This document shows positions 1 through 37,366 of a stretch of 37,366 nt of DNA, piece after piece. Under the pieces are notes generated by a model. It had not been told where the DNA came from. It searched no databases and saw only the letters and a program-made list of their open reading frames with translations. Source of the DNA: Leptolyngbyaceae cyanobacterium T60_A2020_046 (GTDB lineage Bacteria; Cyanobacteriota; Cyanobacteriia; Phormidesmidales; Phormidesmidaceae); NCBI GenBank assembly GCA_015272155.1, contig JACYME010000248.1, forward strand, positions 1 through 37,366. Reading direction: 5' to 3'. Position numbers and translations under genes: made by a program. How positions within the stretch are numbered: position 1 is the first letter of the stretch; each line of letters starts with the position of its first letter.

Positions 1-28
1 TAACCCGCGATCTGCACCCCCCATGAAT

Positions 29-63
29 AAAGCCCCGCCCCTTATTGGAGGAGGGGGGCTTTT
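29..63. terminator. Bidirectional intrinsic terminator downstream of ilvB
   Basis: The arms AAAGCCCC (29-36) and GGGGCTTT (55-62) form a GC-rich stem, with a further C-rich and G-rich stretch inside. The right arm ends in a short T run on the plus strand. On the minus strand the hairpin lies just past the ilvB stop codon and ends in TTTATT. It probably ends ilvB transcription, and perhaps that of a plus-strand gene ending just left of the window. Confidence 0.6.
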
Positions 64-159
64 CCCGTTCCCGATTCCACACTTCGACAATCACATCCCA
101 GCGCGAAAATATTCAGCTTCCCCCACAAGTCCGTGGGATTGCTCTCTGTGTGGCTGGCC

Positions 160-2010
160 CTAAAGTTTTGCGCCGCAGTTCGGACAGAAGGTGTGGTTAG
201 AGGGATTTTGCGTGCCACACGCTCCACAGGCCACAACCCCAATCTCCTGTGCTTGGGAAACCGGCTTGGGTAGGCCAATCATCTGAGAGTTTGCCTTGCC
301 CGGAGCCACCATGGGGTAGCAGTTTTCATCGCGGCGCACGCGCACATCCATCAACACCGGGCCATCATAGGCCAGCATTTCAGCCACGCGCCGACGCAGC
401 TCGTCGCGCGACTTCACCAAAATGCCTTTGACCCCATAAGCCTGGGCCAGCAGCTCAAAGTCTGGCATGCCTGCCTCCATGTTGGAGGACGAGTAGCGCT
501 CACCATAGAAAGCTTGCTGCCACTGACGCACCATGCCTTGCCAGCCGTTATTGATAATCACGGTTTTCACATGGATGCCGTATTGAGCTAGGGTACCCAG
601 CTCTTGTAGGTTCATCTGGAAGCTGGCGTCACCGCTGATGCAGATCACTTCATCGTCGGGGCGACCGACCTTGGCTCCCATGGCGGCGGGCATCCCAAAG
701 CCCATCGTGCCCAGACCTGCGCTGGAAATCCAGCGGCGGGGGCCGTTTTTCAAAAACTGCGCTGACCACATTTGGTGCTGCCCCACGTCGGTGGTGTAGA
801 AGGCGTGGGGAGCTTGCCGACCCAGTTCGACAATGACTTCCTGGGGAGCCAGCATGTCGGTATAGGTAGGCACAACGAGGGGATAGTCTTGCCGCCAACG
901 CTCAATGCGATCGCACCATGCAGCGGTGCGATCGTGATCCACAGCATGGCCGTCTTCCTGGAGCCGTTGCAGCAGGGTTTGCAGCACTTGGCGCACATCT
1001 CCAACGATGGGCACTTCGGGGACGCGGTTTTTGCCCACTTCAGCAGGGTCAATATCGATATGGATGACCTTGGCTCGGGAGGCGAACTCGTCGAGTTTAC
1101 CCGTAACGCGATCGTCAAAGCGTGCCCCCACCGCAATCAGCAAATCACACTCGCTGACGGCAAAGTTGGCGTAGGCGGTACCGTGCATACCCAACATGCC
1201 AACTGCGAGGCGATGGTGCTCATCAAAAGCTCCCTTGCCCATGAGCGTGGTGGTGACGGGAATGTTGAAGTATTCCGCCAACTGCTGAATTTCGTCGTGG
1301 GCTCCGGCGGTAATTGCGCCACCGCCAACGTAGAGTAGGGGACGCTTTGCGGCCCGCAGCAGCCGCAGAGCGTGGGTAATTTGTCTGGGGTTGCCCTTGG
1401 TGGTGGGGCGATAGCCGGGTAAGCGCACGTCGCCCGGTTCGACGGGCACGTAGTCAAATTCCTCAAGGCCCACATCCTTGGGCACATCAATTAAGACCGG
1501 GCCAGGGCGACCACTTTGCGCAATGTAGAACGCTTCGGCCACAATTCGCGCCATGTGATTGGGATCGCGCACCACGTAGGAGTGCTTCACAATCGGCAAG
1601 GTGATGCCAAAAATATCCGTTTCTTGGAAGGCGTCGCTGCCGATCGCGGCTCGATTCACCTGCCCTGTAATCACCACCATCGGAACCGAGTCCATTGCGG
1701 CGGTGGCGATGCCCGTCACCAGGTTGGTTGCGCCGGGGCCAGAGGTGCCAAAGCAAACACCCACTTCGCCCGTGGCGCGGGCATAGCCGTCGGCGGCGTG
1801 GGCGGCTCCCTGCTCGTGGCGCACCAGAATATGGTTGATCCCGCCAGCGGCCTCGGCTCGGTAAAGCTCGTCATAAATGGGCAGAATAGCCCCACCCGGA
1901 TAGCCAAACACATACCGAACACCATGGCGTTTGAGACTATCGATGAGCGCGAACGCGCCAGTGGCACGCTGCATCGAAACCTTTTGTTGGGCTTGAACGG
2001 AGGAAGTCAT
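160..2010 (-). CDS. ilvB: Acetolactate synthase large subunit with C-terminal zinc ribbon
   Basis: A 616-residue ThDP enzyme that condenses two pyruvates, or pyruvate and 2-oxobutyrate, in branched-chain amino acid synthesis in the cytosol. The N-terminal pyrimidine-binding domain carries the catalytic glutamate in [16 protein letters not shown]. The middle domain is the FAD/DHAP-like domain. The C-terminal ThDP domain has the Mg/pyrophosphate motif as GDASFQMN, with GDA instead of the usual GDG, followed by [13 protein letters not shown]. Family members usually end soon after this domain. Here the last ~22 residues read C-G-A-C-G-T-Q followed by F-C-P-N-C-G-A-K-L, a four-cysteine zinc ribbon. 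The ATG at 2010 has no clear Shine-Dalgarno. No small regulatory subunit gene is adjacent. The enzyme assignment is firm; the role of the ribbon is unknown. Confidence 0.95.
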
Positions 2011-2310
2011 GGGATTGTGAAAAAGCTTGCGACCAGCTCGGAATAGAGTTGATGTGTCTCATTATGATGCCCCGAAACTGCGTGTCGCAGTGAGACAGGA
2101 TGGATTTTTTTAGCAGTTGTTCGTCTGGGTTAGGCGAGGCTGCTTGCCAACCTGCCGGAGCGCTCAGGGTCTTGCGTCATTCTCCGGAATGCGGATCAAA
2201 ATTAACTAAAGCTTTATTTTATGGGATGTACTAGCTCCTCCGCGTCAACGATTTGTTTTTCATGACGCGGGGATTACCGATCGCGAACCAATTCTCCAAT
2301 GCCCTGGAAT
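2011..2310. other. Intergenic region upstream of ilvB
   Basis: About 300 bp between the ilvB start and the stop of the hydrolase gene, both on the minus strand. It must hold the ilvB promoter. I see no convincing gene, terminator or riboswitch-like fold. Short reading frames here lack a ribosome binding site and look like chance. Confidence 0.4.
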
Positions 2311-2874
2311 TTATTGCGGCCACGTGTCGGGATGGGACTCCAAACAGCCGGACAGAAAGGCGATCGCGGTCGTCCGAGCGTGGATTGGGCGAGAACCGTG
2401 TTCCTGCACTTGCCAGCCTGTGACGAGATCGGGCCGCTGCCATAGCGCGGCATGGGGGACGGCGGGCTCTGCATAGAACCTGCGATCGCTGCTGCCGAGC
2501 CAGGCACTGGTGTGGTGGGTAAAGGCATCATGGCTGAGCCGATAGGTGGCAAACGGCCCAGCGATCGCCACACCCCAGCCATCTATTGCAACCACCGCGC
2601 GGACGGCCTCTCCCTGTTGGCTGCGGGCTTGGGCAACGCCCGTTGCGGCAACGCATCCAGCGCTGAAAGCAATCAATAGCAGGGGCGATCGCGCATTGGG
2701 AATCACGGCATTTAGGGCACGATCAAGGGCAAAAGTAGACCAAGCCCAAGTGGGATCAACCGCAGGAATCACGGGCTGAATGTGGCGCGATCGCAAGATG
2801 GGCGCGATCGCGCGCAAAAAAGCATCCGTCCACCCTTGGGGATGGACACCAGGGCATATCACAACCGCCATCAC
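2311..2874 (-). CDS. Small alpha/beta-hydrolase-like protein
   Basis: A 187-residue soluble protein. The N-terminus, VVICPGVHPQGW, is the first beta strand and oxyanion-type loop of an alpha/beta hydrolase. LLLIAFSAGCVAATG around residues 66-80 matches the nucleophile elbow, with serine in A-F-S-A-G in place of the canonical G-x-S-x-G. VRAVVAIDGWG follows as the next strand. I cannot place the catalytic acid and histidine confidently, so the substrate is unknown. It resembles short, uncharacterised cyanobacterial proteins of this fold. The start at 2874 is a tandem Met-Met, and the upstream DNA is AT-rich, as expected for a promoter. It is probably transcribed alone. Confidence 0.7.
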   Translation of the reverse strand: MMAVVICPGVHPQGWTDAFLRAIAPILRSRHIQPVIPAVDPTWAWSTFALDRALNAVIPNARSPLLLIAFSAGCVAATGVAQARSQQGEAVRAVVAIDGWGVAIAGPFATYRLSHDAFTHHTSAWLGSSDRRFYAEPAVPHAALWQRPDLVTGWQVQEHGSRPIHARTTAIAFLSGCLESHPDTWPQ

Positions 2875-3396
2875 ATCTCATAAACCATACATTTCTTTAG
2901 GCTCGACGCTCTTCCTCAAAGTCTTACACTCATCGATATAAACTTAATTATCTTTCCGTGTCTTTTTGCAACCATTCGGACTTGATTCCTGAAGAGAAAA
3001 GGGTTTTTTTCTAAAACATAAATAGGAGCTGCTCAGTCATGGAGGACGATAGAAGCATCCCCAAAAAATAATGCTCTCAGCATGTGTTCAGAGAAAAATA
3101 TCTCGATGGGAAACAGGTATAGGATCAAACCTTAACAGGATTTAGAGCACTGAATTTAGGTTTCTAGCTTGCCATCGTAAATCTTTTCTTGGATTGCTCT
3201 GCCAGGCAATGCTGATTGGTTTTGCGAGGCATCCGGAGGGTGTAAAAGACAACAAAGTATGCCCCTATTGTTGAGCAGGTTTTGTATTCTGCACGTCTCC
3301 GTTGTCAGCTTTGAGTCGGCTGTGCTTGCCTCAATCCCAAGCGCACGCCGTTCAGATAGAGGAGTTGGCGTCACTAACTTATTCTGGAGTGGGATC
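2875..3396. promoter_or_regulatory. AT-rich divergent intergenic region
   Basis: This 522-bp region separates the minus-strand hydrolase from the plus-strand ComFB-type gene and is visibly richer in A and T than its surroundings, especially 2930-3080. It should hold both promoters. An AGGAG near 3026 precedes a 10-codon frame starting ATGGAGGACGAT, which may be chance. I see no longer gene with coding character. Confidence 0.45.
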
Positions 3397-3756
3397 ATGT
3401 CACAGGCGATTGTTAACTTAGCATTACCGGTGGTTACGGAGAAAATCGACGAAATTCTGGAGCATTACCCGGCTGCTCCCCATCGCGAAACCTTTACCTC
3501 CATGGATGTTCGCCAAAAGCTGGTGGCCTATGTTTTGACTCGCATGCCAGCTTTATATGCCACGGTTGAGGATGGCGGGACCTGTTCATTAAGCCATCCG
3601 GAGCTGTGTTATTCCACTGAGCAGCAGCGTCGGATGAAGCAGTTGATTCACCAAGGGATTCAACATTTGGTGAGTCAGCGCCAACTCCATCGCGAAACGC
3701 TGGGCAAGATGGCGACAGGCAACGCCCAGCTCACCCCGTCAAGCTGGTTTGGCTAG
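3397..3756 (+). CDS. ComFB-family protein (putative cyclic dinucleotide receptor)
   Basis: A 119-residue soluble protein with the late-competence ComFB fold: ALPVVTEKIDEILEHYP near the N-terminus, then MDVRQKLVAYVLTRMPALYA and a short variable tail. Cyanobacterial members of this family have been reported to bind c-di-GMP or c-di-AMP and to affect cell size or competence. That is family knowledge, not shown here. The start at 3397 is chosen because GGAGTGGG (3386-3393) sits just upstream and residues before it look non-coding. The histidine kinase gene follows on the same strand after 95 bp, so the two may be co-transcribed. I recall a similar pairing in Synechocystis (slr1970 beside slr1969/Hik24), but I could not check it. 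Confidence 0.8.
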   Translation: MSQAIVNLALPVVTEKIDEILEHYPAAPHRETFTSMDVRQKLVAYVLTRMPALYATVEDGGTCSLSHPELCYSTEQQRRMKQLIHQGIQHLVSQRQLHRETLGKMATGNAQLTPSSWFG

Positions 3757-3851
3757 AAATCCGTGCCCTTTTCGTTCGGTTCTACGCCAATGAAGTGTGG
3801 TGGCTTCCGGTAGGCTCTAAATACAGAGCATATTGGCGATCGCGGAGAGTG

Positions 3852-5438
3852 ATGTCTCTGTCGCTGGTGTTGCGATCGCCTAGGAAGGCACCCGTGGAGG
3901 ACGATATTCGACCGACCCTAAGCGACTTGGTCAGGCAAGTGAATGGTGACTGGCAGTCAGCCACCGCTTCCGCAGGCAGTAGCTGGGGAGAGGCGCGTCG
4001 TGAACAGGCGGCGCGGCTTTCGGCTGAGGCAGAGTGGCGGGCCGCGATCGCAACCCTGACCGAAACCTTGGCCGCCCATCCCCGATGGACGGGGCAAGCG
4101 GCGGGAGCATCTGCCCGTGAGGGCATTGTGATTGCAGGGCCGTTGCCAATATTGACCGATCCAGAGCTAACCCAGCGCTTTGAAACCTGGGTAGTGACGC
4201 CCCAAGCCCTGGCAGATGCGCTAAATGGGCAGCAACGGCTTTTGCCATCGTCAGGGCCTGCGCGATCGCGATCGCTGGTGCCGATTCAAGCCTTACCCCT
4301 CGTGGCAGGCGATCCGCTGTTGGAGGAGCGCTTTTGTTTGGTGCTTACCCCAACGATGAGCTTGGTGCTCGTGCTGGGCCGCCCCACGGGCGAAGACGTT
4401 CAGTTTCAATATTCCTTTGATTCCCAAGCGTTCCATCATCTGTGGGCGCGGGTGAGATCGCGCATTCAACCTACCGGAAAAGACAAGCTCACTGCTCTCG
4501 AACAATCCTTGAACCAGTGGTGCCCACCGCTGCCCGATTTTCGGCTGATCACCTACTTCAGTCAGCGGTTGCTTGCCCATTTGCCCCATCGCGTCAGTGC
4601 AGAGGCACTCACGGCGGAGGATCGCAATGGTGTGCAATTTGCCCAGTGGGCAACGGTGCCAACCCCGCAGGTACAGGCGGCGGCAGCAGGTTCTCCCGCT
4701 GAGGTAGACTCCTCAAGTCCCTGCCATGATGCAGAGTTGTTGCAGGCGATGACCCATGAAATTCGGACGCCACTGACGACAATTCGCACCCTGACGCGAT
4801 CGCTCATGCGTCGAAAGGATATTTCAAAAGAGGTGCTCAAGCGCTTGCAGCGTATCGATCAGGAATGCACTCAGCAGATCGATCGCTTCAATCTCATTTT
4901 CCGAGCGGTGGAACTGGAAACAACCCACCGCGATCGCCCCACTTCGCCCCTCGCCCCCATCGCCCTGGCCCACATCTTTCAGGATGCCATTCCACGCTGG
5001 CAGCAGCAGGCGAGCCGCCGGAACCTCAGCCTGGATGTGACGCTGCCGCCCGATCTGCCCACAGTGAGCAGCGATCCCACCTTGCTAAATCAGGTGTTGA
5101 TGGGTGTGGTGGAGTGGTTTACCCAATGTTTACCCGCCCAGAGCCACATTCAAATGCGGGTGATGCTGGCGGGGTCGCAGCTTAAGCTCCAGTTTGAAGC
5201 TCAGCCCAACGAATCGGCGGCATGTCCGTGGTCTGAAACATCCCAGGCAGAACGTCCTCCCCTGAGATCGCTGGGTCAACTGCTGATGTTTGCGCCAGAA
5301 ACCGGCGGCGTGAGCCTCAACCTGAACGTGACGAAAAACCTGTTCCAATCTTTGGGGGGCAAGCTCACGCTCAAACAACGCCCCCAACAGGGCGATGTGT
5401 TGACGGTCTTCTTGCCCCTGGAAACCCGCGAAATTTGA
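3852..5438 (+). CDS. Histidine kinase with intact His but degenerate ATP-binding domain
   Basis: A 528-residue cytosolic protein with no membrane segment. Residues ~80-205 form a sensor-like region similar in layout to the N-terminus of the converging kinase. The HisKA dimerisation region has an intact H-box, AMTHEIRTPLTTIR, with phosphoacceptor His302 (codon at 4755). The C-terminal region aligns with HATPase_c only loosely. The N-box position reads LNQVLMGVVEWFTQ without the catalytic asparagine. No DxGxG is visible. The G2 region reads GGVSLNLNVTKNL. It should therefore be phosphorylatable but unlikely to bind ATP. The ATG at 3852 follows GGAGAG (3843-3848); a GTG at 3795 is in frame but less likely. 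It ends 62 bp from the stop of the opposing kinase. Confidence 0.85.
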   Translation: MSLSLVLRSPRKAPVEDDIRPTLSDLVRQVNGDWQSATASAGSSWGEARREQAARLSAEAEWRAAIATLTETLAAHPRWTGQAAGASAREGIVIAGPLPILTDPELTQRFETWVVTPQALADALNGQQRLLPSSGPARSRSLVPIQALPLVAGDPLLEERFCLVLTPTMSLVLVLGRPTGEDVQFQYSFDSQAFHHLWARVRSRIQPTGKDKLTALEQSLNQWCPPLPDFRLITYFSQRLLAHLPHRVSAEALTAEDRNGVQFAQWATVPTPQVQAAAAGSPAEVDSSSPCHDAELLQAMTHEIRTPLTTIRTLTRSLMRRKDISKEVLKRLQRIDQECTQQIDRFNLIFRAVELETTHRDRPTSPLAPIALAHIFQDAIPRWQQQASRRNLSLDVTLPPDLPTVSSDPTLLNQVLMGVVEWFTQCLPAQSHIQMRVMLAGSQLKLQFEAQPNESAACPWSETSQAERPPLRSLGQLLMFAPETGGVSLNLNVTKNLFQSLGGKLTLKQRPQQGDVLTVFLPLETREI

Positions 5439-5500
5439 CCGCGCAACTTGGCGGTCTCTCGCCAGGGAAACCTGTGACGCTGTGCGCGATCGCGTGTCCA

Positions 5501-7027
5501 CTATGGGGACGAGGCAGGGGAGCGATGGGCGATGGGTAACAACACCTGAAAGTGGCTGCCTGTTCCAACTTGGCTCTCAACGCGCACTTCGCCTCCACAG
5601 TAGAGCAACAACTGCTGCACAATGGTGAGGCCGAGCCCTGCCCCTTCCTCCTCTTGGTTGACCTGCCGCCCCCGATAAAAGTGGTCAAAGATGCGCGGCA
5701 ATTCTGAGGCTGGGATGCCGATGCCCGTATCTTTCACATGCAGGGCGATCGCGTCGGGGCTGGCCACCTGGGCCGTCACCCATACTTCGCCACCGGATTC
5801 GGTGTACTTGATGCTGTTGCTCAGCAGATGGATGACAATTTGCCGCAGCCATGCCTCCGGGCAACTGGTCGCAGGCAAGTTGTCGGGAATCGTGTAGGCC
5901 AGGCGGACGCCTTTTTCCTGGGCAATGGGCTGATAGGTGCTGACCACACCGGGGACGACATCAAAGAGGTTGATGGGGCGCGGTTTGATAGTGGCGAGGC
6001 TTTGCTCGATTTGTAAAAGATCGAGGACGCCATTGATGAGGGTGCTTTGGCGATCGCACTCGTGGCTCACCATATCCAAATAGCGCTGGCGCTGGGGGGG
6101 CTTGAGGTTGGGAGATGACAGCAACGGTAGCGCAGTTTTGATGGTGGATAGGGGCGTGCGCAACGCCTGCCCCACCGTGTTTAAAAAGTCGTCCTTGAGG
6201 CGCAGGGTATTCATCAGCGCCTCGTTTTGGGTGGAAAGTTGATTGGCCGTCATCGCCTGTCGCCGGAACGATCGCGTTTGCTGGCGCAGATGTTCTTGCT
6301 GCTGGCACACCCGCATCACCAACCCCTCTAACACCTGGGAATCGAGCTGGGTCGGATTCGGGTTGAGGTCTGTCCACCGGGCGATCGCGTCAGCAACGAC
6401 AGGATTTTCAGGATATTCGGCCAAACTCTCGGTCAATAGGCCGTGAATGCTTGCGATCGCGGACTGAAGAGCAGCGGGTTGTACCGTGAAGCAAAAATCC
6501 ACCTTGGCCTGGGTTGCACTCGCGCTGGGATCATCTTGGTGCAGCGTGGTGACCATCTCTTGGGGTTCCGTCCGACGCTGTGCCAAAACCATCGCCGAGC
6601 CGATCGAGGTCAGGGCGACCAGCCCATATTCTCCTCGCAGAGGTCGGCTACGGGGTAACGGAATCGCCCAACACCAATCGGCGACGAAGGGCTGGCGTGT
6701 AAACAGGTAAATCGTGGGCTGGGGATAAACGGCCTCAGCATAGCGCTGGAGGTCTTCCAGCCAAGGGCTACCGCTGGGCAGCTTGGCCCAAATCACCCCC
6801 GTACACTGGTGGTCGGCTAACCCTGCAAGAAAGGCTTGCAGGGAAGCCTTGAATCCCTTGGGGGAAATCAGGACGGAGGGCTGGGTTGCGGGGGGGGCTT
6901 GCCCCAACCATTGAAACATTGGCAACCGCGGGGAAGAACAACGTCGGACGGGCGGCAACACCAAGATCGCCGCCTCAGGGCAGCACGACTCAAGGATGGT
7001 GTCAGCCGTCGGCCAAGATTCCCTCAA
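5501..7027 (-). CDS. Histidine-kinase-like ATPase with Gln replacing the phosphoacceptor His
   Basis: About 508 residues, cytosolic. Residues ~45-195 look like a DICT-type sensor region found in cyanobacterial signalling proteins. A helical linker leads to the HisKA region, where the H-box reads NTVGQALRTPLSTIK: the histidine is Gln287 (CAG, minus strand, 6169-6167). The HATPase_c domain is complete: N-box HLLSNSIKYT (N404), G1 DTGIGI (433-438), F-box IFDHFYRG and G2 GAGLGL (462-467). It should bind ATP but cannot accept phosphate in cis. The start is uncertain: TTG at 7027 directly follows an upstream in-frame stop region, and ATG at 6919 is the first methionine codon. It lies 79 bp after murE on the same strand, so read-through from murE is possible. 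Confidence 0.85.
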   Translation of the reverse strand: MRESWPTADTILESCCPEAAILVLPPVRRCSSPRLPMFQWLGQAPPATQPSVLISPKGFKASLQAFLAGLADHQCTGVIWAKLPSGSPWLEDLQRYAEAVYPQPTIYLFTRQPFVADWCWAIPLPRSRPLRGEYGLVALTSIGSAMVLAQRRTEPQEMVTTLHQDDPSASATQAKVDFCFTVQPAALQSAIASIHGLLTESLAEYPENPVVADAIARWTDLNPNPTQLDSQVLEGLVMRVCQQQEHLRQQTRSFRRQAMTANQLSTQNEALMNTLRLKDDFLNTVGQALRTPLSTIKTALPLLSSPNLKPPQRQRYLDMVSHECDRQSTLINGVLDLLQIEQSLATIKPRPINLFDVVPGVVSTYQPIAQEKGVRLAYTIPDNLPATSCPEAWLRQIVIHLLSNSIKYTESGGEVWVTAQVASPDAIALHVKDTGIGIPASELPRIFDHFYRGRQVNQEEEGAGLGLTIVQQLLLYCGGEVRVESQVGTGSHFQVLLPIAHRSPASSP

Positions 7028-7106
7028 GCCTATCTCGTATTTTCACGGTAGACACAGAAGCGGCAATGAAGTGATGTGAGAATTTCCCAAAGCGGTTTAG
7101 TTTCAA

Positions 7107-8633
7107 TCAGTGCCCTTGCAGGCGGTCGGCGAGGGCAAAGCGGGCCTGTTCACGATCGTCAAAGTGAATTTTTTCAGTACCGAGGATTTGATAGTCTTCG
7201 TGACCTTTACCCGCGATCAAAATGCCATCGCCGGGTGCTGCGTGTCGGATGGCGGTGCGAATGGCAGCGGCGCGATCGCTGATCACCTGCTCGGGCGGAA
7301 AATCAGCAGGGATTCCGGCCACAATGTCCGCCAAGATCTGCTCAGGATCTTCGGTGCGGGGGTTGTCGGAAGTGACAACAACCCAGTCTGCCAGGGTGTG
7401 GGCGATGCGGCCCATCTGCGGGCGCTTGGTGCGATCGCGATCGCCGCCGCAGCCAAACACACAAATCAACCGACCCGGAATAAAGGGGCGTGCCGCCGTC
7501 AACGCATTCTGCAAGCTATCTGGCGTGTGGGCATAGTCCACAATGACGGTAATGTCCTGGTTGGGATCAATCACAACGCGCTCCATCCGGCCAGAGACGC
7601 CGCCAAAGGTCGCCAAGGTATCCACAACCGCTGCCAAAGAAGCGCCAAGGTGCAGCGCTGCACCCACCGCAGCCAACATATTAGAGAGGTTAAACTGCCC
7701 CACCAAAGGCAGCGAAAACGGTTGGCTCCCGTAGGGGGTGTGCAGCATCCCCTGAACACCGTTGGCACTGTAGGCCAAGTCGCTGGTGTAGAAATCGGCA
7801 TGGCTGTCGGTCACGCTATATATCCAGCAGCGATCGCTGGGAATTTGATCCTGCAAGCGTCGCCCGTAGGGATCATCCCCATTCACAATGGCTCGACCTT
7901 TGAGATACCGCGCATCAAACAGCAACGCCTTCGCCGCGAAATAATCTTCCATATCGCGGTGATAGTCGAGGTGGTCTTGGGTCAGGTTGGTAAAAACCGA
8001 CACCTCAAAGGGGCAACCCCAAACCCGTTTTTGAGCCAGGGCATGGGAGCTAACTTCTAGCACCGCAGCTTGGCACCCCGCCTGGTGTGCGGCAGCAAGA
8101 TTGGCCTGAAGATCGACTGCAAAAGGCGTTGTATGCAGTGCCGTAGCTTGATGCCCTGGCCAGCGCGCATAGAGCGTACCGAGCAGTGCCGTCGGCATTT
8201 GAGTGCCCAACAGCAGCGCTTCAATGAGATGGGTAGTGGTGGTTTTGCCGTTAGTCCCCGTGACGCCGACCAGTTTCATCTGCTGGGCAGGATAGCCATA
8301 GAATGCCGCCGCAACTTCGGCGCAGGTTTCAGCCATGTCTCCCGCTGCGATCACCAAGGCATCTGACCCGACCTCAGCGGGCGATCGCTGCCCATAGGCC
8401 TGGGGAGATATCAGTGCGGCCACGGCCCCCGCCGCGATCGCGCTCGGCCAAAACTCCCCCCCATCCACCCGGGTTCCTGGCATTCCCAGGAAAAGATCCC
8501 CAGCTTGGCAAGCATGGGAATTCGTACACAACCCCTTCACAACTTGCCCCAGGGCAGGATGATCGGCGGCCATTGCCGGGGTCGCAGACACGAGTCCCGG
8601 CGGCAACTTGGACAGCAACGTGCTCAGTTCCAT
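7107..8633 (-). CDS. murE: UDP-MurNAc-L-Ala-D-Glu:meso-diaminopimelate ligase
   Basis: A 508-residue cytosolic Mur ligase that adds meso-diaminopimelate to UDP-MurNAc-L-Ala-D-Glu in peptidoglycan synthesis. Visible motifs are the P-loop GTNGKTTT (126-133), the central VLEVSSHAL, DHLDYHRDMEDYFAAK with the carbamylated lysine, and VDYAHTPDSL. The substrate-specificity motif is DNPRTEDP (423-430); DNPR marks diaminopimelate rather than lysine as substrate. ATG 8633 is chosen over the upstream in-frame start at 8651 because TAGGAGG lies 6-8 nt before it. The glutaredoxin-like gene ends 32 bp upstream on the same strand and is probably in the same transcript. Confidence 0.96.
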   Translation of the reverse strand: MELSTLLSKLPPGLVSATPAMAADHPALGQVVKGLCTNSHACQAGDLFLGMPGTRVDGGEFWPSAIAAGAVAALISPQAYGQRSPAEVGSDALVIAAGDMAETCAEVAAAFYGYPAQQMKLVGVTGTNGKTTTTHLIEALLLGTQMPTALLGTLYARWPGHQATALHTTPFAVDLQANLAAAHQAGCQAAVLEVSSHALAQKRVWGCPFEVSVFTNLTQDHLDYHRDMEDYFAAKALLFDARYLKGRAIVNGDDPYGRRLQDQIPSDRCWIYSVTDSHADFYTSDLAYSANGVQGMLHTPYGSQPFSLPLVGQFNLSNMLAAVGAALHLGASLAAVVDTLATFGGVSGRMERVVIDPNQDITVIVDYAHTPDSLQNALTAARPFIPGRLICVFGCGGDRDRTKRPQMGRIAHTLADWVVVTSDNPRTEDPEQILADIVAGIPADFPPEQVISDRAAAIRTAIRHAAPGDGILIAGKGHEDYQILGTEKIHFDDREQARFALADRLQGH

Positions 8634-8665
8634 GTCAGCTCCTCCTAACATCCGTTCGATTGCGA

Positions 8666-8950
8666 TTATTGTGCCTCATTCCGCTTTGCTGATTTCTGTA
8701 TCAGTCGTTCCACATCGGCGATCGCGGCCCGGGGCGACAATCGAGGTAAGGGGAATTCCCGCACACCCGCCGGGGTTTCCACCCGCTGACAGAGCACCGG
8801 AATCTCATATTGATAGGCCGCAAACCAGTCTGGGCGGGTGGTAATGTCCCGAACTTCCAAGGTGAACTCAAGATTCTGCAAAGCTTCCAGCTTCTCTTGC
8901 AGCCCTTCGCAGAGATGACAGCCCGGCTTACTATACAGAATCAATTCCAT
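8666..8950 (-). CDS. Glutaredoxin-like (DUF836-type) protein
   Basis: A 94-residue thioredoxin-fold protein. It opens LILYSKPGCHLCEGLQEKL, where the CxxC active site is C-H-L-C, and continues with EVRDITTRPDW and YEIPVLC, the cis-proline strand. This pattern fits small glutaredoxin-family proteins of the DUF836 group, which are presumed thiol-disulfide reductases of unknown partner. It sits 32 bp before murE on the same strand, and cysH is divergently transcribed across about 250 bp. The ATG at 8950 gives the expected short N-terminus; no strong ribosome binding site is seen. Confidence 0.8.
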   Translation of the reverse strand: MELILYSKPGCHLCEGLQEKLEALQNLEFTLEVRDITTRPDWFAAYQYEIPVLCQRVETPAGVREFPLPRLSPRAAIADVERLIQKSAKRNEAQ

Positions 8951-9197
8951 CGCGCCTATGGGGTTTTGGTAGGGTTCTTCGGCATCTTATCGCTACAGGA
9001 CAGGCTTTGGGACACGATGCTCGCAAACGCCTAAGGTGTCTGGGGATCGGTTCTCCCCAACATCAACGCCTGCCGCAACGCGCTATGGTAAAAAAGGTTT
9101 AATCCCCGAAATCCCGACCGGATTACGTGTGATTCTGAGCCGGAATCGGTGTATAAAAGAACTTGGCACTGTGGAAAAGCTCACAGGTAACGCAACT

Positions 9198-9929
9198 ATG
9201 GTTCAGTGCATGACCCCTTCCGTTTTGTCCCGGATCGCTAAATTCGACTTAGACGCCCTGAATGAACGCTTCGAGTCGGCAACACCCCAAGAGATTCTGG
9301 CTTGGGCGATCGCGAATATTCCCCAGGGCCTAGTGCAAACCAGCGCCTTTAGCATGTTAGTCATCACCGACATGCTCTACCGCGACCTGAAGCCAAATCC
9401 CCCAGTGCCCGTCGTGTTTCTCGACACGCTCCATCATTTTCCTGAGACCCTCGAAACCGTTGATCGCGCCAAGGCCCGCTATAATCTTGACCTCCGAGTG
9501 TATCGGGCCCACGGCGTCAGCAGCCGTGAAGCCTTTGCCGCCCGCTATGGCGACGCCCTGTGGGAACGCGATGTTGATCGCTTCCACTACCTCACTAAGG
9601 TGGAGCCCCTCCAGCGCGCGTTGGCCGAAGTTCCTGTCTCAGCTTGGATTACGGGCCGTCGCCGCGATCAGTCCACCACCCGCATCGCCATGCCCATCAT
9701 TGAGAAGGACAGCGAAGGGCGACTGAAAATCAACCCTCTCGCAAACTGGACTCGTAAGGACGTGTGGAACTATACCCTCAAGCACCACGTGCCCTACAAC
9801 CCGCTCCATGACCAAGGGTACACCAGCATCGGCGACGAACCGCTGACGACCCCCGTTCAAAATGGCGAACACGAGCGGGCGGGGCGCTGGCGGGGGAGTG
9901 CCAAGACAGAGTGCGGCATTCACGTCTAG
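9198..9929 (+). CDS. cysH: Phosphoadenylyl-sulfate (PAPS) reductase
   Basis: A 243-residue cytosolic enzyme that reduces PAPS to sulfite with thioredoxin in assimilatory sulfate reduction. Visible signatures are VFLDTLHHFPETL in the first half, KVEPLQRAL, WITGRRRDQSTTR, GYTSIGDEPLTTPV, and the catalytic C-terminus ECGIHV with the nucleophilic cysteine. The paired cysteines that bind the [4Fe-4S] cluster of APS-type reductases are absent, so it is the iron-sulfur-free PAPS type. The start at 9198 follows ACAGGTAA by a usual spacing. In-frame GTG/TTG codons further upstream extend into DNA without coding character. A perfect hairpin follows the stop codon. Confidence 0.94.
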   Translation: MVQCMTPSVLSRIAKFDLDALNERFESATPQEILAWAIANIPQGLVQTSAFSMLVITDMLYRDLKPNPPVPVVFLDTLHHFPETLETVDRAKARYNLDLRVYRAHGVSSREAFAARYGDALWERDVDRFHYLTKVEPLQRALAEVPVSAWITGRRRDQSTTRIAMPIIEKDSEGRLKINPLANWTRKDVWNYTLKHHVPYNPLHDQGYTSIGDEPLTTPVQNGEHERAGRWRGSAKTECGIHV

Positions 9930-10003
9930 GAACGAGGCAAGGGTGTAGGTGCGATCGCTGAATGGTGCCTACCCGCGCTGATCTCCGCAGATAAGCTGTC
10001 AAA

Positions 10004-10031
10004 GCCCCACCTGGTCTCCACCAGGTGGGGC
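10004..10031 (+). terminator. cysH: Perfect 12-bp hairpin downstream of cysH
   Basis: GCCCCACCTGGT (10004-10015) and ACCAGGTGGGGC (10020-10031) form a perfect 12-bp stem with a CTCC loop, 74 bp past the cysH stop. Only CTTGT follows, so the T run is weak. It could also separate cysH from the convergent holin-like gene or stabilise the transcript end. Confidence 0.6.
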
Positions 10032-10102
10032 CTTGTATACGGGGGAATTGACGAAATCCTGACAGAATCAACCCGCTGGGTGGGCAATCAGGATAGAGGC
10101 GA

Positions 10103-10462
10103 TTATAGAATGCCAATCGCGCTCAAAATGAATCGCAGGATGGAATTGACGATCGCCAGGGAGATCGCCCCCAACAATGCGCTCCATATACCCCTCTTCA
10201 GGCGAAATCCCTCAACCAGCATGGCAGCTAGGCCAAACACGATGGTCGCCGCAACCAACGGCAGCAAGCCGAAGGTGATGATGGCAAAAAACGTATTGAC
10301 GCCGCTGGGAATCAGTCCTGCCAGACTGCTAAAAAAGCCAATAATGGCACCCCCGATCAGGGCTTTTCCTGGGCTATCAATCTCAACACCAATGGGAAGC
10401 TTAGAGATGATCAAAAGCCCGATCGCAAGAACAACAATGGTCAAAATGAAAGTAACAATCAT
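10103..10462 (-). CDS. Phage-holin-family (YvlD-like) membrane protein
   Basis: A 119-residue, strongly hydrophobic protein with about four membrane segments: FILTIVVLAIGLLII, a glycine-rich ALIGGAIIGFFSSLAGLI, FFAIITFGLLPLVAATIVFGLAAMLV, and a C-terminal SALLGAISLAIVNSILRFIL. Size and pattern fit the widespread bacterial family labelled 'phage holin family' (YvlD-like). Despite the name these are chromosomal membrane proteins, usually of unknown function, and no phage genes are nearby. The start is well supported by AAAGGAG about 8 nt before the ATG at 10462. It converges on cysH. Confidence 0.75.
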   Translation of the reverse strand: MIVTFILTIVVLAIGLLIISKLPIGVEIDSPGKALIGGAIIGFFSSLAGLIPSGVNTFFAIITFGLLPLVAATIVFGLAAMLVEGFRLKRGIWSALLGAISLAIVNSILRFILSAIGIL

Positions 10463-10826
10463 GGCTGACGCTCCTTTACCTTTCTTAAGGTGAAAACTGA
10501 ATGGGCAGTGGTAATGCCGTTAAAAAACATGGGTTTTTGTCAAAATCCGACCGTGAATCCACAATATCAACCATGGCTTTAGAATACCAGCTTCCCCTAG
10601 GGATGCGTATTGCTCTCGATATCTGAAATTTCGGTAAGCTTCTGTCCGCCTTTTGGAGGCGACAGTTCAATTACCGAGAATTCTGGCAAACTCGGGTTAA
10701 AACGACCTAAAGGCGACTTCAAAATCTTGTGTAGATGGGAGTCTATATTACATTCAGGGTCTTTGGGAGTCTATGTTGCAATCAGGGTTTTGTTTAATAC
10801 CCGTTAAAACCGTTATAGAGGGAAGT
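10463..10826. other. Gene-poor stretch with a 28-bp tandem repeat
   Basis: I see no convincing gene. It must hold the promoter of the minus-strand holin-like gene at its left end. At its right end are two adjacent 28-bp imperfect copies at 10737-10764 and 10765-10792, then a possible small reading frame. Confidence 0.4.
10737..10792. repeat. Two tandem 28-bp imperfect repeats
   Basis: The copies start GGGAGTCTAT and share CAGGGT near the end. They match at 23 of 28 positions and abut with no spacer. They lie 35-90 bp before a small reading frame with a good ribosome binding site. They could be a tandem protein-binding site or a short local duplication. Confidence 0.6.
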
Positions 10827-10976
10827 ATGCGATGGGCACAACGGGCGCAAGACGTAGATAAGAAGACAGAGTTAGCCTCGATAATCGGGTTGAGATACTC
10901 TTGGCGTCAACGCCAGACTTGGGGGGCAGAGGCAAATCAATGTGCCGAACTCTTCGAGATTGACCAAGTGGCATAG
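10827..10976 (+). CDS. Possible 49-residue protein of unknown function
   Basis: A short frame starting MRWAQRAQDVDKK and ending LFEIDQVA. The only support is a good ribosome binding site (GAGGGAAGT immediately before the ATG) and a composition that is not absurd: charged, soluble, with two tryptophan-containing stretches. I recognise no family. It may equally be a chance frame or the remnant of a longer gene. Confidence 0.25.
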   Translation: MRWAQRAQDVDKKTELASIIGLRYSWRQRQTWGAEANQCAELFEIDQVA

Positions 10977-11184
10977 ATTAGGTCGTGCGATGGAGCGGTC
11001 TGGGGTAGGCTATGGTAAAACTTTTTGATCAATTTCAGGAATTGCGCTGCTGTCTGCCTAGCGACGGTTAATTAAGTGCCGAGTGGTTCGGTATTGCGCT
11101 CCCCAACCTCAGGGGATTTGAGGAGACAAGCGCGTAACTTCTGTAGCTGTGTTGTGTCCATGCGATCGCATGTACAGAACCCCT

Positions 11185-11595
11185 ATGTCTGAACTTGGTA
11201 TCAGCGACTCTACTGCACACCCCCTAGCTTATTACCGCAACCATCTGGAATTTTTGGGGTATCGGGTTGAAGAAGGCGACGACGAAATTGTGGGACGCCA
11301 CACCCGGAAGCCCAATCTGATGGTTCGCCCTATCTCTGATCGGGGCGTTTTGGTGAGTACGGTTTACAACTTCAAAACCACCTTCAGCCGGTTGGAAACC
11401 CTGGAATACGTCAATACCCTCAATTCCACACTGATGTTTATGAAAGCCTATGTGGATGAGGATGACGACCTGGTGATGGAGACCTTTTTTGAAGGGCAGT
11501 ACGATCGCAGCAACTTTTCCATCCTGCTTGACAATATTGACTATGACACGCGCATCTTTCTAGAACTGGAGCTGACTCAGGTCTATTTCGCGTAG
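11185..11595 (+). CDS. YbjN / T3SS-chaperone-like domain protein
   Basis: A 136-residue soluble acidic protein. The pattern YYRNHLEFLGYRVEEGDDEIVGRH, then LMVRPISDRGVLVSTVYNF, LEYVNTLNSTLMFMKAYVDEDDDLVMETFFEGQYD and a C-terminal helix, is that of the YbjN-type fold shared with type III secretion chaperones. Members are common in cyanobacteria and have no defined reaction. The start is uncertain: ATG 11185 (MSELGIS) and ATG 11170 are in frame, and neither has a clear Shine-Dalgarno; AGGAG at 11121 is too distant. The gene converges on the flavoprotein gene, with 50 bp between stops. Confidence 0.7.
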   Translation: MSELGISDSTAHPLAYYRNHLEFLGYRVEEGDDEIVGRHTRKPNLMVRPISDRGVLVSTVYNFKTTFSRLETLEYVNTLNSTLMFMKAYVDEDDDLVMETFFEGQYDRSNFSILLDNIDYDTRIFLELELTQVYFA

Positions 11596-11645
11596 TCGCC
11601 CCTGTAATCGATGCAAAATTGAGCCAGCGCTGCAACCCCGCAGCG

Positions 11646-12773
11646 CTACTTGCGACCTAGCAGAAAGCCCGTCGTCATGCGCTTGATGACGCGGTTTGCA
11701 ATATCGCCATAGCCAATCTCACCAGTTAGCAGTTGCCCCAGGCGCTCGGTGGCGCTCGGTCGCTTGAGCCCAACGCGGTAGCCTACCCCTGGTACGCGGT
11801 AAAACACCCCGGCGATGCGTTGAGCCCACTGCATGTTATTTCCCCAGTCGTGCAGGGTTTGGGTATAGGCAGCGAGGGCATCGGGTTCGCCCGCGATCGC
11901 CCGATGAATGGCGGCTGCCCCATGAAACCCGCTGAAGATGCCGTGCCGAATGCCCTCCGCCGTGAGGGGATCGACAATCGCCGCTGCCTCTCCCACCGCG
12001 ATCGCCTGCTGCGTATGCAAGGGCTGATGCCCATCCCATCGCTTGAGGGAATGGAATTTTTCTTGACCAGGCACATACGTCGCCCCAAAGGCCGGGATGT
12101 ACTGCTCAAAATAGGGTCGAAAATCCTTCGGTGCATTGCCAATAAATGCTGCTGCGCCAATCCCATACCCGCCCTGTCGGGGAAAGCTCCACATGCAGCC
12201 GTTCTTCATTAACCCAAACTCAAAGCTCAGGGCAGCGTCGGCAGCGAGTGGGCGATCGCAGGTTACTTCCACATGGGCAGCGATGCGGCGTTTGGCCTCC
12301 TTGAACCCCAACCAGCCAGACATGGGGCCATCGGCACCATCGGCAGCCACCACATAGCGCCCCTCAAAGACGCCTTGGGAGGTCGCGACCCACCAGCGAT
12401 CGCCCTTAAATTCAATGCCTGTGACGGCGTTCTGATCTTGGACGATCGCGCCCCATTGCTGGGCTTGGGCCGCCAAAAAGGGATCGAACACGTCTCGTCG
12501 AACAATCCAGACTGGATCGGGGGTGGTGAGTTCAGCCGCGACTTCATCCTCCAGCTTCCAGGTGTAGCGCACATGGCGCAGCACGCAGTCCACCACAGAG
12601 GTGAAATCCACATCAAACCATTGGGTAATGGCGGGCGAGACTGCACCGCTGCACGGTTTATATCGAGCAAGGGGCGCTTTTTCGAGCATTAAGACGGAAT
12701 GGCCTTGCTTTGCAAGGTGATAGGCTACGGTGCTTCCCGCTGGGCCTGCCCCCACAATGATGCAGTCATACAT
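11646..12773 (-). CDS. Geranylgeranyl-reductase-family FAD-dependent oxidoreductase
   Basis: A 375-residue flavoprotein. The N-terminal Rossmann motif DCIIVGAGPAGSTVAYHLAKQGHSVLMLEK binds FAD and is followed by the family's KPCSGAVSP. VAADGADGPMSGWLG in the middle and AIAVGEAAAIVDPLTAEGIRHGIFSG toward the C-terminus are the second and third FAD contacts. Family members reduce isoprenoid double bonds; ChlP converts geranylgeranyl to phytyl groups for chlorophyll and tocopherol. This protein is shorter than the roughly 400-residue ChlP and diverges at the C-terminus, so I read it as a paralogue with unassigned substrate. GGAAGGG precedes the ATG at 12773. It appears monocistronic. Confidence 0.85.
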   Translation of the reverse strand: MYDCIIVGAGPAGSTVAYHLAKQGHSVLMLEKAPLARYKPCSGAVSPAITQWFDVDFTSVVDCVLRHVRYTWKLEDEVAAELTTPDPVWIVRRDVFDPFLAAQAQQWGAIVQDQNAVTGIEFKGDRWWVATSQGVFEGRYVVAADGADGPMSGWLGFKEAKRRIAAHVEVTCDRPLAADAALSFEFGLMKNGCMWSFPRQGGYGIGAAAFIGNAPKDFRPYFEQYIPAFGATYVPGQEKFHSLKRWDGHQPLHTQQAIAVGEAAAIVDPLTAEGIRHGIFSGFHGAAAIHRAIAGEPDALAAYTQTLHDWGNNMQWAQRIAGVFYRVPGVGYRVGLKRPSATERLGQLLTGEIGYGDIANRVIKRMTTGFLLGRK

Positions 12774-13260
12774 GGTTCACCCTTCCTTACACCCCTGCTA
12801 CGCTGGGCGATCACGCCTATTTGACGATTCGATAGCGCGGCCCACATGGTTCGATTCCGCAATGTTGCGGAGGAGTTGTACTGGGATCGCGATCGCTCGC
12901 TTCCTTTTACAGTACCGCTTTCTTTCCCGTGGTCGATGCGTGGGAACCTGAGATCGCTCATGGGGCGAAGCTTTTCCCGATTGCCGGAGGAAGGGGTTGG
13001 GCAAATAACGCGCGATCGCGATCCCAAACATCACATCAGCGTTTTTCTCTGGATACCATAATTTCCGCGATCCCTCCGGAGGGGGTATCCCGACCGCCGT
13101 GTTTCGATCACCTCTCGAACCGAGAAAGTTCGCGGTTTTCCCGGAGTGCAAAGGAATCATGAAGTTCCTAGGATAAGTATAAAGTTGAGATAAAGCAGTC
13201 AACGGCGGTTTTCTGTTTCCGCCCTGCGATCCATCACTCAGCCACTTTTAGGAGTTCAGG
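12774..13260. other. Gene-poor stretch between divergent genes
   Basis: About 490 bp between the minus-strand flavoprotein and the plus-strand 53-residue protein. It contains several HIP1-type GCGATCGC sites and a TCCCTCCGGAGGGGGTATCC palindrome near 13071. A GGTTCGATTCC at 12848 resembles a tRNA T-loop, but no matching stem exists. No gene is supported. Confidence 0.45.
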
Positions 13261-13422
13261 ATGTTCTGGGAACTGTGCGTGCAATATTCAAACGGTACAG
13301 AAGAAGTACTGAAAGTCTTTCGGGATCTCGAAGTTGCCCTGAATTGCGTGGATCGCATCTATGCCCAAGAGGGCTATCCCATGCATTTGGCCTACCGAGT
13401 GCGCCCTACATGCACTGTCTAG
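13261..13422 (+). CDS. Conserved-looking 53-residue protein
   Basis: A small frame starting MFWELCVQYSNGTEEVLKVF and ending HLAYRVRPTCTV. AGGAG (13250-13254) lies 6 nt before the ATG, and a strong terminator follows about 105 bp after the stop, so it looks like a complete transcription unit. It reads as a compact alpha/beta protein: a strand, then a helix around DLEVALNCVDRIYAQEGYP, then a strand. The motif IYAQEGYPMHLAY resembles tiny hypothetical proteins I associate with cyanobacteria. No reaction is known. It is short enough to be missed by usual gene-length cutoffs. Confidence 0.7.
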   Translation: MFWELCVQYSNGTEEVLKVFRDLEVALNCVDRIYAQEGYPMHLAYRVRPTCTV

Positions 13423-13526
13423 GGCTGAGGCACGGTCTATTCCAGCCTTGGGGCTGAGCCGAGGGATTGAGGTCTGCCCACTGTGATGTCCAAGGTTTCG
13501 GCAAAACTGAGTCTCCTTAAAAAGAA

Positions 13527-13565
13527 AAAGCGGCGAAGGGTTATCCAACGCCGCTTTGTTTTTTG
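13527..13565. terminator. Bidirectional terminator between the 53-residue gene and ppsA
   Basis: AAAGCGGCG (13527-13535) pairs with CGCCGCTTT (13549-13557), followed by GTTTTTT on the plus strand. On the minus strand the same stem ends in TTTTTCTTTTT. It can therefore end both the small plus-strand gene and the convergent ppsA transcript. Confidence 0.85.
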
Positions 13566-13600
13566 AGGTATGCCACGAGACTGGTGGTTCTGGAGGAGAG

Positions 13601-13630
13601 ACGGGCCAGGAGGAAGATCTCCTGGCCCGT
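13601..13630. repeat. Perfect 12-bp inverted repeat after ppsA
   Basis: ACGGGCCAGGAG (13601-13612) and CTCCTGGCCCGT (13619-13630) are exact inverted repeats around the 6-nt loop GAAGAT, 12 bp past the ppsA stop. There is no adjacent T run on the minus strand, so it is more likely an RNA 3' stabiliser or pause hairpin working with the terminator at 13527. Confidence 0.7.
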
Positions 13631-13642
13631 GGATGGGCTAGA

Positions 13643-16075
13643 CTAGCCTGGCTCAATGGTTTTCTCAAGCTCAGCGATGTCGAGGATGGTTTTGATCACT
13701 GAGTCGGGGTTGAGGCTCATGGAGTCGATGCCTTGTTCAACGAGGAAGCGCGCAAACTCGGGATAGTCGCTGGGGCCTTGGCCGCAGATGCCGATCTTGC
13801 GTCCGTGGGCTTTGGCGGTGGCGATCGCTTGGGCCACCATGCGCTTCACGCCTTCGTTGCGCTCGTCAAAGAGGTGGGCCACTAGGGCAGAGTCGCGATC
13901 GAGCCCCAAGGTAAGCTGGGTCAAGTCGTTCGACCCAATCGAGAAGCCGTCGAAGACTTCGCTGAACTGGTCGGCCAGCACCACGTTGCTGGGAAGTTCG
14001 CACATCACGTAGACCTGTAACCCGTTTTCGCCCCGCACGAGGCCGTGGTTCGCCATTTCTGCCAAGACCTTACGGCCCTCATCGGGAGTGCGGCAGAAGG
14101 GCACCATGAGAATCACATTGGTAAGCCCCATATCATCGCGGACACGCTTCAGAGCTTGGCATTCCAGGGCAAATCCAGCCCGGTAGCGATCGTCGTAGTA
14201 GCGGGATGCACCGCGCCAGCCAATCATGGGATTTTCTTCCAGTGGCTCAAACTCTTCGCCGCCGAGCAGGTTGGCGTATTCGTTGCTCTTGAAGTCAGAC
14301 AGGCGCACGACGACGGGCTTGGGATAAAAGGCTGCCGCGATCGTGCTGATGCCCTGAGCCAGCTTGTCTACAAAGTATTGGGGTTTGTCTTCGTAGGTTT
14401 CAGTCAGCAGAGCGATGCGCCGTTTGACAACACCATCTTTGAGGGTGTCAAAGTTCACCAAAGCCAGCGGGTGCACCTGAATATGGTTGGCGATGATGAA
14501 TTCCATGCGGGCGAGGCCGACCCCAGCATTGGGTAGGGCCGAGAGGCCGAAGGCAATTTCTGGGTTGCCTACGTTCATCATGATTTTGGTGCGCGTGGTG
14601 GGTAGCTCATCCAGAGCGGTTTCTTCGATCGCAAACGGCAACTGGCCGGCATAGACATTGCCGTCTTCACCCTCAGCACAGGAGACCGTCACGTCTTGCC
14701 CGGTTTGAAGGACGCGCGTCGCATTCCCACAGCCCACGATCGCTGGAATGCCTAACTCGCGGGCGATGATGGCGGCGTGGCAAGTGCGCCCCCCTTGGTC
14801 GGTGACGATCGCCGCCGCCTGCTTCATGATGGGCTCCCAGTCGGGGTCGGTTTTGACCGTTACCAACACTTCTCCAGGGCGAAACTGGCTAATGTCGCTC
14901 ACGTCCAAAATGACGCAGGCGGTGCCACTGCCCACCATGTCGCCCACAGCCCGGCCTTGTACAAGGGGTTCAGCATCCGCAGGCTTATCGAGGCGATAGG
15001 TTCTGAGGACGTTGGCCTGTCGCTGCGATTGCACGGTTTCGGGGCGAGCCTGGACGATGAACAACTCGCCCGTTTGCCCATCCTTCGCCCACTCAATGTC
15101 CATCGGGCTATCACTGCCGCGCAGGGCGCTGTAGTGGTCTTCGATTTGGCAGGTCCAGCGGGCCAGGGTCAAAATGTCGTCATCATCCAGGGCAAACTGC
15201 TGCTGTTCGTGTAGCGGAACGGGAATGTTTTTAACCAGTTTGGTGCCGCCGGTGTCATAGATCATCCGCAGGGCTTTGCTGCCAACCCGCTTACTCAAAA
15301 TGGGGCGAAATCCGTCCTTAAGAGTCGGTTTAAAGACGCGATATTCGTCGGGATTCACGGTGCCTTGAACAACGTTTTCCCCAAGCCCATAGGCGGCGGT
15401 GATGAGCACGGCGTTCTTAAAGCCGGTTTCGGTATCAATGGAGAACATGACTCCCGAGGTGGCTAGGTCAGAACGCACCATTTTTTGAACACAAACGGAC
15501 AGGGCAACATCGAAATGGTCGAATCCTTTGAGGGTGCGATAGGAAATCGCGCGATCGGTAAACAGCGAGGCAAAGCATTTCTTGCAGGCTTCGACCACGT
15601 GGGATTCGCCATGAACATTCAGGTACGTTTCCTGTTGACCAGCAAAGCTTGCATCGGGTAAATCTTCGGCAGTGGCGCTCGATCGCACCGCAACGTCTGC
15701 ATCCGCTCCATACCGATTGCACAGATCTCGGTATGCATCTCGAATGGCAACTTCGAGTTCTGGAGGAAAGGGCGCATTGAGGATCAGCGATCGCGCCTGC
15801 GCTCCCCGGTGTTGTAGTTTCTTGACATCAGTCACATCGAGATCAGCAAATAGCGCCCGCAGGGTTGCATCCAGCCCGTTTTTCTGAATGAATTGACGGT
15901 AGGCAGTGGCGGTGGTGGCAAAGCCATCCGGCACCCGAATGCCCTTGGGGGTAAGCTGTTGGAGCATTTCGCCCAGCGAGGCATTCTTACCTCCAACGAG
16001 GGGGATATCATCCAACCGAATGTTTTGCAGCCAGAGGATAAGGTCTTGTGCTTTGCGGATTGGGGTCATAACCAT
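13643..16075 (-). CDS. ppsA: Phosphoenolpyruvate synthase
   Basis: An 810-residue cytosolic enzyme converting pyruvate, ATP and water to phosphoenolpyruvate, AMP and phosphate. The N-terminal ATP-binding domain begins DIPLVGGKNASLGEM and includes VRSSATAEDLPDASFAGQQ. The central phosphohistidine domain carries GGRTCHAAIIARELGIPA, with the catalytic histidine in TCHA. The C-terminal TIM-barrel domain includes EFIIANHIQVHPLA and ends with GSNDLTQLTLGLDRDS and GICGQGPSDYPEFA. Length and motif order fit PpsA rather than pyruvate phosphate dikinase. ATG 16075 is preferred because AGGAGC lies 7 nt upstream; ATG 16069 is in frame. A 17-bp palindrome lies about 110 bp upstream. Confidence 0.95.
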   Translation of the reverse strand: MVMTPIRKAQDLILWLQNIRLDDIPLVGGKNASLGEMLQQLTPKGIRVPDGFATTATAYRQFIQKNGLDATLRALFADLDVTDVKKLQHRGAQARSLILNAPFPPELEVAIRDAYRDLCNRYGADADVAVRSSATAEDLPDASFAGQQETYLNVHGESHVVEACKKCFASLFTDRAISYRTLKGFDHFDVALSVCVQKMVRSDLATSGVMFSIDTETGFKNAVLITAAYGLGENVVQGTVNPDEYRVFKPTLKDGFRPILSKRVGSKALRMIYDTGGTKLVKNIPVPLHEQQQFALDDDDILTLARWTCQIEDHYSALRGSDSPMDIEWAKDGQTGELFIVQARPETVQSQRQANVLRTYRLDKPADAEPLVQGRAVGDMVGSGTACVILDVSDISQFRPGEVLVTVKTDPDWEPIMKQAAAIVTDQGGRTCHAAIIARELGIPAIVGCGNATRVLQTGQDVTVSCAEGEDGNVYAGQLPFAIEETALDELPTTRTKIMMNVGNPEIAFGLSALPNAGVGLARMEFIIANHIQVHPLALVNFDTLKDGVVKRRIALLTETYEDKPQYFVDKLAQGISTIAAAFYPKPVVVRLSDFKSNEYANLLGGEEFEPLEENPMIGWRGASRYYDDRYRAGFALECQALKRVRDDMGLTNVILMVPFCRTPDEGRKVLAEMANHGLVRGENGLQVYVMCELPSNVVLADQFSEVFDGFSIGSNDLTQLTLGLDRDSALVAHLFDERNEGVKRMVAQAIATAKAHGRKIGICGQGPSDYPEFARFLVEQGIDSMSLNPDSVIKTILDIAELEKTIEPG

Positions 16076-16729
16076 AACTCAGCTCCTCGGAAGTGTGGAT
16101 GCTGCCATGAATGAACTATTTTGACACCACAACTCGACTGTATTTCCTCAGTAAAACATCGACTTTTAATGATCCTTTTCTAACTAAAGTCTTTAGTTTT
16201 ACCAGGGAAGCCCAGAGATATCAAAGGCCAGACCAGCTAATTTGTGTTGTCGAATGCTGTCCCCAAATGCCGTTTAAGAAACAGCCGGAGCAGTCAGCCA
16301 TCACAGAGGATTTAGCACTTTAGGCTGATGAATCATTCTGGATAGCCTCATCTCTCATGGTAGTAAAGTCTCTGATTGGACGTAGGCTCCTGAACAAATC
16401 TTTGCTTTATTGGGAGGATATGAATTAACAGCTCTCGCGAGTGGAAATAATGGTTTCCTACAGTAAAAAATAGGATGTTTGGGAGGTTGGGCCAACGATA
16501 TCAGGAATGATTTCACCTGGGAGGGGTGCAATCGCACCCCCTTGTCGCGATCGCACAGCCTAAAGAAGTGTGAAGGCGATCGCGGTGATAGATGCCGTTA
16601 TCGAGCTGCTGCTCTGAGATTCGCGAATCGTAAAATTTCTGCCCAGACAAAAATCGGTGCAGACGGAACGCTTTTGGGCCGGATGCACTGGTAGGATATC
16701 GAAGCAAAAAATGAGGAGAAGGGATCGCT
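16076..16729. promoter_or_regulatory. Intergenic region between ppsA and the ABC permease
   Basis: 654 bp holding the divergent promoters of ppsA (minus) and the permease gene (plus). The left part is AT-rich and includes the palindrome at 16182-16198. A GGGGTGC-AATC-GCACCCC hairpin lies at 16523-16540, without a T run. I see no gene. Confidence 0.5.
16182..16198. promoter_or_regulatory. Candidate operator palindrome upstream of ppsA
   Basis: AACTAAAG-T-CTTTAGTT is a perfect 8-bp inverted repeat around one base, about 107-123 bp before the ppsA start, in an AT-rich stretch. Size and symmetry fit a dimeric regulator site. The regulator is unknown. Confidence 0.4.
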
Positions 16730-17452
16730 GTGGAGCAGTCTTTGGGAATTATTACCGGCGCCCTGCCAGCGCTCTTGCGTGGGGCACTCGTCACGCTCGA
16801 ACTCACCGCCTTTTCGGTATTGCTGGGGCTCATCGGCGGTGTCTTGCTGGGGCTGGCACGGCTGTCACCGCTGATCATGGTGCGTTGGGCAAGCCGCGTG
16901 TATGTGGACTTCTTTCGCGGTACGCCCCTGCTGGTGCAGATTTTTATGATTTACTTTGGCCTTCCGGCATTGGCCCAGAACTTGGGGATGCAGCTTACCT
17001 TGAATCGCTTGGTGGCGGCAGTTCTGGCATTGAGCTTGAACTCTGCGGCCTACTTAGCTGAAATCGTACGCGGGGGAATTCAATCCATTGAAATTGGGCA
17101 GCGAGAGGCATCAGAATGCCTAGGGCTAAGCCCTATTCAAACCCTGCGGTATGTCATCTTTCCCCAGGCGTTTCGCCGCATGATTCCGCCCTTGGGGAAT
17201 GAATTCATTACCCTACTGAAGGACACAAGCTTGGTGGCGGTGATTGGCTTTGAAGAACTATTTCGCCGGGGCCAGTTGATTGTGGCGAGCAACTATCGGG
17301 CCTTTGAGATTTACATTACAGTGGCTCTGGTTTACCTGGTGCTGAATACGCTGTCCTCTCAGGTGTTTATCTGGCTTGAGCGCTGTATGGATCCGGCCTA
17401 TCGCAGCCAAAAACAACCGTCCGCGATCGCGGATTCAGCCTCTTCCACCTAA
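16730..17452 (+). CDS. Polar amino acid ABC transporter permease
   Basis: A 240-residue inner-membrane protein of the HisM/GlnP type, forming part of the channel of an importer for polar amino acids. About five membrane segments are visible: ALLRGALVTLELTAFSVLLGLIGGVLLGLA, YVDFFRGTPLLVQIFMIYFGL, VLALSLNSAAYLAEI, a region near SLVAVIGFEELFRRG, and a C-terminal ITVALVYLVLNTLSSQV. The ATPase-coupling EAA loop is REASECLGLSPIQTLRYVIFPQAFRRMIPPLGNEF. The start is GTG at 16730, with GAGGAGAAGG about 8 nt upstream. No ATPase or substrate-binding gene adjoins it, so those partners must lie elsewhere. Confidence 0.9.
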   Translation: MEQSLGIITGALPALLRGALVTLELTAFSVLLGLIGGVLLGLARLSPLIMVRWASRVYVDFFRGTPLLVQIFMIYFGLPALAQNLGMQLTLNRLVAAVLALSLNSAAYLAEIVRGGIQSIEIGQREASECLGLSPIQTLRYVIFPQAFRRMIPPLGNEFITLLKDTSLVAVIGFEELFRRGQLIVASNYRAFEIYITVALVYLVLNTLSSQVFIWLERCMDPAYRSQKQPSAIADSASST

Positions 17453-17481
17453 GCTCAACGGTCTGGCTCAGGCCCTCTTTG

Positions 17482-17970
17482 CTAACGCTGAAACCATGCA
17501 GTGAGGGCCACGGCAAGGGCGTCGGCGGCGTCATCGGGCTTAGGAATGACAGACAGGTTCAGTTCGTGGGCGACGGCGTCTTGCACCATGCCCTTATCGG
17601 CATTGCCATAGCCCGTGAGTGCCTGCTTGATTTGAGCAGGCGTAAATTCCACCAGGGGTAGATTGTGTTGCGCCAAGACCAGCAGCACAACCCCGCGCGC
17701 TTGGGCAACCAAAATCGTGTTGCCCATGCGATAGAAAAAGAGTTTCTCTAGGGCAACGAGATCGGGTTGAAACTGCTGCACCAAGCTGTGGAGGTCGTCA
17801 TACAAAATTCTGAGGCGATCGCCAACAGGGGCTTTGGCTGGGGTTTCCACAACACCAAAGTCGATGACGCAAGCCCCGGCAGCATTCTCCGCAGCGTCAC
17901 CTACACCCGCGATCGCCCCAAACCCGAGAATCGCTAACCCAGGGTCAAGCCCCAGGATGCGCTGGGCCAC
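17482..17970 (-). CDS. ruvC: Holliday junction resolvase RuvC
   Basis: A 162-residue endonuclease that cuts Holliday junctions moved by RuvAB. The acidic catalytic residues are in place: Asp in [14 protein letters not shown] near the N-terminus, Glu in [11 protein letters not shown], and Asp residues in [16 protein letters not shown] near the C-terminus. [14 protein letters not shown] and [22 protein letters not shown] are typical RuvC blocks. It starts with GTG at 17970, whose G is the last base of the chlI TAG stop (TAGTG), a one-base overlap implying translational coupling to chlI. The stops of ruvC and the permease gene lie 29 bp apart. Confidence 0.95.
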
Positions 17971-19064
17971 TAGCTGACGCCCGCAGGCTGGCGACCGTTG
18001 GCCTCTGCATCATCGAGTGCGACGCCAAAGACCTGGCTAAACACCTTCTCGACCTTGTAGCCCGAGTCAATGGACTCTAGGGGATCCTTCCGCAGGCGGT
18101 GGCGCAGGCAGAGGGCAATCACCCGGCGGATATCGTCCAAGGTGACTTCCGTGCGCCCTTCGTAGGCCGCGATCGCCTTGGCCGCGCGATTGGTCACGAT
18201 ATCACCGCGCAGACCATCCACATCCAGCTCAGAACACACCTGGGAAATTTTCACCCGCAGGTCGTGGTCAATCGTGACCTGGGACAGCCGCCCTTGAGCG
18301 GCGACCAGCTTGGCCTGGAGGGCTTGCTGTTGTTCAGCATATTGGGCGAGGTAGGTTTGCGGATCTTGGTCAAAATCAGACCGTTGCTCCACAATTTGCA
18401 CCCGCAGCTCAGGGTCGCGGACGGTGCGAATCTCGGCGTGCATCCCAAAGCGATCGAGCAACTGGGGACGCAATTCCCCTTCCTCGGGGTTGCCAGAACC
18501 GACCAGCACAAACTGAGCTGGGTGCCGAATCGAAATCCCTTCCCGCTCCACGGTGTTCCATCCCGAGGCGGCGGAGTCGAGCAAGACATCGACGAGGTGG
18601 TCATCCAGCAGGTTGACCTCATCCACGTATAGAATGCCGCGATTGGCCTTTGCCAGCAGGCCGGGCTCAAAGGCTTTGACCCCTTCAGACAAGGCTTTTT
18701 CAATATCAATGGTGCCGCAGACCCGGTCTTCGGTGGCGCCGAGGGGGAGATCGACCATCGGTACTTTTTTCTTGGCGATGGTTGGAGCTTTGCCACCGAG
18801 TTCCTGCAAAACGTCGGGATCTTGGGGGGAGCGGTTGAAGGGATCGTCCGCGACTACATCAATTTCGGGCAGGAGGTCAGCCAGGGCGCGAATGGTGGTG
18901 GATTTGCCGGTGCCGCGATCGCCCATAATCATCACGCCGCCAATGCGAGGGTCAATCACATTCAGCAGCAGGGCAAGCTTCATGTCGTCTTGCCCAATCA
19001 CCGCAGTAAACGGAAAGACGGCTCGACGTGGGGCGGTGGTGGGTTTTGCGGCAGTCACAGTCAC
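17970..19064 (-). CDS. chlI: Magnesium chelatase ATPase subunit I
   Basis: A 364-residue AAA+ ATPase that, with ChlD and ChlH, inserts magnesium into protoporphyrin IX at the first committed step of chlorophyll synthesis. It begins [19 protein letters not shown]. Walker A is GDRGTGKST (about 49-57), Walker B is [20 protein letters not shown] (about 144-163), and sensor/arginine residues lie in [19 protein letters not shown]. The C-terminal helical lid includes [21 protein letters not shown]. Length fits the cyanobacterial and plastid enzyme. ruvC follows with a one-base overlap. About 200 bp separate its start from the glycosyltransferase gene. Confidence 0.97.
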
Positions 19065-19272
19065 AAGCAGCTAACTCTCTACAACTTTATTGACGAACAG
19101 CGTTACAGACGTTAATCGCCACCCCTCATTGTGCCATACGGGTTTGTGCCTATCGGTTCGATTTGCCGCCTTCCGGTGAGAATTGTGATCTCTGGGCCGA
19201 CTCAGGGCTGCCGCGATCGCGCTTCCATGCCCAACCCAACCTACGCCACACGCTGGAACTGAGCGCAGACCG

Positions 19273-21051
19273 TTATCGACAGCGGTAGTGGCTGTAGCGG
19301 TAGCTGCCCTTGTTGCCCGTTGGCGTGTCTGCATCTGGGAGGCACTGGGCTGCTGTGAGGTCAGGCGTCTCGTTCAAAACCCACAGGTCAAAGGGCCGTG
19401 GATGGGGGGAGAGTTGCTCAACGAGCATTCGGTGGGGCGGTTTTTGGGCTCCGTAGCCTCGCCGCACAACCAAAAACTCAGGACTTCCCTGCCACAGGCT
19501 GTCGGACGCAGTGGGTGAAAAGTGGCGCTCAATTTCCCACGCAACGCTGAGGATTTCAATGCCGATCGCGGTGGGTTTGCGCGAAATCAACGAGGCTGTA
19601 GCAAAGACAACGGGATCCTCAGAGTGGGTCTGGACGAAAGTGACGAAGCGATCAGGGTTGTAGAACTTGCTGAAGGCTAAGTCATTTACGACCCAGAGGC
19701 TGCTGATCAAGCTCACGACCCAAACGATCTGCACAAAGCGTCGCCCCGAAAGTCGCCAGCGGGTGAGCGGAATGCCTAGGCTGGCCGCGCCCGCTGGGTC
19801 ACAATGGGGCCAGTAGTGGGCGAGGATGCCCCCCAGGAGAATGACCAAGGCCGGATAGTAAGTGAATTTGTACCGCAGTCCCCGACTGATATCTGCCCCA
19901 TAGCCGTAGCAAATCAAGGCGAAGATGCCGAGCATGGCGAGCCAAAAGCCCCCCATGATCCAGAGGCCAATCTGTCCTTGGCGATCGCGGGCAATGGCCT
20001 TTGTTCCAGCAATCAAACGGGGTGTTACCCAAGCCGCGATCGCTAACATCACCACAATCGACCCAGCAACAACCGCAACCTTGATCGGCGTATCGGCGAA
20101 GAAGGTGATTGGCGTCAGCACCGTAAAAATCAGGGCAAGCAGAGTGTGAATAATCGGGTTGAGCCACGCGCTAAGGCTTCGCAGGTCGCTGTTTAAGTTG
20201 CTAGACTGTGGACTACCATAGAACCGCAGCACGATGGGAGCCCAGACCAGAACCCCGATCGCAGTGCCCACTGCGGCGATGTAGATGCGTTGCCAGTGGC
20301 GTTTCCACAGCACAGCAGCACCGTCTTGGCGCACCTGCCAAGCCGCGATCGCCCCCAACACCACCGCTTCGCCCCCAAAGGTCAGCATTGAAAAGTAATG
20401 GTTGGCAAAGGCGAGCCCGTTGATCCCAAGCCACCCCAGCACCAGCCGCCAAGTTGGGCTGCGGGACTGCCAAACCTGCTGCGCTGCGATCGCAAAGCAG
20501 CCGAGGGATGCCGTCACCAACGCGATCGCCAAGCCATAGTGACGAGCCTCTTGGGACAAAAAGACCCCCAAGGGCGACACCGCCATAAATGCCGCAGCCA
20601 AAAGCCCAGCCATGCTGGACTGAAAGGCCACTCGCCCGACCCAAAATGCCAGGGGAATCGCCAGTGCGCCGCACAGAGCAGACAGCGATCGCGCTACCGC
20701 CAAGCTCTCTAACCCAGCATGGGGCGCAAACCAGTCTGACCACAGGTGGGCGATCGCAAAGTAAAGCGGCGGGTGATTATTCTCCGCCAAGAGATAGCGA
20801 ATGGTGTCGCCTACCGTGGCGCTGGGGTCAATGGTCAGCGGGCGCAGCGCTTCTTGAAGGGAAAGCACGCGATCGAGCCCCAACTCGTAGGTACTGTTGC
20901 CCAAGCTAAAAATTACCGTGCTGACTTCATCCATCCACGCAGGTTTTAGCGCGAGGTGGGTCAGCCGCAGCCCTAGCCCGAGAACGAACCAGAGACACAG
21001 CCAAAGAACAGAGAGATCGCGGGGTTCGCGATCGGACGGTAGTTGCATCAT
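19273..21051 (-). CDS. GT39/ArnT-type membrane glycosyltransferase
   Basis: A 592-residue polytopic membrane protein with about ten hydrophobic segments, starting at WLCLWFVLGLGLRLTHLAL. The first periplasmic loop holds the acidic motif WMDEVSTVIFSLG expected for GT-C transferases that use polyprenyl-phosphate sugars. NNHPPLYFAIAHLWSDWF and FLSQEARHYGLAIAL are further PMT/ArnT-family blocks. The C-terminal ~110 residues after VNDLAFSKFYNPDRF form a soluble domain. The natural acceptor (protein, lipid or polysaccharide) cannot be read from sequence. The start is ATG 21051 or 21048. It is transcribed in the direction of chlI but about 200 bp away. Confidence 0.8.
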   Translation of the reverse strand: MMQLPSDREPRDLSVLWLCLWFVLGLGLRLTHLALKPAWMDEVSTVIFSLGNSTYELGLDRVLSLQEALRPLTIDPSATVGDTIRYLLAENNHPPLYFAIAHLWSDWFAPHAGLESLAVARSLSALCGALAIPLAFWVGRVAFQSSMAGLLAAAFMAVSPLGVFLSQEARHYGLAIALVTASLGCFAIAAQQVWQSRSPTWRLVLGWLGINGLAFANHYFSMLTFGGEAVVLGAIAAWQVRQDGAAVLWKRHWQRIYIAAVGTAIGVLVWAPIVLRFYGSPQSSNLNSDLRSLSAWLNPIIHTLLALIFTVLTPITFFADTPIKVAVVAGSIVVMLAIAAWVTPRLIAGTKAIARDRQGQIGLWIMGGFWLAMLGIFALICYGYGADISRGLRYKFTYYPALVILLGGILAHYWPHCDPAGAASLGIPLTRWRLSGRRFVQIVWVVSLISSLWVVNDLAFSKFYNPDRFVTFVQTHSEDPVVFATASLISRKPTAIGIEILSVAWEIERHFSPTASDSLWQGSPEFLVVRRGYGAQKPPHRMLVEQLSPHPRPFDLWVLNETPDLTAAQCLPDADTPTGNKGSYRYSHYRCR

Positions 21052-21669
21052 TAGAGCCCCTGAGTATTGCTGTGATTCGCCGCGATCTCACCCAGAATAG
21101 GGCAAGGCCAGCAACGCAAGTGATTTGATGGTTATTCTGCCACACCCCACGGGCGCACCATCTCCCCAACTCGCTCGCCTGGGACAATCACAGCGCATCG
21201 AAAATTCTCAATGAAAGACAGCCCCAAAATCAGGACGGGAAAATTATTCCTAAAAAGGGAATTTACTCCATGGCCCTCAGGGGGCGATCGCGGAAGGCTG
21301 CCATTCTATACCTTTTACAGAATCCCCCTTGCCTCCAAGTTCAGCGATCCCATTCCATTGAGAAACCCATTTTCAAGCATTTCAGGACTTATCACTGCGG
21401 TAAACGAATGTTAAATAAATCTAGCCGTGCATTAAGAAACGCATCGAACTGTGGAAGCCGTTCCCCCATCGGGCAGTCTATTACAAGAGCCAGGGATGGC
21501 AGATCAAAGCCCCAACATCCTGATTCGTCCACCCTAGCTTAGGCTCTAAAAGTCGATGTTTTGACTGCCATTCCGAATTGGCATGGTGTTGGCAAAACGC
21601 CTTAATCACCATCATCAAGCATTGATTTTGAGCTATGCTGTTCGCTCTTTTTGCATGGGTGATAATTTT
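21052..21669. promoter_or_regulatory. Divergent intergenic region before the orphan phycobiliprotein gene
   Basis: 618 bp between the glycosyltransferase (minus) and the phycobiliprotein-like gene (plus). It should carry both promoters. Reading frames inside are short, poor in coding character and without ribosome binding sites. I see no RNA gene or repeat. Confidence 0.4.
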
Positions 21670-22143
21670 ATGCCTGCACTCAACCATCGTCTTCAGCAAA
21701 CCATCATCGACGCAGATGGATGCTATCTCACTTCCGACGAACTTCGTCCCCTCGAAACCTACTTTGAAACCTATCAAAAGCGTCTAGAAGTTTATCAGCA
21801 AATCAGTCAGCATAGTAATGCGCTGGTTCTCGCTGCACTAAAGAAGTTTGCACGCGTGCATCCTGACGTCATCCAAAAAAGTGGTAAGCGATGCCAGTTT
21901 GATATGACTCAGGTCTTGCGCTATATCGCCCTCTCTATCCTGCTTGATGATGAATTCATGTTCCAGGAAAAGATGATGTTCTGGCTCGATACAATGTTGC
22001 GTGCCCATCGCAAACAAGAAGTTTGCGCCAAGGCCTATCACTACCTACAAGAAGTCATCCAAGAAACGATGTCTGTGAAGGTAAATGAAATGGTTCGCCC
22101 CTTCATCACCCTGGTTTCAGAATCTCTACAGCCCTATCGCTAA
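21670..22143 (+). CDS. Orphan phycobiliprotein-family (allophycocyanin-like) protein
   Basis: A 157-residue all-helical protein of the phycobilisome globin-like family. DADGCYLTSDELRPLETYFETYQKRLEVYQQI covers the N-terminal helices. The chromophore segment KRCQFDMTQVLRYIALSILLDDE matches the ApcB pattern C-x-x-D-x6-LRY exactly in spacing. Cys75 is the bilin-attachment position and Asp78 the pyrrole-contact position; the usual arginine between them is Phe77. The C-terminus resembles the last helices of allophycocyanin. It is not adjacent to apc or cpc operons. It could be an ApcD/ApcF/AplA-like subunit. The start is ATG 21670 or ATG 21655, neither with a clear ribosome binding site. The linker gene follows after 179 bp on the same strand. 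Confidence 0.8.
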   Translation: MPALNHRLQQTIIDADGCYLTSDELRPLETYFETYQKRLEVYQQISQHSNALVLAALKKFARVHPDVIQKSGKRCQFDMTQVLRYIALSILLDDEFMFQEKMMFWLDTMLRAHRKQEVCAKAYHYLQEVIQETMSVKVNEMVRPFITLVSESLQPYR

Positions 22144-22322
22144 GCTCTCGACAGCCTAAAGTCATCGCGGGATTTCGACTACCGTTACCAGCCTATTTCG
22201 CGGCGCACCGAAGGTAGTTTGAGTTCCACGTCTTTGGGTGAGTTCGTCCGTGCAAAATATCCCTGAGAAATCGCCCCCTTTCTCATTTCTCCGTTTCGGA
22301 AACCCCTTGAGGAAGGTTCATC

Positions 22323-23054
22323 ATGAAATCGACTGCGACAAAGGTGACCGTTGATCGCAAATCGTCTGTCCGCGATCGCGAAGCTGCCCTGTTTAGAATC
22401 TACGCCCAGGTTCTCGAGCGCCAACTCTACGCCTACGAACGTCGGCTTTTAGGAGTCGCTGAAAAAGACTTCCTAAACGAAAAAATTGGCGTTAAGCGAT
22501 TCCTAAAAATCCTAGGTCACTCAGAGGTTTACCTCAGCGAGTTTTATGAAAATAGCTCAAATCTCAAGTTTCTAGAGCTATGTTTCAAGCACTTTATGGG
22601 GCGTGCGCCCTACGATCGCGAGGAAATGCGCTACTACTGTAACGTGCTAATGCGCGACGGCGTCAAGGCACTGATCACAGAACTGATTGACTCTGAAGAA
22701 TATCGCAAACACTTCGGTTGTTTCACGGTACCCCACCCCATTGAAGAAAACACCTATGTGTCGCCAAAGGCATATCTAGAAAGTGATATTCTCAATCAAG
22801 AATTCCACGGTCGGCGTGGCTTTATTGTGCCGACGATGCTGTGGCACGATTTAGGGCTAGAGTGTGACGGTGGCCATTGCGCGTTGCAACAGCCGCAAAA
22901 TATGGACTTCTCAAACCAGGCCAATATTGATCGCGTGGAATTGTTCCAAGCCCTACGCCGGATGCAGCCCGAAGATTTGGAAGAAGTTGCTGCTGCTCTG
23001 CCGCCTCAACAACGGGCCATGCTCAGCCAAGTTTTGATCAAAAGCGGACGCTAA
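22323..23054 (+). CDS. Phycobilisome linker-domain protein (CpcG-like, short)
   Basis: A 243-residue soluble protein. Residues ~18-140 are a PBS_linker_poly domain: EAALFRIYAQVLERQLYAYER, FLNEKIGVKRFLKILGHSEVYLSEFYE, NLKFLELCFKHFMGRAPYDREEM, and LITELIDSEEYRKHFG. The remaining ~100 residues include SPKAYLESDILNQEFHGRRG and a charged C-terminal helix, and match no rod or core linker tail I recognise. No membrane helix like that of CpcL is present. GAGGAAGG lies just before the ATG. With the phycobiliprotein gene 179 bp upstream it forms a likely two-gene unit, which suggests this linker binds that subunit. Confidence 0.85.
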   Translation: MKSTATKVTVDRKSSVRDREAALFRIYAQVLERQLYAYERRLLGVAEKDFLNEKIGVKRFLKILGHSEVYLSEFYENSSNLKFLELCFKHFMGRAPYDREEMRYYCNVLMRDGVKALITELIDSEEYRKHFGCFTVPHPIEENTYVSPKAYLESDILNQEFHGRRGFIVPTMLWHDLGLECDGGHCALQQPQNMDFSNQANIDRVELFQALRRMQPEDLEEVAAALPPQQRAMLSQVLIKSGR

Positions 23055-23334
23055 TCCTAAGATTTCGCGTTTCATGCTCACTTCTCAACTGCCCGGCGAC
23101 TGTGACCCAATCGCTGGGCTTTCTCATGCACAAGGTAATTCACCACAACCCGTAACCGAGTTCTACCACGCTGCCCAGTTGTCACCCAGAATCTCGCTTA
23201 ATATACCTTGCAAAGACCTGCTGAAATTTGAGAATTCTGTCAAGCATCCAGGAAAACTGCTTCAGCTAGTCTTTACTTTGGAATGAGGGGATTTCCGATC
23301 TCAGTTGTCACGGGCAGCCTGGGGTAGCGATGCA

Positions 23335-24099
23335 TTAAGCAATGCGATTTGTGCTGCGGAGGGTGACGTTGACCCCTTCATTGGATTGTTCAAGAACGAG
23401 CAGTGGCGTAGGCTTAGCCTTTTGATCCCAGTGCATATAGGCGATACGGCCTTGAATAGTAGGCTGCCAGGATCCGCCTTCTGCTTGGGGACTTAGGAAG
23501 GTTTCGATACACTCAATAATTTGATTAATCGTTGTTGAGGTTGCCTGGGTTGGCAGCTTTGCAAGTTTAATTTGAATGCGAAAAAGCACCCGAGTTTTCG
23601 ATCCCAGGGCTTCGCTAGTTTTGTATACCACGTCAAAAATTTGATCGATTTGCCGAGGTTTGCTGGCAATCCCAACCATGCCCGATTCTGCCTGTCGAGG
23701 GCGCATGGCAACGCTGAGTTGTTGCTTTACCTTCACCTTGAGCTGGTTCACGATGCCAAAGTGAAAGAGTTCCTCATCCATTCGCATCCGCAGGTAGTCG
23801 AGGTTAAATTCGCGGGAGTGAATGAGGTCGGGGTTGCGCTCCATTTTGGTAATGGTGCCGAGCGCCATCTTGACCTTTTTTTGTAGTTCTTGGTTTTTGT
23901 AGGTTTCAAATTTGAGCTGTTTGGTTAGGCGCTTGTGCTGAAGATAGCTCAGCACGCCGAGGCCCACGATCGCGATCGCAAGTACGCCCGATGTCACCAT
24001 CCAGAGATTGAGCCCAGCGGGTGCCTCGGCGGCAGGGGCGGGTTCTGGTGCCGGCGTTTGGGCCATGAGGGGTTGGGCGGGCACAGACAAGGGCTGCAT
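23335..24099 (-). CDS. Membrane-anchored protein of unknown function
   Basis: A 254-residue protein. After a Pro/Ala-rich N-terminus (PAPEPAPAAEAPAG), one transmembrane segment WMVTSGVLAIAIVGLGVLSYL spans about residues 33-53. A coiled-coil-like stretch follows (LTKQLKFETYKNQELQKKVKMAL), then a soluble domain with EFNLDYLRMRMDEELFHFGIVNQLKVKVKQQL. No known catalytic motif is seen. I think it belongs to a conserved cyanobacterial family but cannot name it. The start at 24099 has no clear ribosome binding site; ATG 24066 is an alternative. It ends 280 bp from the linker stop, convergently, and follows the M15 gene on the same strand. Confidence 0.7.
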   Translation of the reverse strand: MQPLSVPAQPLMAQTPAPEPAPAAEAPAGLNLWMVTSGVLAIAIVGLGVLSYLQHKRLTKQLKFETYKNQELQKKVKMALGTITKMERNPDLIHSREFNLDYLRMRMDEELFHFGIVNQLKVKVKQQLSVAMRPRQAESGMVGIASKPRQIDQIFDVVYKTSEALGSKTRVLFRIQIKLAKLPTQATSTTINQIIECIETFLSPQAEGGSWQPTIQGRIAYMHWDQKAKPTPLLVLEQSNEGVNVTLRSTNRIA

Positions 24100-24181
24100 G
24101 GCAGAAAACTATCGGGTTACGCTACATCTTCCTACAGAGTTCCCGCCCGGTATCCCGGAGCATCAACCCGTGCAGGGGAGA

Positions 24182-25843
24182 TCAGTGCGTCCACCGAGAA
24201 CGATAGCCTCGGGCATCGAGGTGGCAGAGATAGGGATATTGAGCATAGCGACCCAGGCCACCGGGCCACCAAGGGTCGAGCGCCCAGTAGAGTTGATTGC
24301 CTGTGAGGCCGTCACAGTAGAAATCGATCGCGTCGCCGACAATATGCCGACTGGCCGACGCGCCCCCAACGCGGGCATTGATCTCTGGAGGCCGATACCA
24401 ACTGGTGATGTGGAAGGGGCGACCAATGCGATCGCGGGCTTCTTGGGCCAGCGCCGCAATACGAATAATGCCATCGACGGTGGCCTGATCCGGCGGCATC
24501 CGGGTGCCGCCTCGGGTTGCTTCTGCCCAGGTAAAGTTGCCGTTCGGCACGATGGATAGCCCCAGTTGAATGTTGCTCGGCGTCCAGCGGGCGGGGCGGG
24601 CGGGCAACGGCGGCGGCTCGGGAGCGGGCATGGCTTCGATCGCGTTGCGATTGGCGCGCTCCATCCGGCGCACATCCTCAAACAAAGACTGCACAGCAGG
24701 AATGCGCCCCTCCAGTCGCCGCCAAATCATCACAAGGCGAATCAATGCCTCTCGCTGCTGGGTGGTGCCCGCATAGCGGGTGGGAACGCTATCCCAAAAT
24801 TGAAGCAGGGCGCGGTCAATTTGGGCAGCGGCGGCGGCCATCGCAGCGGCGGCGTCAGTTTGGTTCACAAGCCGCTGGGGATCAATGCCTAGGCTTTGAA
24901 TGGCAGTAGTGCGTGAATCGAGCTGTTGCCACAGGCGATACCCCTCGGTGAGGGCAAAGCGCTGGTCGCCCCGGCCTCGATAGAATTCGGGCACTCGCTG
25001 CACAAAGGCCAACAGGGCCGGATCAATGATGGCAATGTTGGTTTCGTGGGCGGTGGGGTCGTCTTGGGCCAGCCACTGAATGGCTGCTTCGCGGGAGTCC
25101 ATCTGTCGCCAGATCTGCACGAGCCGGATCAGGGCTTCGCGCTGGTTGGGATATCCCGAGAAGTAACGGTTGGCCTGCTGAATAAAGGCGATCAGGGCTT
25201 GGTCGAGGGCGGCTTCGTCGATGAGGCCATTGACCTCAGGCACTTGAAAGGCGCTGGCAACGGCGGTCTCATTGTCGAGCTTACGCCAGATACGAGCAGC
25301 TTCTAAAAGCGCCTGACGTTGGAAGCTGAGGCGGTTGTAGTTGGGGGCAACTCGCTCTGAGAAGGCGAGCAATGCGCGATCGAGGTAGGCCAGGTTTTGG
25401 GGCAGTTGGTCGGCGCGATAGTCCGCCCGCATATCGGCCAGGTAGGCGGCGATCAGGCGTTCGGGATCGGTCGGTTCGAGTTGGGCAGATCGGCGATCGC
25501 TGGTGGGTGGAATAAAGCCTTCGGCAATGCGGCGCAAAAAGCGATCGCTATAGCGTCCCTCCGTGCCATCCCACAGATCTTTGCCCTGCCAGCCCTGGGC
25601 GGTAAGGGCATCGGTGAGGCTGCGGAGCGTATTCGCTGCGTATTGCACCTGCTCTGGAAACGTGTTCACCTGGGAGGGGGGAATCCGGTTGACGGGGGCG
25701 ATGCCTAGCCCGGTTTCGCCATCATCTAAGGGGGGAGCCTGATGGGTGGAGTAAAGAGCCGCCAGGATGGGTTTGTGAATTCCAGCCCGGGCAGCTTCGA
25801 TCAGATAGTAGTAGTTGCGCTGATCGGGGGAAAGCTTTGCCAT
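24182..25843 (-). CDS. M15-type peptidase with four helical repeats
   Basis: A 553-residue protein. The C-terminal ~120 residues are a peptidase M15A-type (D-Ala-D-Ala carboxypeptidase-like) domain: FHITSWYRPPEINARVGGA, then zinc ligands His500 and Asp507 in SRHIVGDAIDF, and His541 in YLCHLDARGYRSRW. Upstream are four repeats of about 47 residues (154-200, 213-260, 273-319, 341-388), each following L/I-D-x-A-L-(I/L)-x-F ... Y ... Q-R-x-A-L ... I/L-W-R/Q-x-L/M. A proline-rich linker (PAPEPPPLPARPAR) joins them to the peptidase. The first ~130 residues are a further domain, YYYLIEAARAGIHKPILAALY, of unclear function. No signal peptide is visible, which is odd for a cell-wall enzyme. ATG 25843 is chosen over the upstream 25870. 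Confidence 0.8.
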   Translation of the reverse strand: MAKLSPDQRNYYYLIEAARAGIHKPILAALYSTHQAPPLDDGETGLGIAPVNRIPPSQVNTFPEQVQYAANTLRSLTDALTAQGWQGKDLWDGTEGRYSDRFLRRIAEGFIPPTSDRRSAQLEPTDPERLIAAYLADMRADYRADQLPQNLAYLDRALLAFSERVAPNYNRLSFQRQALLEAARIWRKLDNETAVASAFQVPEVNGLIDEAALDQALIAFIQQANRYFSGYPNQREALIRLVQIWRQMDSREAAIQWLAQDDPTAHETNIAIIDPALLAFVQRVPEFYRGRGDQRFALTEGYRLWQQLDSRTTAIQSLGIDPQRLVNQTDAAAAMAAAAAQIDRALLQFWDSVPTRYAGTTQQREALIRLVMIWRRLEGRIPAVQSLFEDVRRMERANRNAIEAMPAPEPPPLPARPARWTPSNIQLGLSIVPNGNFTWAEATRGGTRMPPDQATVDGIIRIAALAQEARDRIGRPFHITSWYRPPEINARVGGASASRHIVGDAIDFYCDGLTGNQLYWALDPWWPGGLGRYAQYPYLCHLDARGYRSRWTH

Positions 25844-25884
25844 AGCCACGGTTGCCTGCAATATGCCCAAAGTTTAGGACGTTT

Positions 25885-26709
25885 ATGATACTTTCTCCGG
25901 CGAGTTTTGAAGATTCTTTCGCAAATTGGGGTGAATTATCGGCGGCATTGGCGCAGGTTGTGCTAGTTGCGACGGATATGGACGGCACCCTCACCCAGGA
26001 TGGCAAATTCACGGCGTCTCTATTGGCGTCACTGTCGCAGTTGGCGGCAGTCGAGATTCCGGTGGTGATTGTCACGGGACGCTCGGCGGGATGGGTGCAG
26101 GGAATTGCGGCCTATCTGCCTGTGGCCGGGGCGATCGCGGAAAATGGCGGTCTCTTTTTCCCACGGGGGGATGATACGCCCCAGCTCCTGGTGCCGATCG
26201 CGGCGATCGCCGATCACCGTCAGCAACTGGCGGCCCTGTTTCGCCAAATCCAGCATCACGTTCCGCAGGTGCAAGAATCGACAGACAACCGGTTTCGCCT
26301 GACGGATTGGACCTTTGACGTGGCGGGCCTAGCCGATGCTGAGTTGGATGCCATTGCGGATCTGTGTGCGGCGGCGGGCTGGGGCTTTACCTACAGCACA
26401 GTGCAGTGTCACCTGCGCCCCGCTAGTCAAGATAAGGGGCCGGGACTGGCGGCGGTGGTGCAGCGCTATTTTGCCGATGCGCCGCTGGCGCAGGTGTTGA
26501 CGGTGGGGGATAGCCCCAACGATGCGGGGTTGTTTGACCCGGCACAGTTTCCGCTGTCGGTGGGTGTGGCGAATGTGCGGCACTATCGCGATCGCCTGCC
26601 CCATTTTCCCCGTTGGGTCACGCCTTCTCCAGAGGCAGGGGGCTTTGAGGAGCTCGTGGCGGCGCTAGTGGCAAGCCGTTCGCGCGATCGCCATCCTGCG
26701 GCCCCTTGA
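25885..26709 (+). CDS. HAD-superfamily (Cof/type IIB) phosphatase
   Basis: A 274-residue cytosolic hydrolase. HAD motif I is VATDMDGTLT, motif II VVIVTGRSAGW, motif III lysine SQDKGPGLAAVVQRYF, and motif IV VLTVGDSPNDAGLF. The cap inserted between motifs II and III is of the type IIB (Cof-like, sugar-phosphatase-like) kind. The substrate cannot be assigned; family members act on sugar phosphates and nucleotides. ATG 25885 is chosen because a start at 25852 would run into the divergent M15 gene. Only 41 bp separate the two start codons. The last 127 bp overlap the 3' end of the TPR gene on the opposite strand. Confidence 0.85.
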   Translation: MILSPASFEDSFANWGELSAALAQVVLVATDMDGTLTQDGKFTASLLASLSQLAAVEIPVVIVTGRSAGWVQGIAAYLPVAGAIAENGGLFFPRGDDTPQLLVPIAAIADHRQQLAALFRQIQHHVPQVQESTDNRFRLTDWTFDVAGLADAELDAIADLCAAAGWGFTYSTVQCHLRPASQDKGPGLAAVVQRYFADAPLAQVLTVGDSPNDAGLFDPAQFPLSVGVANVRHYRDRLPHFPRWVTPSPEAGGFEELVAALVASRSRDRHPAAP

Positions 26710-27854
26710 GGCCCGCGAGGCATCAGAGACCGCGGCGTTTCCTGGTGTGGGCGAGGGCCGATGCCTGGCAGGAGGCTGAGGCTCAGGTAGCCCAGAATCA
26801 GCGTCGCGATCGCGATGACCCCGGCGCGACTGTAGACCAATAGCGCCCGCACGGTATTGGAGGCGCGCACCGCCGCCGGATAGTGGCCATGACGATAGAG
26901 CGATCGCACCTGCGCGGCATATACCATCGCCAACACCCCAAAGGGTGGAAACAGCAGCAGCGTCCAGAGCGCCAGTGGCCAATAGCTTGGCGGGCATGGC
27001 ACATCGCGATAGAGGTCGTAGTATTGCTGCCATTCGGGGCGGGTTTGGTCAGCGACGTAGCCCACCAGTTGAAAGCGGCTGACCTCGCTCAGGCCCAAGG
27101 TGATGAGGGCGGCGCGCACCTGATTTGGCAAAGTGAAGTAGTTAATGGGCACACCCAAATCGCGATGCACTGTGACGGTGAGTTGGGAACCGTCATGGCG
27201 CACTTGGGCCTGAATGCCTGCGGGCAGCGTGGCTTGCACCGCAGCGGAGAGACGGGCATGGTGGCGGGCCTGCCGCAGGGTCATCAGCTTTTCTTTGACG
27301 GCGGCGAGGGAAAGATCGTTGGAGACGGCGAGTTCCCAGTCGTGCTGGGCTCCGTCGCAATCGCCCAGGGCTTCGCGCACATTGCCGCGATGGTAATAGG
27401 CGGTCGCCAGGTTTGGGTTTGCCCGAATGGCACAGGTCAGCGCCGCATGGGCCAGATCGTAGTCGCCCTGTTGGGCATAGTGCAGGCCCAGGTTGTAGTG
27501 GGCAGTGGCGTAGTGGGGCTGATGGTGCAGGGCTTGTTTCCAGTCGGCGATCGCGCGGGCAGTATCGCCCTGTTCATAGCGCACAAGGCCGCGATTGCCA
27601 TAGGCGACAACGTGTTGCGGGTCGAGGGCGATCGCGCGGTCATAGTCCGCGATCGCGGCTTCCAGATCGCCCAATTTCCAATGGGCTAGTCCACGCAGGG
27701 CATAGCATTCTGCCGGGTAGGGATGATGGGGCAGCGCTTGAGTCACTGCCGCGATCGCCCCGGCTAAGTTTCCCTGACGGAGGTGTGTGGCGCTGCGACG
27801 GTAGGCCAGCCGCGATCGCTGACGGTAATACCAAAACAAAACCACGGAACGCAT
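26583..27854 (-). CDS. TPR protein with a CD225/dispanin-like membrane domain
   Basis: A 423-residue protein. Residues ~16-180 hold about five TPR units, for example AECYALRGLAHWKLGDLEAA and ATAHYNLGLHYAQQGDYDLA. Residues ~200-280 form a compact domain ending EWQQYYDLYRD. Residues ~288-358 match the CD225/dispanin family: PPSYWPLALWTLLLFPPFG, then VYAAQVRSLYRHGHYPAAVRASN, then a second membrane segment AGVIAIATLILGYLSL. The final ~60 residues are Arg/Ser-rich and lie antisense to the HAD gene. ATG 27854 is chosen because the 76 residues upstream look non-coding. TPRs suggest a protein-docking role at the membrane; the function is unknown. Confidence 0.75.
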   Translation of the reverse strand: MRSVVLFWYYRQRSRLAYRRSATHLRQGNLAGAIAAVTQALPHHPYPAECYALRGLAHWKLGDLEAAIADYDRAIALDPQHVVAYGNRGLVRYEQGDTARAIADWKQALHHQPHYATAHYNLGLHYAQQGDYDLAHAALTCAIRANPNLATAYYHRGNVREALGDCDGAQHDWELAVSNDLSLAAVKEKLMTLRQARHHARLSAAVQATLPAGIQAQVRHDGSQLTVTVHRDLGVPINYFTLPNQVRAALITLGLSEVSRFQLVGYVADQTRPEWQQYYDLYRDVPCPPSYWPLALWTLLLFPPFGVLAMVYAAQVRSLYRHGHYPAAVRASNTVRALLVYSRAGVIAIATLILGYLSLSLLPGIGPRPHQETPRSLMPRGPQGAAGWRSRERLATSAATSSSKPPASGEGVTQRGKWGRRSR

Positions 27855-28238
27855 GATGACCTGGGGGCATTTGTCTAAAATTGTGCCGAAAGTCCCGAGA
27901 GGATGCCATCCATGCGGTTTAGGGTTCTGGCCGAGCAGAACGCTGCAATAGCCTGCCCGGTAATGCTTTCCCCACCCTGACCTTGCCATAAACCCCAAGA
28001 AAACGCTTTTCATCTTGATTGCCCCAAGGGCGCAGGCAAAACCTACATTGGGACGCTGGTGGCCGCCCATTTCCCAATTCACCCTATGCGGGTTGAGCCC
28101 ATCTGGCTACACCACATGCAGCGTGGCTCCCAGAATGTGGATGGGTGGACGGTGGTGGAAGCCGCGATCGCAACGGCCTTTAAAACCCACAACACAGTGA
28201 TGATCGAATCCTTGGGGGCGGGGGCGGGGTTCGCTAAG

Positions 28239-28399
28239 AGTACGCCAACTCATTCAGCATCCAAACTAAGCCCTCATCCCCCAACCCCTTCTCCCTGGGG
28301 AGAAGGGGAGCCGGATTCAGAACCCCTCTCCCTGAGGGAGAGGGGCAGGGGTGAGGGCAAAGAGCCATGACAAATGGAGAGTTATTTCTATGGAACACT
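28239..28399. mobile_element. 161-bp MITE-like palindromic element with a 5-bp target duplication
   Basis: CTAAG flanks the element on both sides (28234-28238 and 28400-28404), and removing one copy plus the element restores the host frame. Inside are two perfect hairpins, CCCCTTCTCCC/GGGAGAAGGGG (28285-28308) and CCCCTCTCCCT/AGGGAGAGGGG (28323-28345). An outer stem of GCCCTCA(T)CCCC (28270-28281) with GGGGTGAGGGC (28348-28358) encloses both, giving a clover-like fold. The outermost ends (AGAGTAC and, inverted, AGTGTTC) match only partly. It encodes no protein, so it would need a transposase in trans. Confidence 0.75.
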
Positions 28400-28685
28400 C
28401 TAAGTTCCACCGCGCGCTCCAGCAAAAATACCGCATCCGCCGCATCCGCATTCAGGTCGATCTTGATACCTGTCTAGAACGGGTCAGAACCCGCAGCAAC
28501 GCTGACCACATTCCCGCCTCGGACGACAAAGTGCAGGAACACAACCGCATCGTCACTCAGGTGGTCTATGACTGGGATTTGGCGATCGACAACGCTGGCC
28601 CCGCCCGCGATCGCGACATTCTGGCGGCGATCCAAACCCTGCTGCCCCGCCATCAGGCGCAGAATAACCCGGGAAAAGAAAACCG

Positions 28686-28711
28686 AAAAAAAAGGGGCGC
28701 TATCGCGCCCC
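28686..28711 (-). terminator. Minus-strand intrinsic terminator with no obvious gene
   Basis: Read on the minus strand, GGGGCGC-GATA-GCGCCCC is followed at once by eight T residues (A run 28686-28693 on the plus strand). This is a textbook intrinsic terminator. No minus-strand coding gene lies between it and the phosphatase gene, which ends at 30203, so it may end an unannotated RNA antisense to the isiA 5' region. Confidence 0.7.
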
Positions 28712-28726
28712 ACGGCGAACCCCTGA

Positions 28727-28966
28727 AAATTGAGAATCATATTCATTAAAGCGCGATTCTCTACCGATTTTTTGCCGCTTAGCCAAAATTATCCGCAATA
28801 GGGCGACCACCAGAATTGCCCCAAATACCAGAATTCTCCGACAAGAGAGGCTTTCAATCGACTAAAGGCTTGAAAAACCCCATCAAGATACAATTCTTAA
28901 TCACAATTTTGTTGAGAATCGTTCCGATCTATGGTGAGATAGTCACTGTTGAGAATTGAAATCAAC
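28727..28966 (+). promoter_or_regulatory. isiA: isiA upstream region with three TTGAGAAT repeats (candidate Fur sites)
   Basis: TTGAGAAT occurs at 28730, 28912 and 28949. The first copy extends to TTGAGAATCATATTCATTAA, which resembles the Fur box (11 of 15 core positions against ATGATAATCATTATC by eye). The third lies in GTTGAGAATTGAAATCAAC, with GTTGA/TCAAC as inverted ends. isiA is repressed by Fur in studied cyanobacteria. The two near copies lie about 65-100 bp before the start codon. Confidence 0.5.
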
Positions 28967-29012
28967 AAGCGTTCATGACATCAAGAACATCCTCGTTAAG
29001 GAGGCCATGCTG

Positions 29013-30041
29013 ATGCAAACCTACGGCAACTCGACCGTGACCTACGAATGGTGGGCGGGGAATGCCCGTTTTGCGAATCTGTCGGGTCTGTTTATTGCAG
29101 CCCACGTCGCCCAAGCCGCCCTCATTACCCTATGGGCGGGATCCTTTACGCTGCTTGAACTTTCGTGGTTTGACCCCACCCTACCAATGGGTGAGCAGGG
29201 CATGATCCTGCTGCCTCACTTGGCAACCCTCGGCTTTGGTGTCGGAGATGGGGGTCAAGTCGTCGATACCTATCCGTACTTCGTGATTGGCTCCCTGCAC
29301 CTAATTTCCTCCGCAGTGCTGGGGGCCGGGGCGCTCTTCCATGTCCTCAAAGCGCCCGCCGATCTAAAGGAGGCCAAGGGCCGCGCCCGTCAGTTTCACT
29401 TTGACTGGGATGACCCCGCCAAGCTAGGCCTGATCCTGGGCCATCATCTCCTGTTCCTCGGGGCGGGGGCGCTGTTGCTGGTCGGCAAAGCAACGCTCTG
29501 GGGCGGGCTCTATGACGCTGCGAGCCAGACGGTGCGGGTGGTGACGCAGCCGACGCTGGATCCGCTGGTGATCTATGGGTATCAGACCCACTTTGCCAGC
29601 GTGAATAACCTGGAAGACCTCGTCGGCGGGCACATCTATGTTGGCGTGCTGCTATTGGCGGGCGGTGTCTGGCATATTGTGATGCCGCCGATGGCGTGGG
29701 CCAAGCGTGTGCTGCAATTTTCCGGCGAAGCGATCCTTTCCTATTCCCTCGGCGGCATTGCGCTGGCTGGGTTTGTGGCGGCCTATTTCTGTGCGGTGAA
29801 TACCCTGGCCTACCCGTCAGAGTTCTATGGCCCGCCTTTAGAAGTCAAGCTGGGAATCATGCCCTACTTTGCAGACACGGTGGATCTGCCTCTGGGGGCA
29901 CATACGGCGCGGTGCTGGCTCGCCAATGCCCATTTCTTCTTGGCCTTCTTCTTTTTGCAGGGCCACCTGTGGCACGCGCTGCGGGCCATGGGCTTTGACT
30001 TCCGTCGGGTAGAAAAGGCGCTAAACGCCGTCGGTTCCTAA
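29013..30041 (+). CDS. isiA: Iron-stress chlorophyll-binding antenna protein IsiA (CP43')
   Basis: A 342-residue thylakoid membrane protein with six helices that binds chlorophyll a and forms rings around photosystem I, or quenching aggregates, under iron limitation. It opens [21 protein letters not shown] and has the family's chlorophyll-ligand histidines: [75 protein letters not shown] and [21 protein letters not shown]. The large lumenal loop of PsbC is absent, as expected. ATG 29013 lies 8 nt after TAAGGAGG; ATG 29007 is too close. The length matches IsiA exactly. No isiB flavodoxin gene follows; a terminator does. Confidence 0.96.
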
Positions 30042-30066
30042 CGGTTTTGCTCTCCTCTCAACGATT

Positions 30067-30098
30067 GGGGTGGGACGTTGAGTCTCGCCCCTTTTTTT
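30067..30098 (+). terminator. isiA: Intrinsic terminator of isiA
   Basis: GGGGTGGGAC (30067-30076) pairs with GTCTCGCCCC (30082-30091, with two G-U pairs) around a GTTGA loop, followed by seven T residues (30092-30098). It lies 26 bp past the isiA stop and implies a monocistronic message. Confidence 0.9.
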
Positions 30099-30202
30099 GT
30101 GGGATGGCGATCGCGAGCCGCCCGCCGTTCAGGGTTTCAATCGATTGATCCAGACGCGAGGGGTTGCGATCGCCCCCTTTCCAGGGACTCACAATGCTGA
30201 AT

Positions 30203-31666
30203 CTACTGCGGCCCCTCCGTCGAGTCCATTGTGCTAAAGAGATTGAGCTGGAGTTCCGGCTTGACGCGCATCACCACCAAGGTGACATCATCATCCGTGC
30301 GTCGCCCGGTGCCCACAAACTTTTGCAGCAGGTCAAAGAGATAGTCCAAAATGGCCTGGGCTGAGGTGCAGTTGCGGCAGGCCCATTTCAGCGCATTGAT
30401 GAGGTTATCTTCGTCAAAGCGATCGCCCTTCGCATTGGCCGCATCGGTAAAGCCATCGGTGTAATAAATGATGGTATCCCCCGGCTCTAGGGTCACCTTT
30501 TCTTCGTGGTACTGGGTATCCATATCCAGCCCCAGCAACATGCCGACGGTATCGAGGCGGGTGACGGTATTCGTTGCCGCTTGCCACAAAAACGGCGGAT
30601 TATGCGCAGCGTTGCTATAGGCAAGCTGGCGAGTTTTGGGATTGTATTCGCCATAGAACAGCGTGACAAAGCGGCTGGAATTTTCTAGATCCGTATGCAT
30701 CACGTGGTTCAAATGCTGCAAGATGTTGGCCGGAGAATAGCGATGCAGCACCTCCGCCCGCAACATGCCGCGCAGCATGGTCATGATTAGCCCAGCGGGC
30801 ACGCCCTTACCCATGACATCGCCGATCGCAAAACTCCAGGGAGACAGGGCCGACTGGGCGCTATTAGGGTTGCGAATTTGGCGATAGGTAGTCGGAATAA
30901 AGTCGTAATAATCGCCCCCGACTTTGTTGGCCGTGCGGCAGCAGGCCGCGAGGTCAATGCCTTCGATGGTGGGAAACTTGCGCGGCAAAAGCTGAAGCTG
31001 AATTTCTGCGCCAATTTCCAGCTCGCGGCCCAGGCGTTCTTTTTTGCGCAGGGCAACGCTGAGTTCTTCGTTTTCGATCGCGACTGCGGTTTGATCCGCC
31101 ACCAGACGCACCAGCTTTTGGCGGGTGTCTGTCCAGACAAATTCAGGATCGCGGCTAAAGACGTAGAGCCGTCCCCGCTCAGAATTTTTGACGATGATGG
31201 CGGTGCCAAAGACCTGATACTCGCTGCCGAGATATCGGTGGACGTGGCGATCGAGGGAAAGCATGGCCGACTTGGCTACCGTCATCGCGCCGCCCGTGGG
31301 CGCAAAGGATGAAGTGACCTGACGGGTGGCGGCCTCTAGGGCCATCTTCACATCCTGGCAATGCTGGTTGCTTTGGCAATGGAGGCGCTCAAGCCGCACC
31401 TGCCCGTCGGGCTTGAACAACACTAGGGCTCCGCCTGTGGCATCGGTAACGCGGCTGGCAATCATCGGAATCAGTTCTAGAAACTGATTCAGGTTGTTGA
31501 GGCTGCGCAGGGCAAAGCCGAGGGAACTGAGTAAATCTTGAATTTTAAATTGCTCGCGCTGAAGTCGCGCGACCAACTCTTTTAAGGCAAACGCAGGGGT
31601 TGCCTCCGGCCTTGAGTCCTGACCGGTTGCATCAGATGAGCCAGGCGGCATGGGCACAGCAGTCAT
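30203..31666 (-). CDS. PP2C/SpoIIE-type serine phosphatase with N-terminal GAF-like domain
   Basis: A 487-residue cytosolic protein of the RsbU type. Residues ~30-210 form a GAF-like sensor, starting FALKELVARLQREQFKIQDLL and ending VRLVADQTAVAIENEEL. A coiled linker, KERLGRELEIGAEIQLQLLPRKFP, leads to the SpoIIE phosphatase domain with metal-binding motifs GGDYYDF, FAIGDVMGKGVPAGLIMTML, FVTLFYGEYN and IIYYTDGFTDAANAKGDRFDEDNL, and a C-terminal DDDVTLVVMRV. Such enzymes dephosphorylate anti-sigma-factor antagonists; no such partner gene is in this window. ATG 31666 (MTAVPMPPG) follows GGAGAG; an upstream start at 31759 is less likely. It converges on isiA. Confidence 0.9.
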   Translation of the reverse strand: MTAVPMPPGSSDATGQDSRPEATPAFALKELVARLQREQFKIQDLLSSLGFALRSLNNLNQFLELIPMIASRVTDATGGALVLFKPDGQVRLERLHCQSNQHCQDVKMALEAATRQVTSSFAPTGGAMTVAKSAMLSLDRHVHRYLGSEYQVFGTAIIVKNSERGRLYVFSRDPEFVWTDTRQKLVRLVADQTAVAIENEELSVALRKKERLGRELEIGAEIQLQLLPRKFPTIEGIDLAACCRTANKVGGDYYDFIPTTYRQIRNPNSAQSALSPWSFAIGDVMGKGVPAGLIMTMLRGMLRAEVLHRYSPANILQHLNHVMHTDLENSSRFVTLFYGEYNPKTRQLAYSNAAHNPPFLWQAATNTVTRLDTVGMLLGLDMDTQYHEEKVTLEPGDTIIYYTDGFTDAANAKGDRFDEDNLINALKWACRNCTSAQAILDYLFDLLQKFVGTGRRTDDDVTLVVMRVKPELQLNLFSTMDSTEGPQ

Positions 31667-31917
31667 GGACTCTCCAGAGGCACCTTTCACCAACTCCCAA
31701 CACGCTTTAAAGACTTGGGGGAGCCGTGTTGGAGACCAAGCATAGCATTCCCTTTCCAATGCGATCGCCCCAGAAAACCTTTAATTCAGCTAAATCTGTC
31801 AAAAGTCAAGGAAAGGGGCAAGAAAGCCCACAATGACAAGGGTTTCGGGACGATTTAACAAAAGACAATGGCGGAAATTGCCCCCATGCTAGCGCGCGAT
31901 CGCGTCTCAACGGCGAG

Positions 31918-32817
31918 TCATCCGCTGGCCTGAGGATTGTCAGCTGATCGGACAGGGGCAGGGGCGGAGCCGGGAGTTGGGGTCAAGGATGTGAGGTGCT
32001 GCCACACAAAATCCACAACGTCGGCCAGGGTGGTGGTGACGGCGGGGTAGGCGATCGCGGGGCGGGTAATCACCACCAGACGAACGCCGAGGGCGGCAGC
32101 GATCGCCCGTTTGGTGGCTTCGCCGCCCGGCTGACCAGAGGCTTTGGTGATGACTTGGGTAATGCCCCACTGCTTCCACAGGGCAGTTTCCAACTCCGGT
32201 GAAATGGGTGGACGCAGGGCAATCAGGCGATCGGCGGAAAACCCGGCGGCGATCGCGGCCTCTAGGGCAACGGGGGACGGCAAAATGCGCGCAAATAATG
32301 GCGCGACGGTATGCCACGGCTGGCAGAGCGACAGCCCACGATAGCCAAGGGTCAAGAGCGTTCGCTGGCCGATGAGGCGATCGCGGATTAGGGCAGCTTC
32401 TAGGCGATCGCAGTAGAGAATGTCATTCTCTGTGTCGGTTGGCTCTGCGGCGGGTGGGCGATCTCCCGCTTCGATTCCCGGTCGCTCGTATCGCAGATAG
32501 GGGACGCCCGCCTGCTGGGCCAGGGCGATCGCCCGCTGAGACACCTCCACCGCAAAGGGATGAGACGCATCAATGATGGCCTGGGGCGCATAGTGTTGAA
32601 AAAATTGTGGCGCGATCGCGGGCGTCAGCTTGCCCACCCAGACCTCTAGCCACGGTGCCGTCGGGTAGAGGTTACGCGCTGCCTCTGTGGTCACCGAAAT
32701 CAGCAGCCGCCCTGTGGGGGGAATCCGCTCGGGCTGGGCGGCGATCGCTGACACTAGGTGCCGACTTTCTTCAGTGCCGCCGATGAGCCAAATCGTGGGA
32801 TCGTGTATTCTCAACAT
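31918..32817 (-). CDS. cobK: Precorrin-6A reductase
   Basis: A 299-residue cytosolic enzyme that uses NADPH to reduce precorrin-6A (or cobalt-precorrin-6A) in cobalamin synthesis. The Rossmann start is IWLIGGTEESRHLVSAIA. IIDASHPFAVEVSQRAIALAQQAGVPYLRYERPG is the signature block of the CobK/CbiJ family, followed by LLTLGYRGL and, near the C-terminus, VITKASGQPGGEATKRAIAAALGVRLVVITRPA. The C-terminal ~20 residues are Pro/Ala-rich. A methyltransferase gene ends just upstream on the same strand (33-bp gap), so the two are probably co-transcribed. No other cobalamin gene is nearby and I see no cobalamin riboswitch. Confidence 0.92.
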   Translation of the reverse strand: MLRIHDPTIWLIGGTEESRHLVSAIAAQPERIPPTGRLLISVTTEAARNLYPTAPWLEVWVGKLTPAIAPQFFQHYAPQAIIDASHPFAVEVSQRAIALAQQAGVPYLRYERPGIEAGDRPPAAEPTDTENDILYCDRLEAALIRDRLIGQRTLLTLGYRGLSLCQPWHTVAPLFARILPSPVALEAAIAAGFSADRLIALRPPISPELETALWKQWGITQVITKASGQPGGEATKRAIAAALGVRLVVITRPAIAYPAVTTTLADVVDFVWQHLTSLTPTPGSAPAPVRSADNPQASG

Positions 32818-32850
32818 CAGCCGCGCCCGCGTTGTCCTTATCCAATGCGG

Positions 32851-33558
32851 CTAAAGCGCCACTTTCAAGAGATGGAATAGCTCACCGGGCTGCTCTTTCT
32901 GGATTTTGACGCCTAAGCTTTTGAGGTGCGATCGCCAGTCAGCCAAGTCAATCAGTTCCACCTCGGCCCCGAGGTAGGTTTCCAAAATGGCCCAATCCTC
33001 CGCGAGGGGCTGCGCCGGATCGAGCACATCAAAAATAAAGGATCCGCCTTCTTTCAGCACAGGCTTGACCGCTGTCATGACCTGCTCCCAATAGTCAAGG
33101 GGATAATAACAGCTCACCCCAGTAGAAACGACCCAGTCAAACTGTTGGGTGTCGTAGTCAATGCGATGGGCCGGGGCGTGGCGCATTCCTTTAAATAGCT
33201 TGGAATTGAGCTGTGGCCCCCGCGAGTTCACCATTTGGCAAATGCTGGAACTCACATCTTGGCCATAAAATCGAGCATCCCAATCGCGCCAAGGATAGAA
33301 CATGAAGCTGCCGCCGCAGCCCAGGTCAAGGCCGTGTTGCCCTTTGCGGGGACGAACCAGCTCCCAAAAGGGCGACGCTACGCGGCTAGAGAGTTGCCCC
33401 GCGAGCCAGGTTTGGTAGATGGGCATGGCCTCAACGGACTCAGGCACCTCGAAGGGTTGGCCTTGAAATTCGCGATCAAAGCGGCGGGCGATCGCCCCTA
33501 CCCGGCTCGACCATGCATCTGTCGGCAGCGCATTGACCAAATCACTCAACCTCAGCAA
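32851..33558 (-). CDS. SAM-dependent methyltransferase, class I
   Basis: A 235-residue soluble protein. The SAM-binding motif I is HGLDLGCGGSFMFYPW (about 93-108), followed by FYGQDVSSSICQMV (motif II), FDWVVSTGVSCYYPLDYWEQVM (motif IV region) and VLKEGGSFIFDVLDP. The acceptor is not readable. The start is a TTG (33558, or 33549 in frame); an upstream stop codon excludes an ATG start in this frame except far inside. It lies between the 60-residue membrane protein (17 bp upstream) and cobK (33 bp downstream) on the same strand, so the three may form one transcript. A corrin methyltransferase role would be speculation. Confidence 0.85.
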   Translation of the reverse strand: MLRLSDLVNALPTDAWSSRVGAIARRFDREFQGQPFEVPESVEAMPIYQTWLAGQLSSRVASPFWELVRPRKGQHGLDLGCGGSFMFYPWRDWDARFYGQDVSSSICQMVNSRGPQLNSKLFKGMRHAPAHRIDYDTQQFDWVVSTGVSCYYPLDYWEQVMTAVKPVLKEGGSFIFDVLDPAQPLAEDWAILETYLGAEVELIDLADWRSHLKSLGVKIQKEQPGELFHLLKVAL

Positions 33559-33575
33559 CGGTCATGGTTGTCATC

Positions 33576-33758
33576 CTAGCCCTTGAGCGCGCGACCAAAG
33601 TTCTGACGGTAAGACTTATTCGCAATCAAAAAAATCGGCCATAAAAGGGTTAGGCTCAATCGTCCGCCGCTAAAGTTGGTGCGGTGAAAGCCTTTCCAAA
33701 ATCGCATGGCTCCATATCCATAGACAATTACCAAGACAATCACGACGAGATATCCCAT
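33576..33758 (-). CDS. Small 60-residue membrane protein
   Basis: Starts MGYLVVIVLVIVYGYGAMRFW, a single transmembrane helix. A short basic-aromatic region and a second hydrophobic patch, LSLTLLWPIFLIA, follow, and the protein ends SYRQNFGRALKG. The start at 33758 is supported by AGGAG about 9 nt upstream; codons further upstream look non-coding. The pattern fits small conserved cyanobacterial membrane proteins of unknown role. It is 17 bp before the methyltransferase start on the same strand and is probably the first gene of that transcript. Confidence 0.65.
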   Translation of the reverse strand: MGYLVVIVLVIVYGYGAMRFWKGFHRTNFSGGRLSLTLLWPIFLIANKSYRQNFGRALKG

Positions 33759-34152
33759 TGGTGGTTCGCTCCTGTGAAATCCACAGCAATCTCTATCTAT
33801 TAAAATAACAACGTTAGGCCGTGGCTTAGGGAACTGAGGTGCTGCGGTGCTTCGGATTCGCCAGCGGTTTAGGGTGCGGTGCGGTGCATCAGGTGTCAGC
33901 CCCGGCAAAGTGGGGTGGCGGGCAGTGAAACAGGGGAAAGGTCAGGCGATCGCGCCACCCATCTCCTCCCCAGGGCGGAAGGCATTCCTTCAGTCTATGC
34001 TGTTCGACAGATGGCGAGGGTGTCCATCGGGTCTGATGATAGGGCAGAGCTTTATGGCGTCAGCAAACCTGAGCCCAGCGTTCGTCGGAGGGGTTGTCCG
34101 CGATCGCTTGCCCGGTCTAGACGATGTTGATCAGCAGCAATAGGAGGATTTC
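33759..34152. promoter_or_regulatory. Divergent intergenic region
   Basis: About 390 bp between the small membrane protein gene (minus) and the nucleotidyltransferase gene (plus). Near 33840-33890 it is rich in short GTGCGGTGC-type repeats. It should hold both promoters. I see no gene or clear operator. Confidence 0.4.
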
Positions 34153-36708
34153 ATGCGCGCAGTGTTAATGGCTGGCGGATCTGGTACACGGCTACGCCCG
34201 TTGACCTGTGATTTACCCAAGCCAATGGTGCCAATCCTAAATCGCCCCATTGCGGAACACATCGTCAACCTCCTCAAACGCAACGGCGTCAACGAAATTA
34301 TCGCCACCCTCTATTACCTGCCCGATGTCATGCGCGACTACTTCCAGGATGGGCACGACTACGGGGTGCAGATGACCTACGCCGTCGAAGAAGATCAGCC
34401 CCTGGGCACCGCCGGATGTGTGAAAAACATTGCCGACCTCCTCGACGATACCTTTCTCGTCATCAGCGGCGATGGCGTCACGGATTTTGACCTGCAAGCG
34501 GCGGTGCGCTTCCATAAAGAGCGCGGCTCTAAGGCAACGCTGGTCTTGGCCCACGTCCCCAATCCCATTGAGTTTGGGGTGGTCATTACCGACGAGGATT
34601 GCCGCATCAAGCGCTTTTTAGAGAAACCTTCGACAAGCGAAATCTTTTCAGACACGGTGAATACCGGCACCTACATCCTGGAGCCAGAGGTGCTGGACTA
34701 CTTGCCCGCCGATCAAGAATGCGACTTCTCGAAGGATCTGTTCCCCCTTCTGCTGGAAAAAGGGGAACCCATGTATGGCTACATTGCCGAGGGCTACTGG
34801 TGCGATGTGGGCCACCTCGATGCTTACCGAGAAGCCCAGTATGACGCGCTGCATCGGCAGGTGCAGATGGACTTTGACTATTACTGCGAGGAGCGATCGC
34901 CGGGGTTGTGGATTGGGCAAAACACCGACATTGACCCCACCGCCACCCTCCACCCCCCCGTCATGATCGGCAACAACTGCCGCATTGGCGCGCGGGTCAA
35001 CATTGAGCCCGGCACCATCATTGGGGATAACGTCACCATCGGTAATGATGCCGATTTAAAGCGCCCCATCATTTGGAACGGGGCCATCATCGGCGAAGAA
35101 GCGCACCTGCGCGCCTGTGTCATCGGGCGCGGCACCCGGGTCGATCGCCGCGCCCACGTGTTAGAAGGAGCCGTCATCGGAGCCCTATCGACTGTGGGAG
35201 AAGAGGCCCAAATTAGCCCCGGTGTGCGGGTTTGGCCCAGCAAGCAGATCGAGTCGGGGGCAACGTTGAATATCAACCTGATCTGGGGGAATACGGCCCA
35301 GCGGAATTTGTTTGGGCAGCGGGGCGTGTCGGGTTTGGCGAATATCGACATTACGCCCGATTTTGCGGTCAAGTTGGGGGCGGCCTATGGCTCAACCCTG
35401 AAGCCCGGCTCCTATGTCACGGTGTCGCGAGATCAGCGCAGCATCTCTCGCATGGTGTCGCGATCGCTGATCTCTGGCCTCATGTCCGTTGGCGTCAACA
35501 TTCAAAACCTAGAAGCAACCGCCATTCCCGTGGCGCGGGCGGTACTGTCCACCCTAGGCGTGGCGGGCGGCATCCATGTGCGCATCCATCCCGAACGCGC
35601 GGATCATATTCTGATCGAATTCTTTGACGAAAAAGGCATCGACATTCCCAAGAGCAAAGAAAAGAAAATTGAAGGCGCGTACTTCAAGGAAGACCTGCGG
35701 CGGGCGCAAATCCATGAAATCGGCCAGGTCATTTACCCCAGCCAAGTTATTGACGCCTACACCACCACCTTCGAGCAGCATCTCAACGTCGAAGCAGTCT
35801 GCCGAAGCAAGTCTAAGGTGGTGATCGATTATGTCTACGCGGTTTCAGGGGCAGTGCTGCCCCGGCTGTTGGGCAAGTTTGGGTGCGATGCCGTCGTCCT
35901 CAATGCCAGCCTGAGCCACGCTGCCCCCTCCTACAGCGAGCGCGAAGCCATGCTGAGTCAGCTTGGGCAGGTGGTGCAGGCGTTGCAGGCGACCTTTGGG
36001 GTGCAGGTTTCTGCCAACGGTGAGCAGTTGGTGTTGGTGGATGAAGTGGGAACCCCCATTCGCGGCGAAACGCTGACGGCACTCATGACCCACATGATTT
36101 TGACGGTCAACCCTCGGGGAACGGTGGTGGTGCCTGTCCACGCGACGGGCGCGATCGAGCACATCGCTCGTCGTCACGATGGCAACGTGGTGCGCACCAA
36201 GGTGAATCCCACGGCATTGATGGAAGCTTGCCAGCGCAATCCCAATGTGGTTCTGGGCGGCAGCAGCGACATGGGCTTTATTTTCCCGCAGTTGCACCCT
36301 GGGTTTGATGCCATGTTCTGCATTGCCAAGCTGATCGAGTTGCTGACGATTCAACAACATACCCTAGGCCAGCTTTGGTCAGAACTGCCGAGGATTTCCC
36401 ATCGATCGCAAACATTGCGCTGTCCCTGGGGCATTAAAGGAGCGCTGATGCGGCACTTGGTGGAGACGCACCCCAGCGATCGCCTAGAACTCATTGATGG
36501 CGTTAAAATTTTGGATCAGCAGAATCGCGATAGCTGGGTGTTGGTCTTGCCCGATGCTGGAGAACCGCTGGTTCACATCTTTGCAAATAGTGAAGACCGT
36601 GAATGGGCTGATCAACAACTGCGCGACTATCGTAGCCGGGTTCTAACCTTCATCGAAAAAGAGCAAGGCATCCACCAACACTATTCAGCACAGGAGGGGA
36701 TTCGATGA
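34153..36708 (+). CDS. Sugar-1-phosphate nucleotidyltransferase fused to a phosphomannomutase-like domain
   Basis: An 851-residue protein of the type annotated as mannose-1-phosphate guanylyltransferase. Residues 1-~235 are an intact nucleotidyltransferase: AVLMAGGSGTRLRPLT, LPKPMVPILNRPI, FLVISGDGVTDFDL, EGYWCDVGHLDAY. Residues ~252-375 are left-handed beta-helix hexapeptide repeats (PVMIGNNCRIGARVNIEPGT). Residues ~385-830 follow the phosphomannomutase fold, but its key loops are lost: the TASHNP loop reads VRIHPER (476-482), the DGDADR metal loop reads SANGEQ (620-625), and the GEPSGH sugar loop reads GGSSDMG (702-708). So the transferase is probably active and the mutase half is not. TAGGAGG precedes the ATG. 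ssb overlaps by four bases. Confidence 0.9.
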   Translation: MRAVLMAGGSGTRLRPLTCDLPKPMVPILNRPIAEHIVNLLKRNGVNEIIATLYYLPDVMRDYFQDGHDYGVQMTYAVEEDQPLGTAGCVKNIADLLDDTFLVISGDGVTDFDLQAAVRFHKERGSKATLVLAHVPNPIEFGVVITDEDCRIKRFLEKPSTSEIFSDTVNTGTYILEPEVLDYLPADQECDFSKDLFPLLLEKGEPMYGYIAEGYWCDVGHLDAYREAQYDALHRQVQMDFDYYCEERSPGLWIGQNTDIDPTATLHPPVMIGNNCRIGARVNIEPGTIIGDNVTIGNDADLKRPIIWNGAIIGEEAHLRACVIGRGTRVDRRAHVLEGAVIGALSTVGEEAQISPGVRVWPSKQIESGATLNINLIWGNTAQRNLFGQRGVSGLANIDITPDFAVKLGAAYGSTLKPGSYVTVSRDQRSISRMVSRSLISGLMSVGVNIQNLEATAIPVARAVLSTLGVAGGIHVRIHPERADHILIEFFDEKGIDIPKSKEKKIEGAYFKEDLRRAQIHEIGQVIYPSQVIDAYTTTFEQHLNVEAVCRSKSKVVIDYVYAVSGAVLPRLLGKFGCDAVVLNASLSHAAPSYSEREAMLSQLGQVVQALQATFGVQVSANGEQLVLVDEVGTPIRGETLTALMTHMILTVNPRGTVVVPVHATGAIEHIARRHDGNVVRTKVNPTALMEACQRNPNVVLGGSSDMGFIFPQLHPGFDAMFCIAKLIELLTIQQHTLGQLWSELPRISHRSQTLRCPWGIKGALMRHLVETHPSDRLELIDGVKILDQQNRDSWVLVLPDAGEPLVHIFANSEDREWADQQLRDYRSRVLTFIEKEQGIHQHYSAQEGIR

Positions 36709-37166
36709 ATCACTGCATGTTGATGGCTGAGATTATCGATGAGCCACAGCTCCGCTATACCCAAGAAAATCAGACCCCGATCGCAGAATTCACCGTCTCT
36801 TTCCCTGGGCTGCGGGATGGAGACGCCCCCCAGCAAATGAAGGTGGTGGGCTGGGGAAACCTGGCGCAGGAAATTCAGGCCCGGTATCATGCAGGCGATC
36901 GCGTCTTGCTAGAAGGGCGGCTGGCCATGAACATCGTCGATCGCCCCGAGGGCTTTCGCGAAAAGCGCGCCGAAATGACGGCCCAGCGCGTCTATCGGCT
37001 CAGCGATTTGACCACAATGCCCATGCCTCGGGCCACCGTAGCCGAAACCCCAGCGGTGCCCAACTATGGCGCAGCAGCACCCACCACAGCACCAGCGGCG
37101 GCCCCCACGTCCACCCTGGCTCCCCCCGCTGATGCCGAAGTTGACTACGACGATATCCCGTTCTAG
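36705..37166 (+). CDS. ssb: Single-stranded DNA-binding protein
   Basis: A 153-residue OB-fold protein. NHCMLMAEIIDEPQLRYTQENQTPIAEFTVSF, MKVVGWGNLAQEIQARYHAGDRVLLEGRL and EKRAEMTAQRVYRL are the SSB core. A flexible Ala/Pro/Thr-rich linker (~115-140) leads to the acidic C-terminal tip YDDIPF, through which SSBs recruit repair and replication proteins. Its ATG overlaps the TGA stop of the upstream fusion gene (ATGA, 36705-36708), so translation is likely coupled. This is odd company for ssb, as the upstream gene is for sugar-nucleotide metabolism. A second SSB elsewhere in the genome is possible. Confidence 0.9.
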   Translation: MNHCMLMAEIIDEPQLRYTQENQTPIAEFTVSFPGLRDGDAPQQMKVVGWGNLAQEIQARYHAGDRVLLEGRLAMNIVDRPEGFREKRAEMTAQRVYRLSDLTTMPMPRATVAETPAVPNYGAAAPTTAPAAAPTSTLAPPADAEVDYDDIPF

Positions 37167-37169
37167 GTA

Positions 37170-37242
37170 CAGAAACTCGGTTTCTGCTAGGGCTGGTTCA
37201 CAATGGGGCGAATTGCTGAGAAGAAATCGGGTTTCTCGCCCC
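37170..37242. repeat. Pair of palindromes of the TCGGTTTCT type after ssb
   Basis: CAGAAAC-TCG-GTTTCTG (37170-37186) and AGAAA-TCGGG-TTTCT (37222-37236) share a core. The second is enclosed by GGGGCGA (37205-37211) and TCGCCCC (37236-37242). Similar AGAAACCGGGTTTCT palindromes are common dispersed repeats in cyanobacterial genomes. They may also act as the 3' hairpins of the ssb message. Confidence 0.55.
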
Positions 37243-37264
37243 TGTCATCTCTGTGGGCGATCCC

Positions 37265-37366
37265 TCAGCCCTCTGCCCTGCCTACCCACTGGGTTTGGAC
37301 GGCGGTGCGGGCCATGCAGCGACCTCCCTTGATCACGGTGCGGGTGGGCGGTGCAGCAGCGATCGC
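37265..37366 (-). CDS. Possible C-terminal end of a gene running in from the right edge
   Basis: On the minus strand the last 102 bases are open for 33 codons and end in TGA, reading PTRTVIKGGRCMARTAVQTQWVG near the middle. Composition is plausible for coding DNA and no stop interrupts it, but the frame is unproven without sequence beyond the window. I do not recognise the family. Confidence 0.3.
   Translation of the reverse strand, partial: AIAAAPPTRTVIKGGRCMARTAVQTQWVGRAEG

Follow-up and report, generated by a model that had tools for sequence, protein, structure and literature searches.

Two convergent genes in the window analysed here, a 37,366-nucleotide stretch of a Leptolyngbyaceae cyanobacterium (strain T60_A2020_046, contig JACYME010000248.1), encode histidine kinases whose defects, judged from the sequences of their families, are complementary, ancient and under selection rather than local accidents. 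The plus-strand protein keeps the phosphoacceptor histidine and has lost the ATP-binding boxes, while the minus-strand protein keeps an intact ATP site and has no histidine, and their motifs imply that at least one of the two must act with another protein and not alone. We favour a reading, with a probability of about 0.4, in which the plus-strand protein is a phosphoacceptor fed in trans and the minus-strand protein is its donor wherever it is encoded. The positions of both proteins and their convergent order, re-read from the coordinates, are as the earlier note on this DNA gave them, with approximately 62 bp between the two stops:

3852 to 5438, plus strand: "acceptor" protein, 528 amino acids, stop included in the interval; DICT-like sensor, HisKA domain and degenerate ATP domain
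3999 to 4586, plus strand: divergent DICT-like sensor, residues 50-245, by profile-profile match, with no Pfam match
4734 to 4895, plus strand: HisKA (DHp) domain, residues 295-348, Pfam 37.2 bits (cut-off 26.9)
4755 to 4757, plus strand: codon CAT of His302, the predicted phosphoacceptor, in the H-box MTHEIRTPL
4953 to 5423, plus strand: degenerate ATP domain with no N-box asparagine, DxGxG or GxGxG, histidine kinase fold kept (Pfam, family alignment, Foldseek)
5501 to 7027, minus strand: "donor" protein, 508 amino acids counted from TTG; DICT domain, HisKA domain without histidine, intact HATPase_c
5531 to 5857, minus strand: HATPase_c with N404, D433-T-G-I-G, F450 and G462-x-G-x-G, Pfam 94.4 bits
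6002 to 6196, minus strand: HisKA (DHp) domain without the histidine, Pfam 41.2 bits
6167 to 6169, minus strand: codon CAG of Gln287 at the phosphoacceptor position, H-box VGQALRTPL
6572 to 6880, minus strand: DICT sensor domain, Pfam PF10069, 42.7 bits (cut-off 23.8)

The kinase cores of the two proteins align at 20% identity. Because orthologue alignments of the minus-strand protein begin at about residue 34-51, Met37 (position 6919) is a likelier start than the TTG, and translation from there would make Gln287 residue 251.

The earlier note had described the plus-strand protein as having an H-box with His302 and an ATP domain without the N-box asparagine or DxGxG and with an eroded G2 box, and each element of this description extends to the family. 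The Pfam profiles for HisKA and HATPase_c were run on both proteins; in the plus-strand protein the HATPase_c match reaches 15 bits, below the cut-off of 26.4, and covers the last 42 residues only. His302 occurs in all 112 aligned family members that span the site (and in 66/66 of set A2), accompanied by Glu303 in 109/112 and Thr306 in 112/112, and H302, T306, P307, L308, I311, Q342 and R345 are invariant within the HisKA domain. The N-box asparagine is found in 0/112 aligned members, and DxGxG and GxGxG likewise in none. Of the features of a self-sufficient HisKA kinase, the protein thus has the H-box histidine and lacks the N, G1 and G2 boxes; its motifs indicate that, without the usual ATP binding, it cannot be the self-sufficient kinase that its annotation suggests. 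The family's former ATP domain has lost its ATP site and is nevertheless still constrained, with W383, G441, G485 and G502 invariant among the 112 aligned members despite the missing boxes. An AlphaFold2 model of the protein (pLDDT 82.4) keeps the kinase fold, and the solved structures nearest to it in Foldseek are ZraS, CpxA, RetS, the RetS-GacS complex and DivL. RetS and GacS make kinase-kinase contact through their DHp domains and DivL is a kinase-like protein without the histidine; we know of no case in these systems in which one partner has lost the acceptor and the other the ATP site. In HisKA proteins the acidic residue that follows the H-box histidine is needed only for kinase activity, and the H-box threonine only for phosphatase activity (PMC3510030). 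The retention of Glu303 although the ATP site is gone points to phosphorylation by the ATP domain of another protein, and we consider it probable, if well short of assured, that His302 is phosphorylated in trans by some ATP domain.

The minus-strand protein presents the opposite pattern. Its H-box carries Gln287 where histidine belongs and its N, G1, F and G2 boxes are complete, as had been read from the window alone, and the same holds among 98 distinct homologues, in which position 287 is occupied by Gln (92), Arg (3), Leu (2) or Glu (1) and never by His. N404, D433 and G435 are present in 98/98 and G462, G464 and G466 in 97/98, and five of the six members with Arg, Leu or Glu at 287 keep an intact ATP site. 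It follows from this stricter conservation of the ATP boxes than of position 287 that the ATP site is what selection keeps. Measured against a self-sufficient HisKA kinase, the family has the N, G1 and G2 boxes and lacks the H-box histidine (0/98), and its ATP site would need a histidine elsewhere. Glu288 is found in 94/98 members but is Ala in the protein of the window, and Thr291 is found in 85/98. At the junction of the DHp and ATP domains (5890-5970, minus strand, approximately residues 354-379), the consensus VPGVVSTYQPLAQEKGI is almost invariant in the family, which is unusual for a linker and is possibly a contact surface. In one Leptolyngbya genome (sp. SIOISBB, G288:C1:4443019-4444393) the minus gene lies in two reading frames beside an intact plus gene, reflecting either real decay or an assembly error; the minus gene is absent from a close relative (G057).

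The resemblance between the two sensor regions that had been noticed by eye is substantiated by a single profile-profile comparison, in which the N-terminal regions of the two families match with 96.7% probability (E = 3e-10), the stretch of the plus-family sensor at approximately residues 141-245 giving the best match. Pfam recognises DICT in the minus-strand protein only, with no match in the plus-strand protein. The genome also encodes a complete DICT kinase (L257), with both the histidine and the ATP boxes. DICT proteins of approximately 465-490 amino acids without kinase motifs and with very strong DICT scores (L238, L240, L241, L245, L249-L251 and L254-L256) occur in the same genomes and are possibly DICT cyclases or regulators.

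Across 291 genomes of the cyanobacterial class, a plus-family orthologue was found in 278 at E <= 1e-30, and a looser threshold adds two more (G070 and G251), giving about 280 or 281. The main group without one comprises six genomes of a single genus (G016, G034, G047, G060, G080 and G090; family f16, genus g26). The plus gene is kept even in genomes of 1.7 Mb. The minus family is present in about 123 of the sampled genomes; mapped on the plus-family tree, it switches between present and absent about 12 times, and at least four of these switches are forced. When the kinase cores are placed in a tree, either family occupies one side of a strongly supported branch, which fits a single ancient origin of each defect; because both defects are fixed family-wide and the families are separated in the tree, chance or local decay is excluded, and a local pseudogene or sequencing error was ruled out on the same fixation. 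A sister relationship of the two families is not claimed, as it has a support of 63 in a DHp-only tree and does not appear in the full tree. The earlier note had made signalling dependent on pairing and had named orthologues that commonly lack their partner as evidence to the contrary. Such orthologues are common in one direction: the minus family was seen without the plus family once in about 123 genomes, in a 1060-contig draft, but the plus family occurs without the minus family in roughly 150 genomes, with its H-box intact. Prochlorococcus is among the latter. The other kinases found in Prochlorococcus-type genomes, SasA, NblS, PhoR and Hik2 (named by their H-boxes and size), all have the histidine, and none of these kinases is a His-less donor for the plus-family protein.

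Linkage was another of the proposed checks. In six families of the sample the two genes are convergent neighbours separated by less than 300 bp, the minus gene lies within 9 kb of the plus gene in 21/80 named loci, and the linked pairs include those of Leptolyngbya sp. PCC 6406, Gloeocapsopsis, Chlorogloeopsis and Nostoc. They are within 30 kb of each other in 29/122 genomes, and a naive linkage test was hugely significant. However, murE, a hydrolase, ilvB and ComFB lie near the plus gene in 19, 15, 14 and 12 of 68 named loci, respectively. Since these genes are found there nearly as often as the minus gene, conservation is block-wide: the adjacency recurs but is no stronger than background synteny or the conservation of housekeeping neighbours, and linkage as proof of function lost most of its weight to this control. 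Covariation fared no better as proof of a heterodimer, as strongly coupled DHp-DHp column pairs amount to 3.1% between the two families versus 2.6% and 3.0% between either family and NblS of the same genomes, and the apparent enrichment vanished. The DHp domains of both proteins do have equal spacing of helix 2 and share an ECxxQ signature that none of the kinases used for comparison has, some of these being from the window's own genome. No dedicated response regulator was found beside the pair among the conserved neighbours. Immediately upstream of the plus-strand kinase, on the same strand (3259-3756), lies a protein identified by eye as ComFB-like, and a member of its family has this place in 12 of the 68 named loci. 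A 2025 report describes ComFB as a receptor for c-di-AMP that competence requires (PMC12313861), and the neighbour offers a possible connection to the pathway. Further away (160-2010, minus strand) is an acetolactate synthase-like enzyme whose C-terminal CxxC...CxxC tail resembles a fused zinc ribbon.

Precedents exist for complementation in trans and also against it. A heterodimer of EnvZ H243A and a G2-box mutant complements, phosphorylating in trans (PMC4734776); the two kinds of defect are identical to those of the pair described here, although in EnvZ they are laboratory mutations of one protein and here they mark two natural families. ArcB and EvgS mutants with such defects fail to complement and phosphorylate in cis (PMC4734776), as does MtrB H305Q with N419D (PMC5956149), a combination close to the natural configuration. 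CheA3 and CheA4 of Rhodobacter sphaeroides carry acceptor and ATP domain on separate proteins; neither can autophosphorylate without the other, and dephosphorylation of the regulator is a further activity of the acceptor protein (PMC3591291). The cyanobacterial pair resembles them in dividing the two functions between two proteins, here as far as motifs tell, but CheA3 and CheA4 are of the CheA type, with a separate P1 phosphoacceptor domain and whole domains missing, whereas the HisKA-type proteins described here have all their domains, which point changes or erosion have inactivated; phosphorylation in trans is experimental for the former and inferred for the latter. Hik36-Hik43 (PilL-N/PilL-C) of Synechocystis is likewise a cyanobacterial split histidine kinase encoded by two genes (PMC7656254), but this belongs to the CheA family, has HPt and CheW-interaction domains, sits in the tax3/pilG cluster and has neither DICT nor HisKA. 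In the two proteins described here Pfam finds no domains other than HisKA, HATPase_c and DICT, and none of the CheA domains (P1/HPt, P3, CheW-like P5). Hik2/chloroplast sensor kinase is soluble and present in nearly all cyanobacteria, with a plant form that lacks the histidine (PMC4751278, PMC6949291). It was ruled out as the identity of the plus-strand protein: Hik2 has a GAF domain, an HQLRNPL H-box and a working ATP domain and autophosphorylates, whereas the plus-strand protein has no GAF match in Pfam, and a Prochlorococcus-type genome encodes a separate HQLRNPL kinase in addition to its plus-family protein. In a 2013 survey, 3.66% of HisKA proteins had no HATPase domain; splits were suggested there, and no pair was named (PMC3591291). 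In the literature searched, mostly outside subscription journals, no paper was found on either family, on a cyanobacterial HisKA pseudokinase or on DICT kinases; split kinases are known for CheA, and a natural HisKA pair is not documented there.

The preferred reading would make the plus-strand protein a dedicated phosphoacceptor subunit that senses through its DICT-like region and dimerises through its DHp helices. His302 would receive phosphate only from the ATP domain of another protein, and the intact HExRT motif would serve to hand it to a response regulator or to remove it from one. Where encoded, the minus-strand protein would be the likeliest donor, binding ATP, pairing through its related DHp helices and phosphorylating His302 in trans, much as in the EnvZ complementation experiment but in nature; genomes without it would use another donor or a form of action that needs no phosphorylation. 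A donor role is favoured by the complementary fixed defects, the retained Glu303 and Thr306, the homologous sensors, the shared ECxxQ and the rarity of the minus family on its own. Against it count the roughly 150 genomes with the plus family only, the synteny and covariation controls and the cis-acting mutants, as does the conserved Glu288 of the minus family, a residue for which a pure ATP donor should have no use. Of the heterodimer proposed in the earlier note, in which one partner gives ATP and the other the acceptor, the division of functions agrees with the fixed defects and the EnvZ precedent, but obligate pairing with this partner is not supported.

Other explanations account for parts of the same data. 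The phosphate of the plus-strand protein might come from a different, complete histidine kinase, or in reverse from a response regulator, and the minus-strand protein would then be an independent ATP-binding modulator with a common history but a reaction of its own. His302 and Glu303 are kept in all plus lineages, with or without the minus-strand protein, and the only candidate donors in Prochlorococcus are SasA, NblS, PhoR and Hik2; RetS and LadS are reported to form a multikinase network in which they interact with GacS (PMC4866733, PMC5992135). We nevertheless regard this as rather unlikely, as the near-invariant ATP site of a His-less family would then have no substrate, and as it requires a type of kinase-to-kinase phosphorylation that is uncommon. 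It is somewhat less likely still that neither protein makes phosphohistidine with the other, the plus-strand protein serving a response regulator, independently of ATP, as phosphatase, scaffold or HPt-like protein and the minus-strand protein being a DivL-like allosteric pseudokinase that reads ATP/ADP. The invariance of the phosphatase residue Thr306, the presence of DivL and RetS among the structural neighbours and the working of the plus-strand protein without its partner in half of the genomes would all suit such roles; yet phosphatase activity needs no acidic residue beside the histidine (PMC3510030), and here Glu303 is near-invariant and His302 invariant.

The minus-strand protein could instead be a dedicated phosphatase, with Gln287 facing the response regulator and positioning water while nucleotide binding by the ATP domain tunes the activity. 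CheZ uses its catalytic glutamine to position water, and the frequencies of Gln287, Glu288 and Thr291 in the family are compatible with such chemistry. Against the idea, some members with an intact ATP site have Arg or Leu in place of the glutamine, and the ATP site is more strictly conserved than the glutamine itself; we consider this role improbable. The proposal that both genes are decaying kinases heading for loss draws on the split minus gene of the SIOISBB genome and its absence from the close relative, but is contradicted by the conservation data: the opposite defects are fixed family-wide, the remaining motifs are strongly conserved and the plus gene survives even in genomes of 1.7 Mb. 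This makes decay a very remote prospect.

On the basis of domain counts and models, the split HisKA layout has been predicted to give rise to switch-like responses (PMC3591291). Reciprocal, ancient, point-type losses in paralogous DICT kinases may, as a tentative extension of the preferred reading, represent a HisKA kinase split without separation of its domains: an obligate acceptor that nearly all cyanobacteria keep would be joined in about half of them by a His-less ATP donor, and the phosphorylated form would arise only when the two sensors meet. In Prochlorococcus and similar lineages the acceptor would have been re-wired to a different kinase. The plus-strand protein is one of the few sensor kinases kept even in the most reduced photosynthetic genomes, and it is kept without the usual ATP binding. 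If the minus-strand protein is its donor, the two would constitute a natural split HisKA kinase.

Follow-up and report, generated by a model that had tools for sequence, protein, structure and literature searches.

A conserved gene pair for an orphan phycobiliprotein-like globin and a dedicated REP linker in cyanobacteria, with a possible role between antenna and photosystem assembly

The window analysed here is a stretch of 37,366 nucleotides from the Leptolyngbyaceae cyanobacterium T60_A2020_046 (GenBank assembly GCA_015272155.1, contig JACYME010000248.1). It carries a gene for a phycobiliprotein-like globin and, 179 bp further on the same strand, a gene for a phycobilisome linker (Table 1). 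A sequence-only reading of the window had described the first as an orphan outside any apc or cpc operon and the second as a PBS linker with an unfamiliar tail of about 100 residues. Both descriptions were borne out, as the apc and cpc genes of normal type sit on other contigs of the same genome (4.2 Mb in 250 contigs) and the linker continues for about 105 residues beyond its PF00427 domain. The start of the globin was placed at MPALNH from an alignment of orthologues, which begin at the same M..LNH, and an in-frame ATG lies upstream at 21583. The same reading had drawn attention to isiA. An IsiA/CP43-family gene is indeed present in the window, with a match to the Rfam IsrR antisense RNA inside it on the opposite strand, but its link to the pair is not conserved, since the isiA cluster did not recur beside orthologous pairs at the 61 loci compared. 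A chlI-like magnesium chelatase subunit gene is found upstream of the pair in the window. Elsewhere this arrangement was limited to Leptolyngbya sp. PCC 6406 (L050) and a small number of relatives, and the cluster comprised four loci.

Table 1. Features of the window, with positions counted from its first nucleotide.
Feature	Position	Strand	Basis or remark
chlI-like magnesium chelatase subunit gene	17970-19064	-	
Conserved upstream half-site TTAAGAAACGCATC	21432-21445	+	motif enriched upstream of orthologous globins
Conserved upstream element GGGCAGTCTA	21471-21480	+	39 nt past the half-site
Phycobiliprotein-like globin, 157 aa	21670-22143	+	PF00502, E=1.4e-18; AF2 model pLDDT 86.5, phycobiliprotein fold
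Cys75 codon, at the place of the alpha-84 bilin Cys	21892-21894	+	invariant (60/60) where the orthologue covers the site
Gap between globin and linker genes, 179 bp	22144-22322		
Dedicated single-REP linker, 243 aa	22323-23054	+	PF00427, E=8.2e-36; own clade in linker tree
REP (PBS_linker_poly) domain, linker residues 17-138	22371-22736	+	PF00427; Foldseek to ApcE/CpcC REP domains
Linker tail, residues 139-243, RGxxxPT...W(H/Q)xL...C-x4-C	22737-23051	+	low-confidence model beyond the REP domain
C181-x4-C186 (CDGGHC) in the linker tail	22863-22880	+	
IsiA/CP43-family gene	28956-30041	+	PF00421
IsrR antisense RNA match inside isiA	29406-29583	-	Rfam, 74.4 bits

The match of the globin to the Pfam Phycobilisome family was far beyond chance, and its score against the NCBIfam apcB model was far under the cut-off (33 of 228 bits). 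The protein keeps Cys75, Asp78 and Leu83-Arg84-Tyr85 at the ApcB spacing (C, C+3 and C+8 to C+10), as had been noted from the letters alone. Among the orthologues that cover the site, Cys75 proved to be invariant, and the same was true for Asp78 (60/60) and for a Tyr or Phe at position 77 (60/60), with Arg74 in 59/60. An aspartate three residues after the cysteine contacts the bilin nitrogens. A further cysteine, Cys119, was near-invariant (60/61). The arginine of the CxRD motif is absent, the motif reading CQFD in the window and CxYD or CxFD across the family, and about 10 residues are missing from the stretch before the cysteine, compared with ApcA/B and CpcA/B. In the AlphaFold model, helices 22-63 and 65-92 run almost continuously, without the usual B-E loop. 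The fold of the model is that of allophycocyanin (Foldseek TM ~0.8), and comparison with light-harvesting phycobiliproteins gave VIA-align Z scores of up to 19.3 and an rmsd of 2.6 over 154 residues. With the CxRD arginine missing and the B-E loop short the pocket is altered, and thus Cys75 may not carry a bilin.

The REP domain of the linker scored 123 bits against a curated PF00427 cut-off of 28.7, and outside its own family it scored highest against the REP domains of ApcE. A tree built from REP domains set the linker family apart as a separate clade (98/97). Its sister was a 182-aa linker from two Thermostichales-like genomes (joint group 100/99), and the two together stood apart from the ApcE repeats and the rod linkers. 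Assignment as a CpcG-type linker was rejected because of this placement and a score against the NCBIfam CpcG1 model far below the cut-off (66 of 430 bits). The linker belongs to a separate class, distinct from CpcG, CpcC and ApcE. The tail has motifs that are nearly fixed among 48 linkers, with RGxxxP(T/A) in all 48 and C-x4-C in 47, and the shortest linkers (Laspinema, 197 aa) stop just past the tail motif and the cysteine pair. The Pseudanabaena linker is often a head-to-tail duplication of the whole REP domain, with a length of 430-445 aa (L094, L095, L096, L098-L100, L102 and L147).

Orthologues were found at 60 named loci in Leptolyngbyaceae, Oscillatoriaceae, Laspinema, Microcoleus, Roseofilum, Pseudanabaena and others. 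When the window was included, the linker followed the globin on the same strand at 48 of 61 loci, mostly within 10-300 bp, and the suspected two-gene order is therefore conserved. In a sample of 386 genomes across the phylum, 16 carried a globin orthologue (at least 171 bits) and exactly the same 16 carried a linker orthologue (at least 259 bits), with a clear gap in the scores below; Fisher's test on the co-occurrence gave p 1e-28, uncorrected for kinship. A hand tally of 59 closer genomes placed the linker in 21 of 22 globin-bearing genomes, the one with a globin and no linker being G054. Five genomes of one genus had the linker without a globin of the window's type, and there a second orphan globin family was found elsewhere in the genome. 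No paper naming the globin-linker pair was found in the open-access literature searched. The pair is a real and conserved two-gene unit, and within that literature it is apparently undescribed.

To place the globin, a tree of 58 globins was built, in which the light-harvesting subunits split from all orphan globins with 100/100 support. The notion of a variant core subunit, one of the three possibilities first offered for the pair, was rejected by this split together with the shortened B-E loop. Of the two outcomes that the sequence-only reading had named as counting against it, a place inside a known core subunit clade and a Cys75 that varies among orthologues, neither was observed. A second conserved group in these genomes consists of the Slr0146- and Slr0149-like globins of the slr0144-0152 (Pap) cluster, which were recognised by the V4R and Fe-S genes in their neighbourhood; the names Slr0146-like and Slr0149-like were taken from gene order and from PMC10151467 and PMC6002478. 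A non-photosynthetic relative (L154) carries a cluster of genes for an Fe-S protein, a V4R protein, a globin, a second V4R protein and a protein read from its sequence as heme-oxygenase-like. When added to the tree, its globin fell among the cluster globins. The resulting clade, including the bacterial globin, had 100/99 support, and the window's family (93/88) stood outside. Membership of the Slr0149/Slr0146 group, the cyanobacterial bilin biosynthesis-associated globins (BBAGs), had been favoured at first and was withdrawn once these bacterial cluster globins had joined the tree. The window's family and the second orphan family were instead placed between the antenna and BBAG poles. As both lie outside the antenna and BBAG clades, they would represent separate deep branches of bilin-type globins. 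By distance the window's family is nearer the BBAG side, since the antenna branch is the longest internal branch; a tree that holds the family and the antenna subunits together is worse by 3 log units (AU p 0.148).

The second orphan family has an intact CxRD motif and was seen at L112:5992-6447, L125:5590-6054, L122:13985-14449 and L036, and in the genome of the last of these (G043) the linker protein search gave no linker-type match at all. Proteins with several phycobiliprotein-like globin domains in tandem were found in non-photosynthetic relatives (L151:3-1526, 508 aa, and L154:1119-1922, 268 aa), with heme-oxygenase-like genes nearby.

V4R proteins, which we take to be a marker of the Slr0144-0152 (Pap) cluster for PSII assembly, were present in 59 of the 386 genomes overall and in all 16 genomes that bear the pair (p ~1e-14, uncorrected). 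When families were counted once, 9 of 9 with the pair had V4R proteins, against 23 V4R-bearing families of about 50, and a hand calculation gave p ~3e-4; in part, the co-occurrence reflects shared lineage. In a minority of cases the pair was physically linked to the V4R cluster, and most pair loci, including the window, are unlinked. At L083, a kinase gene and Slr0144-, Slr0146-, Slr0147-, Slr0148- and Slr0149-like genes lie just upstream of the pair. In Oscillatoria and Laspinema (L088, L089, L091 and L093), Fe-S, kinase, KGK-domain and GvpL/GvpF-like genes lie upstream, and in a Thermostichales-like genome (L120) the gene of the sister REP linker (2668-3216, minus strand) divergently adjoins the V4R cluster's Fe-S gene. 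The KGK-domain and GvpL/GvpF-like genes sit between a Ser/Thr kinase gene and the pair (L083:5663-7814, L089:5550-7817 and relatives), and a gas-vesicle-type protein is thus found in a context resembling photosystem assembly in Oscillatoria and Laspinema. Work on Synechocystis implicates the slr0144-0152 operon in PSII assembly (PMC9145668), and Slr0144-Slr0149, described as thylakoid-located, were reported to interact with one another (PMC9880817). Binding of bilins by the BBAGs needs no lyase, their fluorescence is weak, they show no photoconversion, and their functions are stated as not known (PMC10151467). The pair is co-inherited and always accompanied by a gene set for photosystem assembly, and for this reason it probably forms a small complex rather than an ordinary part of the antenna.

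The DNA upstream of the pair is also conserved. Ahead of orthologous globins the half-site occurred 30 times, where 1.5 occurrences would be expected. Across orthologous loci the signature reads TTAAGAA..(A/G)C(A/T)(T/G)C, followed at ~39-41 or 59-60 nt by GGGCA(A/G)TCT, and in several species the TTAAGAA half-site is duplicated at 20 bp. In the window's own genome the strict combined pattern occurred once, at 21432-21480. The spacing of the elements suggests a promoter of the activator type. Among 59 upstream regions, none contained the HLR1 pattern and 7 contained the NtcA pattern. A search upstream for a sigma-70-like promoter found none, and the conserved motif matched no nameable regulator. 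The idea that the motif is shared with the V4R operon was rejected. There was one match near that operon in the own genome (L110:5381), and this is likely due to chance since the motif was absent before the V4R operon in the other genomes checked.

Taken together, we favour, with slightly less than even confidence, the explanation that the pair is a dedicated module of two proteins, a distinct bilin-type globin and its own linker, which would act as a split mini-ApcE and couple the antenna to photosystem assembly or repair. In such a module the globin would assemble into a small oligomer, in the simplest case a dimer, with phycocyanobilin on Cys75, and the REP domain of the linker would hold the globin or a neighbouring allophycocyanin ring, as the REP domain of ApcE does. 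The RGxxxPT-W-C-x4-C tail may dock the unit on a V4R/Fe-S/BBAG partner (Pap, slr0144-0152), so that the complex would connect antenna components to assembly or repair instead of serving the bulk antenna. An adaptor tying phycobilisomes to another complex had been among the first suggestions, and it is this one that the comparative data favour, with a Slr0144-0152-type cluster as the likely other side. Pairing, co-inheritance, residue conservation, tree positions, co-occurrence with V4R genes and, in some lineages, linkage to their cluster are observed, and bilin binding, the oligomer, the physical complex, its docking partner and its function are inferred. A more specific version, in which the globin is a third bilin-globin lineage, branching deeply between the antenna proteins and the BBAGs, that acquired its own REP linker and, together with it, makes up a chromoprotein complex of the mini-ApcE kind between the antenna and V4R/Fe-S-based photosystem assembly, is possible but rather doubtful.

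Because the bilin pocket is altered, an adaptor without any bilin stays a serious rival, although we consider it unlikely. The globin fold would then be a docking protein with a redox or structural role for Cys75 and Cys119, and the C-x4-C pair of the linker would sense redox. This fits the missing pocket loop and CxRD arginine, the near-invariance of Cys119 (60/61) and of the linker cysteines (47/48), and the related Slr0149- and Slr0146-like globins that lack a bilin cysteine. It is difficult to reconcile with Cys75 at the exact alpha-84 position and Asp78 in every sequence, and with the near-invariant Arg at position 83. Alternatively, the globin could be a minor phycobilisome subunit, in the core or the rods, that takes an ordinary part in light harvesting and is attached to the core by the linker. 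Membership in PF00502 and PF00427 and the likeness of the REP domain to those of ApcE would agree with this, as would the interface residues of the Asp13, Tyr18 and Arg type, which act between phycobiliprotein subunits and are kept here as Asp16, Tyr19 and Arg84. We regard it as quite unlikely, given that the globin falls outside all Apc and Cpc subunits (100/100), has lost the B-E loop and an intact CxRD, and is encoded by a single gene with no alpha/beta partner. Moreover, the pair occurs in only 16 of 386 genomes and is perfectly nested within the V4R-bearing ones, whereas phycobilisomes are, to our knowledge, nearly universal among cyanobacteria.

Two further explanations were considered. 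In one, the globin binds bilin and is an energy trap in times of stress or repair, quenching detached phycobilisomes while held in place by the linker. The low fluorescence yield of BBAG-type holoproteins (3-7%, PMC10151467) and a REP-type linker that could hold an antenna ring are consistent with it, but nothing in the sequence separates such a trap from an assembly adaptor, and we consider it decidedly unlikely. The other, a photosensor of the AplA kind, had been the remaining suggestion of the sequence-only reading and is very improbable. The globin is an orphan phycobiliprotein outside the antenna operons, and AplA, described as a non-light-harvesting phycobiliprotein in a passage of PMC2246261 that cites it, is a precedent. 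However, there is neither an output or signalling domain nor an adjacent regulator, a REP linker would be superfluous for a sensor, and the related bacterial BBAGs were photoinert and did not photoconvert (PMC10151467). In addition, an AplA-like protein (L126) grouped on the light-harvesting side of the tree, with the caveat that its identification is tentative and its branch long. The two-protein module coupling the antenna to photosystem assembly or repair remains our preferred explanation.

If the globin is indeed a third, deeply branching lineage, it may inform the origin of the light-harvesting phycobiliproteins, and the place of the window's globin outside both known groups bears on this origin, which was left open in PMC10151467. 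A globin that keeps its cysteine and has a private linker of the phycobilisome type would provide a physical handle on what such globins bind, and where. The slr0144-0152 system and the BBAGs, to whose bilin globins this question applies, are linked to photosystem assembly.

The pair was also compared with known systems. AplA is likewise an orphan phycobiliprotein outside light harvesting, but it is ApcA-like, and the window's globin lies across the 100/100 split from the tentative AplA-like candidate. That candidate (L126:8709-9335, G041) has a CWRD motif, sits among cpc and linker genes and has a very long branch. With ApcA/B/D/F and CpcA/B, the globin shares the fold, the N-terminal X/Y helices, the equivalents of Cys84 and Asp87, and LRY. 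It differs from them in the ~10 residues absent before the cysteine, in CxYD/CxFD for CxRD, in the missing GGN-type B-E loop that surrounds the bilin of light-harvesting proteins, and in its place outside an apc/cpc operon. The linker resembles CpcG/CpcL in having a single N-terminal PF00427 domain followed by about 100 residues of C-terminal tail. In contrast, it has a shorter N-terminus and the RGxxxPT...C-x4-C tail, and does not form a clade with the rod and rod-core linkers of its own genome. ApcE (LCM) also combines a phycobiliprotein-type domain with REP domains, to which the REP domain of the window's linker scores closest, but the system described here consists of two chains with one REP domain from a distinct clade and a unique tail. 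The BBAGs (Slr0146/Slr0149; Rockwell et al. 2023, PMC10151467) are single phycobiliprotein-like globins with no alpha/beta partner, as is the window's globin, and they share genomes with it and, in some lineages, loci. The term 'PBS linker' is absent from the main text of that paper. The window's family lies outside the BBAG clade and usually outside the V4R cluster, and the bilin cysteine, no longer present in the Slr0146- and Slr0149-like globins, is kept in every one of its globins, which are, unlike the BBAGs, accompanied by a dedicated REP linker.
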